Of a stretch of DNA of 64,000 nucleotides, positions 1 through 64,000 are shown piece by piece; the stretch's first letter is position 1, and each line of letters begins with the position of its first letter. The position numbers and the translations under genes are program-made. Location of the stretch: NCBI GenBank assembly GCA_902616005.1, contig CACMRG010000002.1:1-64000 (forward strand), given 5' to 3'. The DNA is from an uncultured SAR116 cluster alpha proteobacterium. Lineage in GTDB: Bacteria; Pseudomonadota; Alphaproteobacteria; Puniceispirillales; Marisalimonadaceae. The notes below the pieces were generated by a model. It had not been told where the DNA came from, made no database searches, and saw only the letters and a list, made by a program, of their open reading frames with translations.

Positions 1-110
1 AACAATGCTTTATTAAAAAAAATTAATTTAGTTTCGTTTAAGTTTAGCTGATTTTCTATTTTGTTTATTTTAAATAAATCTTTTACTGTAACTTCACGTA
101 TTTTACACAT
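1..110 (-). CDS. Partial GNAT acetyltransferase, RimI-like (5' end only)
   Basis: An open frame starts at an ATG whose complement is at 108-110 and runs off the left edge. The visible 36 residues begin MCKIREVTVKDLFKINKIEN, which is the usual first strand and helix of a GNAT N-acetyltransferase (M-x-I-R-x-x-x-x-x-D-L-x-x-I). The frame starts one base after the tsaB stop codon. In alphaproteobacteria tsaB is commonly followed by rimI, which acetylates the N-terminus of ribosomal protein S18, so RimI is the likely identity. The acetyl-CoA binding motif lies outside the window, so the call rests on the N-terminus and on position. Confidence 0.6.
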   Translation of the reverse strand, partial: MCKIREVTVKDLFKINKIENQLNLNETKLIFFNKAL

Positions 111-111
111 A

Positions 112-828
112 TTAGTTTGTTGATGGTAACTTTCCATAAATAGGATTAAATTGTTCTTCAAAAAAATATTTGGAATCAGCTTTGTTTATTTTATTATTTT
201 CAATCAAATCAAACAACTTTGTTATAATTTCAATTATATTGGATCTATCAACTAATTGGATGTTATTAAAAGATGAAACACTACTAGGATTTGAACCTAA
301 ATATATAGAATTTACATTTTCTAAAGAGAGATTATAATTTTCTAAAAAAATTTCAATAAAGTCTAGGTCAATAGATATGACATCTGATAAAATGTCAAGA
401 AAGAAGAAAGAGTTTTTTTTCTTTTGATATATTTGAACAAAATTATCTGTAGAATGATTTAAAATTGAAAGTATATATCCTTGATCATTTATTTTAGATT
501 TGTAATTTAAATAACAAGCAAAAATAAATAAATGATTCAATCCCATAAATTTTGTATTTGAATGATTATTCAATTTAAGAGCCTTAACGAAAGATAAAAT
601 TCTCCGAGTAATAGTAAAACCTCCTGGGCCACAACTATAGAATACTTTATCTAGGCAAACTTTATTTGAAATAAAATCAGATACAGTATTAAAAAATACA
701 TCCTCGTTTTTACCTTCAAATATATTAAAATCCTTGACTTTGTGTAGTTTTGAATTCACAAATAAACATAGTGTTAATGTTTCAGAGTAACCAAAAATAA
801 CTAATGAATTTCTATTAATATTTTCCAT
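112..828 (-). CDS. tsaB: TsaB, tRNA t6A-modification protease-like subunit
   Basis: This 238-residue protein is a divergent TsaB, the ASKHA-fold partner of TsaD in making N6-threonylcarbamoyladenosine on ANN-decoding tRNAs. The diagnostic stretch is CGPGGFTITRRIL near residue 66, matching the family's GPGSFTGLRIG segment, followed by an Ala/Leu-rich helix. The N-terminal DTS-type motif is replaced by GYSET, so nucleotide binding is probably lost, as is common for TsaB. The ATG at 828 is the only plausible start. The start codon overlaps that of the divergent gene by two bases. The 3' neighbour is the RimI-like gene one base away, a common TsaB context. Confidence 0.8.
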   Translation of the reverse strand: MENINRNSLVIFGYSETLTLCLFVNSKLHKVKDFNIFEGKNEDVFFNTVSDFISNKVCLDKVFYSCGPGGFTITRRILSFVKALKLNNHSNTKFMGLNHLFIFACYLNYKSKINDQGYILSILNHSTDNFVQIYQKKKNSFFFLDILSDVISIDLDFIEIFLENYNLSLENVNSIYLGSNPSSVSSFNNIQLVDRSNIIEIITKLFDLIENNKINKADSKYFFEEQFNPIYGKLPSTN

Positions 829-1864
829 GATGAATTCTAAAATCTTAATAATTTTAAATTTTATTTTTATTTATTTATTTACCCCAAGTTTTTCTTTTTC
901 TGAAGACAAATCTATAAAAAAATATAACCATGCAAATATTTTGATGTATCATAGATTCGGTGAAAATAAATATCCAACAACAAATACAACAATTGAACAA
1001 TTTAATTTACATACAAATGAATTAGTAAAAAATAAATATGACATAATTAAACTCGATAAAGTAGTTAAGGGAATATTAGGAGAAATTGACTTAAAAGATA
1101 GATCTGTTGCTATTACAATTGATGATGCATATTTATCTGTATATACTAAAGCTTGGCCTATTTTAAAAAAATTAAATCTGCCATTTACGTTATTTGTTTC
1201 TACTGATGTTATTGATAATAAGTTTTCTAATTATATGAATTGGGATCAAATTAGAGAATTGGTTGATCATGGTGTATTAGTTGGTAGTCAAACAAAATCA
1301 CACCCTCATTTACATAGATTAAGTACAAAACAAATTTTGAATGAAATTGAATATTCTAACAATCGATTTATAGAAGAGTTAGGATTTAAGCCTAAATTAT
1401 TTGCCTATCCATATGGAGAATATGATAAAAAAACTCTAGAGATCGTTCAGGGTTCTGGTTTTCAGGCTGCCTTTGGTCAACATTCAGGAGTTGCTCATAT
1501 ATCATCAGGAATTTTTGAGCTACCAAGATTTGCAATGAACGAGAATTACGGAGATTTAAAAAGATTAAATCTTGCCATTAATGCTTTACCTTTGATTATT
1601 AAAGATATTAATCCTGAAGATAACTTTCTAAAAAAAAATCCTCCAGATTTCGGTTTTACTCTAAGTTCAAAAATCGAACCAATGAATGTAATTCGATGCT
1701 TTGCAGGTAATGGAATCGATACTAATACCAGTAGAATTGGTAAATATAGGATAGAAGTAAGATTGGGAAAAAAATTTCCTAATGCTAGAGGAAGAATAAA
1801 TTGTACCATGGCAGCTAACAATAATAGATGGAGATGGTTTGGAAAACAGTTTTTAACAAAATAA
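827..1864 (+). CDS. Secreted polysaccharide deacetylase (NodB domain)
   Basis: This 345-residue protein starts with a hydrophobic signal sequence (about residues 3-25, ending near SFSFSED), so it is exported. The NodB homology region follows: ILMYHRFG, the metal-binding ITIDDAY motif (family TFDDG, the second Asp kept), the SQTKSHPHL motif with its two His, and FAYPYGEYD. The fold hydrolyses N- or O-acetyl groups from polysaccharides such as peptidoglycan or chitin-like polymers, and the natural substrate cannot be told. An 80-residue C-terminal tail rich in Arg follows the domain. Start codons ATGATG at 827 and 830 are both possible. It converges on the Bax-like gene with only six bases between stops. 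Confidence 0.85.
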   Translation: MMNSKILIILNFIFIYLFTPSFSFSEDKSIKKYNHANILMYHRFGENKYPTTNTTIEQFNLHTNELVKNKYDIIKLDKVVKGILGEIDLKDRSVAITIDDAYLSVYTKAWPILKKLNLPFTLFVSTDVIDNKFSNYMNWDQIRELVDHGVLVGSQTKSHPHLHRLSTKQILNEIEYSNNRFIEELGFKPKLFAYPYGEYDKKTLEIVQGSGFQAAFGQHSGVAHISSGIFELPRFAMNENYGDLKRLNLAINALPLIIKDINPEDNFLKKNPPDFGFTLSSKIEPMNVIRCFAGNGIDTNTSRIGKYRIEVRLGKKFPNARGRINCTMAANNNRWRWFGKQFLTK

Positions 1865-1870
1865 AAATAA

Positions 1871-2851
1871 CTAGTTTTCTATTTGAAACGTTAATGAATT
1901 AAATTTTTCCAAATTATTTCTTTTTATCATTAAGTTAATTTTTTTCACGTATTCGAACCCAATGATAGCATACTTATCTAAATATTTTGAAAATTTAAGC
2001 CCTTTAAAGTGTTGAGATTTACCAACTAGTTGTCTATAACTTCTTAACTTTGAATATGCGGGATGCGTGTTTAAATTTAAAATATAAGCATCTACTGAGT
2101 CTTGTAAGTTTTTAAAACTTTTTACTGCAAAACTTGGTCTGTTAATTCCAGCGGGAGTTATTCCTTTTTTTTTATCCCATGTCCATTGTCCAAATAACGC
2201 ATTCCCTTTTTGTGCAAATCTTGAAATACCCCAGCCGCTTTCTACTATTGCCTGAGCCAACATCATAGATATTGGAAAAACATTAACTCTATTTAATAAT
2301 AATTTTTTTAAAATTTCTAATTTAGGAACATTTAAGGAACTTAAATTATTGCAATCCATTGTTTTAATTTTATATTTTTGACAATATTTTTCTAATTTTG
2401 TGAAGTTAATTTTTTTAAAAGCATCAATTACACCAAGCCTTTCATTAAAAGCTTTTTCATTACCTTTTAATAACAAAGGAAGCATTATACTTATAAAAAT
2501 TGTTTTTTTGTCTTCTATTTCATATGTATTTAGATCACTTGGTAATTGAGTAAAATATACTCTTGATACTGTCTGTTTTGTTTTTATTTGATCGAGAAAA
2601 TTTTGAGACCATGCAATTGCAATTTCTTTACCAAAAAATTTTCTAGATGTTATTGTTGAATTATTATATTTATCATCAAGATCCAAATTATTAGGATTAA
2701 AACTCATTCCAACTGAGGCTCTTGTTAGATAGTCTTTTTCAAACTTTATTGGATATGGTGATTTGATATCCCAGAAACCAGGACCAATCAAGCCTAATAT
2801 TGATAAAAGAAATGCTAAGAATGTTAATGGAGTTTTATTTTTAAGTCTCAC
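1871..2851 (-). CDS. Bax-like glucosaminidase, membrane-anchored
   Basis: This 326-residue protein has a hydrophobic N-terminal anchor (about residues 9-27) and a C-terminal glucosaminidase domain. The domain is visible as SMMLAQAIVESGWGISRFAQ, with the catalytic Glu, followed by GNALFGQWTWD, features of the Bax/N-acetylglucosaminidase family that cleaves peptidoglycan glycan strands in the periplasm. The start is GTG at 2851, overlapping the stop of the Nfu gene as GTGA, which implies translational coupling. An Fe-S scaffold gene followed by a cell-wall hydrolase is not a functional pair I recognise, so the operon is probably a packing outcome. Confidence 0.8.
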   Translation of the reverse strand: MRLKNKTPLTFLAFLLSILGLIGPGFWDIKSPYPIKFEKDYLTRASVGMSFNPNNLDLDDKYNNSTITSRKFFGKEIAIAWSQNFLDQIKTKQTVSRVYFTQLPSDLNTYEIEDKKTIFISIMLPLLLKGNEKAFNERLGVIDAFKKINFTKLEKYCQKYKIKTMDCNNLSSLNVPKLEILKKLLLNRVNVFPISMMLAQAIVESGWGISRFAQKGNALFGQWTWDKKKGITPAGINRPSFAVKSFKNLQDSVDAYILNLNTHPAYSKLRSYRQLVGKSQHFKGLKFSKYLDKYAIIGFEYVKKINLMIKRNNLEKFNSLTFQIEN

Positions 2852-3402
2852 AATTCTGCGGCTTTAACTTCTACAACCTCTGGTATATAATGTCTCAACA
2901 TATTTTCAATACCCATCTTTAAAGTAGCAGTGCTTGATGGGCATCCAGCACAGGCACCTTTCATTTGAAGAGTAACCACACCATTCTTAAAAGAACAAAA
3001 AGAAATATCACCGCCATCCATAGCAACTGCCGGTCTAACTCGTTGATCAATAAGTTCTTTAATTTGTTTAACAATTTCAGAATCTTCATCAACAGATTTA
3101 TTATTATTATTTTGATTTTCTTCCATTACTTTTTTGCCACTGGCATAGTGATCCATTATTGCTGTTAAAATTAATGGCTTTAGAATTTCCCAATTAGTAT
3201 CTTGATTTTTAGTAACAGATACAAAATCAGTAGCTAAAAAAACTCTTTCAATACCATTAATTAAAAATATTAATTTTCCCAAATTTGAAATTGCAGCTGA
3301 ATCTTTGTCTTTAAATTCTATTGTATCTTTTTCTAAAACTTGAACACCAGGAATAAATTTTAAAGTGTTTGGATTTGGAGTTTCTTCAGTTTGTATGAAC
3401 AT
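2848..3402 (-). CDS. NifU/NfuA-type Fe-S cluster scaffold protein
   Basis: This is 184 residues with the two-part Nfu layout. The N-terminal Nfu_N domain begins MFIQTEETPNPNTLKFIPG. A C-terminal NifU domain carries MDGGDISF and GACAGCPSS, with cluster-ligating Cys151 and Cys154. The protein carries and delivers 4Fe-4S clusters to apoproteins. A low-complexity Asn-rich linker lies near residues 95-104. The ATG at 3402 is supported by the conserved N-terminus. It is the first gene of a two-gene leftward unit with the glucosaminidase. Alphaproteobacteria usually carry this gene close to trpS, murJ and tsaB, as here. Confidence 0.92.
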   Translation of the reverse strand: MFIQTEETPNPNTLKFIPGVQVLEKDTIEFKDKDSAAISNLGKLIFLINGIERVFLATDFVSVTKNQDTNWEILKPLILTAIMDHYASGKKVMEENQNNNNKSVDEDSEIVKQIKELIDQRVRPAVAMDGGDISFCSFKNGVVTLQMKGACAGCPSSTATLKMGIENMLRHYIPEVVEVKAAEL

Positions 3403-3433
3403 GAATCAAATATATATGCTCAAAATTAATTTT

Positions 3434-4468
3434 TCAATCCTTAAAATTAATGCCAATAATATTTTTTATGTCAGTTAACACTTCACTTGCAATTTGTTGT
3501 GCTTTTGTTGATCCATCAATAAGTATTTTTACAATTTCATCTTTGTTATTCATCAAATGCGCCATTTCTTTCGTGATTGGACTTATCTCATTAATTATTA
3601 ATCCTGATAAAGATTCCTTGAATTGGGAAAATCCTTTTCCTGAAAATTCTTGAAGAATTTCTTTCACGTTTTTATTTGAGAAAGAAGCATATATATTAAT
3701 TAAGTTAATTGCTTCAGGTCTATTCTTCAAATCATCAATATTGTCAGGTATAGGATATTGATCTGTTTTAGCTTTCTTAATTTTTAGATAAATCTGATCT
3801 TTATTGTCCATTAAATTAATTCTGGAACCATCAGAAATATCTGACTTACTCATCTTGCTTTTTCCATTTCTCAAACTCATAATTCGTTTTGCAGGCCCTA
3901 AAATAATAGGTTCTGGCAAATGAAAAAAATCTTTATCAAAAGACTTATTAAATGTTGTATTAAAAGAGCTTGCTATATCTCGTGTCAGTTCCAAATGTTG
4001 TTTTTGATCTTCACCAACTGGAACATGTGTGGCTTTATATAATAATATATCTGCTGCCATAAGTATCGGATAACTAAATAAACCAACAGTAGCATTATCT
4101 TTTTTTTTTCCTGCTTTTTCTTTAAATTGTGTCATTCTGTTAAGCCATCCGATTCTAGCAATGCAGTTAAAAATCCATGCTAACTCAGTATGTTGTGGTA
4201 CATTCGATTGGTTAAAAAGAATAGATTTCTTGGGGTCAATTCCAGAAGCAATTACTGCAGCTGCAACTTCTAGCGTTGAATTTTTAATATTCAATAAATT
4301 GTTTGGAACAGTCATTGCATGCAGATCAACAATTGAATAAATACAATCATCTTCTTCTTGAAGATTAATCCAATTTTTAATTGCACCTAAATAATTCCCA
4401 ATATGAAGGTTACCAGTAGGCTGAATTCCTGAGAATATTCTTTTTGAAGGTTGTTTAGATTTTAACAT
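3434..4468 (-). CDS. trpS: Tryptophanyl-tRNA synthetase
   Basis: This 344-residue class I aminoacyl-tRNA synthetase charges tRNA-Trp. The HIGH-type motif is HIGN at residues 22-25 inside GNLHIGNYLGA, and the second signature KMSKSD is near residue 205. The VGEDQKQHLELTRDIA segment of bacterial TrpRS is also present. Length is normal for the family. It lies six bases downstream of murJ on the same strand, and the murJ-trpS-nfu order is usual in alphaproteobacteria. Confidence 0.97.
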   Translation of the reverse strand: MLKSKQPSKRIFSGIQPTGNLHIGNYLGAIKNWINLQEEDDCIYSIVDLHAMTVPNNLLNIKNSTLEVAAAVIASGIDPKKSILFNQSNVPQHTELAWIFNCIARIGWLNRMTQFKEKAGKKKDNATVGLFSYPILMAADILLYKATHVPVGEDQKQHLELTRDIASSFNTTFNKSFDKDFFHLPEPIILGPAKRIMSLRNGKSKMSKSDISDGSRINLMDNKDQIYLKIKKAKTDQYPIPDNIDDLKNRPEAINLINIYASFSNKNVKEILQEFSGKGFSQFKESLSGLIINEISPITKEMAHLMNNKDEIVKILIDGSTKAQQIASEVLTDIKNIIGINFKD

Positions 4469-4474
4469 GGTACT

Positions 4475-6061
4475 TTATAATTTTAATTTTGAAAATAATT
4501 CATTTGGAATTTGTTTAGTTATATAAGTTATGAATATATAAAATAAAATGCCTATGCTTGTAAAGATTGAAAGATAAATTATGCCAGAATTATAATCTGT
4601 CCAAATTTGAAATAAGTATAAAACAAAAATCATTATAAATGATAAAATTGATATTTTTACAAAATAAAATAATACATTCTTTGAACTTATGTAATTTTTT
4701 GAATCAACTGATGAAAAAATTAGCTTTTTATTTTTTAAAATATAAAATAAATAAATCATAAATGATAATATTGTTGAAATTGAAGTTGCTAATGCAATAC
4801 CTCCGTGTAATAAATATTTCATTAAAATAATTGATAATATGAAATTAGTAATTAATTGGAAGATTGAAATATATAAAATTTTCTTCATCTCTCCAGTAGC
4901 TATAAAAACTGATTGGAAGCATTTTATAATCATAACAAATGGCAATCCTAGAGAATACATTGTTAGTGCTAGTGCAACTGATTTGCTTGATGCTTGATCA
5001 AAGCTTCCTCTTTCAAACAAACTGCTAATTATAAACTCCGAAAAGAAAAGTAAAGTTACCATTGATGGAATTCCAAAATATAATGAAATTTTAATTGCTA
5101 TAATTAATTGATCTGAAATTTTTTTATTATCTTTAACTACTTTGGGATGAGAAATTGATGATAATAAAACAGTTCCTAGAGATACACCAATGATTCCTAA
5201 AGGTAATTGTATGATCCTATCTGAATAATATAAAAAAGAAACAGCACCAAAACCAACAATCGTAGCCAGTATTGTATCTACTAAAATATTAATTTGAAAC
5301 ACACCACCTGAAAGTACTGCTGGAAAAAATCTTTTAAGGGTATCAGAAGTATTATTTTTAAATTTATTAAAATTATTTTGCTTTAAATTAGATATTTTAT
5401 AAAAAACTTTTGAAATTAAGTTAAATTTTTTAACAAAATAATAAATAAAACATAGTTGAATGAAACCAGATATTGGCATTGCTATAGCAAGTGGTAATGC
5501 TTTTATTTTCAACGCATCATTTATATAAAAGCAGGAAACAATAATACATAAATTATAAATAATCGGTGTAAAAGCAAAATAAAAAAACCTACCAGATGCA
5601 TTAAGCATTGCTCCAAAAAAGGCAGTCATAGAAATAAATGGTAAAAAAATAATTGTGAATCTTGATAACATTACAATATCATCAAAAAAATTTTTATAAT
5701 TTATAATACCAGGTGCAATTATTTTTATAAAAAAGGGCATGAAAATTTCAAAAAGAATTACAAGAATTGATAAAAAGATAATCAAAAAGAAACAAATTAT
5801 TGCAGAAAACTTTTGTGCATTGTCTGATTTATCCTGATGTAAGAGTTTAGAATAAATAGGTAAAAATGAAGAGGTCATTGCACCTTCTGCTGTAATTCTT
5901 CTAAACAAGTTTGGTAATTTAGATGAAATAAAAAAGATATCAGATGCTATTCCAGCACCCAAAAAAAAAGCTAAAACAATATCTCTTATAAATCCAGTTA
6001 TTCTACTTGAAATAGTTAATAAAGCATTAACTCTAAAGCCTTTTATAAAAAATTTTATCAT
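4475..6061 (-). CDS. murJ: Lipid II flippase MurJ
   Basis: This 528-residue polytopic membrane protein of the MATE/MOP superfamily moves lipid II across the inner membrane for peptidoglycan assembly. Many hydrophobic segments are visible, and the conserved N-terminus reads SRITGFIRDIVLAFFLGAG, followed by ISSKLPNLFRRITAEGAM, including the Arg residues needed for flipping. Length fits MurJ. It sits between glnD (22 bases upstream) and trpS (6 bases downstream) in a leftward run from mutS, an order widely kept in alphaproteobacteria. Confidence 0.95.
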   Translation of the reverse strand: MIKFFIKGFRVNALLTISSRITGFIRDIVLAFFLGAGIASDIFFISSKLPNLFRRITAEGAMTSSFLPIYSKLLHQDKSDNAQKFSAIICFFLIIFLSILVILFEIFMPFFIKIIAPGIINYKNFFDDIVMLSRFTIIFLPFISMTAFFGAMLNASGRFFYFAFTPIIYNLCIIVSCFYINDALKIKALPLAIAMPISGFIQLCFIYYFVKKFNLISKVFYKISNLKQNNFNKFKNNTSDTLKRFFPAVLSGGVFQINILVDTILATIVGFGAVSFLYYSDRIIQLPLGIIGVSLGTVLLSSISHPKVVKDNKKISDQLIIAIKISLYFGIPSMVTLLFFSEFIISSLFERGSFDQASSKSVALALTMYSLGLPFVMIIKCFQSVFIATGEMKKILYISIFQLITNFILSIILMKYLLHGGIALATSISTILSFMIYLFYILKNKKLIFSSVDSKNYISSKNVLFYFVKISILSFIMIFVLYLFQIWTDYNSGIIYLSIFTSIGILFYIFITYITKQIPNELFSKLKL

Positions 6062-6083
6062 CTTTTATTTTTTTTTTTATTCA

Positions 6084-8861
6084 TTAATTTTTGTTTAGTA
6101 CTTCTAATAGATTGTGTTTAATTTGTTTCATTTTTATTTCATCAATAATTTTTTGACCAAACAAATCTTTGACGTAAAAAATATCTGTAACTCTTGTTCC
6201 ATAAGTTGAAATAGAAGCATTGTATATCAGTAAATTTAACTTCGATATCCCTTGAGTAATTTTAAATAAAACTCCTGGTGCATTTTTACAATTTACTTCT
6301 AAAATAGTAAAATCATCACTTGTATCGTTGTCTATATAAACTCTAATAGGAGCCCTAATTTTTTTTATTTTTGAAGGAGATTCATTAAACCTCTTTTCTA
6401 ACTCAATTTCAAAATCATAAACTCCCTCAAGACCATCCTTTAGTTTTTTAAAAATTTTTTGCTGAATATTCTTTTCTGAAATTGCCTTGTCCATTTTGTT
6501 ATTTATAACAAAATAATCAATTGCAAAACCATCAGATCTTGTTATTATTTTAGCAGATATTATGTTGACATTACTCGATGATAATATTCCTGATATCTTA
6601 GAAAATAGTCCAAAATTATCAGGGGCAATTACAATTAATTCTGATACGTTTGAATTTAAATGATTGTAAATCTCAAAAATAAATTTTTCTTTTGAAGCTA
6701 GCATTTTTTTAAATAATCTTACTTGATCTAACATTTGTTTTAGATGATACATTTGCCAATAATTATCTGGAAAATTAATTATGTAATTTTGAGCTTCTTC
6801 ATTATTTAAAATATTCAAATTCAGTATCTCATTAAATAAATAATCTGATTTTTTTTCTTTTTTTAACGGTATTTTTTTTACTTCTTTAGAAACTAAATTA
6901 AACTTAATTTTATTATATAATTCGATAAGAAGACTACCTTTCCAATCCGTCCAAACTCCAGGTCCAACAGCTTTTATATCGCAAACAGTCATAACAAAAA
7001 GTAAATTTAATTTTTCAATTGTATTAATTTTTTTTGTACTTTTTTCAATTATTTTTTTATCATTTAAATCGTATCTAAATGCTGTTTCACTAAGATAAAG
7101 ATGATTGAGCACGCACCATGAGACAATTTCAGTTTCACCATTATTCAGACCCAATCTAGGGCATAAACTTTTTGCAATTTTAGAACCATTTATAGAATGG
7201 TCTCCTTTTAAGCCTTTTGCTATATCATGAAGAAATAGAGAAACAGTTAGTAATTCAAATCTATTTATTTCAAATATTAATTTGCTTGCTAATTCTATTC
7301 CAGAATTTAAACACTCATTTTTTAATTCATGAGCATTACTAATTGCAAAAAAGGTGTGTTCATCAACTGTGAAATGATGATACATATCATGCTGTATTAA
7401 ACCAATTATTTTCTTAAATTCAGGTATAAAATTTCCTAAGACATTTGTGTCATTCATTAATCGTAAAATTTTTCTAGGGTTTTTCTTACTAGAAATTATT
7501 TCTAAAAATAATTTATTACTTCTTTTTGATATAATTTGTTTTTTTCTTATTAATTTGCTGCAATCTGACAATGACCGTAGAGTTTCTGGATGTATTTCTA
7601 AATTTTTAAAATGTGATATGTGAAAAATTTCAATCAAAATTTCAGGCTTATTTAAAATAAAAGATTTTTTCTCTATTGCTATTTTTTTTCTTTTAAAAAT
7701 AAAAGGCTTTTCTAGATTAATGCTTTTACGGAAAAAAAAATTAAATCTAATTGATTTTTTAAAATTATCTTCAATTACTGAAAAAAAGATTCTTGTTAAA
7801 CTACCAATATTTTTGGCTGCTATATAATACCTTTTCATAAATCTTTCTACTGGTCTTTGAAATTCTTTTTGTCTAAATCGAATAAGCTTGGATATTTCAA
7901 TTTGTGATTCGATATCTAAATTGTCATTTTCTCTTTTAGATAAAAGATGTAAATAACACCTGGTAGAAAGTAAAAACTTATAAGAATTAGACAATATATA
8001 GAGTTCTTTTTTTAGAAAAACTCCACTTTCTAGCAAGTGAAAAATATTTTTTGAATTATAAGCAAATTTTGAAATCCAAATTAAAGTTTGAATATCCCTA
8101 ATTCCACCTTTTCCCTCTTTAACGTTTGGCTCAATTACAAATCTAGATGAACCAAATTTTTTATGTCTTTGATCTGCCTCAATTAATTTATTTTTGATAA
8201 ATTCAAAAGTATTATAATTTTTTATAAAAGTTTGATAAGTTTTTTGAAAACTTTCGAACAATTCCTTGTTTCCAATCAGAAATCTATGATCTATCAAACT
8301 GGTCAAAAAAGTAATATCTTCCTTTGCATAATCAAATATTTGATTAACTGTTCTAGTTGAGTGACCAACTAAAAAACCTAGATCCCATAAAAAATAAAGA
8401 ATTTCCTGAATTAATTTTTCTGAATCATTTAATTTAATTTTACTTAAGTTTTTATCCTTTACTATAAAAAGTAAGTCAATATCAGATTTTGGGGCTAATT
8501 CGCCTCTGCCATAACCTCCTAAAGTCAAGATTAATACATCGTTAAAATTTTTATTATCATTAGTATTTTTTAAATAGTTAAACAGACTTATTATCAAATT
8601 ATCTGTAAGCTTTGTATTTAAGCCAACATAATTTATACCATTTGAATCTTTTCCAAAAATTTCTTTTAAAAACTCTCTTTTACTAAATAATTGAGAAGAT
8701 AAATTTTTTAGAATTTTGTCTCGAGTTATATTTAATTTAATTTTATCAAATTGTATTTCTTCAAAAACTTTTTGATCGAAATTTTGATTTACTTGCCTCA
8801 AAGGATCTAACCAATTAATCCATGATAAATTTTTTAAATCTGAATGGCTTAAATTTAACAT
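6084..8861 (-). CDS. glnD: Bifunctional uridylyltransferase/uridylyl-removing enzyme GlnD
   Basis: This 925-residue enzyme senses glutamine and adds or removes UMP on PII proteins, controlling nitrogen assimilation. Domains in order are: a nucleotidyltransferase with GGYGRGEL at residues 115-122 and the metal-binding D-I-D at 127-129; a GlnE-like helical region; an HD hydrolase domain with TVDEHT and LFLHDIAKG (about residues 490-560); and two C-terminal ACT domains (about 735-800 and 850-925). All key residues are present, so both activities are probably intact. It overlaps the mutS 3' end by seven bases. Keeping GlnD means the cell retains classical PII nitrogen control, which some streamlined marine alphaproteobacteria are reported to have reduced. 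Confidence 0.96.
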   Translation of the reverse strand: MLNLSHSDLKNLSWINWLDPLRQVNQNFDQKVFEEIQFDKIKLNITRDKILKNLSSQLFSKREFLKEIFGKDSNGINYVGLNTKLTDNLIISLFNYLKNTNDNKNFNDVLILTLGGYGRGELAPKSDIDLLFIVKDKNLSKIKLNDSEKLIQEILYFLWDLGFLVGHSTRTVNQIFDYAKEDITFLTSLIDHRFLIGNKELFESFQKTYQTFIKNYNTFEFIKNKLIEADQRHKKFGSSRFVIEPNVKEGKGGIRDIQTLIWISKFAYNSKNIFHLLESGVFLKKELYILSNSYKFLLSTRCYLHLLSKRENDNLDIESQIEISKLIRFRQKEFQRPVERFMKRYYIAAKNIGSLTRIFFSVIEDNFKKSIRFNFFFRKSINLEKPFIFKRKKIAIEKKSFILNKPEILIEIFHISHFKNLEIHPETLRSLSDCSKLIRKKQIISKRSNKLFLEIISSKKNPRKILRLMNDTNVLGNFIPEFKKIIGLIQHDMYHHFTVDEHTFFAISNAHELKNECLNSGIELASKLIFEINRFELLTVSLFLHDIAKGLKGDHSINGSKIAKSLCPRLGLNNGETEIVSWCVLNHLYLSETAFRYDLNDKKIIEKSTKKINTIEKLNLLFVMTVCDIKAVGPGVWTDWKGSLLIELYNKIKFNLVSKEVKKIPLKKEKKSDYLFNEILNLNILNNEEAQNYIINFPDNYWQMYHLKQMLDQVRLFKKMLASKEKFIFEIYNHLNSNVSELIVIAPDNFGLFSKISGILSSSNVNIISAKIITRSDGFAIDYFVINNKMDKAISEKNIQQKIFKKLKDGLEGVYDFEIELEKRFNESPSKIKKIRAPIRVYIDNDTSDDFTILEVNCKNAPGVLFKITQGISKLNLLIYNASISTYGTRVTDIFYVKDLFGQKIIDEIKMKQIKHNLLEVLNKN

Positions 8862-11476
8862 TTATTATTAATTTTTGATTTTGATAATTTTTGGATATTA
8901 AATAACGTTTCTAAAGCATTTAATGGTGTCATTTTATTCAAATCTAAATTATTTATATAACTTTCAAGTAAAACTTCATTTTTTTCTTTGTTTGTACTAT
9001 TTGAATCTTTTAGATCTTTTGAGTATTTTTTTTCTTCAAAACTATTTAAGATTTCATTTGCTTTTAATATTAGATCATCTGGTAATCCTGCTAATTTTGC
9101 CACCTCTAGACCATAAGACTTGTTAGCTTCGCCTTGTACAATTTTATATAAAAAAATTATTTCATTATTCCATTCTTTGATTTCCATTTTATAATTTTTA
9201 ATTTGTCTTGATTTTTTGTTTAACGACGTCAATTCATGGTAATGAGTTGCAAATAGAACCTTAGCTTTTAACTTCTCAAGCAAATACTCAAGAATTGACC
9301 AAGCAATAGCTAATCCATCGTAGGTTGATGTTCCTCTACCAACTTCATCAAAAATAATAAAGGATTTTTCAGTAGCTCTATTCAATATTGAAGCTGTTTC
9401 CATCATCTCGACCATAAATGTTGATTGTCCTTGGCTAAGATTATCGGACGCTCCAACTCGTGAAAAAATTTTGTCTACTAATCCTATTTCAGCTTTTTCA
9501 GCTGGTACAAATAAACCAGTTTGTGCCAATATTATAATTATTGCATTTTGTCTTAAAAATGTTGATTTTCCTGCCATATTTGGACCCGTGATTAACCAAA
9601 TATTACCATCATCTAATTGACAATCATTTGGCGTATAATCTGATACCAATGGTAATGTTTCTTCTACAACTGGATGTCTTCCATTTTTTATAAATAATTT
9701 CTTTCCATCTATAATTTTAGGAATATTATAATTATTAAACAATTTCTGATTAGCTGTCATATTAGCAATATCTAATTGGGCTATAAAATCTGACATTTGG
9801 AATATGTTTTGCTTTTCTTCTAAAATCCGCTTTTTAAGAATTAAATAAAAATCTATTTCTAACTCGTTAATTAATTTATTAGCTTGATTAATCTTTATTT
9901 CTAGATCTAACAATTCCTTAGTAGTATACCTAACTGTTTGAGCAGTTGTTTGCCTATGAATGAATTGATCAAATAAATTAATTTTATCTAAATGATTTGT
10001 TCTTATCTCTATATGGTATCCCAATACTTTATTATACTTTATTTTTAACGAGTTAATTTTAGTTAATGTTATATATTTCAATTGAAATTCAATTATTTTA
10101 TCTCCAGACGAGTTTTGAATATCTTTAACTTTATCTAACTCATTACTATATCCTATATTAATAAAATCGTTATCTTCGTTTTTGTGTAAGACAGATTTTT
10201 TAATAGCTTTTAAAATTTCAGAAATAAGATTTTCATTTATTTTAATTTTTTCTGAGAGGGATTTAATAAACTTATCACAATTTTTAAAATTATTAATCTC
10301 AGATTTAATCTCTAATATTGTCTTTAAATTTTCAGCTAATATTAATAATTCTTTAGCATTAATAGTATTAAGAGAAATTCTTGATAAAGATCGCTCAAAA
10401 TCATTAATGTTATTCAAATAACTTTTTATTTTTTCTTTAAAAGTTTTGTTTATATATAAAAACTCCGCAATTTTTTGCCTTCTTATAATTTCATCTTTAT
10501 TGTTAGAAGGTGCTAACAACCTCTCTTTAATGAGTCTTGATCCTGATGCTGTCATTGTTTTATTAATTACGTTTAATAAGCTATTATTTTTTTCACCATT
10601 GATTGTGCATAAGATCTCTAAAGAAGACATAGTTGATTTATCAATTTCTAAAAAAGGTATATCATCTTCAGTTTTAATAGCTCTTAACTGAGGCAAATCT
10701 TGTTTGAAAGTATATCTTAAATAGTATAATAAAACTCCACATGCAATTATTTGTATTTTTTCAATTTTTTCACTGAAGTTCTTATCTTCAAAATGATCCT
10801 TCAATCTTTTAAGATTCTCACTGAAAGAAAAATAAATATCACTTATTTTTTTAATTTTTACATTTAAATATTCTAGACTTCGGATTTCTTTATCAGATAT
10901 TATTAACTCAGAAATTGAAATCTTATTTAAAACATTTTCGATTTTATAGCTTAACTCTTGCTCATTTTTGTATTTAAAAGTATTAGATGTAAAAGATCCA
11001 GTTGATACATCAAGCCATGATATAGAAAAATTTAATTTATCTATAAAAATACAACCCAAAAAATTGTATTGTTCACTTTCTAAATGATTTTCTTCAATTA
11101 ATGTTCCTGGTGTAATAATTCTTGTCACATCTCTAGTTAAAGGTCCTTTAATACCTTTTAAAGACATTTCTTCTGGAGAACTTGTTTGCTCACAAATTGC
11201 AATCTCAAAACCTTTTTTTACTAATTTTGGAATATAATTATTTGCGGCATGAAAAGGAATTCCGCACATTGGAATACTTTCATTAAGAACTTTTCCTCTT
11301 TTTGTAAGAGTTATATTCAATTCTTTTGCAGCGATAATTGCGTCGTCAAAAAATAACTCATAAAAATCTCCCATTCTAAAAAAAAGCAAAGAACTTTCAT
11401 TATTTTTTTTTAAATTTGCATATTGTTGCATTGCAGGTGTTAACTTACTAACATCCTCAACGTCTCTTAATCTCAC
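8855..11476 (-). CDS. mutS: DNA mismatch repair protein MutS
   Basis: This 873-residue protein recognises mismatches and small loops. The mismatch-reading F-x-E motif is in RMGDFYELF near residue 35. The ABC-type ATPase carries the P-loop TGPNMAGKST near residue 630 and the signature DEVGRGTSTYDG. The start used is GTG at 11476, and an ATG 15 codons in (11431) is possible but would cut the TPAMQQY segment conserved in the family, so GTG is preferred. It leads the mutS-glnD-murJ-trpS leftward unit. No mutL is in the window. Confidence 0.97.
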   Translation of the reverse strand: MRLRDVEDVSKLTPAMQQYANLKKNNESSLLFFRMGDFYELFFDDAIIAAKELNITLTKRGKVLNESIPMCGIPFHAANNYIPKLVKKGFEIAICEQTSSPEEMSLKGIKGPLTRDVTRIITPGTLIEENHLESEQYNFLGCIFIDKLNFSISWLDVSTGSFTSNTFKYKNEQELSYKIENVLNKISISELIISDKEIRSLEYLNVKIKKISDIYFSFSENLKRLKDHFEDKNFSEKIEKIQIIACGVLLYYLRYTFKQDLPQLRAIKTEDDIPFLEIDKSTMSSLEILCTINGEKNNSLLNVINKTMTASGSRLIKERLLAPSNNKDEIIRRQKIAEFLYINKTFKEKIKSYLNNINDFERSLSRISLNTINAKELLILAENLKTILEIKSEINNFKNCDKFIKSLSEKIKINENLISEILKAIKKSVLHKNEDNDFINIGYSNELDKVKDIQNSSGDKIIEFQLKYITLTKINSLKIKYNKVLGYHIEIRTNHLDKINLFDQFIHRQTTAQTVRYTTKELLDLEIKINQANKLINELEIDFYLILKKRILEEKQNIFQMSDFIAQLDIANMTANQKLFNNYNIPKIIDGKKLFIKNGRHPVVEETLPLVSDYTPNDCQLDDGNIWLITGPNMAGKSTFLRQNAIIIILAQTGLFVPAEKAEIGLVDKIFSRVGASDNLSQGQSTFMVEMMETASILNRATEKSFIIFDEVGRGTSTYDGLAIAWSILEYLLEKLKAKVLFATHYHELTSLNKKSRQIKNYKMEIKEWNNEIIFLYKIVQGEANKSYGLEVAKLAGLPDDLILKANEILNSFEEKKYSKDLKDSNSTNKEKNEVLLESYINNLDLNKMTPLNALETLFNIQKLSKSKINNKC

Positions 11477-11512
11477 AACTAACCCTATTCAAAACGTACT
11501 AAAACAATTTAT

Positions 11513-11576
11513 TTGTATGATTTTTAACTAAATCATATTAAGATTTTATTTTATTTTTTATATTAATTAAAGGAGA
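11513..11576 (+). promoter_or_regulatory. Candidate sigma70-type promoter and Shine-Dalgarno site for maeB
   Basis: In the 106-base gap between mutS and maeB, TTGTAT (about 11513-11518) and TATTAA are separated by 17 bases, fitting a housekeeping promoter. AGGAGA at 11571-11576 sits seven bases before the maeB ATG and is one of the strongest ribosome binding sites in the window. In a genome this AT-rich the promoter hexamers can occur by chance, so the ribosome site is solid and the promoter is tentative. Confidence 0.35.
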
Positions 11577-11582
11577 TCTTTT

Positions 11583-13844
11583 ATGTCGGGCGAAAATATA
11601 AATCAAAAAAAGGATGCCTTAGATTATCATAAAAGTGGAAAGCCTGGTAAATTAGAGATTATTCCTTCAACACAATTAAATAGCGCTCAAGATCTATCAT
11701 TAGCATACTCTCCAGGTGTTGCTATACCATGTTTAGAAATAAAGAAGAATCCTGAAACGGCATATGATTATACCACAAAAGGAAATTTAGTTGCTGTAAT
11801 TTCTAACGGCACAGCAGTTTTAGGACTTGGTAATATCGGAGCCTTGGCTTCCAAACCAGTAATGGAAGGTAAATCTGTTTTATTCAAAAAATTCGCTGAT
11901 GTAGACTCAATTGATCTAGAAGTGAATACAGATGATATAGATAAATTTGTAGAAACTGTGACAAATCTAGAAACTAGTTTTGGAGGAATAAATCTAGAAG
12001 ATATAAAAGCTCCAGATTGTTTTATTATAGAAGATAAACTAAAAGAAAATTTAAATATCCCAGTTTTCCATGACGATCAACATGGAACTGCAATAATAAC
12101 AGCTGCAGGGATAATTAATGCATTAGATCTCACCCAAAGAAAAATACATGACACTAAATTTGTTGTAAATGGTGCTGGTGCAGCTTCAATAGCATGCGTT
12201 GAATTGATTAAAGCAATGGGAGCAAGAAATGACAATGTAATTTTAGTTGACAGACAAGGTGTAATATATCAAGGACGTGATTCAAACATGAATCAATGGA
12301 AATCTGGGCACGCAGTTAAAACAAAAGCTCGTTCCCTTGCAGATGCATTAATAGATGCAGATGCATTTTTAGGTTTATCAGTAGAGGGGGCCGTTAGCAA
12401 AAAAATGGTTAAATCAATGGCTAAAAATCCTATAATATTTGCAATGGCAAATCCAACTCCAGAAATTATGCCCGAAGAAATCAAAGAAGTAAGAGATGAT
12501 GCTATAATTGCAACAGGAAGATCTGACTATCCTAATCAAGTAAATAATGTTCTTGGTTTTCCCTATATATTTAGAGGTGCTTTGGACGTCCGAGCAGTAA
12601 AGATAAATGAAGAAATGAAAATTGCTGCAGCAGATGCTATAGCAAAATTAGCTAGAGAGGATGTTCCAGATGAGGTAAATAAAGCTTATAGTGGTCAAAA
12701 TCTTCATTATGGAAAAGATTATATAATTCCTGCACCTTTTGACCCTAGGCTTATATCAAGAGTTTCTTTTGCAGTTGCAAAAGCTGCATTAGATAGTGGT
12801 GTTGCTCAAAAAAAAATAGAGTCTTTTGATAAATACAAAAGCGAATTAACTGAAAGAATTAATCCTATAGCATCAATTTTAGAGCCAATTAAACGAACTA
12901 TTACTAATAAAAAGAAGAAAATTGTATTTGCTGAGGGAGAATCTGAAAATGTAATTCGTGCAGCCCTTACATTTTACAATTCAGGTTTTGGGCTTCCTAT
13001 ATTAATTGGAAGAGAAACAATCATTAAAGAGAATATGAAAAAATTAAATTTAGATGGTGTTGAAAAGCTTGAAATTTTTAATGCAAGAATAAGTAATAAG
13101 AATGAACAATACATCGATACCTTATATTCACTTCTTCATAGAAAAGGTCATCTTAGAAGGGATTGTCAAAAATTAGTTAATCAAGACAGAAATGTTTTTG
13201 CAGCATCCATGGTTGCTTCAAAAGATGCAGACGCAATGGTAACAGGTTTCACAAGACCTTTTAACAGATGTTTTGATGATATTACAAAAGTAATAGAATC
13301 TTTGGAAAAAAGTGAGTATTTGTCAATGTCAATTGTTGTCTCTAAACAAAAAACAATTTTTATTGGTGATGTAAACATTCATCAAAAACCATCTAGTACT
13401 GAATTAGCTAACATCGCGATTGGCGTTGCACAAAATGCAAAAAAATTAGGATTTATTCCCAAGGTCGCTATTTTATCATACTCTAATTTTGGAAATCCTT
13501 CTGGATCAAACACTAAAACTATTAATGAATGTCTTAAAATATTAGAAGACAAGAAAGTTTCATTTGAGTTTGATGGTGAAATGACAGCTGAAGTTGCACT
13601 TGATTACAATTTAATAAAAGAAAATTACCCCTTTTGTAAATTGTCTGGTCCAGCAAATGTATTAATTATGCCTGATCTTTACTCTGCAAATATTTCATTT
13701 AAATTATTACAAAAAATGGAAAATTTATCTGTAATCGGACCAATAATGATTGGAGGGAATAATCCTTTTCAAATTGTACAAATGGGCGCTTCTGTCTCAG
13801 ATATCGTTAATTCAGCATGTATTTCAACATATAGTTCACTTTAA
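11583..13844 (+). CDS. maeB: NADP-type malic enzyme with phosphotransacetylase-like tail
   Basis: This 753-residue two-domain protein oxidatively decarboxylates malate to pyruvate. The malic enzyme domain (about 1-425) shows LAYSPGVAIPCLEI, VFHDDQHGTAI and a Rossmann glycine stretch VNGAGAASIACVELI. From about residue 436 a phosphate acetyltransferase-like domain follows (IVFAEGESENVIRAAL, then GPANVLIMPDLYSANI near the end). In MaeB proteins this tail is regulatory, binding acetyl-CoA, and is generally not catalytic. With malate synthase G at 57.6 kb it suggests carbon flow from glyoxylate through malate to pyruvate. It stands alone and converges on the PfkB kinase with a shared TTAA stop. 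Confidence 0.95.
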   Translation: MSGENINQKKDALDYHKSGKPGKLEIIPSTQLNSAQDLSLAYSPGVAIPCLEIKKNPETAYDYTTKGNLVAVISNGTAVLGLGNIGALASKPVMEGKSVLFKKFADVDSIDLEVNTDDIDKFVETVTNLETSFGGINLEDIKAPDCFIIEDKLKENLNIPVFHDDQHGTAIITAAGIINALDLTQRKIHDTKFVVNGAGAASIACVELIKAMGARNDNVILVDRQGVIYQGRDSNMNQWKSGHAVKTKARSLADALIDADAFLGLSVEGAVSKKMVKSMAKNPIIFAMANPTPEIMPEEIKEVRDDAIIATGRSDYPNQVNNVLGFPYIFRGALDVRAVKINEEMKIAAADAIAKLAREDVPDEVNKAYSGQNLHYGKDYIIPAPFDPRLISRVSFAVAKAALDSGVAQKKIESFDKYKSELTERINPIASILEPIKRTITNKKKKIVFAEGESENVIRAALTFYNSGFGLPILIGRETIIKENMKKLNLDGVEKLEIFNARISNKNEQYIDTLYSLLHRKGHLRRDCQKLVNQDRNVFAASMVASKDADAMVTGFTRPFNRCFDDITKVIESLEKSEYLSMSIVVSKQKTIFIGDVNIHQKPSSTELANIAIGVAQNAKKLGFIPKVAILSYSNFGNPSGSNTKTINECLKILEDKKVSFEFDGEMTAEVALDYNLIKENYPFCKLSGPANVLIMPDLYSANISFKLLQKMENLSVIGPIMIGGNNPFQIVQMGASVSDIVNSACISTYSSL

Positions 13845-14809
13845 GTAATTAGCAACTTTGATAAACTTTCTACTGGCCTTGCGCCATATTGTTGTATTAT
13901 GTATGAAGCACTTTTAGTGGCAAGTTTTCCACAGTCATCTAATGTTAATTTTTTTGAAAATCCAAATAAAAATCCTGCGGCAAATAAGTCACCTGCTCCA
14001 GTTGTGTCAAGGACATCTAATCCATCTATAGGAGGAATAAATATTGAATTATTTGCTTTAAATATATTTGCTCCTTTTGCGCCATTAGTAACTACGGCAA
14101 TTTCCACTATAGAACTTATTTTTTCTTTTGCTGTTCCATTTAAAAGAGCTTTTATTTCTTGATCATTACCAAACAAGATATTCACATAATTTTTTATTAA
14201 TGAAATAAATTCATCTTTATGTCTTTCTACACAAAAGCTATCTGACAAAGACAAACATATAAGAGAGTTTTTTTTCTGTGCAATTTTACAAAGATCTATC
14301 ATTGCTTGTTTAGTTTGAATTTTGTCAAATAAATAACCTTCGAGATATAAAATATTATTATTTTTAAAAATAGATTGGTTAAAATTTTTTAACGACAAAG
14401 AAGTACTTGCATCTAAGAATGTACACATTGTTCTTTCACCATCTGGTGAAATTAAAATTAAACTTTTTGATGTTTTTTTGTTTAAAAAATTATCATTACA
14501 AGATAAAAACTTTATTCCGAGTTTATTAATATCTTTTTTAAAGATTTGACCAAAATCATCTTTTGCTACAGAACCGAAGAAAAGTGACTCTCCACCAAAA
14601 GATGAATATCCAACTGACGTATTTGCAGCACTGCCACCTGATTCTATTTTATATTGACTTATATTTGAAAATAATTTTTCAAATTCTTGATTATTAATTA
14701 AAGACATTGAACCTTTTATTAAATTATTTGATTTTAAAAAAGAATCTTCTACCTTTACAAGTATATCTACAATAGCGTTACCAACACAAATTAAATTTGG
14801 CGAAATCAT
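13841..14809 (-). CDS. PfkB-family carbohydrate/nucleoside kinase (adenosine kinase-like)
   Basis: This 322-residue ribokinase-fold protein has the PfkB signatures: GGSAANTSVGYSSFGG near the N-terminus and DTTGAGDLFAAGFLFG near residue 266, which supplies the catalytic Asp and anion hole. The N-terminus ICVGNAIVDILVK matches alphaproteobacterial proteins usually labelled adenosine kinase, but substrate cannot be read from sequence. The final bases overlap maeB by four in a tail-to-tail TTAA. A short 50-base divergent gap separates it from the small lipoprotein. Confidence 0.85.
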   Translation of the reverse strand: MISPNLICVGNAIVDILVKVEDSFLKSNNLIKGSMSLINNQEFEKLFSNISQYKIESGGSAANTSVGYSSFGGESLFFGSVAKDDFGQIFKKDINKLGIKFLSCNDNFLNKKTSKSLILISPDGERTMCTFLDASTSLSLKNFNQSIFKNNNILYLEGYLFDKIQTKQAMIDLCKIAQKKNSLICLSLSDSFCVERHKDEFISLIKNYVNILFGNDQEIKALLNGTAKEKISSIVEIAVVTNGAKGANIFKANNSIFIPPIDGLDVLDTTGAGDLFAAGFLFGFSKKLTLDDCGKLATKSASYIIQQYGARPVESLSKLLIT

Positions 14810-14859
14810 AAAAAATAAAGTAGTGGACTATTTCCAATACTGCAACTAATAATCTAAAA

Positions 14860-15309
14860 ATGAATAAATACTTAAATATTATATTATTGTTTTCAATCTT
14901 AATAAGCGGCTGTCCTAGACATAATAAAGTAAATTTACCTTCATTAACTGAAGAAAAAAATAAGAATAAGATTGATAAAATTAATAAAATAAATACGGTT
15001 GACACAAAGTCATTGAAGCTAACCCTCTCATCTTATGAAAAACAACTTAAAAAAAAAATTGGTTTTGATGAGTTTACGATTTTAAAAATTTTTAAAAATC
15101 CAAGCTTGAACATAAAACATGGTAAAACTAAAAACCTTCAATTTCATTTACAATTTTGTCACCTGGATCTGTTTTTTTTAAAAAAAGAAGAAGGGTACTT
15201 TTTTAAGTATTTTGCTATAAGACCTTCTAGCATTTCATCAAGCTTAAACAGAACAAAATGTGTTAAAGAGTTAAATCATAATTTTATTTTATTACATGGT
15301 CCAAAGTAA
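14860..15309 (+). CDS. Small lipoprotein of unknown function
   Basis: This is a 149-residue protein with a lipoprotein signal peptide: a hydrophobic stretch then the lipobox LISGC with Cys18. After a Lys/Asn-rich linker there is a compact domain with FTILKIFKNPSL, then HLQFCHLDLFFLK and two further features, IRP and RTKCVKEL. This resembles small alphaproteobacterial lipoproteins with a pattern of G-x-P near the start, an aromatic-rich strand, C-x-L-D-L-F-L, and a later Cys. The two Cys of the domain could form a disulfide in the periplasm. No function is known to me. Its last 26 bases overlap the dapB 3' end on the other strand. Confidence 0.75.
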   Translation: MNKYLNIILLFSILISGCPRHNKVNLPSLTEEKNKNKIDKINKINTVDTKSLKLTLSSYEKQLKKKIGFDEFTILKIFKNPSLNIKHGKTKNLQFHLQFCHLDLFFLKKEEGYFFKYFAIRPSSISSSLNRTKCVKELNHNFILLHGPK

Positions 15310-16084
15310 AAAATCCTGGATTTTGATTTAATGCCCATATTGCAGATCTAATTGCACCTTTGGCAAAAATTGATCTATCATTTGCTATGTGATTAATTTC
15401 TAATCTTTCATCACCATTAAAATATTTTATTGAGTGTTCACCGACAACGTTACCTCCACGAATTACTGAAAAACCAATTTCATCTTTTTTTCTTTTTCCA
15501 ATTTGGCCTTCGCGTGACAATTGTTTTACATCGTCTAAATTTTTTCCTCTAGCTGAAGCAGCCGTTGAGCCTAAGAGGAGCGCAGTACCTGATGGTGAGT
15601 CTACTTTTTTATTGTGGTGGGCTTCAAAAATCTCAATTTCCCAATCAGATCCTAAATTTTTGGTTGCATCATTTATTAGCTTTTTCATTATTGTTATTCC
15701 AACTGAAAAATTTGCCGAATATACTATTGGTATTATTTTAGAAAATGATTTAATTTTATCAAATTGTTCATTACTGAACCCTGTTGTTCCAATGACAATC
15801 GGAATTTTAAAAGTAGCTGCCTTTTCAACGTGCAAAATAGAGGCTTCTGGGACAGTAAAATCAATTATTACATCAGTGTCTTCAAATATACTCAAAAGAT
15901 TATCAGTCAATATTTTGTCTATAGGGTTATGCCCGACTAGTGTGCCTAAATCTAACCCTTTTTCTTTTTCATTTGGAAGACAATAAGAATTTGCTAATTC
16001 TAGGTTTACATTTTCAATAATCTCTTTTATTAGAGTTTTACCCATTCTGCCATTTCCACCTGGTATCGAGATTTTTGCAGACAT
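15284..16084 (-). CDS. dapB: 4-hydroxy-tetrahydrodipicolinate reductase
   Basis: This 266-residue enzyme makes tetrahydrodipicolinate with NAD(P)H in the lysine/meso-diaminopimelate pathway. Evidence is the dinucleotide motif PGGNGRMG near residues 8-15, IDFTVPEA, IVIGTTGFS and the catalytic HHNKKVDSPSGTAL segment near residue 155. Length is typical. It is the last gene after grpE-dnaK-dnaJ, ten bases downstream of dnaJ, an order conserved in many alphaproteobacteria. Confidence 0.96.
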   Translation of the reverse strand: MSAKISIPGGNGRMGKTLIKEIIENVNLELANSYCLPNEKEKGLDLGTLVGHNPIDKILTDNLLSIFEDTDVIIDFTVPEASILHVEKAATFKIPIVIGTTGFSNEQFDKIKSFSKIIPIVYSANFSVGITIMKKLINDATKNLGSDWEIEIFEAHHNKKVDSPSGTALLLGSTAASARGKNLDDVKQLSREGQIGKRKKDEIGFSVIRGGNVVGEHSIKYFNGDERLEINHIANDRSIFAKGAIRSAIWALNQNPGFFTLDHVIK

Positions 16085-16094
16085 AAATTTCCTT

Positions 16095-17195
16095 TTAAAA
16101 TGTATTTCTATTAAATTTAGTAGTTTTTGGTATATTTTTCTCAGATCCTAAATTTATAAATTCTTTTATTAAATCTTGTTGTTTTTTTGATATATTTACG
16201 GGAGTTTCTAATACAATTTCTACATATTGGTCACCATTAGACCCACCTCTTAATGAAGGCATTCCTTTACCTTTCATCCTTAATCTAGTTCCAGTTTGAG
16301 TGCCAGAAGCAATTGATAGTTTAGCTTTTTTTCCATCTATACATGGTACAAAAATTTCACACCCTAAAATTGCATCTAATGTTGAAACTGGAACTTGTAT
16401 AAAAATATCTCTCCCATCTCTCTCAAAAAATTTATGTGTTTTAACGTCTATAAATATATACAGATCACCTGGATCCGCACCTCTTTGTCCAGCTTCGCCC
16501 TCACCTGCTAATCTTATTCTTGTTCCATTGTCAACTCCAGATGGAACATTTACTGATAATTTTTTATTTTTATTTATTCTTCCTTGACCTCTACATCTCG
16601 AACAAGGATTACTAATAATTTCTCCAATACCTGAGCATTTTGGACAAGTTCTTTCTATAGTAAAAAAGCCTTGTTGAGCCCTAACTTTCCCATATCCACC
16701 ACATTGATTACATGTTTCAGGCCTGGAACCTTTGCTTGCTCCAGAACCATCACAGGTATCACATCGAGCAGGTAAATTTAATGAGATCTCAACTTGGTCA
16801 CCTTTAAAAGCTTGTTCAAGTGAAACAGAAAGATCATATCTAAGATCAGATCCGGAGGAGGGTTCTTGTTTATTTTGTTCCCTTCCCATTCCAAACATAT
16901 CTTCAAAAATGTCAGAAAATCCACCTGAGAACCCACCAAAACCTTGACTTTGACCCTGGCCACCATTTGAACTGTTAAACGCAGAATGTCCAAATTGGTC
17001 ATAAGCAGACCTTTTTTGGCTATCTTTCAAAACATCATAAGCTTCATTTACTTCTTTGAATTTATTTTCGGCATCTTTATCATCTGGATTTCTATCAGGA
17101 TGATATTTCATAGCAAGTTTTCTGTAAGCTGATTTTATTTCTGAATCAGATGCACTTTTAGAAACATTTAAAATATCATAATAATCTTTTGACAT
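16095..17195 (-). CDS. dnaJ: Chaperone DnaJ (Hsp40)
   Basis: This 366-residue type I J-protein stimulates DnaK ATPase and delivers unfolded clients. The J domain (1-70) has the HPD tripeptide in KYHPDRNP. A Gly/Phe-rich region follows (about 75-105). Four CxxCxGxG zinc repeats lie at about 137-210 ([32 protein letters not shown]), then the C-terminal substrate-binding domains. The first Gly/Phe segment is shorter than in E. coli. The gene lies 14 bases after dnaK. Confidence 0.97.
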
Positions 17196-17209
17196 TATTT
17201 AATATAAGA

Positions 17210-19141
17210 CTAAGAAGCGTTTTTCTTATCGTCTTCAGGTTTTACCTCTTCAAAATCTGCATCAACAACGTCTTCATTTTTTTTATCATCTTTATTAATT
17301 TCTTCGCTTGAATCCGAAACATCATTCTCAGCAGTATTTTCACTATTTTTATACGCAACTTCACCTAATTTCATAAGTACATTCGATAAATCGGATGTCT
17401 TTGTTTTTATATCTTCAACATTTTCACCCTCTAATGCTGATTTAAGTTCTGCTAAAGAGTCTTCTACATCTTTTTTCATTTTTTCGTCAGCTTTTTCACC
17501 TAAATCAGTTAAAGTTTTTTCTGCACTATGTATTAAAGATTCAGCTTGATTTTTTGCTTCAACAGCTTCTTTTTTTAATTTATCTTGTTCTGAATTATCT
17601 TCACCTTCTTTCACCATTCTTTCGATTTCGGACTCATCAAGTCCTCCTGAGGCTTGGATAGTAATATTATGAACTTTTCCCGTAGCTTTGTCTTGTGCAC
17701 TTACATTAACTATTCCATTTGCATCAATATCAAAGGTAACTTCAATTTGAGGTACTCCTCTAGGTGCCGGAGCTATTCCTTCTAAATTGAATTCTCCTAA
17801 AAGTTTGTTATCTACAGCCATTTGTCTTTCACCTTGAGAGACTTTGATGGTTACTGCGGATTGATTGTCATCAGCAGTAGAAAATGTTTGAGATTTTTTT
17901 GTAGGAATAGTTGTATTTCGTTCGATTAATTTAGTAAACACACCACCTAAAGTTTCTATTCCTAATGAAAGTGGGGTTACATCTAATAGTAGAACATCCT
18001 TAACGTCACCTGTTAATACACCGCCTTGAATTGCCGCTCCAGAAGCAACAACTTCATCTGGATTAACTCCTCTATGAGGTTCAGCTTTAAAAAAATCAGT
18101 GACTGTTTTAATGATTTTTGGCATTCTAGTCATGCCACCAACTAAGATAACTTCATCTATATCGCCAGCTTTAACACCAGCGTCTTTTAGAGCTTCTTTA
18201 CAAGGATTTATACTTTTTGTTATTAAATCATCCACCAAATTTTCTAGTTGAGATCTTGTTATTTTTAAATTTAAATGTTTAGGACCTGACGCATCTGCTG
18301 TAATAAATGGTAAGTTTACTTCAGTTTGAGCCGAACTAGATAATTCAATTTTTGCTTTTTCTGAGGCCTCTTTCATTCTTTGAAGAGCTAACTTATCATC
18401 TCTTAGATCTATACCTGCATCTTTTTTAAATTCATCCGCTAAATAATCTATTATTCTCTGATCAAAATCTTCACCACCCAAAAATGTATCACCATTTGTT
18501 GACTTTACTTCAAAAACACCATCACCAACTTCTAAGATGGAAACATCAAAAGTTCCTCCACCTAAATCATAAACTGCTATAGTACCACTTTCTTTCTTGT
18601 CTAGCCCATAAGCTAATGCTGCAGCTGTTGGTTCATTTATAATTCTAAGAACTTCCAACCCGGCTATTTTACCTGCATCTTTAGTGGCTTGCCTTTGAGC
18701 ATCATTAAAGTAAGCTGGAACAGTAATTACAGCCTTATCGACAGTTTCTCCAAGATATGCTTCAGCATCTTCTTTTAATTTCCGAAGTATAAAACTAGAA
18801 ATTTCTGATGGAGCATAATCTTGACCTTTTACATTTACCCAAGCATCGCCGTTTTTTGCAGATACAATTTTATAAGGAACTAATTTTGAAAACTTTTTTG
18901 AAGCTTCACCATCAAATCTTCTACCTATAAGCCTTTTAATTGCAAAAAGTGTGTTTTCAGGGTTTGTTACGGCTTGCCTCTTTGCAGATTGTCCGACTAA
19001 CTTTTCATCTTCAGTAAATGCTACCATTGAAGGTGTGGTTCTAGCACCTTCACTATTTTCAATAATTTTTGGATTTTTTCCATCCATAACTGAAACACAT
19101 GAGTTGGTAGTTCCTAAATCAATACCAATAACCTTAGACAT
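17210..19141 (-). CDS. dnaK: Chaperone DnaK (Hsp70)
   Basis: This 643-residue Hsp70 has the N-terminal phosphate-loop [12 protein letters not shown], the second ATPase signature [11 protein letters not shown], and [14 protein letters not shown] substrate-binding domain follows ([10 protein letters not shown]), then a helical lid and an acidic tail ending in [13 protein letters not shown]. Length is standard. A Gly/Ala-rich GGGGGGAGAA-type purine stretch just before the ATG can act as ribosome binding site. A sigma32-like promoter lies immediately upstream, so dnaK-dnaJ-dapB can be induced separately from grpE. Confidence 0.98.
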
Positions 19142-19189
19142 AAATGTTCTCCCCCCTGGTAGTATAAATGTAAATTAATTACTAATGAG

Positions 19190-19219
19190 ATATATGGGTT
19201 AAGTAACTGAATATACAAG
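19190..19219 (-). promoter_or_regulatory. Candidate sigma32 (RpoH) heat-shock promoter before dnaK
   Basis: Reading the minus strand, CTTGTAT (19213-19219) and CCCATATAT (19190-19198) are separated by 14 bases. This fits the heat-shock sigma factor pattern of CTTGAA-type -35 and CCCCAT-type -10 elements. It lies in the 91-base grpE-dnaK gap about 50 bases before the dnaK start. The CCC run is unusual in such AT-rich spacer DNA, which raises confidence. No CIRCE element is present. Confidence 0.6.
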
Positions 19220-19232
19220 ATTAAAATATAAT

Positions 19233-19886
19233 TTATTCATCTTTTTCTTCTTTTTTCTCTTTTTCAGCCGTTTTACCTTTTGATACACCTACCATTGCAG
19301 GTCTAATAAGACGATCATACAAAACATAACCAGGTTGAATCACCTCTATGATTAAGCCTTCTTCATAATCGGAAGATGGTGCTTCAAACATTGCTTGATG
19401 AAAATTATAATCAAATTTTTCATGAAGTGGTTCTATTTTTTTAATTTGATTTTTGTCTAGTAAAGATTTCATTTCCTTTAGTACTATTTCAATCCCATCA
19501 ATCAAATTTTTTACACTAGTTTCAGACTGTTTTTCAGATGTGGATGATTTAACAGCACGTTCCATATTATCGACAACGTTAAGAAAATCTCTCAATAAAC
19601 TGATATGGCCATATTTTTTTATTTGTTCAATCTCTTTTGCAGTTCTCTTTCGAAGATTTTCATTTTCTGCAAGTGTGCGTAATAATTGATCTTTTAAATC
19701 TTTTATTTCGTCTTGAGAATGATTTTCATCATTATCTAAATCTTCTTCATTTTTTGAACTATCCTTCTGATCAACGGAAGGCTTTTCATTACTTTGATTA
19801 TCATCATTATTAACTGAAGTGGTATTTTCATCTCCCGCTTGATTATTAACACCCTCATTTTTATCTGTATTTTTGTCCTGGTCCAT
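19233..19886 (-). CDS. grpE: Nucleotide exchange factor GrpE
   Basis: This 217-residue protein releases ADP from DnaK. The N-terminal 60 residues are a highly charged Asn/Asp/Glu-rich tail. The coiled coil follows (KDQLLRTLAENENLRKRTAKE), then the four-helix and beta-wing region with the family signature FDYNFHQAMFE and VIQPGYVLYDRLIRPAMVGVS. A strong GAGGTG ribosome site precedes the ATG. In many alphaproteobacteria hrcA lies between rph and grpE, and here it is absent. Confidence 0.95.
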   Translation of the reverse strand: MDQDKNTDKNEGVNNQAGDENTTSVNNDDNQSNEKPSVDQKDSSKNEEDLDNDENHSQDEIKDLKDQLLRTLAENENLRKRTAKEIEQIKKYGHISLLRDFLNVVDNMERAVKSSTSEKQSETSVKNLIDGIEIVLKEMKSLLDKNQIKKIEPLHEKFDYNFHQAMFEAPSSDYEEGLIIEVIQPGYVLYDRLIRPAMVGVSKGKTAEKEKKEEKDE

Positions 19887-19927
19887 ATTTATACATCACC
19901 TCTTGCTTAATGGTATTTATTTAGTAA

Positions 19928-19947
19928 AGTTGAATGAATATTCAACT
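19928..19947. promoter_or_regulatory. Perfect inverted repeat in the grpE/rph divergent gap
   Basis: AGTTGAATGAATATTCAACT has eight-base perfect arms around a four-base centre. It is centrally placed in the 87-base gap between grpE and rph. A TTGAAT hexamer falls in the arm on both strands and could be part of a -35 element for either gene, so a protein bound here could affect both. It does not match CIRCE (TTAGCACTC-N9-GAGTGCTAA). An operator role is inference. Confidence 0.4.
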
Positions 19948-19973
19948 AAAAGTTTTAAATTAAAAATTATTTT

Positions 19974-20696
19974 ATGGATTTTAAAAGGGTATCTAGAAAA
20001 AGAACTGAGTTAAGGGAAATTTATTTCGAAAATAAATTTTCTCCTTATGCTGAAGGGTCTTGTTTAGTTAAATTTGGAAATACTCATGTTATTTGTACAG
20101 CTTCTATTGAGGAGAGAGTTCCAATGTGGCTTAGAGGCAAACAAAGAGGATGGATCACTGCAGAATATGGAATGATACCTAGAGCAACACACTCTAGAGT
20201 TGATCGTGATATTTCCAAAGGAAAAATATCAGGGAGAAGTCAAGAAATTCAACGATTAATCGGACGCTCTCTAAGATCTGCAGTAAATTTAAACGAATTA
20301 GGGGAAAGACAAATAAAGATTGATTGTGATGTAATTCAAGCTGATGGGGGCACAAGAACTGCTTCAATTTCAGGTTCTTGGATAGCTTTACATGATGCAA
20401 TTAAATACCTAATGTCTGAAGGAAAAATAACTCAAAACCCTATTAAAAATCAAATTGCTGCTATTTCATGTGGAATTATTAATGAAGAAATATTTATAGA
20501 CCTTGATTATACTGAAGATTCAAATGCTATTGTTGATGGAAATTTTGTACTTACAGACAATAAAGAAATTATTGAAATTCAATCAAGTTCCGAACAAAAA
20601 CCTATATCAAAGTCTAATTTTTTTAAAATGTATGAATTAGTTGAGGATAATATTGAGATAATATTTAAAAAACAAAGAGACACTCTATCTTTATGA
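19974..20696 (+). CDS. rph: Ribonuclease PH
   Basis: This 240-residue phosphorolytic exoribonuclease trims tRNA 3' ends. Evidence is the start of the fold with GSCLVKFGNTHVICTASIEE, RGWITAEYGMIPRATHSR, GRSQEIQRLIGRSLR and IDCDVIQADGGTRTASISG, all core RNase PH motifs including phosphate-binding residues. It begins the rightward rph-rdgB-hemW unit and overlaps rdgB as ATGA. Confidence 0.97.
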   Translation: MDFKRVSRKRTELREIYFENKFSPYAEGSCLVKFGNTHVICTASIEERVPMWLRGKQRGWITAEYGMIPRATHSRVDRDISKGKISGRSQEIQRLIGRSLRSAVNLNELGERQIKIDCDVIQADGGTRTASISGSWIALHDAIKYLMSEGKITQNPIKNQIAAISCGIINEEIFIDLDYTEDSNAIVDGNFVLTDNKEIIEIQSSSEQKPISKSNFFKMYELVEDNIEIIFKKQRDTLSL

Positions 20697-21298
20697 GAGA
20701 GTTTATTGATAATAAATTAGTTATAGCCTCAAATAACGATGGAAAGATTTTAGAACTTCAAGAAATATTTAAAGTATTCGATATTCACATTTTATCTAAT
20801 AAAGATTTTAATATTACTGAACCAATTGAAGATGGTAAAACATTTAAAGAAAATGCTTACATAAAATCCTTCAACACAGCTTCAAAAACTAAATTAGTAT
20901 CTTTGTCAGATGATAGTGGCATAAGTTTTAGAGCGTTAAATAATAGGCCAGGTATACACTCAGCTAGATACGCTGGTAAGAAAAAAGACTTTACTTTAGC
21001 GATGAAAAAATTAAATAAAGAACTCAAATTTAAAGATGATAAATCTTGTAAATTTACTTGTGCCCTTAGTTTATGTTGGCCAGATGGTTATAATATAACA
21101 GTTCAAGGAGAAATATTTGGTGAATTTGCATGGCCTCCAAAGGGTAAAAATGGATTTGGATATGACCCAATTTTTTTTTACCCCAAGTTAAAGAAAACTT
21201 TTGGTGAATTAGATCCAGCTATAAAGCATGAAATAAGTCATCGAAATTTAGCCTTTAAAATACTCAAAACTGAAATTAAAAAAATTATCCATGAATAA
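20693..21298 (+). CDS. rdgB: dITP/XTP pyrophosphatase (RdgB/HAM1)
   Basis: This 201-residue house-cleaning pyrophosphatase hydrolyses dITP, XTP and similar non-canonical nucleotides. Motifs are IASNNDGKILELQEIF at the N-terminus, SLSDDSGISFRALNNRPGIHSARYAG and KNGFGYDPIFF. The ATG overlaps the rph TGA, and its stop overlaps the hemW start by eight bases. This trio is a conserved alphaproteobacterial unit. Confidence 0.96.
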   Translation: MREFIDNKLVIASNNDGKILELQEIFKVFDIHILSNKDFNITEPIEDGKTFKENAYIKSFNTASKTKLVSLSDDSGISFRALNNRPGIHSARYAGKKKDFTLAMKKLNKELKFKDDKSCKFTCALSLCWPDGYNITVQGEIFGEFAWPPKGKNGFGYDPIFFYPKLKKTFGELDPAIKHEISHRNLAFKILKTEIKKIIHE

Positions 21299-22457
21299 AT
21301 TAGGTATTTATATTCATTGGCCTTATTGTATTTCAAAATGTCCATACTGTGATTTCAATTCTCACAAAATAAAAAATTATGACCCGAATGAGTGGCTATT
21401 AGCTTATGAAAATCAAATTAAATATTTTAAAGAGTATTTAGTATCTCAGAACTTAAAAAATATTAAATTAAGTTCCATTTTTCTTGGTGGAGGGACACCC
21501 TCTTTAATGCCTCCAAAATTGGTGGAAAAAATTTTATTATTTATTAATAAGCTCTATAGATTTGATAAAAATATTGAAATTACATTAGAATCAAACCCAA
21601 CAAACTTAGAATTAAACAAGATTAGTGATTTTAAATCAGCAGGAGTTAATAGAGTCTCTTTAGGGGTACAAGGTTTAAATAATACAGATTTAAAATATTT
21701 AGGTCGCCTCCATAATGCTTCAGAAACATTTGTTGTTCTTGATCTTTTGCAAAAAATAATTGACAATATATCAGTAGATTTAATTTATGCTCTATCTTGT
21801 CAAAATTTAGAAACATGGAACCATGAGTTACAAGCTTTTTTAGAAAGATTTTCTATTAAACATTTGTCTGCGTATCAACTAGTAATAGAAAAAGGAACCA
21901 AATTTTATGATTTGTATAAGAGAGGAGAACTTAAAATAGTTTCTGATGATGTATATAAACAATTTTACTTTAGTACAAAAAATATTTTAGAGGAAAACGA
22001 TTTTAAACAGTATGAAATTTCAAATTTTTCAAAACCAAACTTTATTTCTAAGCATAATTCAATTTATTGGAAATCAAATAATTGGATTGGAATTGGTCCT
22101 GGTGCAATTGGCAGGATTTGGAATAATAAAAAAGAAAGAATAGAATTTGAAAATTTTAAAAAGCCTGAAACTTGGCTAAAAAACTGTTTGGGTCACAAGA
22201 TTAATTTTAAAAGAATTTTTAAAATTGATTTTGAAATTTCAGAACAAGAAATACTAATGATGGGATTGAGGCTCAATAAAGGGATAAATTTGAACAAACT
22301 TCAACATAGAAATTTTTTATTTGATTCTGAAATATTACAACTCCAAAAACAAGGTGTCATAAAGATTAAAAAGAACAAATTAATGATCAATGAAAACTAT
22401 TTTAATGTTCATGACTATATTATTAGAAAAATCATAAACAACTATTTATCTTCTTAA
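21291..22457 (+). CDS. hemW: HemW-type radical SAM protein
   Basis: This 388-residue radical SAM protein has YIHWPYCISKCPYCDFNSH, with Cys13, Cys17 and Cys20 in a CxxxCxxC cluster motif and Phe22 next to it. In true coproporphyrinogen dehydrogenase HemN a further Cys follows, and its replacement by Phe indicates HemW, a haem-handling chaperone. FLGGGTPSLMP and SLGVQG are also present. A C-terminal HemN_C domain follows. It overlaps the convergent LpoA-like gene by 26 bases. Confidence 0.9.
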   Translation: MNKLGIYIHWPYCISKCPYCDFNSHKIKNYDPNEWLLAYENQIKYFKEYLVSQNLKNIKLSSIFLGGGTPSLMPPKLVEKILLFINKLYRFDKNIEITLESNPTNLELNKISDFKSAGVNRVSLGVQGLNNTDLKYLGRLHNASETFVVLDLLQKIIDNISVDLIYALSCQNLETWNHELQAFLERFSIKHLSAYQLVIEKGTKFYDLYKRGELKIVSDDVYKQFYFSTKNILEENDFKQYEISNFSKPNFISKHNSIYWKSNNWIGIGPGAIGRIWNNKKERIEFENFKKPETWLKNCLGHKINFKRIFKIDFEISEQEILMMGLRLNKGINLNKLQHRNFLFDSEILQLQKQGVIKIKKNKLMINENYFNVHDYIIRKIINNYLSS

Positions 22458-23898
22458 TTGAACCGTCTTTATCTATTTTATAGATATTTATTGGTCTTAA
22501 TACATTTCCATTATTATTAAAAATAAATTTATTGCCTAAAATAGAAAATTTATTTTTTCCTTTCTCTATTTGATTTTCAAAATTTATATTTTGAGATGCG
22601 ACCCAAATACTGATTTTTGATATATGATAACCTAATCTTGTAATGTAATCAGTTTGAGATTTTGACCATACTTGCTTCCATAGTTTATTAAATTTACTTA
22701 TATTTGTTTCTGATATGAAAGGAAATTTAGCATTTATAAGAGAATGTTCTTTTAATAAGGTTTTATCATTTAACACCGACGTAGCGAATAATTCTGTTTT
22801 TGATAGATCAATATCATAATAAGTTAAGATAGGTGTTAAGCCTAAAACAAAATTCCTATTTCCAATCAAAATAATAAAATCATATTCATCATTTGATAAT
22901 AAGTCCTTATTATCACTTTCATCGTAATTTAAAAAATTTTTGATAATTTTCCTAAGATCATCTTTATTTTTAAAAACTTTGTCATTAATAAAAATTTTTT
23001 CTTTTACTAAATTTAATATTTGCGAATTTTCAACTATTTGATAAATTTTGTGACCATAATCATTGTCTACACTAATAAAACCAATTTTTTGTTTTTTACA
23101 TTTTATAACATATTCTATAATTTTATTAATTTGATCAAATGGTGAAAACCCTAGCACCCAAATACCTTTTTCAGATAGAGAACTGTCATTAGTAAAACTT
23201 AATACCGGTATTTTAAAGTTATTTACAATTGGTTTTATTTTAATTAAATTTTCCCTTAATAAAGGCCCAATAATTAATCTTGGATTTAATTTTTCTATCA
23301 TTTGTTGAATGTCATTAGAATTGAATTCATTGCCGGTATTAAAATAAATGAATTTTATACTATCATTTTTGCTTTGGAGTATTCCTAGATCTATGGCTTT
23401 TCTAATTTTTTCACCAATTGATCTATATTTATTAGAAAAAGGTAATAAAACTAAAATATTTACATCGTCATGTGTTTTATCAGTTTTGCTAAAAGAATTG
23501 TAAAAATTTTTGAAATTAAATTTTATTTTATCTGATTTTTTTTTTATCTCTAAATGTTCCATTCCTGTTGTCGGAGCCTTAGATAGCATTTTAAATGTTG
23601 CTTGAAGAGCTTTTTGAGCATAGTCAATTTTGTTGTTAACTTCTTTATTTTGCATTCCCTCGAGATATCTCTCTTTTCTAAATTCAAAAACAATACTGTT
23701 ATTAGAATTTAAAGGTTCATCCAAACTTTCTAATTTTTCCTTATCAATTTTATTTTTGTTAGACTTAAAATCATTAATTTTGATTTGTGTAGAATTACTA
23801 TTATGAGAATATTTATTTTGCGTGTTAGTATAACAAGCAGATAATAGTAAGAAAATAAAAATTAGAATTTTAATATTAATAAATGTCACATCACTCAA
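22432..23898 (-). CDS. LpoA-like penicillin-binding-protein activator lipoprotein
   Basis: This 488-residue lipoprotein has a hydrophobic leader ending in the lipobox LLSAC with the modified Cys near residue 22. A low-complexity Asn/Lys/Ser linker follows, then a periplasmic ligand-binding type I fold: VNILVLLPFSNKYRSIGEKIRKAIDLG, IIGPLLRENL, VLSFTNDSSLSEKG, IGFISVDNDYGHKI. This matches the C-terminal half of LpoA (YraM), which activates PBP1a. The alphaproteobacterial form lacks the TPR N-terminal domain. The listed start is TTG at 23898, and a GTG at 23889 would give the same signal peptide. It diverges from rsmI, as lpoA and yraL do in many genomes. Confidence 0.8.
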   Translation of the reverse strand: MSDVTFINIKILIFIFLLLSACYTNTQNKYSHNSNSTQIKINDFKSNKNKIDKEKLESLDEPLNSNNSIVFEFRKERYLEGMQNKEVNNKIDYAQKALQATFKMLSKAPTTGMEHLEIKKKSDKIKFNFKNFYNSFSKTDKTHDDVNILVLLPFSNKYRSIGEKIRKAIDLGILQSKNDSIKFIYFNTGNEFNSNDIQQMIEKLNPRLIIGPLLRENLIKIKPIVNNFKIPVLSFTNDSSLSEKGIWVLGFSPFDQINKIIEYVIKCKKQKIGFISVDNDYGHKIYQIVENSQILNLVKEKIFINDKVFKNKDDLRKIIKNFLNYDESDNKDLLSNDEYDFIILIGNRNFVLGLTPILTYYDIDLSKTELFATSVLNDKTLLKEHSLINAKFPFISETNISKFNKLWKQVWSKSQTDYITRLGYHISKISIWVASQNINFENQIEKGKNKFSILGNKFIFNNNGNVLRPINIYKIDKDGSIKKINSCL

Positions 23899-23929
23899 AT
23901 AGTTAGTTTAATTAAAAAGATAATATAAA

Positions 23930-24802
23930 GTGGAGCAAATTTCAAAAACATTAAATAAAATTAAAGTAGAGAGTAATATTCTTTATATAATTGCAACACC
24001 AATTGGTAATTTAGGTGACATTTCCCTAAGAGCATTAAAAATTTTATCATCTTTGGATATTATATTTTGTGAAGATACAAGAGTAACAAGAAAGTTATTA
24101 AATAACTATGACATAAAATCTCCAAAGTTATTAATATATAACGATCAAAGTAATCAAAAACATCGACAATTAATAGTAAACAAAATTAAGCATTCTAACA
24201 AAAAATTTGGATTAGTTTGTGATGCAGGGACACCTCTTATATCAGACCCTGGTTTTAAATTAGTTAAAGAATGTGTAAAAAACACAATCAAAATTACGCA
24301 TGTACCTGGACCTTCATCTCTAACCTCTTCTTTGGTTTTATCTGGATTACCGTGTGATAAATTTTTTTTTGGAGGTTTTTTAGAAAAAGGTAAAATTAAG
24401 AAAGAGAAACAACTTGAAAACGCCTTAAATTCTAAATTTACTTCAATTTGGTATGAAAGTCCAAATAGATTAGCGGAAACCTTAAAATTAATTATTAAAA
24501 TTAATAGTAATTCATTAATTTCAGTTTTGAGAGAATTAACCAAACTTAATGAAGATCTTATAACTGGTAGAGCTCTTGAAGTATATGACCAGATAATTCA
24601 AAAAACAAAGTTAAAAGGTGAAATAGTTCTAGCCATATCAAACAAGAATCAAATTAATTATACTAAAGAAATGATTTCAGATTTAATCAAACAAAGTTGT
24701 TCAAAATTATCAACCAAAGAATTAGCGTTATATATTTCAAATAAAACTGGATTACCAAAAAAAATTATTTACAATAATATTATAAAAAACAAATCAAAGT
24801 AA
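23930..24802 (+). CDS. rsmI: 16S rRNA 2'-O-ribose C1402 methyltransferase RsmI
   Basis: This 290-residue SAM-dependent methyltransferase of the tetrapyrrole-methylase fold modifies C1402 in the ribosomal decoding centre. Signatures are LYIIATPIGNLGDISLRALK, EDTRVTRKLL, GLVCDAGTPLISDPGF, HVPGPSSLTSSLVLSGLP and VLRELTKLNEDLITG. The start is GTG at 23930 and no ATG occurs before the conserved N-terminus. In many proteobacteria the UPF0102 nuclease-like yraN follows; here the BON lipoprotein follows eight bases later. Confidence 0.95.
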   Translation: MEQISKTLNKIKVESNILYIIATPIGNLGDISLRALKILSSLDIIFCEDTRVTRKLLNNYDIKSPKLLIYNDQSNQKHRQLIVNKIKHSNKKFGLVCDAGTPLISDPGFKLVKECVKNTIKITHVPGPSSLTSSLVLSGLPCDKFFFGGFLEKGKIKKEKQLENALNSKFTSIWYESPNRLAETLKLIIKINSNSLISVLRELTKLNEDLITGRALEVYDQIIQKTKLKGEIVLAISNKNQINYTKEMISDLIKQSCSKLSTKELALYISNKTGLPKKIIYNNIIKNKSK

Positions 24803-24809
24803 ATATGTT

Positions 24810-25391
24810 ATGCGCCTGCTTTTTTTATTGATAATTGTCATAAGTTTACAATCATGTGCCGCTCCTCTAATAGGTGGAGTTGGGGCAATTGCATTTAGCT
24901 CTTCTGCTCAGGAAAAAGGTCTAGGTACTTCGATTAATGATAAAGTAATTTATATCAAGTTGCGAAATGCTATCTATGATTGGAACCCTTCTGTTGCTGA
25001 AGAAATTTCCATTAGTGTTGATGATGGTTCAATATTAATCACAGGAAAAGTAAAAAATATTGAGACAAAAATAGAACTAACTAGAGTTATTTGGGAAGTT
25101 AAAGGTGTAAATGAAGTTAATAACAAAGTTCAAATTTCTGAAACAAATAATATTAAAAATATTGCTCAAGACTTAGCATCTTTAGGTGAAATAAAAGCTA
25201 GGTTAATGTCGTCAAAAAAACTTAATAGCTTAAATTTTTCAGTCAATGTTGTAAACAACATTGCTTATATTAGTGGAATTGCGTCTAGCGAAGAAGAAAT
25301 AGCTATTGTCACTCAAATTGCACGAAATGCTAGATTTATTAAAGAGGTCCAAAATTTTGTTAAAGTAAATAAAGATAAGAGGAAGAAATAG
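24810..25391 (+). CDS. Double-BON-domain lipoprotein (DolP/YraP-like)
   Basis: This 193-residue outer-membrane lipoprotein candidate has the lipobox LQSCAAP (Cys16) and two BON domains, about 45-110 (DKVIYIKLRNAIYDWN ... VNEVNNKV) and 120-190 (ARLMSSKKLNSLNFSV ... VQNFVKV). DolP-like proteins bind anionic phospholipid and help maintain the envelope. Its place next to rsmI and the LpoA-like gene matches the yraLM-dolP cluster. The C-terminal RKK and stop codon come from a tandem duplication of the gene's own 3' end. Removing the second copy restores an ATGA overlap with gshB. Confidence 0.88.
   Translation: MRLLFLLIIVISLQSCAAPLIGGVGAIAFSSSAQEKGLGTSINDKVIYIKLRNAIYDWNPSVAEEISISVDDGSILITGKVKNIETKIELTRVIWEVKGVNEVNNKVQISETNNIKNIAQDLASLGEIKARLMSSKKLNSLNFSVNVVNNIAYISGIASSEEEIAIVTQIARNARFIKEVQNFVKVNKDKRKK
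25293..25379 (+). repeat. Tandem direct repeat, copy 1 (coding)
   Basis: The 87-base unit starting GAAGAAATAGCTATTGTCAC lies in the BON lipoprotein 3' end and is repeated two bases later. In this copy the frame is open and encodes the final BON strand. It matches copy 2 at 82 of 87 aligned positions by eye. Confidence 0.95.
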
Positions 25392-25467
25392 CTATTGTCA
25401 CTCAAATTACATGAAATGATAGATTTATAAAAGGGTCCAAAATTTTGTTAAAGTAAATAAAGATAAG
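25382..25467 (+). repeat. Tandem direct repeat, copy 2 (decayed, now gshB leader)
   Basis: This is the second copy of the 87-base unit, with four substitutions and one deleted base, all clustered in its middle (about 25409-25433). It begins by supplying the new stop codon of the BON lipoprotein and ends directly before the gshB ATG at 25470. It has no open frame of its own. Confidence 0.95.
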
Positions 25468-25469
25468 AA

Positions 25470-26417
25470 ATGAAACAAAAACTTAAGATCGCAATTCAAA
25501 TGGATCCTCTAGAAAAACTTGATTTAAAAGGTGATACAACTTTTATACTTGGACATGAAGCAATAAAAAGAGGCTTTGAAGTATTTTTTTATACACCTAG
25601 TGATTTAATTTATGAAAACAATTTTGTTTATGCGAATGTTAAAATATTAAGACTTGCATTAAAGAATGGAAAGGAAATATTTTCTTATGGCAAAACAAAA
25701 GTTGTAAAATTATCATCATTCGACGTAATTTTAATGAGACAAGATCCACCATTTGATATGTCATATATAACGGCGACTCATATTTTGGATAAAATTTCAT
25801 CTGAAACCTTAATTTTAAATAATCCATTTCATGTAAGAAACTCTCCTGAAAAAATTTTTGTCACTGAGTTTTCCAAATTTATGCCAAAGACACTAATTAC
25901 AAGAGCATCAAATGAGATCATGAAGTTTAAGGAAAAGAATAAAAACATTATTATAAAACCCCTTTATGGAAATGGTGGTGAAGGTGTGTTTTATGTAAAA
26001 GATAATGATTCAAATTTTAATGTAATATTAGAAAATTTTTTAAAGTCAAACAAAGAACAATTTATTATACAAAGTTATATCCCTGAAGTTAAAAACGGTG
26101 ATAAGAGAATAATACTGATAGATGGAGAAGTTGTAGGTGCAATTAATAGAATACCTGCGAAAAATGAAAATAGATCAAACATGCATGTTGGAGGAAAACC
26201 AATTAAAACTTCATTGAACAAAAATGACAAATTAATATGCGAGACGATTTCTCCTCATCTAAAATCAAAAGGATTATTTTTTGTAGGAATAGATGTAATA
26301 GGTAATTATTTGACTGAAATCAATGTTACCTCACCAACCGGGATAAGAGAAATAAATCGATTAAATAAAACTAAAATTGAAAAAATCTTTTGGGATAAAG
26401 TATTAAAAAAGCTTTAA
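25470..26417 (+). CDS. gshB: Glutathione synthetase
   Basis: This 315-residue ATP-grasp ligase joins glycine to gamma-glutamylcysteine. Motifs are VILMRQDPPFDMSYITATHILD, IIIKPLYGNGGEGVF, QSYIPEVKNGDKRIILIDGEVVGAINRIP and GLFFVGIDVIGNYLTEINVTSPTG. Length matches E. coli GshB. It starts directly after the decayed tandem repeat, which separated it from the lipoprotein gene it was probably once coupled to. Confidence 0.96.
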   Translation: MKQKLKIAIQMDPLEKLDLKGDTTFILGHEAIKRGFEVFFYTPSDLIYENNFVYANVKILRLALKNGKEIFSYGKTKVVKLSSFDVILMRQDPPFDMSYITATHILDKISSETLILNNPFHVRNSPEKIFVTEFSKFMPKTLITRASNEIMKFKEKNKNIIIKPLYGNGGEGVFYVKDNDSNFNVILENFLKSNKEQFIIQSYIPEVKNGDKRIILIDGEVVGAINRIPAKNENRSNMHVGGKPIKTSLNKNDKLICETISPHLKSKGLFFVGIDVIGNYLTEINVTSPTGIREINRLNKTKIEKIFWDKVLKKL

Positions 26418-26435
26418 TATTAAACTTAAAATTGT

Positions 26436-26786
26436 TCACATTTTTCCTAAGTTTTTCCCTGCTAACAAATGAAAATGTAGATGTGGAACCTCTTGATTCC
26501 CATTTATGCCTGCATTAGAAATCAATCTATATCCTGTGTCTTGAAGATTATTTTTTTTTATTAATTGTTTTATCAGAGTAAAAAAATCATGTATCTCTTC
26601 TTTAGAGGCTTTGTCAATAAAGTCATCATATTTTATATATTTACCTTTGGGTATAATTAGAATATGTATTGGGGCTTGTGGAGCAATATCATTAAAGGCC
26701 AAAGTATATTCAGTCTCCATAATAAATTCAGTTGATAGCTTTTTATTAATTATATTAGCAAATACATTATTATCGTCATAAACCAT
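26436..26786 (-). CDS. HIT-family (histidine triad) nucleotide-binding protein
   Basis: This 116-residue HinT-like protein has the triad PHLHFHLLAG near the C-terminus, with AFNDIAPQAPIHILIIPK earlier. Members hydrolyse nucleoside phosphoramidates. It is the last gene of the histidine unit, and its ATG overlaps the hisE stop as TAATG, a context seen in several proteobacteria. Confidence 0.92.
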   Translation of the reverse strand: MVYDDNNVFANIINKKLSTEFIMETEYTLAFNDIAPQAPIHILIIPKGKYIKYDDFIDKASKEEIHDFFTLIKQLIKKNNLQDTGYRLISNAGINGNQEVPHLHFHLLAGKNLGKM

Positions 26787-27100
26787 TAACTTAATCTGTT
26801 ATTTTTCTCATCAAAACCTGAGATGCCTTTACGTTTTTGTAGTTCATCCCAAACATCACTTGGCTTAACATTAGCAGATATCCACATCACACTTATATGA
26901 TATAATAAATCTGCAGATTCTTTAACAATATTTTTTTTATTATTATCAAGATATTCTAATATCACTTCAATTGATTCTTCACCAATTTTTTTTGCTAGAA
27001 AATTTTTTTCCGCTAAAAGAGAAGATGTATATGAACTTTTATCAAATTTTTTTTTCTTTAATAAATCGATATATAATTTTTCTAAGTTATAATCAGTCAA
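26786..27100 (-). CDS. hisE: Phosphoribosyl-ATP pyrophosphatase
   Basis: This 104-residue enzyme catalyses step 2 of histidine synthesis. The MazG-like motif KKIGEESIEVILEYL, with its metal-binding Glu residues, is clear, followed by ESADLLYHISVMW. The start is TTG at 27100, four bases after hisF, because no ATG or GTG is available. The first residues (TDYNLEKLYIDL) fit the family. Confidence 0.92.
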   Translation of the reverse strand: MTDYNLEKLYIDLLKKKKFDKSSYTSSLLAEKNFLAKKIGEESIEVILEYLDNNKKNIVKESADLLYHISVMWISANVKPSDVWDELQKRKGISGFDEKNNRLS

Positions 27101-27104
27101 ATTC

Positions 27105-27878
27105 TTACCATGTTTTTCTTACGGGAATATTATATTTTAACATCTCTTTTTTAACATTTTCAATAGAATAAAACCCAAAATGAAAAATTGATGCAGCTAA
27201 AACTGCTGAAGCCTCTCCCTTCTTTAAAACATTAACCATATCAAACGGTTTCCCTGCACCGCCAGAGGCAATTACAGGTATATTTACTTCATTTGAGATT
27301 TTACTAGTTAACTCAATATCGTAACCAAGCTTTGTTCCATCAGCATTCATGGAGGTTAATAAAATTTCACCAGCTCCATTTTTTTCTCCCTGAATAGCCC
27401 ATTCCAAAGCATCTATTTCTGTCTTTTTTTTTCCGCCATGAGTTGACACGCTATATCCAGATTTAACATTATTATGATCCTTGTAGGCATCAATTGCTAA
27501 TACAATACATTGGCAACCAAAACTATCAGAGGCTTGATTAATTAAATTAGGTTTATGAACTGCAGCAGAATTGATGGAAACTTTATCCGCTCCAGATTTT
27601 AATAAGTTGTTAATATCTGAGTTCTCTTTTATGCCGCCGCCGACTGTTAATGGAATGAAACAACTTTCAGCAACCTTACTAACAATGTTAAAAAGGGTTT
27701 TTCTACCTTCATTAGTAGCAGATATGTCTAAAAAGCAAATTTCGTCTGCGCCAAGATCATTATATAATTTAGCTTGCTCTACTGGGTCACCAGCATCAAT
27801 AAGATCTACAAAATTTATACCTTTAACTGTTCTTCCATCATGAACATCAAGACAAGGTATTACTCGTTTTGACAACAT
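27105..27878 (-). CDS. hisF: Imidazole glycerol phosphate synthase subunit HisF
   Basis: This 257-residue cyclase subunit forms imidazole-glycerol phosphate and AICAR with HisH. The N-terminal RVIPCLDVHDGRTVKGINF contains the catalytic Asp, and LTVGGGIK, ADKVSINSAAV and IPVIASGGAGKPFD complete the half-barrel phosphate-binding motifs. It is three bases after hisA. Confidence 0.97.
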   Translation of the reverse strand: MLSKRVIPCLDVHDGRTVKGINFVDLIDAGDPVEQAKLYNDLGADEICFLDISATNEGRKTLFNIVSKVAESCFIPLTVGGGIKENSDINNLLKSGADKVSINSAAVHKPNLINQASDSFGCQCIVLAIDAYKDHNNVKSGYSVSTHGGKKKTEIDALEWAIQGEKNGAGEILLTSMNADGTKLGYDIELTSKISNEVNIPVIASGGAGKPFDMVNVLKKGEASAVLAASIFHFGFYSIENVKKEMLKYNIPVRKTW

Positions 27879-27880
27879 CT

Positions 27881-28618
27881 CTAGTCTCCTGTTAACATTG
27901 TCAGATTCTTTAAATTGAATTTTTTTTCATATATTGCTTTTCCAATAATTACTCCAGTTATACCAATATCTCTTTGATCATATAAAGCTTTCACGTTGTC
28001 TATATTTGAGATTCCACCTGAAGCTATAACTGGAATTTTAATTGATTTTGCAAATTTTCTAGTTTGACGTAAATTAACCCCTGACATAGTCCCATCTTTG
28101 GAAATATCAGTATATATTACTCTATCAAAATATTTGTTGTCTATTTGACTAACGTATTTAACTGGATCAATCTCTAATAATTTAGTCCATCCATTTATAG
28201 CAATTTTCTTATTTTTTATATCTAACCCTAAAGCTAATTTTTTACTAAAAAAATCATTTAAATTATTAATTAAATCTGGATTTTTAAATGCAAACGTTCC
28301 TAAAACTATTCTTGACACACCTTCTTCAATCCAAAACTTTATATCTTCAATCGATCTAATCCCCCCACCTAATTGAATTTTGATATCGTTCTTAAATTTT
28401 TTTAGAATTTGCAGAATAATTTCTTTGTTATCATATTTTCCAAAGGCAGCATTTAAATCAACTATATGAACCCATTTAAAATTATTATCTAAAAAAAATT
28501 TTACTTGCTTAATAGGATTATCTTCATAGATAGTCATTCTATTTTCTTTTCCATGAACTAATCTTACGCAATTGCCATTTTTTAAATCCACAGCTGGATA
28601 TATTTGAAAATTAGTCAT
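27881..28618 (-). CDS. hisA: ProFAR isomerase HisA
   Basis: This 245-residue TIM barrel isomerises ProFAR in histidine synthesis. Motifs are YPAVDLKNGNCVRLVHG (catalytic Asp), IQLGGGIRSIEDI, RIVLGTFAFKNP and IPVIASGGISNIDN. It overlaps the GNAT gene by eight bases and is followed directly by hisF. Confidence 0.96.
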   Translation of the reverse strand: MTNFQIYPAVDLKNGNCVRLVHGKENRMTIYEDNPIKQVKFFLDNNFKWVHIVDLNAAFGKYDNKEIILQILKKFKNDIKIQLGGGIRSIEDIKFWIEEGVSRIVLGTFAFKNPDLINNLNDFFSKKLALGLDIKNKKIAINGWTKLLEIDPVKYVSQIDNKYFDRVIYTDISKDGTMSGVNLRQTRKFAKSIKIPVIASGGISNIDNVKALYDQRDIGITGVIIGKAIYEKKFNLKNLTMLTGD

Positions 28619-29165
28619 TTTTAATTAAATCTTTATAAAAATAATAGCCAGAATAATATTTATTCTTAATCATAACTGACTTTGGGTTTTCACCACTTTT
28701 TTTAAAACCAGCTTGATTATATATTTGAATAGCTCTTTTTTGAGTTTCTCTAACTTCTAACGTAATCACAGTAAATTTATTTTTTTCTGCTTCCTTTTCA
28801 GCTTCTTGGATTAACATTCTTGCCAATCCGTAACCCCTTGCCCAGGAAGCTATGAAAAATGTAGTTAAATTACATAAATGAGATTGAGCTTCATTACTTC
28901 GTGCAGGTTTAATAAGTTGAATAGAGCCACAGATAACATTATCAATTTTTCCAACTATCAATAATCTTTCAGGTACTAGCAAAACTCCTTTCCAATAATC
29001 TACTAATTTTTTTCTTTGAGGAGGATTTATCCATCCGAAACCTCCATCTACCAGTATAGCGTCTTCTGTAGCATCACATAATTCCTCAATATCTGTATTA
29101 TTAAGACTAGAAATATACTTTGCTTCTATCTTAGGTTTTGGTAATTTTAGTTCAAAATCATTCAT
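28611..29165 (-). CDS. GNAT N-acetyltransferase within the his operon
   Basis: This acetyltransferase of about 184 residues has a GNAT core: NLTTFFIASWARGYGLARMLIQEAEKEA matches the acetyl-CoA-binding R/Q-x-x-G-x-G/A motif, followed by VRETQKRAIQIYNQAGFKKSG. The ATG at 29165 is preferred because it overlaps the hisH stop as TAATG, although a TTG at 29183 is in frame. It overlaps hisA as well, so it is part of the transcript. The substrate is unknown, and a role in histidine metabolism is only suggested by position. Confidence 0.85.
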   Translation of the reverse strand: MNDFELKLPKPKIEAKYISSLNNTDIEELCDATEDAILVDGGFGWINPPQRKKLVDYWKGVLLVPERLLIVGKIDNVICGSIQLIKPARSNEAQSHLCNLTTFFIASWARGYGLARMLIQEAEKEAEKNKFTVITLEVRETQKRAIQIYNQAGFKKSGENPKSVMIKNKYYSGYYFYKDLIKND

Positions 29166-29812
29166 TAACTTATTTTTAACCAATTATTTAAAATTTTAAA
29201 TCCTGATTTTCCACTTTTTTCAGGATGAAATTGAAAACCAAAAATATTATCTCGATTAATTATCGCAGGTATATCTACTCCGTATTTAGTATTACAAATA
29301 ATATTTTGTTTGTGTTTTATATCAAAAAAATATGAATGTACAAAATAAAATTGATCGTCATCAGTTATATCATTAGTTAAATTATTATTTTGACTAAAGC
29401 TTAGATTATTCCAACCCATATGAGGAATTTTTAATTTTTGTGAATAGTTTATAAAGTTTTTTAACGGTTTTACATTCCCATTTATCCACGATAATCCCTT
29501 AGTTTTCTTATTTTCAAAACCATAATCCGCTAATATTTGCATGCCAACGCATACACCTAAAAATGGTTTTTTTTTTATAATTACTTGATCCTCTAAAGTT
29601 TCAACTAAATCAATTATTTTTTTTATTCTATTCATGCATTTGTCGAATGAACCAACTCCAGGTAGAATTATTTTATCAGCTTTTCTAATTTCTGATAACT
29701 TGCTACTTACTTTTACTTCAAAAGGCTTATTAAAACTGTAAAGTATTTTTTTAATAGAAGTATATACAGATTTAATATTACCTGAACCATAATCGAGAAT
29801 AAGTACAATCAT
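29165..29812 (-). CDS. hisH: Imidazole glycerol phosphate synthase glutaminase HisH
   Basis: This 215-residue class I glutamine amidotransferase feeds ammonia to HisF. Evidence is DYGSGNIKSV, the oxyanion region ILPGVGSFD, the nucleophile in FLGVCVGMQILAD and the catalytic His/Glu in FGFQFHPEKSG. It sits 11 bases after hisB. Confidence 0.96.
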   Translation of the reverse strand: MIVLILDYGSGNIKSVYTSIKKILYSFNKPFEVKVSSKLSEIRKADKIILPGVGSFDKCMNRIKKIIDLVETLEDQVIIKKKPFLGVCVGMQILADYGFENKKTKGLSWINGNVKPLKNFINYSQKLKIPHMGWNNLSFSQNNNLTNDITDDDQFYFVHSYFFDIKHKQNIICNTKYGVDIPAIINRDNIFGFQFHPEKSGKSGFKILNNWLKIS

Positions 29813-29823
29813 TGAATTATTTT

Positions 29824-30420
29824 TTAAATAACTCCTTTGGTAGAGGGAATAATATCTTTATTTTTTTTCATCACAGTAAAACTATTCCTTAAACATACTG
29901 CTAATACTTTAAAACAAGACTCTATAATGTGATGAGCGTTGCGACCATAATTATTTTCAATATGAATAGTCATTTTAGCTGACTGAGCAAAGGCACGAAA
30001 AAATTCTTGATAAACTTCAGAATCAACCCCACCAATCTTTTCATTTGGTAAAATTACTCTCCACTCTAACCAAGGTCTTCCTGAAACGTCAAGAGAACAG
30101 CTTGTTAATGTTTCGTCCATTGGTAAGGATAATGATGAAAAACGATATATTCCTGCTTTATTCAACAGTGCATCATTTACAGCTTCTCCAATACACCAAC
30201 CTAAATCTTCAATTGTGTGATGAGCATCTATTTCTACATCTCCTGAACATTTTACGTCTAAATCAATAAAACTATGCTTAGAGATTTGTTGTAACATATG
30301 ATTTATAAAAGGGATTGGTGTTTCAATTTTACTCAAACCTTTACCATCTATATTTACCTTACAATATATTTCTGTCTCTGATGTTTTTCTAAAATTTTCA
30401 GATATTCTTTCTTTCTTCAT
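29824..30420 (-). CDS. hisB: Imidazoleglycerol-phosphate dehydratase
   Basis: This 198-residue monofunctional dehydratase (no phosphatase domain) shows the metal-binding repeats HMLQQISKHSFIDL, DAHHTIEDLGWCIGEA and NAHHIIESCFKVLA. It opens the leftward his unit. The phosphatase, HisD, HisG, HisC and HisI are not in the window. Confidence 0.96.
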   Translation of the reverse strand: MKKERISENFRKTSETEIYCKVNIDGKGLSKIETPIPFINHMLQQISKHSFIDLDVKCSGDVEIDAHHTIEDLGWCIGEAVNDALLNKAGIYRFSSLSLPMDETLTSCSLDVSGRPWLEWRVILPNEKIGGVDSEVYQEFFRAFAQSAKMTIHIENNYGRNAHHIIESCFKVLAVCLRNSFTVMKKNKDIIPSTKGVI

Positions 30421-30425
30421 CTTTT

Positions 30426-30899
30426 TTATTTGTATTTATTTATGTTTTTTAATTTAACGAATAAGGCGCCCTCTCCTCCTTTATTATGTGGTAAAGTTTC
30501 AAAACCAACAATAAATTTTGATAACTCTTTGCTTTTAAGCCACGACGGTGTCTTTAGTTTTAATTTACCTTGGCAATTTATTCCCTTTCCAGTGATAATA
30601 ATAATGTTTTTAAGGTTATTTACATAACTATTTGATATAAATTCTTTAATAGTTTCGTATGCCTGAACCTCTGTTTTTCCATGTAAATCTATTATAGCAT
30701 CAAATACAAATTTTTTACTGTTAATTTGTTTTTTTGTTTTGCTATCTAATGAAAAGTTAGTATTTGGTTTTAAATATTTAGTATTTATTGGTTTCTTAAC
30801 TGAATATAATTTTTTTCTATTGTCAGTTTTTTTAATTGAATTTAAATTTGAAATATAATAGTTCCATATTTTTTTATCTTTATCTGTTATTTTATGCAT
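30426..30899 (-). CDS. Smr-domain protein
   Basis: This protein of about 157 residues ends in an Smr (small MutS-related) domain with DLHGKTEVQAYETIKEFI, IIIITGKG, TPSWLKS and NKGGEGALFVKL. The fold binds nucleic acid and can nick it, and the specific role of stand-alone Smr proteins is unsettled. The ATG at 30899 is preferred over the upstream TTG at 30911. The Tim44-like stop lies inside it, so the two overlap by eight bases. In many relatives mltA sits between these two genes and is missing here. Confidence 0.85.
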   Translation of the reverse strand: MHKITDKDKKIWNYYISNLNSIKKTDNRKKLYSVKKPINTKYLKPNTNFSLDSKTKKQINSKKFVFDAIIDLHGKTEVQAYETIKEFISNSYVNNLKNIIIITGKGINCQGKLKLKTPSWLKSKELSKFIVGFETLPHNKGGEGALFVKLKNINKYK

Positions 30900-31524
30900 C
30901 ACTAGTTTCAACTAGCTTCCAATTCAGATCTTTTGTTTGAATTTTTCTTTCGAATGTCCACAAATCCTTAACTAAAATGCTTTTGTTTTGATCACCATCT
31001 ATAATTTCCCCTTTTTTATCTGTAAGGACTTTAATTTGTTCAGTTTCAAAAAGCACAGAAATTCTTACATTATTTTTTTCAATTTTTACATCTTGGAGCT
31101 GGATAGATTTCATTTCTTTAATATCTATTCTTAAAGTTTCTTCTTCTTCGAGACGTTCATCAATAACTGTTTGAAAATTTTTAATTAATTTTTCATCTAT
31201 ATAATTCACTATATTTTCTAAATTACCTTTAACGAAACAATCTATAACCATATTAAAGAAGTTTTGAGCACCCTTTAAAAAATCACTTTCATTAAATGAT
31301 GGATCAACTTTATGGATTTTATTTTTAATATCTATTTGACTAATATCTGGCTTCTTACTGTTTAACTTAACTACATTTGTATAATTCTTTTTTTTAATAT
31401 CAACTTTTGTATTCTGTTCATTACTCTCAGAATTTTGTCCTAGAATACTTTTGAGTCTGTACACTAAAAATATTGCTATTACTGCAAATATTATAATGTC
31501 TATAAATGGTAATGAAAGTTGCAT
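30892..31524 (-). CDS. Tim44/TimA-like membrane-anchored protein
   Basis: This 210-residue protein has one N-terminal transmembrane segment (LPFIDIIIFAVIAIFLVYRL), a charged linker and a C-terminal Tim44-like domain: FLKGAQNFFNMVIDCFVKGNL, ending with DLWTFERKI and WKLVETSD. Bacterial homologues are related to the mitochondrial import factor Tim44 and associate with the inner membrane. It is divergent from secB, a usual alphaproteobacterial pairing. Confidence 0.88.
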   Translation of the reverse strand: MQLSLPFIDIIIFAVIAIFLVYRLKSILGQNSESNEQNTKVDIKKKNYTNVVKLNSKKPDISQIDIKNKIHKVDPSFNESDFLKGAQNFFNMVIDCFVKGNLENIVNYIDEKLIKNFQTVIDERLEEEETLRIDIKEMKSIQLQDVKIEKNNVRISVLFETEQIKVLTDKKGEIIDGDQNKSILVKDLWTFERKIQTKDLNWKLVETSDA

Positions 31525-31553
31525 AGTAAAACCTGTTGTGATTTTAAATTATT

Positions 31554-31571
31554 AATTGATATTTATCAATT
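31554..31571. promoter_or_regulatory. Perfect inverted repeat in the Tim44-like/secB divergent gap
   Basis: AATTGATATTTATCAATT has eight-base perfect arms and a two-base centre, placed in the 95-base divergent promoter region. It could be an operator serving both genes, but the sequence is very AT-rich, so a chance palindrome cannot be excluded. Confidence 0.3.
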
Positions 31572-31619
31572 TATATATGTATATTCAAATAATGTTCAAT
31601 CACCATAGTAAAATAAATT

Positions 31620-32021
31620 ATGAAAAAAAATGATATAAGCTTTGTGGGACAATATATAAAGGATTTATCTTTTGAAAATCCCATGGCCCCAAATTTTCCT
31701 CCACAAAATAAAAATCCAAAAGTTAATCTGGATGTAAACACTACATATTTAGATTTAAAAAATAATAATCACGAAGTTAATTTAAGAATAAAGTGTACTG
31801 CTACCGTCGATAGCAATACTTTATTTATAATAGAACTCCAATATGCCGGATTAATTAAAGCTGACTTAGAAAATGATGAAGATAAAAAAAATTTAATTAT
31901 TTCTGGAAGTTATTTCCTTTTTCCGTTTGCTAGAAGTATCATAACCAGCATTACTATTGAAGGCGGCTTCAAACCATTTATAATGCAACCTATTAAGTTT
32001 GAAAATGTTTTTAAGAAATAA
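31620..32021 (+). CDS. secB: Protein-export chaperone SecB
   Basis: This 133-residue chaperone keeps presecretory proteins unfolded for SecA. Features are YIKDLSFENPMAP at the N-terminus, the central beta-sheet region (VNLRIKCTATV) and FPFARSIITSITIEGGF. Its stop lies one base from the convergent dnaQ stop. Confidence 0.93.
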   Translation: MKKNDISFVGQYIKDLSFENPMAPNFPPQNKNPKVNLDVNTTYLDLKNNNHEVNLRIKCTATVDSNTLFIIELQYAGLIKADLENDEDKKNLIISGSYFLFPFARSIITSITIEGGFKPFIMQPIKFENVFKK

Positions 32022-32022
32022 T

Positions 32023-32718
32023 TTATTTATTTTTCCAAATTGAATTTTTCATTTCTTTTATAAAGTTATTATGTTCTTTTATTTCATGATCCGCGATTCT
32101 CATTAGCCAATCCCTAGGTTTTAAAAATTCGTCTTTAAGTGTTGAGCTATCTGTATTACTATCTAATTTGACGGTTTTTAGATCTATTAAATTTAAATTT
32201 TCTTGCTTTCCCGTTGTTAATCTTAGATAGACTTTAGCTAATAAAGTAGCGTCTAATAACGCTCCATGGTAATCTTGTCTAGTATTAATAATAGTAAGTT
32301 TTCTGCATAATGAATCTAAATTCACTGTTTGTCCAGGAAATTCTTTTCTAGCTATTTTAACTGTATCAATTATAAAATTTTCAAGAATGTTGAAACCACA
32401 GTTCTGCAATTCTTTGTTTATAAAACTTGTATCGAATTCAGAATTGTGAATTACAATTATATCATCTTTAATAAAGTCTAAAAACTTTTGCGCTATTTGA
32501 CTAAATTTTGGCTTGTCTGTCAGAAATTGATTTGATATCCCATGAATTTTTTGTGCGGATATGCTTATTTCTTTTTCTGGATTAATGTATTCATGAAAAC
32601 AGTTTTGCGTTAACACATTATCTTTCAATTCCACTATACCAATTTCTATGATCTTATCACTTTCAAAATTGAGGCCTGTTGTTTCTGTGTCGAGGATTAA
32701 TATTCTTTCATTTTGCAT
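32023..32718 (-). CDS. dnaQ: DNA polymerase III epsilon subunit (3'-5' proofreading exonuclease)
   Basis: This 231-residue DEDDh exonuclease proofreads replication. Exo motifs are visible: ILDTETTGLNF, VIHNSEFDTSFINKEL and the third motif HGALLDATLLAKVYLRL. The order secB/dnaQ-coaE next to the proposed origin is conserved in alphaproteobacteria. It overlaps coaE by 11 bases. Confidence 0.95.
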   Translation of the reverse strand: MQNERILILDTETTGLNFESDKIIEIGIVELKDNVLTQNCFHEYINPEKEISISAQKIHGISNQFLTDKPKFSQIAQKFLDFIKDDIIVIHNSEFDTSFINKELQNCGFNILENFIIDTVKIARKEFPGQTVNLDSLCRKLTIINTRQDYHGALLDATLLAKVYLRLTTGKQENLNLIDLKTVKLDSNTDSSTLKDEFLKPRDWLMRIADHEIKEHNNFIKEMKNSIWKNK

Positions 32719-33310
32719 TTCTTACTTTCAACCTGGTCATTATTTTAAATAATAGATATATTATATTAAGAAAAATTATTAATCTTGAATTATTTGTGTT
32801 TATTATAAAAGGCTTAAATTTTCTTTTCTCATTAAAACTTAACTGTGACTTAATTATCTTCTTATATAGACATTTTGATATTTTATCCCTATTTAAAACT
32901 CTTTTTTCCTGCAACTTTGCATCACAATTTGTTAACAAAATAAAATCGTATTCACTTTCTGATTTTGTTTCATAAATTAATGGGACATCATAAATTAATA
33001 TTTTCTTTTTTGAATAAATCTTTTCAAAATGACTCTTTTCAACTTTTAAGTAAGGATATAATATTTTTTCCAATTTTTCTTTTTCATTTAAACTGGAAAA
33101 TATTATTGTTTTTAATCGTGTCTTGTTTATTTTATTCCTCTCTATTATTGAGGGCCACTCTTCTTTTATTTTTCTTTTTATTTTTTTCTTCTGTAGTATT
33201 TTTTTTATTTCTTTATCTGCATTAAATACCGGTATATTAAATACAGCAAACATATTTGCTATTGTTGTTTTACCTGTACCAATTGATCCTGTTATCCCGA
33301 TTTTATACAT
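32708..33310 (-). CDS. coaE: Dephospho-CoA kinase
   Basis: This 200-residue P-loop kinase does the last step of coenzyme A synthesis. GITGSIGTGKTTIANMF is the Walker A segment at the N-terminus, followed by FNADKE and YDVPLIYE. The C-terminal third is Lys/Asn-rich and weakly conserved. The ATG at 33310 borders the candidate origin. Confidence 0.93.
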   Translation of the reverse strand: MYKIGITGSIGTGKTTIANMFAVFNIPVFNADKEIKKILQKKKIKRKIKEEWPSIIERNKINKTRLKTIIFSSLNEKEKLEKILYPYLKVEKSHFEKIYSKKKILIYDVPLIYETKSESEYDFILLTNCDAKLQEKRVLNRDKISKCLYKKIIKSQLSFNEKRKFKPFIINTNNSRLIIFLNIIYLLFKIMTRLKVRNAK

Positions 33311-33531
33311 ATTTGATTGTGAATAATTAAACTATTTTTACTTATTTATTTTTTATTAACAATAAATGAAATTTTTTTTTTGTGTATAATTTGTTCACAA
33401 CAATAGGATATTTAATTTTATTTATTAAAAACAATCATTTAAGAAATCTTTATTTGTTTATAAAGTTTTATAAATTTTTATGAACAAAAAAAAGAGTACA
33501 ACAACAAAAACTTTATCTATTATAAATAATA
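33311..33531. other. Candidate chromosome replication origin (oriC)
   Basis: This 221-base non-coding stretch between coaE and hemE is the longest gap in the window. It holds two perfect TTATNCACA DnaA-box matches on the minus strand (33318-33326 TTATTCACA and 33381-33389 TTATACACA), one TTGTTCACA on the plus strand (33391-33399), and two weaker TTATNAACA forms (33455-33463 minus, 33478-33486 plus), among very AT-rich runs suitable for unwinding. In Caulobacter the origin lies beside hemE, and mnmG, rsmG, parA, parB and parS are close by here too. Function is inference from location and motifs. Confidence 0.65.
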
Positions 33532-34548
33532 ATGATTAGTAAACTGGTTAAATTAAGAAATAATCAAATTAAACCTAAATGGTTTTTGAGACAAGCAGGC
33601 AGACATATACCTGAATATCATGAAATACGAAATCGCCATGAGAATTTTCTCGATTTTTGCCTTGACGAGACTTCAATAGTTGATGCAACGCTTTTACCGT
33701 TAAAATTTTACAAGATCGATGCAGCTATTTTATTTTCTGATATATTATTATTACCTCATTGTTTAGGACAAAAAGTGACGTTTAAGAAAAATCTTGGACC
33801 ATCACTTGAAGAGATTGAAATAAATGAAGAATTTTTTAAAAGAAAATTAAGTTTAGATACATTATTACCTATAAAAAAAGCAATCTACAAAATAAAGAAA
33901 AAAATATCGCCATTGAAAGAACTAATAGGTTTTTGTGGTGCACCATGGACTCTCGCTTGCTATATGATTGAAGGTGCGAGTTCTAAAGATTATACTAAAA
34001 CAAGAAAGTTTTTATGGAACAATGAAAAAACCTATTTTAAATTGATTAACAAGTTAACTAATCATTGTGTGGAACTTCTCGAATATCAATACTTAGCAGG
34101 TGCAACAGTTTTAATGATTTTTGATTCATGGTCAAATATGATACCTGATAAGTATTGGGTTAACTTTGGAATAGAGCCTACAAAATTAATCGTTGATCGT
34201 TTAAGAGAGAAAAACGTGAAATGTCCTATTATCGGGTTGCCTTTTAAATCAGGGGAGATGCTAATTCAATATAGCTATGAAAGTTCTGTAGATATAGTTT
34301 CAATTGACTGGAAGACTAACTTAAATTGGGCATTAAAAAATATAAATAAAAATGTTGTGTCACAGGGTAACTTAGATCCAGTGTTACTTTGTTGTAGTAA
34401 TCTATCTGTTATTAAGGATGAAGTTTATAGAATTTTAAATCTTACAAAAGACAAGTGTCATATTTTTAATGTGGGTCATGGTTTAACCCCTGACGCACAA
34501 ATAAAAAATGTTCAATACATTATTAAACTTATAGATAACTACTCGTAG
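33532..34548 (+). CDS. hemE: Uroporphyrinogen decarboxylase
   Basis: This 338-residue enzyme makes coproporphyrinogen III in haem synthesis. The signature PKWFLRQAGRHIPEYHEIR is present, then AAILFSDILLLPHCLG and GFCGAPWTLACYMIEG. Length is typical. It is the first gene on the right of the candidate origin, with hemJ and rho following. Confidence 0.97.
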   Translation: MISKLVKLRNNQIKPKWFLRQAGRHIPEYHEIRNRHENFLDFCLDETSIVDATLLPLKFYKIDAAILFSDILLLPHCLGQKVTFKKNLGPSLEEIEINEEFFKRKLSLDTLLPIKKAIYKIKKKISPLKELIGFCGAPWTLACYMIEGASSKDYTKTRKFLWNNEKTYFKLINKLTNHCVELLEYQYLAGATVLMIFDSWSNMIPDKYWVNFGIEPTKLIVDRLREKNVKCPIIGLPFKSGEMLIQYSYESSVDIVSIDWKTNLNWALKNINKNVVSQGNLDPVLLCCSNLSVIKDEVYRILNLTKDKCHIFNVGHGLTPDAQIKNVQYIIKLIDNYS

Positions 34549-34983
34549 ATGTTATATCTATATATTAAATCATTTCATTTAATTTTTCTTATTGCTTGGA
34601 TGGTCTCTCTATTATATTTACCAAGACTTTTTGTATACCACACGTCTGTTTCGAAAGTCAGTTCGTCTTATAATTTGTTTTTGTTAATGGAAACAAGATT
34701 AATAAAAATTATAGCTATACCAGCAATGATACTGACACTTTCTCTCGGAACAATTCTACTTTACTATCAAAATGACTTACTTTATGAAAACTATTTTAGA
34801 ATTAAAATTTTATTTGTCTTAATTTTAGTTGTATATCAAATTTATTTAGTTCTCATATATTTGACTTTTAAAAAAAGAAAAAACAGAAAATCAAGTGTCT
34901 TTTTTAAGTTTCTTAACGAAATACCTACTATTTTTATGATTATTATCATTTTACTTGTTGTACTGAAACCTAATATAGGTTAA
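34549..34983 (+). CDS. hemJ: HemJ-type protoporphyrinogen IX oxidase
   Basis: This 144-residue membrane protein has about four hydrophobic helices. The N-terminal [25 protein letters not shown] carries the conserved His and the R-x-F-V-Y-H motif of the HemJ family, which oxidises protoporphyrinogen IX. Its ATG starts directly after the hemE stop, and the pair is functionally linked. Confidence 0.88.
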
Positions 34984-35017
34984 AAAGAAGTCTCTCAAAT
35001 TATCACAATCAAACATT

Positions 35018-36277
35018 ATGCATTTAAATGAATTAAAATCAAAAAATCCATCAGACCTATTATCTTATGCTGAAAGTCTGGATGTTGAAAATGCAAGTAA
35101 TCTAAGAAAACAAGACATGATGTTTGCTTGTTTAAAAAAACTAGCTGATAACGATGTATCGATATATGGTGAGGGAGTGCTTGAAGTTTTGGCTGACGGT
35201 TTTGGTTTTTTAAGATCGGTTGATTCAAACTATCTTGCAGGTCCAGATGATATTTACGTATCACCAAGTCAAATCAAAAAATTTGGTTTGAGAACAGGGG
35301 ATACAGTTGAAGGAGAAATCAGGTCACCGAAAGATGGAGAAAGATATTTCGCGCTATTAAAGATTGAGTCGATTAATTTTGAAAAACCAGATAATATAAG
35401 GCAAAGAATAAACTTTGACAACTTAACACCTCTATATCCTAATGAAAAGATCAGTTTTGAAACTGACTTTAATCCAGAAAATAAGGATTATACGCCCAGA
35501 ATCATTGATCTGATATCACCTGTAGGAAAAGGGCAAAGGAGTTTAATAGTTGCACCACCGAGAACGGGAAAGACTATGATGCTTCAGTCAATTGCAAAAG
35601 CAATAACAACAAATCATCCAGAGGTATACCTCTTAGTTTTATTAATCGATGAAAGACCTGAAGAAGTGACAGACATGCAAAGATCAGTAAAAGGAGAAGT
35701 TATTAGTTCTACTTTTGATGAGCCAGCAACAAGGCATGTACAAGTTACTGACATGGTCATTGAAAAAGCAAAAAGATTAGTTGAGCATAAAAGAGATGTT
35801 GTAATATTGCTCGATTCTATAACGAGACTTGCTAGGGCTTACAATACTGTTATACCATCAAGTGGAAAAGTGCTAACCGGAGGGGTAGACGCAAACGCAT
35901 TACAAAGACCGAAAAGATTTTTTGGAGCTGCTAGGAACATTGAAGAAGGCGGCTCATTGTCCATTATAGCTACAGCGCTGGTTGAAACAGGGTCACGTAT
36001 GGATGAAGTGATTTTTGAAGAATTTAAAGGCACAGGAAATAGTGAAGTAATTTTAGATAGAAAATTGTCTGATAAAAGAGTTTTTCCTTCTATTGATGTA
36101 ACTAAATCCGGGACTAGAAAAGAGGAATTGTTAGTTCAAAAAGATACGCTTTCAAAAATGTGGGTATTAAGAAGAATATTGATGCAAATGGGCCCTGTTG
36201 ATGCTATGGAGTTTTTAGTGGATAAATTGAAACAAAGTAAATCAAACGAAGATTTCTTTAGAGCTATGAATAAATAG
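35018..36277 (+). CDS. rho: Transcription termination factor Rho
   Basis: This 419-residue hexameric RNA helicase ends transcription. It has the RNA-binding cold-shock-like domain ([15 protein letters not shown]), the P-loop [12 protein letters not shown], Walker [17 protein letters not shown] and the Q/R-loop region. It is near full length. Because almost all convergent junctions in the window lack intrinsic terminators, Rho probably carries much of the termination load. Confidence 0.97.
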
Positions 36278-36281
36278 TATA

Positions 36282-36295
36282 GTTTCACGTGAAAC
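36282..36295. promoter_or_regulatory. parS: Perfect parS site overlapping the mnmE start codon
   Basis: GTTTCACGTGAAAC is a perfect 14-base palindrome and the core of the chromosomal parS sequence bound by ParB. The flanks are AG...CC. The mnmE start GTG (36289-36291) is the centre of the palindrome. ParA and ParB genes lie 3.8 kb downstream. Because no other start exists in frame nearby, ParB bound here would cover the mnmE translation start region on the DNA. Confidence 0.85.
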
Positions 36296-37617
36296 CAAAA
36301 AATAATGACACTATTTTTGCTTCATCATCACAGTTCAAATCTGCGATCAAAATAATAAGAATCAGCGGAGAAAAAGCAAAAAAAATTCCGCTTATATTTA
36401 ATTTTAAAAAATCAAGACCACGTGAATTTGTATTGAGAAAATTAATCTATAAAAAAAATATAATAGACTATGCGCCAGTTATTTGGCTTCCAAAAAGTCG
36501 AAGCTTTACAGGTGAGGATACATACGAAATTTATATACATGGAAGTATTATAATAGAAAAATTGATTTATAAAGTTTTGTTAGCACTTAAAGGATTTAGA
36601 TTAGCAGAACCAGGAGAATTTACAAAAAGAGCAACAATAAATGGAAATATTGACCTGATTCAAGCAGAAAGTATAAACGATATTATCAATTCGCAAACTG
36701 AAAAACAACTCTCTATAGCTCAGTCACAATTAGAGGGGTCATTAAGCAAAGTTGTTAACGATTGGAGAAAAGATATCGTTTATATGTCTTCATTAATTGA
36801 GTCTCTAATTGATTTTTCTGATGAAGATATTCCAGAAGAATTATGTAACCTTTTTTTTAATAAATTAAAAGAAGTTAGAATCAAAATTAAAAACTCAATA
36901 AAAACAGCAAAACTTTCTTCCTTTATAAAAGATGGTTTTGCCGTTGCAATAATAGGCAAACCAAATGTAGGGAAAAGTAGCTTAATTAATACTTTGACAA
37001 AATTAAATACTTCTATTGTAAGTGAAATACCTGGAACAACAAGGGACATTATTCAACAAAAAATAGATTTAAAGGGATTACCTATAATTTTATATGATAC
37101 AGCTGGGATTAGAAAAACAAAAAATGTAGTGGAAAGAAAAGGTATTGAATTAGCATTGGATATTATGAAAAAGAGCAATTTAATTTTAAATTTATGTGAT
37201 AAAGGCAAATTTAATCAGAGTGCATTAGAACAAAACTTTTTAATTAATAGTAATGTTAAAGTCATTAATGTTAAAACCAAGGCTGATTTGAATAAAACAA
37301 AAGATAAATATTCACACATAGAAATTTCTTCAAAGACAAATTTTGGTATTAATATGCTGTTAGAAAAGATATATTCTTTTTTATCGAGTTTAGAACCTAA
37401 AGAGTCATCTTTAATAACATCCGAAAGACAAATTTTACAATCAAAGAAAGCATTAAATGCATTAAATAGAATAAAAAATTTATCAATTGTGGAAGAAACA
37501 GAATTAATAGCCGAAGAATTAAGGCTTGCTTCTAATCATATTAGTAATATAACTTCCATAATAGATAATGAAGAAATTTTAGATAAAATATTTAGTAGTT
37601 TTTGTATTGGCAAATAA
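36289..37617 (+). CDS. mnmE: tRNA uridine-5-carboxymethylaminomethyl GTPase MnmE
   Basis: This 442-residue GTPase partners with MnmG to modify tRNA wobble uridine (cmnm5U). Domains are an N-terminal tetrahydrofolate-binding domain (ATINGNIDLIQAESINDII), a helical region holding a G domain with AIIGKPNVGKSSLIN, EIPGTTRDIIQ and DTAG, and the C-terminal FCIGK motif, whose Cys is needed for modification. The only reasonable start is GTG at 36289 inside parS. It sits 11 bases after rho and abuts mnmG. Confidence 0.96.
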   Translation: MKPKNNDTIFASSSQFKSAIKIIRISGEKAKKIPLIFNFKKSRPREFVLRKLIYKKNIIDYAPVIWLPKSRSFTGEDTYEIYIHGSIIIEKLIYKVLLALKGFRLAEPGEFTKRATINGNIDLIQAESINDIINSQTEKQLSIAQSQLEGSLSKVVNDWRKDIVYMSSLIESLIDFSDEDIPEELCNLFFNKLKEVRIKIKNSIKTAKLSSFIKDGFAVAIIGKPNVGKSSLINTLTKLNTSIVSEIPGTTRDIIQQKIDLKGLPIILYDTAGIRKTKNVVERKGIELALDIMKKSNLILNLCDKGKFNQSALEQNFLINSNVKVINVKTKADLNKTKDKYSHIEISSKTNFGINMLLEKIYSFLSSLEPKESSLITSERQILQSKKALNALNRIKNLSIVEETELIAEELRLASNHISNITSIIDNEEILDKIFSSFCIGK

Positions 37618-39483
37618 ATGGAAAATAGAGTTGATGTAATAGTTGTAGGTGGAGGTCATTCAGGCATAGAAGCAGCAAGTGCTATAGCTAGATTTGGTTG
37701 TGAAGTATTATTGATTACACTAAAAAAAGATCAAATTGGTGAAATGTCTTGCAATCCCGCTATAGGAGGTCTTGGAAAAGGACATTTAGTAAGAGAAATT
37801 GATGCATTAGACGGAGTTATGGGTAGAGCGATAGATCATTCAGGAATTCAATTCAGAATGTTAAATAAGTCAAAAGGTCCTGCGGTACATGGGCCTAGAT
37901 CTCAAGCTGATCGAAGTTTATACAAGAAAAGTGTTCAAAATATATTATTATTACAGCAAAAAGTTAAAGTTATTGAAGGATATGTTGATGATTTAATAAT
38001 TAATAATCACGAAGTTAAGGGTGTCGCATTAGACGATAATAAGAAAATATTTTGTAGTTCTCTAGTTATTACAACAGGCACATTTCTGGGCGGAAAAATA
38101 TTTGTTGGTAACGAAACCTTTGAGGCAGGACGAATTGGTGATGAGTCATCATCTAAACTTTCAAAAAAAATACGAAATCTTGGTTTTCCAGTAGGCCGCC
38201 TGAAAACAGGTACACCTCCAAGAATAGTAAAAAATACAATTAATTGGAATTTAATAGAATTACAATCAGCCGATGAAAACCCTGTTCCATTCTCATATTT
38301 AACTTCTAAAATAGAAGTTCCTCAAATAAAATGTGGGATAACAAGAACGACTTGTAAAACACATGACATTATTGAAGAAAATTTAAAAAAATCTCCAGTT
38401 TTTTCAGGCTCTATAGAAGGTTATGGACCCAGATACTGCCCAAGTATAGAGGATAAAGTTAATAAATTTAAGGACAAAACTTCACATCAAGTTTTTTTAG
38501 AACCAGAAGGATTGAACAGTAACTTAATATATCCGAATGGAATATCAACTAGTTTACCAAAAAATATTCAAGAAAAGTTTATAAAAACTATCCCAGGATT
38601 AGAAAATGCCGAAATACAAGAGTATGGTTATGCTGTGGAATACGATTATATAGACCCGCGATGTCTAAAATATACTTTAGAATCAAAGATGGTTAAAAAT
38701 TTATTTTTTGCAGGACAAATTAATGGAACAACAGGTTATGAAGAAGCAGCTGCACAAGGTTTAGTTGCTGGAGTGAATAGTGCTTTAAACGCTAAAAAAC
38801 TCAATTCAAAATTTATATTAAGTAGAACAGAAAGCTATATTGGTGTCATGATAGATGATCTAGTTACACGAGGTGCACCTGAGCCTTATAGAATGTTTAC
38901 TTCAAGAGCGGAATATAGATTATTGTTAAGATCTGATAACGCTGATCAAAGATTAACTGATAAAGGAATTAAATTCGGAATAGTTGGCAATAGAAGAAAA
39001 AAAGTTTGGTTAGATAAAAAAGAATCTTTGAAAAATTTAAAACAATATGTAATCAATTTGAAATTAAATAAGAAACAATTAAAAAAAATTGGTGTAAATT
39101 CCTTAAAAAATGGAAATATTCCTTCAGTTCATAATTTAGTTACTGGAAATAAAGTTTCATTAGAAAAAATAATTGAAAACTTCGAGAGAACAAAAAAATA
39201 TTCAATCGATTGCATAAATCAAATTGAGGTAGATATTAAGTATGATATTTATATAAAACGTCAAATTAATGATATTAAACAGTTTGAATTAGAGCAACAG
39301 ACAATGATACCTAAAGATATAAACTTTAAAAAAATTAAAGGATTGTCGAATGAATCTATAGATATCTTAAATAAACACAAGCCTGAGACAATAAGGCAAG
39401 CTTCATTATTACCAGGCTTCACATCATCTGCTATTTTTTTGTTACTTTATCATATTAAAAATAAAAAAGCTCAATTAGCTTGA
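37618..39483 (+). CDS. mnmG: tRNA uridine-5-carboxymethylaminomethyl modification enzyme MnmG (GidA)
   Basis: This 621-residue FAD-dependent enzyme starts immediately after mnmE. The FAD-binding [12 protein letters not shown] is near the N-terminus, with [24 protein letters not shown] and [26 protein letters not shown]. The C-terminal domain ends [18 protein letters not shown]. MnmE and MnmG work as a complex, so the pairing is functional. Confidence 0.97.
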
Positions 39484-40130
39484 TGGTAGAAAAGTTTTCT
39501 ACACTAAAAAAACATATTAATGTTTCACATGAAACATTAGAAAAGCTGGCGATATATTTTGAGCTGTTAAGTTTTTGGCAAAAAAAAATGAATTTAGTAA
39601 GCAATAATTCTATGCAAAATGCAGAAACAAGACATTTCTTAGATTCTGCACAATTATATTTTTTCTGTAAAAATTTCAATGGAAATATTCTCGATTTCGG
39701 TTCTGGCGCTGGTTTTCCTGGAGCTGTACTGTCAATCCTAGGTGTCTCTAAAATTTTTTTAGTAGAATCAAGCAAAAAAAAATGTAATTTTTTATCAACA
39801 TTAAAAAGAGAGACAAGTAGTAATTTTAAAATAGTTAATTCAAGAATTGAAAATTTAGAGTTTTTAAATCCATCCTTAATTATGTCAAGGGCCTTAACAT
39901 CCACAAAAAATTTATTGTTGTTCTCAATTAATCATATGCTTAAATCTAAAAACATAAAATCGAAGGAAGAAGCACTAATAAATATGCCTAACTTATTGTT
40001 TTTAAAAGGAAAAACTTTTAAAAATGAATTAAATGATATCCCTAAAAATTTAAACATCAGATTTCAAATTTTCCAATCTATTACAAGTGCAGAAAGTAAA
40101 ATTTTATTGTATAATAGACATATTCTATGA
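39483..40130 (+). CDS. rsmG: 16S rRNA G527 N7-methyltransferase RsmG (GidB)
   Basis: This protein of about 215 residues is a SAM-dependent methyltransferase with ILDFGSGAGFPGAVLSIL as motif I, preceded by the family's INVSHETLEKLAIYF. The ATG at 39483 overlaps the mnmG TGA (TGATG). The VSHET segment is encoded by a parS-like sequence, with His replacing the usual Arg of VSRET. It overlaps parA as ATGA. Confidence 0.95.
   Translation: MVEKFSTLKKHINVSHETLEKLAIYFELLSFWQKKMNLVSNNSMQNAETRHFLDSAQLYFFCKNFNGNILDFGSGAGFPGAVLSILGVSKIFLVESSKKKCNFLSTLKRETSSNFKIVNSRIENLEFLNPSLIMSRALTSTKNLLLFSINHMLKSKNIKSKEEALINMPNLLFLKGKTFKNELNDIPKNLNIRFQIFQSITSAESKILLYNRHIL
39521..39536. promoter_or_regulatory. parS-like site with one mismatch, inside rsmG
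   Basis: TGTTTCACATGAAACA differs from the consensus TGTTTCACGTGAAACA at one central base, and is otherwise the full 16-base form. It encodes VSHET in RsmG. Many bacteria keep parS here, encoding VSRET. Whether ParB still binds this variant is unknown; the central CG change would be expected to weaken binding. Confidence 0.6.
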
Positions 40131-40915
40131 CATTAATTAATACTAATATTATGGCAGTAGCTAATCAAAAAGGTGGAGTTGGAAAGACAACAACTGTAAT
40201 TAACCTTGCTACAGCGATGGCTGCTTGCAATAAAAGAGTTTTAATTATTGATTCAGATCCTCAAGGAAATGCAAGCACCGGTTTGGGCCTAAATAAAACA
40301 GTTCTAATAAATAATTTTTATGATTTAATTAGAGGTGATATATCGATTAACAAAGCTATAACTAAAACTCAAATTCCAAATTTATTCATAATTCCTACTT
40401 CTATGGATTTAGCTGTTGTAGAACAGGAATTTGTCAATTTAGAGAAAAGAGAACAAAGATTAAAAAAAGAAATTGAAAAATTAAATACATATTTTGATTA
40501 TATTTTAATTGATTGCCCTCCATCTTTAGGTCTTTTAACTCTTAATGCACTAGTGGCATGCAAGAATTTATTAGTACCTATGCAGGTTGAGTTTTATGCT
40601 TTAGAAGGTTTAACACAACTAATGGAGACAGTTAATCAAATTAAAAATAATTATAATAAATCGTTAAATTTGCAGGGTATAGTCTTAACAATGTATGATA
40701 AAAGAAATAAGATATCTGAATTGGTTGCACATGATGTAAAAGATTTTTTTAAAGAAAAAGTTTATAAAACTATTATTCCAAGAAATGTAAAAATTTCTGA
40801 AGCGCCTAGTCATGGTTTACCAATTTTAATGTATGATATTTCAAGTTCAGGTTCCCAAGCTTACGCATCACTTGCAGCCGAAATAATAAATCAGGAGAAA
40901 AAACTTAATGCCTAA
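40127..40915 (+). CDS. parA: Chromosome partitioning ATPase ParA
   Basis: This 262-residue deviant Walker ATPase has ANQKGGVGKTTTVINLA at the N-terminus, DSDPQGNASTGLG, and YILIDCPPSLGLL, all ParA/Soj signatures. It moves ParB-parS complexes for origin segregation. Its start overlaps the rsmG stop as ATGA, and it overlaps parB by eight bases. Confidence 0.96.
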   Translation: MTLINTNIMAVANQKGGVGKTTTVINLATAMAACNKRVLIIDSDPQGNASTGLGLNKTVLINNFYDLIRGDISINKAITKTQIPNLFIIPTSMDLAVVEQEFVNLEKREQRLKKEIEKLNTYFDYILIDCPPSLGLLTLNALVACKNLLVPMQVEFYALEGLTQLMETVNQIKNNYNKSLNLQGIVLTMYDKRNKISELVAHDVKDFFKEKVYKTIIPRNVKISEAPSHGLPILMYDISSSGSQAYASLAAEIINQEKKLNA

Positions 40916-41771
40916 AGTTATTAAAAATAAACCATTAGGAAGGGGATTATCAAGCTTATTAGGAGAAAATTTAGATATTGACAATTTAACTAATAAAAAT
41001 TCGAAAAACGATTTAATTATTATACCAATTGATTATTTGTCAGCAGGTTCATGGCAGGTTCGTAAAAACTTTGATGAAAATGAATTACATAGTCTTTCAC
41101 AATCGATTAAAAATAATGGTATATTTCAACCCATAGTCGTAGTTTCAGATCAAGAAAATAAAGGTAAATACAAAATTGTAGCTGGCGAACGTCGTTGGAG
41201 AGCTGCGCAATTAGCTAAAATACATGAAGTTCCAATCATATTAAGAGATGACTTATCATCAGATAAAATCGTTGAAATATCTTTATTAGAAAATTTAGAG
41301 AGATCAGACTTAAATCCTTTAGAGGAGGCAAAAGGTTACAAGGATTTAATAGATGAACATAATTATACACAAGAAAAAGTTGCTAAAATGTTTAGAAAGT
41401 CCAGACCTTATATAACTAATTTCTTAAGATTGCTTACATTGCCAGATGAGATCAAATCTTATATTGTTGATGGAAAACTCTCAGTTGGTCATGCAAGAGC
41501 AATTATAAATAGTGAAAATTCGCTACAAGTAGCAAAAGACATAATAAAAAAAGGTTTATCAGTTAGAGAAGTTGAAAAAACTTTAAATAAGGTTAAAAAA
41601 TTTGATAATAATCTTGAAACTCACCAATATTCAAAGATTGAGAATGAATTATCTAGTAAAATAGGTCTCAAAACAAAAATTAATTTTAATAAAGAGAAAA
41701 AGAATGGGTCGCTAACAATTAAATTTAAAACTTTAGATCAATTAGATTTTATTATGGATAAGCTTAAATAA
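40908..41771 (+). CDS. parB: Chromosome partitioning protein ParB
   Basis: This 287-residue CTPase and DNA clamp loads at parS. The N-terminal GRGLSSLLGE motif touches ParA. The CTP-binding GERRWRAAQLA and ENLERSDLNPLEEAKGY follow, then the helix-turn-helix TQEKVAKMFRKSRPYITNFLRLL. AGGAG is a good ribosome site. Perfect and near-perfect parS sequences lie 4.6 and 1.4 kb upstream. Confidence 0.96.
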   Translation: MPKVIKNKPLGRGLSSLLGENLDIDNLTNKNSKNDLIIIPIDYLSAGSWQVRKNFDENELHSLSQSIKNNGIFQPIVVVSDQENKGKYKIVAGERRWRAAQLAKIHEVPIILRDDLSSDKIVEISLLENLERSDLNPLEEAKGYKDLIDEHNYTQEKVAKMFRKSRPYITNFLRLLTLPDEIKSYIVDGKLSVGHARAIINSENSLQVAKDIIKKGLSVREVEKTLNKVKKFDNNLETHQYSKIENELSSKIGLKTKINFNKEKKNGSLTIKFKTLDQLDFIMDKLK

Positions 41772-41772
41772 T

Positions 41773-41961
41773 TTAAACTCTTACTTTAAAAATTTGAAAA
41801 TGAATATAATGCATAACTTTACTAGTTTCTTCAAAAACATAACATTTTTGGTCTATTGCTCGTCTGAGTTCTAAACCAGTTAATGCATATGCTGGTTTAA
41901 CAATTATTGTAGAATAAGGAATTGATGCAATCGCAAGTGCAACCAATCCAAATCCAAACAA
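41773..41961 (-). CDS. Small exported protein of unknown function
   Basis: This open frame of about 62 residues fills most of the parB/holA gap. From a TTG at 41961 it reads a hydrophobic segment (FGFGLVALAIASIPYS) ending KPAYA, which looks like a signal peptidase cleavage site, then a mature part of about 36 residues with one Cys. The frame stays open upstream to 42054 over the holA end, with LKTPQAIL just before the TTG, but has no ATG there. Its stop is one base from parB's stop, a spacing typical of real convergent genes in this genome. The LKTPQAILFGFGLVALAIASIPY stretch resembles small marine alphaproteobacterial proteins I recall, unverified. Confidence 0.5.
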   Translation of the reverse strand: MFGFGLVALAIASIPYSTIIVKPAYALTGLELRRAIDQKCYVFEETSKVMHYIHFQIFKVRV

Positions 41962-41978
41962 AATTGCTTGAGGTGTTT

Positions 41979-43007
41979 TTAAGTTTTTGTTTTGAAATAG
42001 ATATATAAGAATAGTTGCTTTAAGAAAATATATTCGAAGTCTTTTTTCGATTTACAATTAAGCTCTGTTTTAAATAAATAAAATAAACATTCATCAATTT
42101 TACTTAACGTCCATAAATCTAACATTTTAAAAAATAACAAGTGTTCTTTATAAAAAATGTTCAAAGACTTGTTATTAACAATTTGCTTTTTTGTAAAACC
42201 ATTTTTTTTCATATCTATACATATTTTTAATAATTTGAATTTATTTTTTATTAAATATATTATAGAAGAACTCGAAGTATTAAGGCGCTCAAAGTTTGTC
42301 AACAAGTTTATAGACTCGAAGTAATGCCCACACATCAATGAATTAATCATTTCAAAAATGGTTTTATCATTATTGTCATCAATTAATGCAATTAATTGAT
42401 CAAATTTTATATCAGTATGTCTATTTTGGAGTCTGATTTTTTCAAAAGTATTTTGTATGATTTTAGTATCTTTTGAGATTTTATTTGTTAATTCATTAAT
42501 TTGTAACTCAGTTAAGTTTAAATTTATTTTTAGCAATTCATTTTTTAAATTTTGTTTTATATTATCTTCATTCTCTTCATAACAAGTAAAACAAATAACA
42601 TTTTTACTGTTTAATAATTTTTTTGAAAAAATATCAGATTGTTTAAATAAATAGCTTATTATTATAATTTGTACATTTTCTATTTTATTGAAATTTAATT
42701 CAGAAAAAATTTTAGTTATATGGTTTTTTTTCTCACTTTGCCTTAGGTCAACTATAATGGTTTTTTTTTCGCCAAACAAAGAAATGGAATTTAATTCATC
42801 AAAAAATGATTCAGTATTATTTAATAATTTAGTTTCATCAAAATAATTAAAATTAAAAGGATTTGTTAAATCTATCCCAAGTTTTTTTTTTATTTTAGCA
42901 TAACAAATATCTATTAAACCGAGATTATTTCCAAAAATATAAAAAATGTTAAAACTATCATTAATCTTGTCTAAAAACGAACTGTCATTTAGCGGATTAA
43001 TTTTCAC
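41979..43007 (-). CDS. holA: DNA polymerase III delta subunit HolA
   Basis: This 342-residue clamp-loader subunit is divergent. N-terminal NSFNIFYIFGNNLGLID-type region, KTIIVDLRQ and a Thr-rich helical C-domain fit HolA, and its order after lptE is conserved in alphaproteobacteria. The start is GTG at 43007, overlapping the lptE stop by 11 bases. The middle carries many Asn/Lys residues, so identity rests on length, fold pattern and position as much as on motif. Confidence 0.8.
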   Translation of the reverse strand: MKINPLNDSSFLDKINDSFNIFYIFGNNLGLIDICYAKIKKKLGIDLTNPFNFNYFDETKLLNNTESFFDELNSISLFGEKKTIIVDLRQSEKKNHITKIFSELNFNKIENVQIIIISYLFKQSDIFSKKLLNSKNVICFTCYEENEDNIKQNLKNELLKINLNLTELQINELTNKISKDTKIIQNTFEKIRLQNRHTDIKFDQLIALIDDNNDKTIFEMINSLMCGHYFESINLLTNFERLNTSSSSIIYLIKNKFKLLKICIDMKKNGFTKKQIVNNKSLNIFYKEHLLFFKMLDLWTLSKIDECLFYLFKTELNCKSKKDFEYIFLKQLFLYIYFKTKT

Positions 43008-43461
43008 TATGACTAAAGCTTAATAAAGTTTTTTGGTATAATTTAGAAGCTAAATATTGTGAAATTCTCTCCTTTGCAAAATTGTTATTTTCGTCAACAC
43101 TATATAAAGAGGAGACACTACCTGTATTTATTGAGGTTGAAATTTGACCAGAACGGATGATTTTTGAATTTAAGGTATTAAAAATTTTAAACTTAAGAGT
43201 TCCTTTTATAATAGTTAAACTTTTATTACCATCATTAGAAAGTGTGCTATTTGAAGTAAAGAATAAATTTGTTTCTAGTGTAATTGTAGGTAGTTGCGTA
43301 TCATAAGTTGTAAAATTTTTATAGAAATATTTTTTTAATATAAGAGAGTATTTATCTTGTTGTGCAATTAGATTTATAAAAGGTGGATTTTTATTAACAC
43401 TGTATACGTTACTGCATCCGAGAAATAATAATAAAATTAAAATTTTTAAAAAGACTTTCAT
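42997..43461 (-). CDS. lptE: LptE-like LPS-assembly lipoprotein
   Basis: This 154-residue lipoprotein has a signal peptide ending in the lipobox LLFLGCSN (Cys16). The fold region contains FKIFNTLNSKIIRSGQISTSI and a Ser/Leu-rich C-terminus. In alphaproteobacteria the gene between leuS and holA is LptE, which forms the LPS translocon with LptD. Sequence is short and weakly conserved, so position carries the call. It overlaps leuS as ATGA. Confidence 0.75.
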   Translation of the reverse strand: MKVFLKILILLLFLGCSNVYSVNKNPPFINLIAQQDKYSLILKKYFYKNFTTYDTQLPTITLETNLFFTSNSTLSNDGNKSLTIIKGTLKFKIFNTLNSKIIRSGQISTSINTGSVSSLYSVDENNNFAKERISQYLASKLYQKTLLSFSHSEN

Positions 43462-46007
43462 ATGACGATGTTAATAATTTTATTTGGAACATAAATAATT
43501 TTTTTTGGAGGTTGAACTAAAAATTTAGTAATAGCTTGATGGTTTAATACCAATTTTTCAATCTCTTTTTTGTTTAAGGATTTTGATATTTTAACTTCGC
43601 TTCTTCTTTTTCCATTAATTTGAATTGGAAGTATAACTTGATTTTCGTTGAAATATTCTAAGTCAACTTTAGGCCAAGGTGAAAAGGATATTGATTGTTG
43701 ATTTCCTAGTATTTCCCAAGATTCTTCGCACATATGAGGACATATTGGATTTAATAAAATAAGAAAATTTGAAATACAATATTTTTTAATAATCCTATTA
43801 TTTTTTGTCCTAACTTTATACATATTTAATTCATTAAATAAAATTCTTATATTTGCAATGGCTAAATTAAAGTGAAAGTTATCAATAGCTTGAGTGACAT
43901 ATTTTATTGTTTTATAAGTGCATAATAATATATTAAAATCACTTTGATCACTATGTCTTATTTTTTGATATGGAATATTTACATAGTTATCAGCATTTAT
44001 TAATTGCCATACTTTTTTTAAAAATCTTGAGGCTCCTTCAACCCCTTCATCCGTCCACTCCATATCTCTTTGAGGTGGAGAATCAGATAGAATAAAAAAC
44101 CTTGCAGTGTCGGATCCAAACTTGTCTATAATAGTAGTTGGATCAATAACATTTTTTTTGGATTTACTCATTTTTTCAATTCTTCCAGGATAAACTTTAC
44201 TTTTATCTTTAATTGAAAAAAATTTGTCATTTTCTTTTATTATATCTTTTGGAAATTGCCATTCATTATTACTATTTTTATATGTCTGGTGACAGATCAT
44301 TCCTTGAGTTTGGAGAGATGTGAATGGTTCATTAAGATTAATTAACTTTAATTTATTCATAGCTTTTATAAAAAATCGTGAGTATAAAAGATGCAAAACA
44401 GCATGTTCTATCCCACCAATATATTGGTCAACAGGCAACCAATAATCAGCATTTTTTTTGTTGATAGCATCATTATGTTGGGGGTCCGTAAATCTCGCAA
44501 AATACCAGCTTGATTCAAAAAAAGTATCAAAAGTGTCAGTTTCTCTTTTAGCATTGCCAGAACATTTAGGACATTTCACATTAATCCAATCAGATTGTTT
44601 CGATAGAGGATTTCCTGACTTTTGTAAATCAACTTTTTCAGGAAGTTTAACCGGCAAATCTTTTTCTGGTACAGTTTGTATACCACATGCCTTGCAGTAA
44701 ATAATTGGGATTGGACAACCCCAATATCTTTGTCTAGACACACCCCAGTCTTTTAATCTGTAATTTATACTTCTTGATCCTAAATTTAATTCTTCTAATT
44801 TTTTTATTGAAACTTCTTTAGCCTCATTTACTGTAAGACCATTAAGAAAACCTGAATTTATTAAATAACCATCTTCAGCATAAGCACATGTTAAATTATT
44901 TCTTATACGTTTATTTTTTTCTTTGCTAACAACTTCAATAATTTCAAGATTATATTTTTTAGCAAAATCAAAATCTCTTTGGTCATGAGCAGGACATCCA
45001 AATACTGCTCCTGTTCCGTAATCAATTAAAACAAAATTAGCAATAAATATAGAAATAAGTTTATTTTTTTCAAACGGATGGGATGCTTTAAGTGGAGTTA
45101 AAATGCCAATTTTTTCTATTCTATCTAAATTTTGTTCATTAGTATTTTTGAATTCTAATTTTGTAAGTGCTTTTTCTATTTCAGGATAATCATTTTTAAG
45201 TTTTTCTACTAATCTATGTTGTGGAGATATAGCAATAAAAGAAGCACCAAATAAAGTATCTGGTCTTGTAGAAAAAACTGTAATCTTATCATTAATTTCT
45301 TTTATGTGAAAATCAATATGCGCACCAAAACTTTTACCAATCCAGTTTTTTTGCATCAATTTTACTTTTTCAGGCCAGTTTTTTAAATTATTAATGTCTT
45401 TAAGTAGATCTTCTGCAAATTCAGTTATTTTTAGAAACCAACCTTTCATTCTTTTTTTCTCAACTATTGCATCTGATCTCCAACCTTTGCCATCAATAAC
45501 TTGCTCATTTGCAAGAACTGTTTCTTCTACTGGGTCCCAGTTAACAATAGTTTCTTTTTGATAAGCTAATCCATTCTTATAAAAGTCTATAAAAATTTTT
45601 TGTTCGTGTTTGTAATAATCTGCATCACAAGTGGAAATTTCTCTTTTCCAATCGTACGACAAACCCATTTTTTTTAATTGATTTTTCATGTTTTTAATGT
45701 TTTTTTCTGTCCAATATTTTGGGTCAACATTATTTTCAATAGCAGCATTTTCTGCAGGCAAACCAAATGAGTCCCATCCCATTGGATGCAGTACATTATA
45801 TCCATTAGCTCTTTTATATCTTGCCACAAGATCACCTAAAGTGTAATTTCTTACATGTCCCATGTGTATATCTCCAGAGGGATATGGAAACATCTCTAGT
45901 ACATAGAATTTTTTTTGTTTCTTATCTACTTCGGAAGCAAAAATATTTTTCTCTGCCCAATACTTTTGCCATTTTTTTTCTATTTTTGAAGGATTGTATG
46001 ATATCAC
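43458..46007 (-). CDS. leuS: Leucyl-tRNA synthetase
   Basis: This 849-residue class I synthetase shows HMGH at residues 48-51 in FPYPSGDIHMGHVRNY, a full editing (CP1) domain with FSTRPDTLFGASF, the Leu-specific region QYIGGIEHAVLHLLYSRFF and the KMSKSKKN motif near residue 612. The start is GTG at 46007. It is followed by lptE and holA and preceded by the DUF3576 gene. Confidence 0.98.
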   Translation of the reverse strand: MISYNPSKIEKKWQKYWAEKNIFASEVDKKQKKFYVLEMFPYPSGDIHMGHVRNYTLGDLVARYKRANGYNVLHPMGWDSFGLPAENAAIENNVDPKYWTEKNIKNMKNQLKKMGLSYDWKREISTCDADYYKHEQKIFIDFYKNGLAYQKETIVNWDPVEETVLANEQVIDGKGWRSDAIVEKKRMKGWFLKITEFAEDLLKDINNLKNWPEKVKLMQKNWIGKSFGAHIDFHIKEINDKITVFSTRPDTLFGASFIAISPQHRLVEKLKNDYPEIEKALTKLEFKNTNEQNLDRIEKIGILTPLKASHPFEKNKLISIFIANFVLIDYGTGAVFGCPAHDQRDFDFAKKYNLEIIEVVSKEKNKRIRNNLTCAYAEDGYLINSGFLNGLTVNEAKEVSIKKLEELNLGSRSINYRLKDWGVSRQRYWGCPIPIIYCKACGIQTVPEKDLPVKLPEKVDLQKSGNPLSKQSDWINVKCPKCSGNAKRETDTFDTFFESSWYFARFTDPQHNDAINKKNADYWLPVDQYIGGIEHAVLHLLYSRFFIKAMNKLKLINLNEPFTSLQTQGMICHQTYKNSNNEWQFPKDIIKENDKFFSIKDKSKVYPGRIEKMSKSKKNVIDPTTIIDKFGSDTARFFILSDSPPQRDMEWTDEGVEGASRFLKKVWQLINADNYVNIPYQKIRHSDQSDFNILLCTYKTIKYVTQAIDNFHFNLAIANIRILFNELNMYKVRTKNNRIIKKYCISNFLILLNPICPHMCEESWEILGNQQSISFSPWPKVDLEYFNENQVILPIQINGKRRSEVKISKSLNKKEIEKLVLNHQAITKFLVQPPKKIIYVPNKIINIVI

Positions 46008-46020
46008 TCTAAAGCCTAAA

Positions 46021-46488
46021 TTAATTAACCTTATTTTGAATTCTAATACTTCTGGCTTTAGTTAGAATTAAGTTTTCAATATTTCTAGCGAGATTAGTAT
46101 CTTCTAAAATTTCATTACTTTTATTTCTAACAAAAACTTTTACATTGATACCTTCAGATCTTAGATCTCTTGATTTTATAAGACCAATTAATTTCATCTC
46201 ATTATCGTCTTTCTTAAACCATTCTGTTATTATTATACCACCAAAAGCATCTGTTGATTGAAATGGCGCAACGGAAAACACATCTAAAGTGGCTCTCCAT
46301 AGAAAAGAGTTTACATAAAAACTTTTTCCTTCATTTTCTTCTCTGTTGATAAAATCTGTTATTGAGATTCCCTTTGAACTATCTTTTGAAAAAAGTCCAG
46401 GTTCAGGCTTTTTAGTTTCTGCTAAATTTTCATCTGTAGAACATGAAGTTAAAAGAATAAGTATAAATATTGAGATTATAGTTTTCAT
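46021..46488 (-). CDS. DUF3576-family lipoprotein
   Basis: This 155-residue lipoprotein has the lipobox LLTSCSTD (Cys16). The C-terminal domain contains LWRATLDVFSVAPFQSTDAFGGIIITEWF and RSIRIQNKVN, the pattern of the alphaproteobacterial DUF3576 family found before leuS. It is 13 bases upstream of leuS, so probably co-transcribed. Function is unknown; an envelope role is inferred from the lipobox. Confidence 0.85.
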   Translation of the reverse strand: MKTIISIFILILLTSCSTDENLAETKKPEPGLFSKDSSKGISITDFINREENEGKSFYVNSFLWRATLDVFSVAPFQSTDAFGGIIITEWFKKDDNEMKLIGLIKSRDLRSEGINVKVFVRNKSNEILEDTNLARNIENLILTKARSIRIQNKVN

Positions 46489-46520
46489 AATGGTTAAATA
46501 TAGTGTATTTTTTTTTTTTT

Positions 46521-46553
46521 AAAAACAAAAAAAGGGGCAACTATTGTTGCCCC
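46521..46553 (-). terminator. Rho-independent terminator after the porin gene
   Basis: On the minus strand GGGGCAAC and GTTGCCCC form a perfect eight-base-pair stem with a four-base AATA loop (46534-46553), followed by seven U and, after one G, more U. It lies 24 bases after the porin stop. This is the only clear intrinsic terminator I found in the window. Confidence 0.95.
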
Positions 46554-46576
46554 TCAAATTATAAATTAGCAAAAGC

Positions 46577-47611
46577 TTAGAAACTTGCAGCAATTGTTAA
46601 TTGTGTAATTTTTCCAGCATCTGCAGTTGTTCCTGCACCACCAACTTTATAATCATAATCATTATATGTTAAGTTGGCTGTTAAACCTGGAGCAATTGAG
46701 TAAGAAACTTCGCCAATTGTTGAAGAATACTTCTCTTTGTTTCCGTTAGATACGTCAGCAGCATCCTCTGATTCCATTGTTGATGCAGCAAGCACTAAAC
46801 CGCCACCCATATTATAGCTTACACCGAAACCAGTCGCTTCAATATCTTCAGTCAAGATATTGCTACCTACAGTTGCTTCCTCAGCATTCATAGTTGATGC
46901 TATAAATGTCATAGCACCCATGGCTACTGTTACACCGTAGTTAGTAGCTTTGTATTCTTCATCATCAGCATCGCCATCTTTACTGACGTTGTTGTATTCA
47001 ATTAATACAGAACCACCTTCTAAAGGCATTGTATATGAGAAACCAAGATCAGTTACATTGTCTCCAGCTGTACCAACACCTGCATCAGACAAACTGTAAC
47101 CAGCTCTAAACCCACTCATTACTGGTGTATAATAAGCTAATTTGTTGTCGTCTCCAGAAATGTTAACTTCACCAGCATTTGTTGCAATACCAATTGTAGT
47201 TGTTGCAGAACCGTCAGCAATAGCAGCTGCGCTGAATTTACCTAAGTGCACTTCATCAGCAATAACGTCTTGCTCATGAACTCCAAATGTATCTGATACA
47301 CCATCGTCAAGTCCCATAACAAGCGTACCAAAACCGCCTGAAACAGACAGTGATGATTCATCAATGTTGTTACTGTCTGCATCAAGGTCATATCTACCAG
47401 ATACAGTTAAACCTGAATCAGTTTTTTCTGAGAATGAAATAGTAACTTCATTATCAGTACCCATTTGTGTTCCATCACTTGCAGCAACATTTGATGAAAT
47501 ATTTCTGTATTTCCAATCAAAAGCACCAGTAACGGACACATCAGCTGTAGCATAACTAGCAATAGTAGCAGCAGCAACCATTGAAGTTGATGATAGTAAA
47601 ATTTTACGCAT
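46577..47611 (-). CDS. Outer-membrane porin
   Basis: This 344-residue beta-barrel porin begins with a signal peptide (about 1-23, cleavage near SYATADVSV). Alternating hydrophobic/polar strands follow (VTGAFDWKYR, LTVSGRYDLDAD, GFGTLVMGLDDGVSD), and it ends in ITIAASF with the C-terminal Phe needed for BAM recognition. It resembles alphaproteobacterial general porins of about 340 residues. The gene uses G/C-rich codons more than its neighbours, consistent with high expression. A strong ribosome site AAAGGA precedes the ATG, and an intrinsic terminator follows. Confidence 0.9.
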   Translation of the reverse strand: MRKILLSSTSMVAAATIASYATADVSVTGAFDWKYRNISSNVAASDGTQMGTDNEVTISFSEKTDSGLTVSGRYDLDADSNNIDESSLSVSGGFGTLVMGLDDGVSDTFGVHEQDVIADEVHLGKFSAAAIADGSATTTIGIATNAGEVNISGDDNKLAYYTPVMSGFRAGYSLSDAGVGTAGDNVTDLGFSYTMPLEGGSVLIEYNNVSKDGDADDEEYKATNYGVTVAMGAMTFIASTMNAEEATVGSNILTEDIEATGFGVSYNMGGGLVLAASTMESEDAADVSNGNKEKYSSTIGEVSYSIAPGLTANLTYNDYDYKVGGAGTTADAGKITQLTIAASF

Positions 47612-47640
47612 AACGTAATCCTTTCCATTTACTGTTAAAT

Positions 47641-47659
47641 AATTTTCACCTTGAAAATT
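47641..47659. promoter_or_regulatory. Inverted repeat in the porin leader region
   Basis: AATTTTCACCTTGAAAATT has eight-base perfect arms with a three-base centre, 30 bases before the porin ATG. It could be an operator or form a hairpin in the porin 5' leader that affects translation. It lies in the 160-base porin/YggS divergent gap, which otherwise is AT-rich with no further clear signal. Confidence 0.4.
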
Positions 47660-47771
47660 AATGATATATATATACTAATTATTAAATCATAATTCCATAG
47701 GTAAATTTGCAAAATTACCACATTTTTTATTTAATGTTGTATTTTTGCAACAAATTTTATAAAGATTATAT

Positions 47772-48437
47772 ATGAACGATGTTCTACATAAGAGAAATGA
47801 GTTAATGAAAAGTATAAAAAAATATCATGATAAGTCATTTTATTTTTCTAAACCTTTACCAAATTTAGTTGCCGTCTCCAAACAACAGCCAGATGTAAAA
47901 ATTAAACAAGCTTTAGAAACAGGACATAGATTATTTGGTGAAAATAAGCTACAAGACGCTATTAAAAGGTGGTCAAACCTTCTAGATACTTATAAAGATA
48001 TTGAGTTGCATTACATAGGTCATTTGCAAAGCAATAAAGTTAAAAAAGCTCTAAATTTTTTTGATGTAATTCATACCTTAGATAGAAAATCTTTAGCATT
48101 AGAAATTTCAAAACATTTTACTTCTGCGAGTAAAACTAAGTCATTCTTGATACAAGTGAATACTGGAAATGAAAAAAACAAATCTGGAATTAATTTAGAT
48201 AATTTCGAAGAGTTTTTCAAATTTGTTAGTAGTTTAAATATACCTGTTAAAGGATTAATGTGTTTACCTCCAGTTAATGAAGAGCCAAGCATTCATTTTT
48301 GTCTTTTACGAGAACTAGCAAATAAATTTGAGCTAAGTGATTTATCAATGGGCATGTCTGCGGATTTTGTAAAAGCAATTAAATTTGGTTCTACTTATCT
48401 GAGAATTGGTAGTTCATTTTTTGGTAAAAGAAATTAA
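47772..48437 (+). CDS. YggS-family PLP homeostasis protein
   Basis: This 221-residue pyridoxal-phosphate-binding TIM-barrel protein belongs to the YggS/PLPBP family that keeps B6 and amino-acid pools balanced. Signatures are LVAVSKQQPD (PLP Lys), FGENKLQDAI, LHYIGHLQSNKVKKAL, FLIQVNTGNEKNKSGI and LSMGMSADFVKAIKFGSTYLRIGSSFFG. It converges on ribA with a shared TTAA. Confidence 0.95.
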   Translation: MNDVLHKRNELMKSIKKYHDKSFYFSKPLPNLVAVSKQQPDVKIKQALETGHRLFGENKLQDAIKRWSNLLDTYKDIELHYIGHLQSNKVKKALNFFDVIHTLDRKSLALEISKHFTSASKTKSFLIQVNTGNEKNKSGINLDNFEEFFKFVSSLNIPVKGLMCLPPVNEEPSIHFCLLRELANKFELSDLSMGMSADFVKAIKFGSTYLRIGSSFFGKRN

Positions 48438-49537
48438 TCAAAAATATGGTAAGATTTATTTTTTTTAGTGTTTAAATACTTTTTATTTATTGCATTAGGT
48501 TCAATATTCAACTTAATTACATTCAAAACCTCTAATCCTTCTTCATTTAACTTTTTAATCTTATTAGGATTATTTGTAATTAAATTAAACTTCTTAAAAT
48601 TTAATTTTTTTAATATTGCAACAGCTACGTCATATGACCTCTCATCATCCTTAAAACCTAATGTTAAATTAGCATCTACAGTATCAAGTCCATCTTCTTG
48701 AAGTTTATACGCTCTTATTTTATTTGTTAGGCCTATGTCTCTGCCTTCTTGAGGTAAGTAAATCAATATGCCCTTTTTATTTTTAACCATGATATCAAGA
48801 GATTTGTTTAATTGTTCACCGCAATCACATTTGAGGCTGTGGAATACATCTCCGGTTAAACATTGGCTATGTATTCGAACTGTTGGAAATAAATTAGTAG
48901 AATTTTTCTTATTATTACCAATTAAAATACAAAAATATTCTTTTGCTTCATTATTAAATCTAAAGACAATTATTTCAGCATCGCGAGTTTTTTTAATTGG
49001 TAATTTAGCTCTTGTTATAATTTCAACGATAGGTTTTTTTATATTAAATATTTTATCAAGATCAGATATATTCAAAAAAAATATTTTATTCTTTAAAGCT
49101 AATTGGTCAATTGGAACGTTAGAAGAATTATTAATTATTGAAAATATACCACTTGGTAGTAATTTCCCTTTTTTTAAGATTTGTAAACTTAAATTCATAA
49201 GTTTGGATTTTTCTTCAATTACACCATTTAATTTCAAGTTAATATCCATACTATTCCCAAAAGCTAAATTAAATATTCTTTTTATTTTCCATTCTAAACT
49301 CAAAGAAAGAGAACAACAATGATCTGTCTCGATATTTAGCGTTTTACACCTTTCAGGTGATAATAAAATACTTGGAAAACTTTTGGAAAATTTTTTATGA
49401 AAATTGAGAGTGTTTTCGTCAGCAGTTTCTGTAGCTGAAAACAGAATATTGCATCTATTTTCATTATCAGACAAAATAATGTGATGTCCCTGATTTAACT
49501 CAAATAAAACTCTTTCAAATTGTAGATTATGTTTCAT
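48434..49537 (-). CDS. ribA: GTP cyclohydrolase II with degenerate RibB-like N-terminal domain
   Basis: This 367-residue protein has a C-terminal GTP cyclohydrolase II (about residues 185-367): RIHSQCLTGDVFHSLKCDCGEQL, with zinc Cys residues, and LPQEGRDIGLTNKIRAYKLQ plus ANLTLGFKDDERSYDVA. It starts riboflavin synthesis from GTP. The first 180 residues follow the layout of a RibB (DHBP synthase) domain but lack its acidic D-x-E-x-R-E motif, so this half is probably inactive. Alphaproteobacterial RibA proteins often carry such a tail. A separate RibB must exist elsewhere. Confidence 0.88.
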   Translation of the reverse strand: MKHNLQFERVLFELNQGHHIILSDNENRCNILFSATETADENTLNFHKKFSKSFPSILLSPERCKTLNIETDHCCSLSLSLEWKIKRIFNLAFGNSMDINLKLNGVIEEKSKLMNLSLQILKKGKLLPSGIFSIINNSSNVPIDQLALKNKIFFLNISDLDKIFNIKKPIVEIITRAKLPIKKTRDAEIIVFRFNNEAKEYFCILIGNNKKNSTNLFPTVRIHSQCLTGDVFHSLKCDCGEQLNKSLDIMVKNKKGILIYLPQEGRDIGLTNKIRAYKLQEDGLDTVDANLTLGFKDDERSYDVAVAILKKLNFKKFNLITNNPNKIKKLNEEGLEVLNVIKLNIEPNAINKKYLNTKKNKSYHIFD

Positions 49538-49574
49538 GATAGTACAATTAATGATATATATATAGTTAGAAAAA

Positions 49575-50252
49575 ATGCAAAAAAAATTTGTTATAATTGA
49601 TGATAATAAACTTTTGGCTGATTTAATTGAAGAACAAGTATCAATTATTTTTAAAAATTTTTTTACAATAAAATTCTTGAAAGATTATAATACTAAGAAT
49701 TTTAATGAAATTGATCTATTGATAATTAATTTTAAATTCATAAAAAACAACAGTATTATATTAAATAATTTAGAAAATGAAAAAAAATTAAAAATAATTA
49801 TTATGTTTGATAATGGAATTAATAGATCACAATTAAAAAAATATAGTAATTATAATTTTATCGTAAAACCATTTAAAATTAAACAAATCATTGATATAAT
49901 AAAGGATTTTTTTATTAGTTACGAAACACATCAGAAAACCGTTTTAATTACACATAATTTGATATTTAAACCTGAAACTAAAATTTTATTTAATAAAAAT
50001 AGTGATATAATCATAAATCTAACCGAAAAAGAAAGTAAATTACTAAATTATATATTAGAAAATAGAAAAAATGTTTTAAAAAAAGATGAAATTTTGATTA
50101 ATGTTTGGGGTATTACTGAAAGAATTAATACTCATACGTTGGAAACACATATATATAGTTTGAAAAAAAAACTTGATACTTTTGAATATAATCATTCATT
50201 TATTTGTTCTGATAATTTAGGTGGTTACTACTTTAATGATCTAAAAATATAG
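49575..50252 (+). CDS. OmpR-type response regulator with degenerate receiver
   Basis: This 225-residue two-domain regulator has an N-terminal receiver-like fold (1-115) and a winged-helix DNA-binding domain (about 130-225) with LTEKESKLLNYILENRKNVLKKDEILINVW, then THTLETHIYSLKKKL and a final GGYYF hairpin, all OmpR/PhoB features. The acidic pair D9-D10 and Lys98 are kept, but the phosphoacceptor Asp is Asn52 (in LLIINFKF) and the Thr switch position is not conserved. It is therefore likely not phosphorylated. No histidine kinase is nearby. It ends one base before the tRNA-Gln gene. Confidence 0.85.
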   Translation: MQKKFVIIDDNKLLADLIEEQVSIIFKNFFTIKFLKDYNTKNFNEIDLLIINFKFIKNNSIILNNLENEKKLKIIIMFDNGINRSQLKKYSNYNFIVKPFKIKQIIDIIKDFFISYETHQKTVLITHNLIFKPETKILFNKNSDIIINLTEKESKLLNYILENRKNVLKKDEILINVWGITERINTHTLETHIYSLKKKLDTFEYNHSFICSDNLGGYYFNDLKI

Positions 50253-50253
50253 T

Positions 50254-50328
50254 TGGCTGGGGTGGTAGGATTCGAACCTACGGTACACGGGATCAAAACC
50301 CGATGCCTTACCACTTGGCTACACCCCA
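50254..50328 (-). tRNA. tRNA-Gln (anticodon TTG)
   Basis: On the minus strand the 75-base sequence starts TGGGGTGTAGCCAAGTGG, has the anticodon loop TTTTGAT giving anticodon TTG, a T-loop GGTTCGAATCC and ends with discriminator G plus an encoded CCA. The acceptor stem TGGGGTG pairs with CACCCCA. It is the only tRNA gene in the window. Confidence 0.95.
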
Positions 50329-50342
50329 TCATATATGCATAT

Positions 50343-51218
50343 TTAATATACAATTCTATTATATCCAAACTCTTTTTTATTACCATGCCAAATAAAATAA
50401 TTTTTTTGTGACTTCAATTTTATAAATGCTTTATCATTTATAAAATCCCTGGAATTTTTAAATATGCCAAAACAACTTGACCCACTACCAGTCATTCCAA
50501 AAGCAATAATTTTTTGAAAGGATTTTAACATACGTAAAATGTTTTTAATTTCTGGTTCAAGGGATTGAGATACAAATTCTAGAGAGTTACTTATTTTAAT
50601 TCTATCAAAATACATTGGCTTAATTTTTCTAACTTTTTCAAAATTAAAATTATCAAAAACTTTTTTTGTAGATAGCATCCTATTTGGATAAACTAGTAAA
50701 AATTTATGATTTTTTGTAACATATATTTTTTCTAATTTGCCCCCGATTCCACTTAATTTTAAACTTCTGCCGGCTATACATGCAGGAACATCAGATCCAA
50801 TTTTTAAACCTATTTGTTTTAATTTCTTTAAAGTAATTTTTTTGGAATGAGAGGGATTTACATTATAAAAATGCCTAAGTCCTAATAATAAAGTTGCACT
50901 ATCAGAGGACCCTCCGCCTAATCCAGCTCCTATAGGTATATTTTTTTTTAATTTAATATCGAATTTATCTTCGGTTTTGAATTCATCATTAAAATATTTT
51001 AGTGTTTTTGATAAGATCTTTTCATTTTTTAAAAAAAAATTGCTTTTCTTACTTATTTCTATTTTATTTAATTTACTAGTTTTCATGCTTATTTCATCAT
51101 ATAAATCTAAAAAACAAATATCACTTTCTAATGAATGAAATCCATTTTTTAATTTATTCTTGACAAAAAGATTTAGATTTAATTTGGCAGGTGCGATTAA
51201 AGAAATAGAATGTGTCAT
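50343..51218 (-). CDS. ispE: 4-diphosphocytidyl-2-C-methyl-D-erythritol kinase
   Basis: This 291-residue GHMP kinase acts in the non-mevalonate isoprenoid pathway. Motifs are APAKLNLNLFV, IPIGAGLGGGSSDSATLLLGL (phosphate loop) and GMTGSGSSCFGIF. It overlaps the TPR lipoprotein as ATGA, a conserved alphaproteobacterial neighbour. Confidence 0.96.
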   Translation of the reverse strand: MTHSISLIAPAKLNLNLFVKNKLKNGFHSLESDICFLDLYDEISMKTSKLNKIEISKKSNFFLKNEKILSKTLKYFNDEFKTEDKFDIKLKKNIPIGAGLGGGSSDSATLLLGLRHFYNVNPSHSKKITLKKLKQIGLKIGSDVPACIAGRSLKLSGIGGKLEKIYVTKNHKFLLVYPNRMLSTKKVFDNFNFEKVRKIKPMYFDRIKISNSLEFVSQSLEPEIKNILRMLKSFQKIIAFGMTGSGSSCFGIFKNSRDFINDKAFIKLKSQKNYFIWHGNKKEFGYNRIVY

Positions 51219-52837
51219 TTAGTATGTTTTTTTATTTTAGATTTGACATTTTTTTTTAATTTGTCATCAGCATTTCCAGTTAAAGCTCTATTCCATTCAT
51301 AAATGGCCTCTTTCTTTCTTCCGATTTTAAAATATATGTCACCTAAATGATCAATTATCTCAGAATTATTTGGCTCTAACTCAATTGCTAACTGAATTGT
51401 TCTAACCGCATTATCAATATCATTAAGTTTGAATTGTATCCAACCAAGTGTATCTAAAAAAAAGCCATTATTTTTTCTAATTTTTAATGCCTTAGTAATT
51501 AGTTTTTTTGCTTCGATTAAATCTTCATTTCTTATTGCCATAGAATAACTAAGATAATTTAAGACATAGGCATTATTCGGATCCTTCGAAAGTAGTTCAA
51601 TTAATATTTGTTTTGCTTCTTTCCATTTATTTAGTTTGTCTAAGCAAATGGCTTTAAAATAATAATTGTTGACTTTATTTATATTTCGATTGATTAATTC
51701 ATCATAAATATTAATAGCTTTATTACATTTATTCTGATTTCTATAATTATTTGCCATTAAAGACAACACTTCACTATTCTTTGGATATTTTTTTTTAATA
51801 GATTTTAATAGTAAGTTTGATTTTTCTTTATCAATAATTTTCAAGATTTTATATTTTTTAATTCTTGAATATACAAACATAAAGGAATCTTCATTAATTC
51901 TATCTAATTTGTTTAAAGCAATTTGAAAATTATTTTCATTTGAGTACATTTCAGCTAAAAAATAATTACTATTTCCAAGAGAAGGTTCTATATAATACGA
52001 AATTTCATTTAGAATTTTCAAATATGAGTTAGGTATATTTTTTTTTGAAGAAAGAAGGATAGACAGATAAGAAAATAAATTTGCAAATATAAATTTATGA
52101 TTTGGTTTTTCTTTAGTTTTTTTATTACTATTAAAGTAAATATCTAAAGTTTTAATATCATAATTAAATCTTAAACTGAAATTATTAATTTCTTCATTAA
52201 ATTTTTTAGAATTTTTTCTATTTAAATAATTTAAGTATAAAATATTTTCAATAAGACTTAAATTTGTTTTTTGCATACTTGAATATATTTGATTTTCCAA
52301 TTCTGTATCTTCAAAAATTAACAAACTAAAAATGTCTGAATTATTTTCATTTACATCAAAATTTAAAAAACTATCAGTTTCTACTAATTTCATTAAATGA
52401 ACTTTTTCATAAACCATCTTAAATCCGGGCAAATTATTAAAAATGAATTTAAAATCTTTTGAATCTAAAAAATCTTCATTTTTTAAATTAATTACAATGT
52501 CAGGTAAATCATACATTGAAAGTTTCTCTAATCCATTTGGAGCAACTAATTTAAATGCTTTTGCTTTGTCAAAATCACCATTGATTAAGTAACTGTTAAA
52601 ATTTAATTCGGCTAAAGTTAAGTCTGAGTGTAAATTTTGGGACTTTGAGATTAATTTTGATGCAAAATCAATATCGCCTAATTTTAAGGAGTACCTTGTA
52701 GATAAAAAACGACCAAAATTTGAGCCTTTATCTAGATTAGATTTCATATCAATATGTTTGGAATTGTTTGTACAACTCATCAAAAGACTAATTACTGTAA
52801 ATAAAAAGATTAACTTAAAAATTTTCATTGAAAACAT
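51215..52837 (-). CDS. TPR-repeat lipoprotein
   Basis: This 540-residue protein has a signal peptide with lipobox LLMSCTN and many helical pairs. Tetratricopeptide repeats are clearest in the C-terminal 200 residues (for example YYFKAICLDKLNKWKEAKQIL and GWIQFKLNDIDNAVRTIQLAIELEPNNSEIIDHLGDIYFKIGRKKEAIYEW shortened, here about 475-525). TPR lipoproteins act as scaffolds in the envelope. The start is probably the second Met (52828), four codons in. It is coupled to ispE and diverges from the UDG-like gene by 15 bases. Confidence 0.8.
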   Translation of the reverse strand: MFSMKIFKLIFLFTVISLLMSCTNNSKHIDMKSNLDKGSNFGRFLSTRYSLKLGDIDFASKLISKSQNLHSDLTLAELNFNSYLINGDFDKAKAFKLVAPNGLEKLSMYDLPDIVINLKNEDFLDSKDFKFIFNNLPGFKMVYEKVHLMKLVETDSFLNFDVNENNSDIFSLLIFEDTELENQIYSSMQKTNLSLIENILYLNYLNRKNSKKFNEEINNFSLRFNYDIKTLDIYFNSNKKTKEKPNHKFIFANLFSYLSILLSSKKNIPNSYLKILNEISYYIEPSLGNSNYFLAEMYSNENNFQIALNKLDRINEDSFMFVYSRIKKYKILKIIDKEKSNLLLKSIKKKYPKNSEVLSLMANNYRNQNKCNKAINIYDELINRNINKVNNYYFKAICLDKLNKWKEAKQILIELLSKDPNNAYVLNYLSYSMAIRNEDLIEAKKLITKALKIRKNNGFFLDTLGWIQFKLNDIDNAVRTIQLAIELEPNNSEIIDHLGDIYFKIGRKKEAIYEWNRALTGNADDKLKKNVKSKIKKHTK

Positions 52838-52852
52838 ATTATATTATATACG

Positions 52853-53500
52853 ATGTCATTAAATTATCCTATCATAACTATAATGGAACAAAAAAATGAA
52901 AATGAATTTTTAATACTAAAAAATTATTGTAATTTTCTGACAGAGTTAGGATTAAATACTTCTTTTTCTCGAGAAGATGTCTCAGAAATAAAACGAGGAA
53001 AAATAGAAAAAAATTTTAAAAGTATTCATGAAATAGATTGTTATATTAAAGAGTGGCAAATTAAAAATGACTTAAAATTGATTTTAAGAAATAACATTTT
53101 GTCCTCGAAATTTTTTTTATTACTATCTGAAGAGAATAATTTTATCAATTTTGATCAGTTTAAAAAAAATCAACCAGATTTGTTAGAAAAAATTTTTTCT
53201 TCAATTGAACAAAACATAGATGATTTTTTTATTATAAATATTGACTTACCAAAAATGAAAGAGTGTCATCTTAACCAAATAAATAAAATATTAAAATTAT
53301 ATTTTACAGTTTTAAAGCCTAAAATTTTCATTGATATGTGCTCAGATCATTTGCACAAGTCTCTCAAAATACATGAGATTAATCTAGATTTTGATTATTT
53401 TAAAATTCCTTCAGTCTCACATATAATAAAAAACCATAATTTAAAACGTGAAGCATGGTCACAATTGAAACAATTAAAGGTAAAGTTAAATGCATTATAA
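52853..53500 (+). CDS. Degenerate family-4 uracil-DNA-glycosylase homologue
   Basis: This 215-residue protein aligns by eye with alphaproteobacterial UDG family 4 along its full length. It keeps the start ILKNYCNFLTELGLNTS, the pattern IINIDLP...CHLNQINKILKLYFTVLKPKIFIDMC, and the ending IPSVSHIIKNHNLKREAWSQLKQLKVKL. Catalytic parts are lost: the GEAPG active-site region is LSEEN near residue 91, and the H-P-S motif is I185-P-S. The usual Fe-S Cys set is incomplete. It is likely an inactive but retained protein. It overlaps the transglycosylase gene by 11 bases, the usual neighbour of UDG. Confidence 0.7.
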   Translation: MSLNYPIITIMEQKNENEFLILKNYCNFLTELGLNTSFSREDVSEIKRGKIEKNFKSIHEIDCYIKEWQIKNDLKLILRNNILSSKFFLLLSEENNFINFDQFKKNQPDLLEKIFSSIEQNIDDFFIINIDLPKMKECHLNQINKILKLYFTVLKPKIFIDMCSDHLHKSLKIHEINLDFDYFKIPSVSHIIKNHNLKREAWSQLKQLKVKLNAL

Positions 53501-55247
53501 TTATAAATATTTAAACCTGCTTTTAATTCTAATAGTAGGACTTGTATTCAGGTCAAGTTACGTGATTGCAGACAATAATATTAATATTAACATACTAAAT
53601 GCCTCTGATGTAAATTATTATAAAGAAGTCTTTAAATTACAGTCGATGCAAATCAAAAGTAAAAATTCTAATATTTGGAAAAAAGTAAAAAAATTAAAAA
53701 AACAAATTAATAATAAAATATTGATAGGAACATTAGATGCTGAAAAATATTTACATCCAACTGGATGGAGAAGTTCTTATAAAGAATTGAAAGACTGGTT
53801 GAATATATACAATGATCATCCTGATGCTTATAGAATTTATAGACTTGCTTTAAAAAGAAAACCGATTAAATCCAAAACTCCAAAAAAGCCAAGTGGAAAT
53901 TTTTTAAATGGTTATGGAAATATATCTAAAGATTTAATAAAACCAACTTTTCCTCTTGCGATATCAAATTATAAAAGAGACTCTTTTAAAATTTCAATAA
54001 AAGTAAGAAGGGCTATTAGAAGAAAAAATTTGGATTTTGTTGAGACCTTATTATCGTCAAAAAAAACAAAACAAAAACTTACACTTCAAGAATTATCTCA
54101 AATGAGGGCTGAACTTGCACATGCATATTTTATCTTTAAAAAAGATAAAAAAAGCTTAAGACAAGCAAGAATTTCAATAAGTTTATCTGGACACAAAAAT
54201 GCATTAGCATTTTGGTCTGGAGGATTGGCTTCTTGGAGATTAGGAAATGTTAAATTATCTAAATGGTTTTTTAATAATCTTTCGGATTTAAAAGAAGGTC
54301 CAGAAAGTATTTTGTCGGCAGGGAGTTTCTGGTCAGCAAAAGTAGCTTATCATATAGGTGATTATAAAAATGTTAACAAATATTTATATAGAGCAATTAA
54401 ATATGATAGAACTTTTTATTCAACTTTAAGTAAAGCTTCATTGGGTTATCAAGATAATTATGACTTTAAATTAGAAAATATATCGAAACAGTTCATTCTC
54501 AAATTGAAATCATTTAAAGCTGGAAAAAGAATTTTAGCATTAATACAAACATCTGAATATCATAAAGCATCTAGAGAATTCAGAAAAATAATTTTCAATT
54601 TTAATGAAAAAGAATATCCACAAATTATATCTTTTGCATCTAAAAATAATATGCCTGGTTTTGCTTTTAGATTATCTGCTATATTAAGGAACGATTTTAA
54701 TAAAATTCTCTTAGGTGGTTTATATCCTATTCCAGATTGGGATTTTTCTTCTCTGCCAATCAAGGATAAATCACTTCTATTCTCAATATCAAGACAAGAA
54801 TCTGGTTTCAATCCAAGAGCTAAAAGTTACGCAAACGCTCTAGGTTTAATGCAAGTTTTGCCATCAACTGCGTCATTTATAATGAAAGATAGATCCTATC
54901 GTAAAAAAGAAGTATTGTTTGATGAATATAAAAATTTGTATGTTGCATCTAAATACATACAATTCCTCTTAAAGTTAGATATAATTAAAAAAGATGTGAG
55001 TAAAATGCTAGCTTCTTATAATGCTGGCCCAGGAAATTTTAGTAAGTGGTCAAAAAATTTTAATACAATTGAAACTGACCCTATTTTCATGATTGAAACT
55101 TTGCCTGCTAGACAAACTAGAAATTATATAAAATTAGTACTCACTAATTTATGGATATATAAAATAAGACTAAACGAAAAACCTGATCTATTATTTAAAT
55201 TAGCTAGCGGAAATATCCCAAAATATGAATATAGAAATGATAGATAA
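53490..55247 (+). CDS. Soluble-type lytic murein transglycosylase
   Basis: This 585-residue periplasmic enzyme has a signal peptide (about 1-27), a long helical N-terminal region and a C-terminal SLT domain. The domain carries the catalytic Glu in SISRQESGFNPRAKS, then ALGLMQVLPSTA and LASYNAGPGNFSKW. It cuts peptidoglycan glycan strands to make anhydro ends. The preceding gene is the UDG homologue and the following one moaB, a conserved alphaproteobacterial trio. Confidence 0.93.
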   Translation: MHYNYKYLNLLLILIVGLVFRSSYVIADNNININILNASDVNYYKEVFKLQSMQIKSKNSNIWKKVKKLKKQINNKILIGTLDAEKYLHPTGWRSSYKELKDWLNIYNDHPDAYRIYRLALKRKPIKSKTPKKPSGNFLNGYGNISKDLIKPTFPLAISNYKRDSFKISIKVRRAIRRKNLDFVETLLSSKKTKQKLTLQELSQMRAELAHAYFIFKKDKKSLRQARISISLSGHKNALAFWSGGLASWRLGNVKLSKWFFNNLSDLKEGPESILSAGSFWSAKVAYHIGDYKNVNKYLYRAIKYDRTFYSTLSKASLGYQDNYDFKLENISKQFILKLKSFKAGKRILALIQTSEYHKASREFRKIIFNFNEKEYPQIISFASKNNMPGFAFRLSAILRNDFNKILLGGLYPIPDWDFSSLPIKDKSLLFSISRQESGFNPRAKSYANALGLMQVLPSTASFIMKDRSYRKKEVLFDEYKNLYVASKYIQFLLKLDIIKKDVSKMLASYNAGPGNFSKWSKNFNTIETDPIFMIETLPARQTRNYIKLVLTNLWIYKIRLNEKPDLLFKLASGNIPKYEYRNDR

Positions 55248-55761
55248 ATCAATAGAATTTTTTGGAATAAATATAGCTATATTAACAATATCAGATAGTA
55301 GAAATTTTAGTAATGATAAATCGGGTTCAATTTTAAAAAGTCTAATAGAAGATTATGGCCATAACTGCCTATTAAGAGATATTATTAAAGATGAACGTGA
55401 AGAACTTTTATTGATATTGGATCAATGGGTTAATAATAGAAATCTAGATGTTATTATCACTTCAGGAGGAACAGGATTGACAGGTCGAGATATCACTGTA
55501 GATGTAATAGAAACTTATTTTGACAAAAAGATTGATGGTTTTGGTGAGTTATTCAGATTTATTTCATATAAAAAAATTGGTACTTCCACAATACAAAGTA
55601 GAGCTATTGCTGGAACGAAGAATGGAAAATATATATTTTGTTTGCCGGGTTCACCCTCTGCTTGCAAAGATGCTTGGGAAGAAATTTTAAAATTTCAATT
55701 AGATATTAGACACAAACCATGTAACTTTGTTGAAATTATGCCACGATTGAATGAAATTTAA
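55225..55761 (+). CDS. moaB: Molybdopterin-binding MoaB-type protein
   Basis: This 178-residue MoaB/MogA-fold protein shows IAILTISDSRNFSNDKSGS, the catalytic VIITSGGTGLTGRDITVDV and FCLPGSPSACKDAWEEIL. It overlaps the transglycosylase by 23 bases. The family adenylates molybdopterin, but MoaB proteins can be inactive in some bacteria. No other molybdenum cofactor gene lies in the window. Confidence 0.88.
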   Translation: MNIEMIDKSIEFFGINIAILTISDSRNFSNDKSGSILKSLIEDYGHNCLLRDIIKDEREELLLILDQWVNNRNLDVIITSGGTGLTGRDITVDVIETYFDKKIDGFGELFRFISYKKIGTSTIQSRAIAGTKNGKYIFCLPGSPSACKDAWEEILKFQLDIRHKPCNFVEIMPRLNEI

Positions 55762-55775
55762 AAAGTTTCAATAAA

Positions 55776-56450
55776 GTGCCAAATCTTTTTGAAGAAAAAA
55801 AATATTATAATAATTCTAAGAGAGTGATGATAGGAATTGATGAAGTAGGGAGAGGTTGTTGGGCAGGCCCAATCTTGAGTTGTGCATCATATATTTATCC
55901 TTCAAAATTTATGAATTTACCAAAAATTGATGACTCAAAAAAAATGAGTAAAAAAAATAGAAGAGAGATTTTAATATTATCTTCGTCTCTTTCAAAAAGC
56001 GCAATAGGATGCTCAACAGTAAATGAAATTGAAAATTTTGGAATTAATGTTAGTAACGATTTAGCAGCATTAAGAGCAGTTATTATTTTAATACAAAATT
56101 TTAATTTACATTCTGATAAAAATTTAATTTTTGATATTTTTATGGATGGAAATAGAATTCCAAGATTTGAAAGATTTAAAAATTTATATAGTTTAATAAG
56201 AAATAAAATTAACATTAATTCTATTGTAAAAGGAGATTCAAAAGTAATGTCTATAGCTCTCGCAAGTGTTATTGCTAAAGAGACGAGAGATACCATAATG
56301 AAACATCAACATGATTTGTATCCACAGTATAATTTTAAAAACAATGTTGGTTATGGAACAAAAGAGCACAGAGATATGATAACGAAACATGGTATAGTAA
56401 AGATTCATAGAAGAAATTTTAAGCCCATTAGTACAATATTTTGTAATTAG
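55776..56450 (+). CDS. rnhB: Ribonuclease HII
   Basis: This 224-residue enzyme removes ribonucleotides from DNA and RNA-DNA hybrids. The active-site acids are D22-E23 in IGIDEVGRGCWAGP, and further motifs are DSKKMSKKNRREIL, GDSKVMSIALASVIAKETRD and VGYGTKEHRD. The start is GTG at 55776. In alphaproteobacteria rnhB is often next to the DNA methyltransferase ccrM, as here. Confidence 0.95.
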   Translation: MPNLFEEKKYYNNSKRVMIGIDEVGRGCWAGPILSCASYIYPSKFMNLPKIDDSKKMSKKNRREILILSSSLSKSAIGCSTVNEIENFGINVSNDLAALRAVIILIQNFNLHSDKNLIFDIFMDGNRIPRFERFKNLYSLIRNKININSIVKGDSKVMSIALASVIAKETRDTIMKHQHDLYPQYNFKNNVGYGTKEHRDMITKHGIVKIHRRNFKPISTIFCN

Positions 56451-56568
56451 TAAAAAAAAAAATCTACATATTGTTGGTTAAATTTTATAATTTTATAAAC
56501 TATTGACTTACTTAAATTTTTATAATTTTATCAAAATATATTAAGTTCTTATCAACATGTTATAAACA

Positions 56569-57645
56569 ATGAATATCGAGAATATAAAAAATAAAATTAT
56601 TCATGGAAATTCTTTAGAAATTTTAGAAAAATTCCCTGAAAATTCTGTTGATCTTATTTTTGCAGACCCTCCATATAATTTACAATTATCCAAAACTTTA
56701 TTACGTCCCGATCAAACTAAAGTGAATGGAGTAAAAGAAAATTGGGATAATTTTGATGGTTTTGATCATTATGATGAGTTTACTTTAAATTGGTTAAAAA
56801 GCTCTAAAAAAATTTTAAAATCAAATGGTTCTATGTGGATTATAGGTTCTTACCATAATATTTTTAGAATTGGCTATATGCTACAGAATTTGGGATTTTG
56901 GATTTTGAATGATATAGTTTGGATAAAAAATAATCCAATGCCTAATTTTCGTGGTAAAAGATTTACAAACGCACACGAAACTATGATTTGGGTTTCAAAG
57001 CATAAAAACTCAAAATATACTTTCAACTATGAATCTATGAAATCTCTTAATGGTGATTTACAAATGAGATCTGACTGGAATCTTCCTATTTGTAATGGTA
57101 AAGAAAGATTAAAAGATGAAGATGGAGTAAAAATTCATCCAACTCAAAAGCCTGAAAGTTTAATTAGTAGAATTTTGTTAGCAAGTACCAATGTGAATGA
57201 TATAATACTAGATCCCTTTTTTGGCACAGGGACTACTGGCGCTGTGGCAAAGAAGTTAAATAGAAATTTTATAGGAATTGAACAAGATTTAAATTATGTA
57301 ACCTCCGCTCAATATCGAATAAAAAATACCAAAAAAATTCAACATGTTGAATTAATTCAAATACCTCCAAAAGAGAAGGTGAAAAGAATTCCATTTGGAT
57401 CACTCATAGAAAAAGGTCTTATAATTCCAGGTGAAATTCTAACTGATTTGAGAAAAAGATGGACTGCAAAAGTGAGAGCCGATGGAAGTTTGATTTCAAG
57501 AGATAATAAAGGATCTATTCATTCCGTAGGAGCGGCATTACAAGGTCTACCTGCTTGTAATGGCTGGACATTTTGGCATATAAATAGATCTGGTAGATTA
57601 ATACCAATAGACCATTTAAGGAATGCAATTAAACTAACGGCTTAA
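56569..57645 (+). CDS. ccrM: CcrM-type GANTC adenine DNA methyltransferase
   Basis: This 358-residue beta-class N6-adenine methyltransferase has DPPY at residues 33-36 ([10 protein letters not shown]), then the SAM-binding [18 protein letters not shown] near residue 217. The C-terminal [16 protein letters not shown] domain is specific to CcrM. In alphaproteobacteria it methylates GANTC late in replication and shapes cell-cycle transcription. Upstream are 118 bases with two TTATNAACA sequences near the start and no confident CtrA site. It converges on glcB with a 12-base overlap. Confidence 0.93.
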
Positions 57646-59805
57646 ACTCTTTAATTCTAGCCTTCGTTCATGAAGTATTGGCTCAGTATAACCTGAGGGA
57701 CTTGTAGTACCTTTAAAAACAAGGTCTACAGCTGCTTGGAAAGCAATAGATCTGTCATAATTCTCAGCCATTTTTCTGTAATTAGCATCATTTTCATTTT
57801 GTTTATCAACAATTTGAGCCATCTTTTTTAATGATGCGATGGCTTGATCCTTGGTAATAATATTATGATGTAACCAGTTAGCTAAATGTTGGCTAGAAAT
57901 TCTGCATGTTGCTCTATCTTCCATTAAACCTACATCATTAATATCAGGAACTTTTGAACAACCGATACCTTGATCAACCCATCTTACAACATAACCTAGA
58001 ATTCCTTGAGAGTTATTGTCTATTTCCCTTTCTATATCTTCTGGAGACCAGTTATATCCAAATGCAATTGGAGGAGTAAGAATTTTTGACTGTAGGTCAG
58101 GGGTGTTAATTTGATTATTTATTTTTTTCTGTTCTTCAAATACGTTAACTTCATGATAGTGAAGAGCGTGTATAGTAGCAGCTGTAGGGCTTGGCACCCA
58201 TGCTGTATTAGCACCACTTTTAGGATGTTGTATTTTTTGTTCATACATATCTTTCATCAGATCTGGCATTGCCCACATACCTTTTCCTATTTGTGCTTTG
58301 CCAGATAAACCGCATTTTAGTCCCACTAAAACATTATTTTTTTCGTAAGCGTTTATCCATTTTTCACCTTTTATTTCTGCTTTGGGTATTATAGGTCCAC
58401 CCTCCATGGCGGTATGTATTTCATCTCCAGTTCTATCTAGAAATCCAGTATTGATAAATACTAGACGTTCTTTAGCATGCCTAATGCATTCTTTTAAATT
58501 TACAGTCGTTCTTCTTTCTTCATCCATAATACCAATTTTTATAGTATTATTTGGTAATCCAAGCATTTTTTCAACTGCAGCAAATAATTCAATTGTAAAC
58601 ATCACTTCTTCAGGGCCATGCATTTTTGGTTTAACTATATATACAGAGCCAGTTTTAGAGTTATTTTTTCCATTTTTAAGATCAAACATGGATATCATAG
58701 TAGTAATAACTGTATCCATAATTCCTTCAGGTATTTCTTTATTTTCAGAATAAATAATAGCTGGATTTGTCATTAAATGCCCAACATTTCTAATAAGCAT
58801 TAAGGATAACCCCGATAAATATAAATCGCCATTTTTTGTTCTGAAAACTTTTGTTTTATTAAGTTTTCTTACAATTTTTTTCCCATTTTTTTCAAAAGTA
58901 TCTTCAAGATCTCCTTTCATTAAGCCAAGCCAATTTTTATAGGCTAAGACTTTATCTTCAGCATCTACAGCAGCCACAGAATCTTCACAATCTTGGATAG
59001 TAGTTATTGCAGATTCAAGAATAACATCTTGAAGAGAAGACTTGTCACTTGACCCAATTAAAGAATTTTTATCGAATGATAAAATAACATGAAGATTATT
59101 ATTTTTTAAAAGAACTTCATAAATATCTTCATTAACTTTATTGAATCCTATGTATTTATTCCTTTCTCTCAAATTTGTTTCAGTATTATCTGATAGTTTA
59201 ATTATTAACTCATTATCTATTACAGAATAATTTGTAACCTCTGTGTGAGACCCATTTGAGAGAGGAAAATACTTATCTAAAAAATCTTTAGCAAAAGCTA
59301 TAACCTTTTCACCTCTTTTCGGGTTATAACCATTTCCCTTTTCACAACCATTTTCTTCAGATATGAAATCTGTACCATATAGTGCGTCATATAAACTACC
59401 CCATCTAGCATTAGCTGCATTTATTGAATACCTCGCATTTGTTACAGGAACTACAAGTTGTGGACCAGGAATATTTGCAATTTCCTCATCTATATTTTCT
59501 GTATTTATATTGAAGTCTGGCCCTTCAGGAACAATATAATCAATTTCTTTTAGAAAATTGATGTAGTCTTCGTGATCATATGGCTTATCTTTGTTTGAAA
59601 TATAATATGTATCAATTTTCTTTTTTATCTCTTCTCTTTTCTTTAAGAGATTTTGATTCTTAGGAGCAAAAACTTTAATTATATGATCAAAATCTTCCCA
59701 AAACTTATCAACATTTAAATCTAACTTATTTAGCACTTCATTTTCCAAAAATTCACTTAACAGTTTTGAAACTTTTAAAGAGCTTTTAATTTCTAATTCT
59801 TCCAT
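57634..59805 (-). CDS. glcB: Malate synthase G
   Basis: This 723-residue enzyme condenses glyoxylate and acetyl-CoA into malate. Length equals that of E. coli GlcB. Motifs include [66 protein letters not shown] and [38 protein letters not shown]. It lies only 15 bases after the phosphohexomutase gene, so there is no room for a leader riboswitch. With maeB it links C2 to C3/C4 metabolism. Confidence 0.97.
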
Positions 59806-59820
59806 AACTTACCTTTACAA

Positions 59821-61230
59821 TTAAACTTGCAAATTACAATTTATACTTAATTGTTCGCTTTTCAATAAAGCATTTACTTCTTTAGATAAATTTACAAAAT
59901 TTTCCTTTGTATTACCATCAATTCTTATTATTAAAGAATTTTCTGTATTACTTGCTCTGATTAAATACCACCCAATATCTAAATCTACTCTAATTCCATC
60001 AATAAAATTACAATATTTAGCTTCATATTTATCTTCAATCTTAAGTTTTAAATTTTCAATTACACTAAATTTTTTATCATCAGAACATTTGATTTTTATT
60101 TCTGGTGTCGAAAAATTATTTTTGAAATAATTCAAAAATTTATCTAATTTATAGTTTTGTTCAATTAGTGCTAAAAATCTTATGCTTGAGTATATAGCAT
60201 CGTCATAACCGTAATATGTGTCTCCAAAAAAAATATGACCAGACATCTCACCTGCAAATTGAGACTTGATCTTTTTCATTTTATTTTTTATGTGAGAATG
60301 TCCTGTTTTCCAAATCAAAACTTCATAGTCTAATTTTTCTAGAAATTGTTTACATTTTTGACTGGATTTTACATCTAAAATAATTGGATATTTTTTGTTA
60401 GATATAGATTGAGCTAAAAATGTTGTTAATATATCGCCCGCAATTAACTCTAACTGATTGTTTACGATACCAACTCTGTCTCCATCTCCATCAAATGCAA
60501 ATCCAAAGTCAGCATTTTGCCTTTTAACTTCTTGTTTAAGTTTTACTAAATTATTTTCATTACTAGGGTCTGGATGATGATTTGGAAAATTACCATCTAT
60601 CTCTGAATACAAAACAGTATTTTTACATGGTAGTAATTTAACAATTTTATTGATTATATCTCCTGTAGCACCATTTCCGCAGTCCCAAATAATTTTTTTA
60701 TCTTTTAAATTTTTAGAACTAGATAATGGCATCAAAATCTGTTCTATATACTTTTCATCTAAATCTAAACTTTCAATAGTACTATTCATGTTAATGTTTG
60801 AACCTGATTTAGCTTTAATTCCTAAATTTTGAATATCTTTTCCAAAAAATGGTTCATTTTTTATCATCATTTTAAAACCATTATAATTTTTAGGATTATG
60901 ACTTCCTGTAATTTGAATTGCGCCGTCAGCATTCAAATTGTAACTACCAAAGTATAAAATGGGTGTTGGATTTAATCCTAAATCAATTATATTACAGCCT
61001 GATCTACTTAAACCAAGTTTTGTTTGTTTTTTTAAATCTGGACTAGATAATCTTCCATCCATACTGATTACAATATTTGTTTCATCATTAAAATTGTTTT
61101 CTTTGCAAATCAGTCCAAAAAAATAACCAATCATAAAAGCATCTTTTTCAAATAGAGTTTCATTTATTATGCCTCTGATATCGTATTCTCTTAAAATGCT
61201 AGGATGAAAATTATGTTTGTAAGTTTTCAT
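59821..61230 (-). CDS. Phosphomannomutase/phosphoglucomutase
   Basis: This protein of about 469 residues is an alpha-D-phosphohexomutase. It has REYDIRGIINE at the N-terminus, the phosphoserine motif ITGSHNPKNYNGFK near residue 108, DGDGDRVGIV for metal binding and EMSGHIFF for substrate. The ATG at 61230 overlaps the galU stop as TAATG and is preferred to the TTG at 61251. It supplies glucose-1-P or mannose-1-P for galU-linked sugar nucleotide synthesis. Confidence 0.93.
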   Translation of the reverse strand: MKTYKHNFHPSILREYDIRGIINETLFEKDAFMIGYFFGLICKENNFNDETNIVISMDGRLSSPDLKKQTKLGLSRSGCNIIDLGLNPTPILYFGSYNLNADGAIQITGSHNPKNYNGFKMMIKNEPFFGKDIQNLGIKAKSGSNINMNSTIESLDLDEKYIEQILMPLSSSKNLKDKKIIWDCGNGATGDIINKIVKLLPCKNTVLYSEIDGNFPNHHPDPSNENNLVKLKQEVKRQNADFGFAFDGDGDRVGIVNNQLELIAGDILTTFLAQSISNKKYPIILDVKSSQKCKQFLEKLDYEVLIWKTGHSHIKNKMKKIKSQFAGEMSGHIFFGDTYYGYDDAIYSSIRFLALIEQNYKLDKFLNYFKNNFSTPEIKIKCSDDKKFSVIENLKLKIEDKYEAKYCNFIDGIRVDLDIGWYLIRASNTENSLIIRIDGNTKENFVNLSKEVNALLKSEQLSINCNLQV

Positions 61231-62084
61231 TAACTTAATGATTTTAACCAATTATTGAGGTCAGAACTCAAATCTGTTCTATTTAAACCAAATGATATAT
61301 TAGCTTGTAAAAATCCAAGCTTTGATCCACAATCAAATCTTTCATTTTTAATTCTATATCCTAGACAAGGTACTCTGTCCAATTGGGAAGAGATAGCGTC
61401 AGTGAGTTGTACTTCTTGACTTGTACCACGTTCTTGTTTTTCTAATACATCAAAAACTTTGTGATCAAGAATATACCTCCCAATTATTGCTAAATTACTA
61501 GGGGCATGTTCTACAGTAGGTTTTTCAACCATTTGATTTATTTGCATTAAATTTTTATCGCTGTCATCGACTTTAACAATGCCATAGGATGAAACTTTTT
61601 GTTTATCAACTTCCATAATAGCAACCATGTTTCCTGATGTATAATTTTCAATCATTTCTTTTGTTGTTGATTGACCAAAAATTAAATCATCAGCAAGTAT
61701 AACGGCAAAGGGTTCATTTTGAATTAGATGTCTTGCACACCAGATTGCGTGACCCAGTCCAGCAGGTTCTTGTTGACGAACATAGGCATAACTTCCAGGT
61801 ATTTTGAGCATTTCTTGAGCAGAAGCTAAAGTATCTCTTTTTCCTTTTGCAAGAAGATTATTTTCTAATTCAAATGAATGATCAAAATGGTTTTCTATAG
61901 CTGATTTTCCTCTACTTGTAACAAATATAAATTGTTCAATTCCTGCATTTGCTGCTTCTTCAACGGCGTATTGAATGAGAGGTTTATCAACTATAGGAAG
62001 CATTTCTTTAGGCATAGATTTGGTAGCAGGTAAAAATCTTGTGCCTAGTCCTCCTACTGGAAATATTGCTTTCTTAACATTCAT
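61230..62084 (-). CDS. galU: UTP-glucose-1-phosphate uridylyltransferase
   Basis: This 284-residue nucleotidyltransferase makes UDP-glucose. Motifs are FPVGGLGTRFLPATKSMPKEMLPIVDKPLIQYAVEEA, ILADDLIFG and RFDCGSKLGFLQA. It forms a leftward galU-phosphohexomutase pair and diverges from UDP-glucose dehydrogenase over 67 bases, so substrate makers and user sit back to back. Confidence 0.96.
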   Translation of the reverse strand: MNVKKAIFPVGGLGTRFLPATKSMPKEMLPIVDKPLIQYAVEEAANAGIEQFIFVTSRGKSAIENHFDHSFELENNLLAKGKRDTLASAQEMLKIPGSYAYVRQQEPAGLGHAIWCARHLIQNEPFAVILADDLIFGQSTTKEMIENYTSGNMVAIMEVDKQKVSSYGIVKVDDSDKNLMQINQMVEKPTVEHAPSNLAIIGRYILDHKVFDVLEKQERGTSQEVQLTDAISSQLDRVPCLGYRIKNERFDCGSKLGFLQANISFGLNRTDLSSDLNNWLKSLS

Positions 62085-62151
62085 GTAATATATATGTGAT
62101 ATAAATCATATATTTAAATAGTAAATCTCCAATTAATAGGAATTATTAAAT

Positions 62152-63465
62152 ATGAAAATTGTAATGTTAGGTACAGGTTACGTTGGGTTGGTTTCCGGAG
62201 CTTGTTTTTCAGAGTTTGGACACGATGTAGTTTGTGTCGATAAGGATGAAAAAAAAATAACAAACTTAAAAAATGGTATTTTGCCAATATATGAACCTGG
62301 ATTGGATATTTTGGTGAAGAAGAATTTTAGAAATGAAAAGCTAAAATTTTCTAGTTCAGTTAAAAAATCAATAGTAGATGCTGATGCAATTTTTATTGCA
62401 GTAGGAACTCCAGAAAGAAGAGGTGATGGTCATGCAGATTTGACTTATGTCTATTCTGCAGCAAGAGAGATTGCGACAATCTTAGAGAATTATTGTGTAA
62501 TTATTACAAAATCAACTGTTCCAGTTGGAACGTCACTAGAAATAAAAAAAATTATTAAAAAATATAATAAAAACGCAAACTTTGATGTTGTGTCTAACCC
62601 TGAGTTTCTTAGAGAAGGTAGTGCTATAGAAGATTTTATGAGACCTAATAGAATTATTGTTGGTTATGAAAATGAAAAGTCAAAAAAAATAATGGATAAT
62701 ATTTACCAACCACTTAACTTAATTCAAACTCCTATTTTGTTTACAGATATAAAATCAGCTGAATTAATTAAATATGCTTCAAATGCATTTTTAGCTGTGA
62801 AAATTTCTTTTATTAATCAGATGGCGGATTTATGTGAGGGTTTGAGTACTGATATACACTTTATATCAAGAGGTATGGGTTTAGATAAAAGGATCGGTGA
62901 TAAATTTTTACATCCTGGTCCAGGATATGGTGGCTCTTGTTTTCCTAAAGATACCATTGCTCTATCAAAAATTGCATCGGATAATAACATTGATTTGTCA
63001 ATCATTGATAATGTCATCAATTATAATCAGAATAGAAAGAAATCACTTATTAAAAAATTAAAGAATATACTTGGAAATAATATTAAGGAGATGAGAGTTG
63101 CGGTTTTAGGATTATCATTTAAACCTGGCACAGATGATATGAGAGAAAGTCCTTCACTAGATTTAGTTCCTTCTTTAGTTAAAAAGGTAAAGGAGGTTAG
63201 AGTTTTTGATCCTGTTGCTATGAAAGAAGCTTCAAAATACATTAAAAATGTATATTTTTCGAATAAAGTTGAAGATTGTATCATGAATGTTGATTTAACA
63301 ATTATTTTAACTGAATGGAGTGAGTTCCGGACATTATCAGCAGATTACTTATCTAAATTTATGAAAGGAAATGTGGTTGTTGATTTTAGAAATGCTCTCA
63401 ATCCTGAAAATTTTAAAGGTAAAAACATTACTTTGCATCAAGTTGGAAGAGGACCATTCAACTAA
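62152..63465 (+). CDS. ugd: UDP-glucose 6-dehydrogenase
   Basis: This 437-residue NAD-dependent dehydrogenase makes UDP-glucuronate from the UDP-glucose of galU. Signatures are [41 protein letters not shown] and the catalytic Cys263 in [10 protein letters not shown], then [20 protein letters not shown]-glucuronate feeds surface polysaccharide or LPS sugars. It ends overlapping proV by four bases. Confidence 0.96.
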
Positions 63466-64000
63466 GCATATTTTTTACTTTCTTTATTAGGTCTTTGAAT
63501 ACCATTTAGTAATTCTTTTAAAGTAATTTTTCCAATTATTTTGTTTTTATTATCTTTGACATGTACAAAATAATGTTTTGTTTTTGTTATTTTTTGCAAT
63601 ACATCTTCTAAAACCATTTCGCTATCAATTATAGGAACATCTTCTTTTTTCATAGAAATAGTTTTTTTCATAATTGACTTTGCTTTTATAACTCTTGAAC
63701 GATTAATATCTTTTATAAAATCAGATACATAGTTATCAGAAGGATTAAGAATAATTTTTTGAGGATTGTCGTCTTGCACAATAGATCCATCTCTAAGAAT
63801 AGAAATTCTTTCACCAATTTTTAAAGCCTCGTCTAAATCATGGGTTATAAATACAATTGTTTTTTTCAATTCCAATTGTAAATCAATTAGAACATCTTGC
63901 ATCTCTGCTCTTATGAGCGGGTCTAACGCAGAAAAAGCTTCATCCATAAGTAAAATTTCTGCATCAGTTGCCAATGCCCTTGCCAAACCAACCCTTTGTT
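63462..64000 (-). CDS. proV: Partial ProV-type glycine betaine/proline ABC transporter ATPase
   Basis: The 3' part of an ABC ATPase runs off the right edge (the frame is open to base 64000). Visible are [37 protein letters not shown], the ABC signature and Walker B of ProV/Opu[12 protein letters not shown] with the switch His, and a C-terminal CBS region with [24 protein letters not shown]. The protein powers uptake of compatible solutes such as glycine betaine. The 5' end, Walker A and membrane partners are outside the window. Confidence 0.85.

Follow-up and report, generated by a model that had tools for sequence, protein, structure and literature searches.

A Probable Chromosome Origin Between coaE and hemE of a SAR116 Alphaproteobacterium, with a Candidate Variant of the DnaA-Trio

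Results and Discussion

Genomic Context of the coaE-hemE Gap

The stretch of DNA analyzed here (the window) comprises bases 1–64,000 of contig 2 (122,478 bp) in a 78%-complete assembly of 1.66 Mb and 63 contigs. The relatives of its HemE protein at 72–74% identity belong to SAR116-cluster alphaproteobacterial genomes. Within the window, coaE and hemE point away from each other across an intergenic gap, and parA and parB lie to the right (Table 1). The original prediction, made from the sequence of the window alone, had placed a probable chromosome origin in this gap, and its identification of coaE, hemE, parA, and parB agrees with Pfam matches. The gap was also described correctly as strongly AT-rich (13.6% GC compared to 27.5% for the whole window) and as the site of the longest gene-free stretch, because the longest stretch of the window without an open reading frame of at least 60 amino acids is located there (33327–33531, 205 bp) and the runner-up has 143 bp. 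A search of positions 32500–34600 against Rfam returned no RNA families.

The gap is 217–221 bp long in ten genomes of the genus and 244–301 bp long in 19 other loci of the family, which carry DnaA boxes in the gap as well. The direct contact of coaE with the gap is a feature of the window's family, unlike the other families of the order (L098–L112), in which coaE and hemE are separated by approximately 1.1 kb (f3) or 1.8 kb (f2 and one f4 locus), or coaE was not found nearby. The genes between coaE and hemE seem to have been lost stepwise.

Two other regions of the window stand out in base composition. Positions 50253–50342 form a 90-bp region free of open reading frames with 50% GC, inside a window of 27.5% GC, and probably represent a tRNA gene. 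Two tandem TTATNAACA words, 11 bp apart, are located at 56549–56568 in a 118-bp intergenic gap of 13.6% GC (56451–56568), and may mark a DnaA-regulated promoter or have arisen by chance.

Table 1. Features of the coaE-hemE gap and its surroundings (positions in the window).
Feature	Position	Strand	Evidence
coaE, left flank, leftward	32708–33310	-	Pfam CoaE, E = 3.8e-30
coaE-hemE intergenic gap, probable oriC	33311–33531	.	221 bp, 13.6% GC; orthologous gap kept in 10 genomes of the genus and 19 further loci of the family
DnaA box 1, TTATTCACA	33318–33326	-	TGTG-ATA columns invariant or nearly so in genus alignment
DnaA box 2, TTATTAACA (TTATTCACA or TTTTTCACA in most congeners)	33353–33361	+	Genus alignment
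DnaA box 3, TTATACACA	33381–33389	-	Pattern match and alignment
TTGTTCACA beside box 3, doubtful as a functional box	33391–33399	+	Poorly kept in genus (column conservation 0.4–1.0)
TTAAAAACA, candidate weak box within a conserved block	33425–33433	+	AAAACA block in alignment; direct reading
DnaA box 4, TTATAAACA (TTATCAACA in congeners)	33455–33463	-	8/9 columns invariant in 10 sequences
DnaA box 5, TTATGAACA (mostly TTATAAACA in congeners), putative anchor for unwinding	33478–33486	+	Alignment
Spacer between box 5 and trinucleotide tract, 12 bp	33487–33498	.	Direct reading
DnaA-trio-like tract, + strand CAACAACAA, - strand 3'-GTT GTT GTT-5'	33499–33507	-	Alignment; CAACTACATCAA, CTACTACTACAT and similar in congeners
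Proposed duplex-unwinding stretch, AT-rich, up to hemE start codon	33508–33531	.	Direct reading; AT-rich in aligned relatives
hemE, right flank, rightward	33532–34548	+	Pfam URO-D, E = 2.3e-84
parS-like site AGTTTCACGTGAAACC, 2 mismatches, ~2.8 kb right of gap	36281–36296	+	Site of same core in G032
parS-like site TGTTTCACATGAAACA, 1 mismatch, ~6 kb right of gap	39521–39536	+	Motif match
parA	40127–40915	+	Pfam
parB	40908–41771	+	Pfam

A Conserved Cluster of DnaA Boxes

The two perfect TTATNCACA boxes predicted on the minus strand are present (boxes 1 and 3), as is a third motif, TTGTTCACA, which lies on the plus strand 1 bp from box 3. Variants of the type TTATNAACA were also anticipated, although there are three of them rather than two (boxes 2, 4, and 5). 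The pattern TTATN[A/C]ACA occurs five times in the 221-bp gap compared to an expected 0.17, and none of 4000 dinucleotide shuffles reached five; TTATNCACA occurs twice compared to an expected 0.024, likewise in none of 4000 dinucleotide shuffles. The pair of TTWTNCACA matches is indeed unusual, with two or more appearing in 9 of 4000 shuffles, but the earlier estimate of 0.04 matches is approximately half of the expectation from dinucleotide shuffling (0.085). TTWTNCACA shows no enrichment over the window as a whole (8 matches compared to 12.6 expected), and the boxes of the gap are therefore a local cluster. With five boxes, the gap is the densest 300-bp cluster of its own 122-kb contig, in which the next separate places have two. 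The same holds for a genome of the same family (G032), where the densest cluster of a 727-kb contig also contains five boxes, starting at position 495471, and the next elsewhere contains two. A density of five boxes in 221 bp is thus unique in both contigs.

Comparison of the gap across related genomes, as the original prediction had recommended, revealed that the box array is conserved in register. Throughout the ten genomes of the genus, boxes are located at approximately -213 (-), -177 (+), -148 (-), -74 (-), and -51 (+) from the hemE start, while their letters switch within TTATN[A/C]ACA and some genomes have no exact match at one or another position. Column conservation among the ten congeners is 0.88 in the boxes and 0.76 in the remaining gap (Mann-Whitney p = 2.5e-7, with columns treated as independent). 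Boxes 4 and 5 are nearly invariant despite being of the weaker TTATNAACA type. The TTGTTCACA motif beside box 3 was demoted as a functional box because it is not conserved in the genus.

A further conserved block between boxes 3 and 4 (33422–33440) consists of TTAAAAACA and the bases after it. The block matches none of the sites looked for, and is perhaps a weak box or the site of another protein.

GC Skew, dnaA, and Partition Sites

A switch in GC skew at hemE is apparent in relatives. The own contig is equivocal in this respect: its skew minimum at 66.5 kb (-704) is nearly tied with one at 33.5 kb (-693), and its skew therefore cannot place the origin alone. In the 727,698-bp contig of G032, a two-segment division of the GC skew has its best change-point at 495 kb, and hemE starts at 495,404; the strength of this change-point was matched by none of 2000 permutations of 1-kb segments and by 2 of 2000 permutations of 10-kb blocks. 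The raw cumulative curve of this contig is lowest at 461.7 kb, with hemE almost level with it. For G043, a complete genome of the same order, the 500 kb around hemE form a clean V with a minimum at 873,944, which is 6.7 kb away from hemE (867.2 kb), and dnaA is located at 993 kb, far up the skew slope. The sampled skew of another complete genome (G048) is weak; it reaches its lowest value near 1.1 Mb, and hemE (1.49 Mb) coincides with no more than a secondary dip.

The original prediction had named a denser box cluster linked to dnaA as evidence that would speak against it. In five relatives, the DNA around dnaA (600 bp on its upstream and 500 bp on its downstream side) contains 0 or 1 box. 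The gene dnaA is absent from the own 78%-complete assembly, and lies approximately 62–64 kb from hemE in the family. The expected parS sites are represented by the two parS-like sites of Table 1. Contig C1 of G032 has parS-like sites at 489386 and 492639, approximately 6 and 3 kb from the origin. These distances resemble those in the window, and the parS spacing is thus seemingly conserved.

Based on the enrichment of boxes, their conserved positions, the skew switch in relatives, and the lack of a cluster at dnaA, the coaE-hemE gap is very probably the chromosome origin, and nothing that could be examined among the findings named as contrary evidence told against it. An AT-rich stretch (33508–33531) is located beside the boxes, as is typical of oriC. 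The origin coordinate of this SAR116 genome is now usable for peak-to-trough growth estimates in ocean metagenomes.

Control Sites and the Possible Loss of CtrA

As originally noted, the gap contains no exact CtrA site (TTAA-N7-TTAA); the few matches with one mismatch are as expected in such AT-rich DNA. There are also no matches to the IHF consensus and no GANTC sites in the gap. With an approximate Caulobacter CtrA sequence as the query, a CtrA orthologue (40–52% identity) was identified elsewhere in the order, in five genomes from families other than that of the window. In the window's family, including genomes that are 93–100% complete, no CtrA orthologue was found and the matches are ordinary response regulators with at most 36% identity; the best match in G000 (G000:C3:37287-37964) has 32%. 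The suggestion that control could differ from that of Caulobacter is thus supported, and this SAR116 family may possibly have lost the master cell-cycle regulator CtrA. With CtrA and its sites apparently lost, this family offers a naturally occurring example of an alphaproteobacterial origin free of CtrA control.

A Trinucleotide Tract Beside Box 5

On the hemE side of the gap, a trio-like element is followed by the AT-rich stretch; the two were absent from the original prediction and, with box 5 and its spacer, make up a probable unwinding module. In Bacillus subtilis, an oligomer of box-bound DnaA extends onto DnaA-trios (3'-GAT-5') located 10–13 bp away and captures the G and A (PMC8287927, PMC10721633). 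The 12-bp spacer in the window falls inside the 10–13 bp peak of published box-to-trio spacers (PMC8287927) and within the 16 bp allowed by the trio rule. The tract reads CAACTACATCAA, CTATTACTACAA, CTACTACTACAT, and the like in congeners, and CTACTACTACTA, CATCATCATCATCAA, and CATCAACATCAA in the family. The repeats of relatives are CTA, CAT, or CAA with the 3-base spacing retained, and all 10 genomes of the genus have C at columns 33499 and 33505. The feature that is kept is a C at every third base of the plus strand, which is a G at every third base of the minus strand.

Runs of at least three CWW triplets are present on the hemE-coding strand in 8/10 loci of the genus, 19/19 of the family, 7/18 of the order, and 26/60 of the class (60 hemE-upstream regions across Alphaproteobacteria), compared to 1, 2, 1, and 3 loci when the opposite strand is read and averages of 1.0, 1.4, 1.8, and 5.3 after shuffling, respectively, although these counts, like those of DnaA residues given below, overstate independence because the sequences are related. 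When CCA is also allowed, the tract is found in 44/60 class loci compared to 11 on the opposite strand. The strict pattern was undetected in 34/60 class loci and 2/10 congeners. The opposite strand served as the control for the tract; reversed sequences were of no use for this purpose, since a CWW run still looks like one after reversal. A loose genome-wide pattern (a box-like word, 9–15 bp, and three CWW triplets) was dropped because it is not specific, occurring approximately 10 times per genome and no more often than in the reversed control. In the dnaA-flanking DNA of non-alphaproteobacterial Pseudomonadota, the module was absent under the rule used.

To count as a trio under the published rule, a tract must have three or more 3'-NAN-5' triplets. 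Some congeners, for example L014 (CTACTACTA), pass this rule, and the tract of the window fails it because there are only three triplets and the trio strand has no adenine. Nine loci, including the window, have CAA as each of their first three triplets, which leaves the minus strand without adenine in any reading phase. The tract resembles a DnaA-trio whose central base is relaxed, and its conserved position and period suggest that it probably acts as a single-strand DnaA element. In published searches, 15% of origins yielded no trio, and the existence of deviant trios that lack the middle adenine was suspected (PMC8287927). Natural candidates for such trios are found in the window and in several unrelated alphaproteobacterial loci (CAACAACAA and longer). 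A 3-base repeat that has kept its spacing among relatives while its middle letter drifted away from the textbook one could be used to ask how DnaA picks the strand to open.

DnaA Residue 187 and the Middle Base

In B. subtilis, Asn187 contacts the middle adenine of the trio while Arg202 and Glu228 contact the G (PMC8287927, PMC10721633), and changing the middle A to T lowers initiation (PMC10721633). Aligned with 8btg, the DnaA of a congener (G006) has Tyr 187, Ile 190, Leu 193, Lys 202, and Glu 228 (positions counted on the alignment). Among 65 alphaproteobacterial loci, position 187 is Tyr in 58, Phe in 3, His in 1, Gln in 1, and Asn in 1, with 1 unread. The sole Asn genome (G164; L131 and L198) has canonical-looking triplets at hemE (CTACTACTT), which is one case only. 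Residue 187 and the middle base do not covary tightly within the class, as Tyr genomes also carry canonical CTA triplets, and the non-alphaproteobacterial Pseudomonadota give no covariation test because 13 of their 28 DnaA residues were unread.

The favored reading is that the side chains reading G may have been kept in kind along with the G itself, while the middle base was relaxed. The replacement of Asn187 by Tyr may tentatively be offered as the reason why the middle base is A or T (and apparently the complement of C elsewhere in the class). It is also conceivable, if doubtful, that Alphaproteobacteria use a variant trio, 3'-G-N-(T/A)-5', in which only the first G and the 3-base step stay constant, the middle is free, Tyr does the reading, and DnaA and its target have changed together. 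With this tract and the class-wide Tyr in the single-strand motif of DnaA, the letters that DnaA needs in a trio become directly testable.

Alternative Explanations

The gap could be something other than the origin, with the boxes acting as elements of a DnaA-regulated hemE or coaE promoter and the origin lying in the unassembled 20%. The gap must indeed hold the promoters of both hemE and coaE, and the assembly lacks dnaA together with roughly one fifth of the genome; however, the par genes and parS are next door and there is no cluster at dnaA, and a mere promoter region is very unlikely given the skew switch at hemE in relatives and the uniqueness of the box cluster in the contigs examined. 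A narrower doubt concerns the CAACAACAA tract of the window, which might be a decayed or chance repeat beside an AT-rich stretch that suffices for unwinding. Such DNA is AT-rich and of low complexity, the window has only three triplets, and 2 of the 10 congeners are without the strict pattern, yet two C columns are invariant in 10 genomes, the tract is found in all 19 other family loci, and the strand bias there is 19 to 2, all of which make a decayed or chance repeat unlikely.

It is also possible that the gap is an origin in which DnaA is recruited as in Escherichia coli, since the tract has the minus-strand sequence 5'-TTGTTGTTG-3'. This T-rich sequence contains TTGT, the single-strand motif of E. 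coli (PMC10797057, PMC10316083), which box-bound DnaA would grip after the DNA bends back, without a filament from box 5. The fixed 12-bp spacing from a box that points at the tract and a 3-base period that persists through changes to CTA or CAT are a better fit to one DnaA per triplet. The gap also lacks an IHF consensus, although HU can replace IHF, and recruitment of the E. coli type appears unlikely here.

The best overall explanation, headed by the gap being the chromosome origin, has high confidence as a whole. DnaA is predicted to bind the array of boxes 1 to 5 (33318–33486), and an oligomer starting at the hemE-facing box 5 would cross the 12-bp spacer onto the minus strand of 33499–33507. 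Capture of the tract as single-stranded DNA would open the AT-rich stretch beside hemE (33508–33531), where the helicase would be loaded, and ParA and ParB, encoded nearby, would segregate the new origins by means of the two parS-like sites 3–6 kb away.

Comparison with Known Systems

The Cori of Caulobacter crescentus and the predicted origins of Rickettsia and Wolbachia are linked to hemE (PMC1914354; PMC10797057). A hemE-linked origin is accordingly expected in the class, and the origin itself is an ordinary new member. It resembles these origins in adjoining hemE, in being AT-rich, in having several DnaA boxes including weak ones, and in having parA and parB near (PMC1914354, PMC10797057). 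In contrast to them, its other flank is coaE directly instead of COG1806 or COG1253, the gap has neither a CtrA TTAA-N7-TTAA site nor an IHF consensus in a family where no CtrA orthologue was found, and it is only 221 bp long compared to approximately 400 bp and more.

The trio strand of the window shares TTGT with the unwinding element of E. coli oriC (TTGT/TTATT motifs), whereas the three-base period, the fixed box spacing, and the lack of an IHF consensus set it apart, as does the lack of a dnaA-independent array of the E. coli type. The likeness is to the basal unwinding system of B. subtilis (DnaA-boxes 6/7 and 3'-GAT-5' trios), with a box, a short spacer (12 bp here), G-first trinucleotides, and AT-rich DNA in common. 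The two differ in that B. subtilis has a tandem pair of boxes and the window only one anchoring box, whose neighbor faces the other way, and in that the middle base is T in the window (3'-GTT) and A or T in its relatives, while Asn187, which contacts the middle adenine in B. subtilis, is replaced by Tyr in the window's group.
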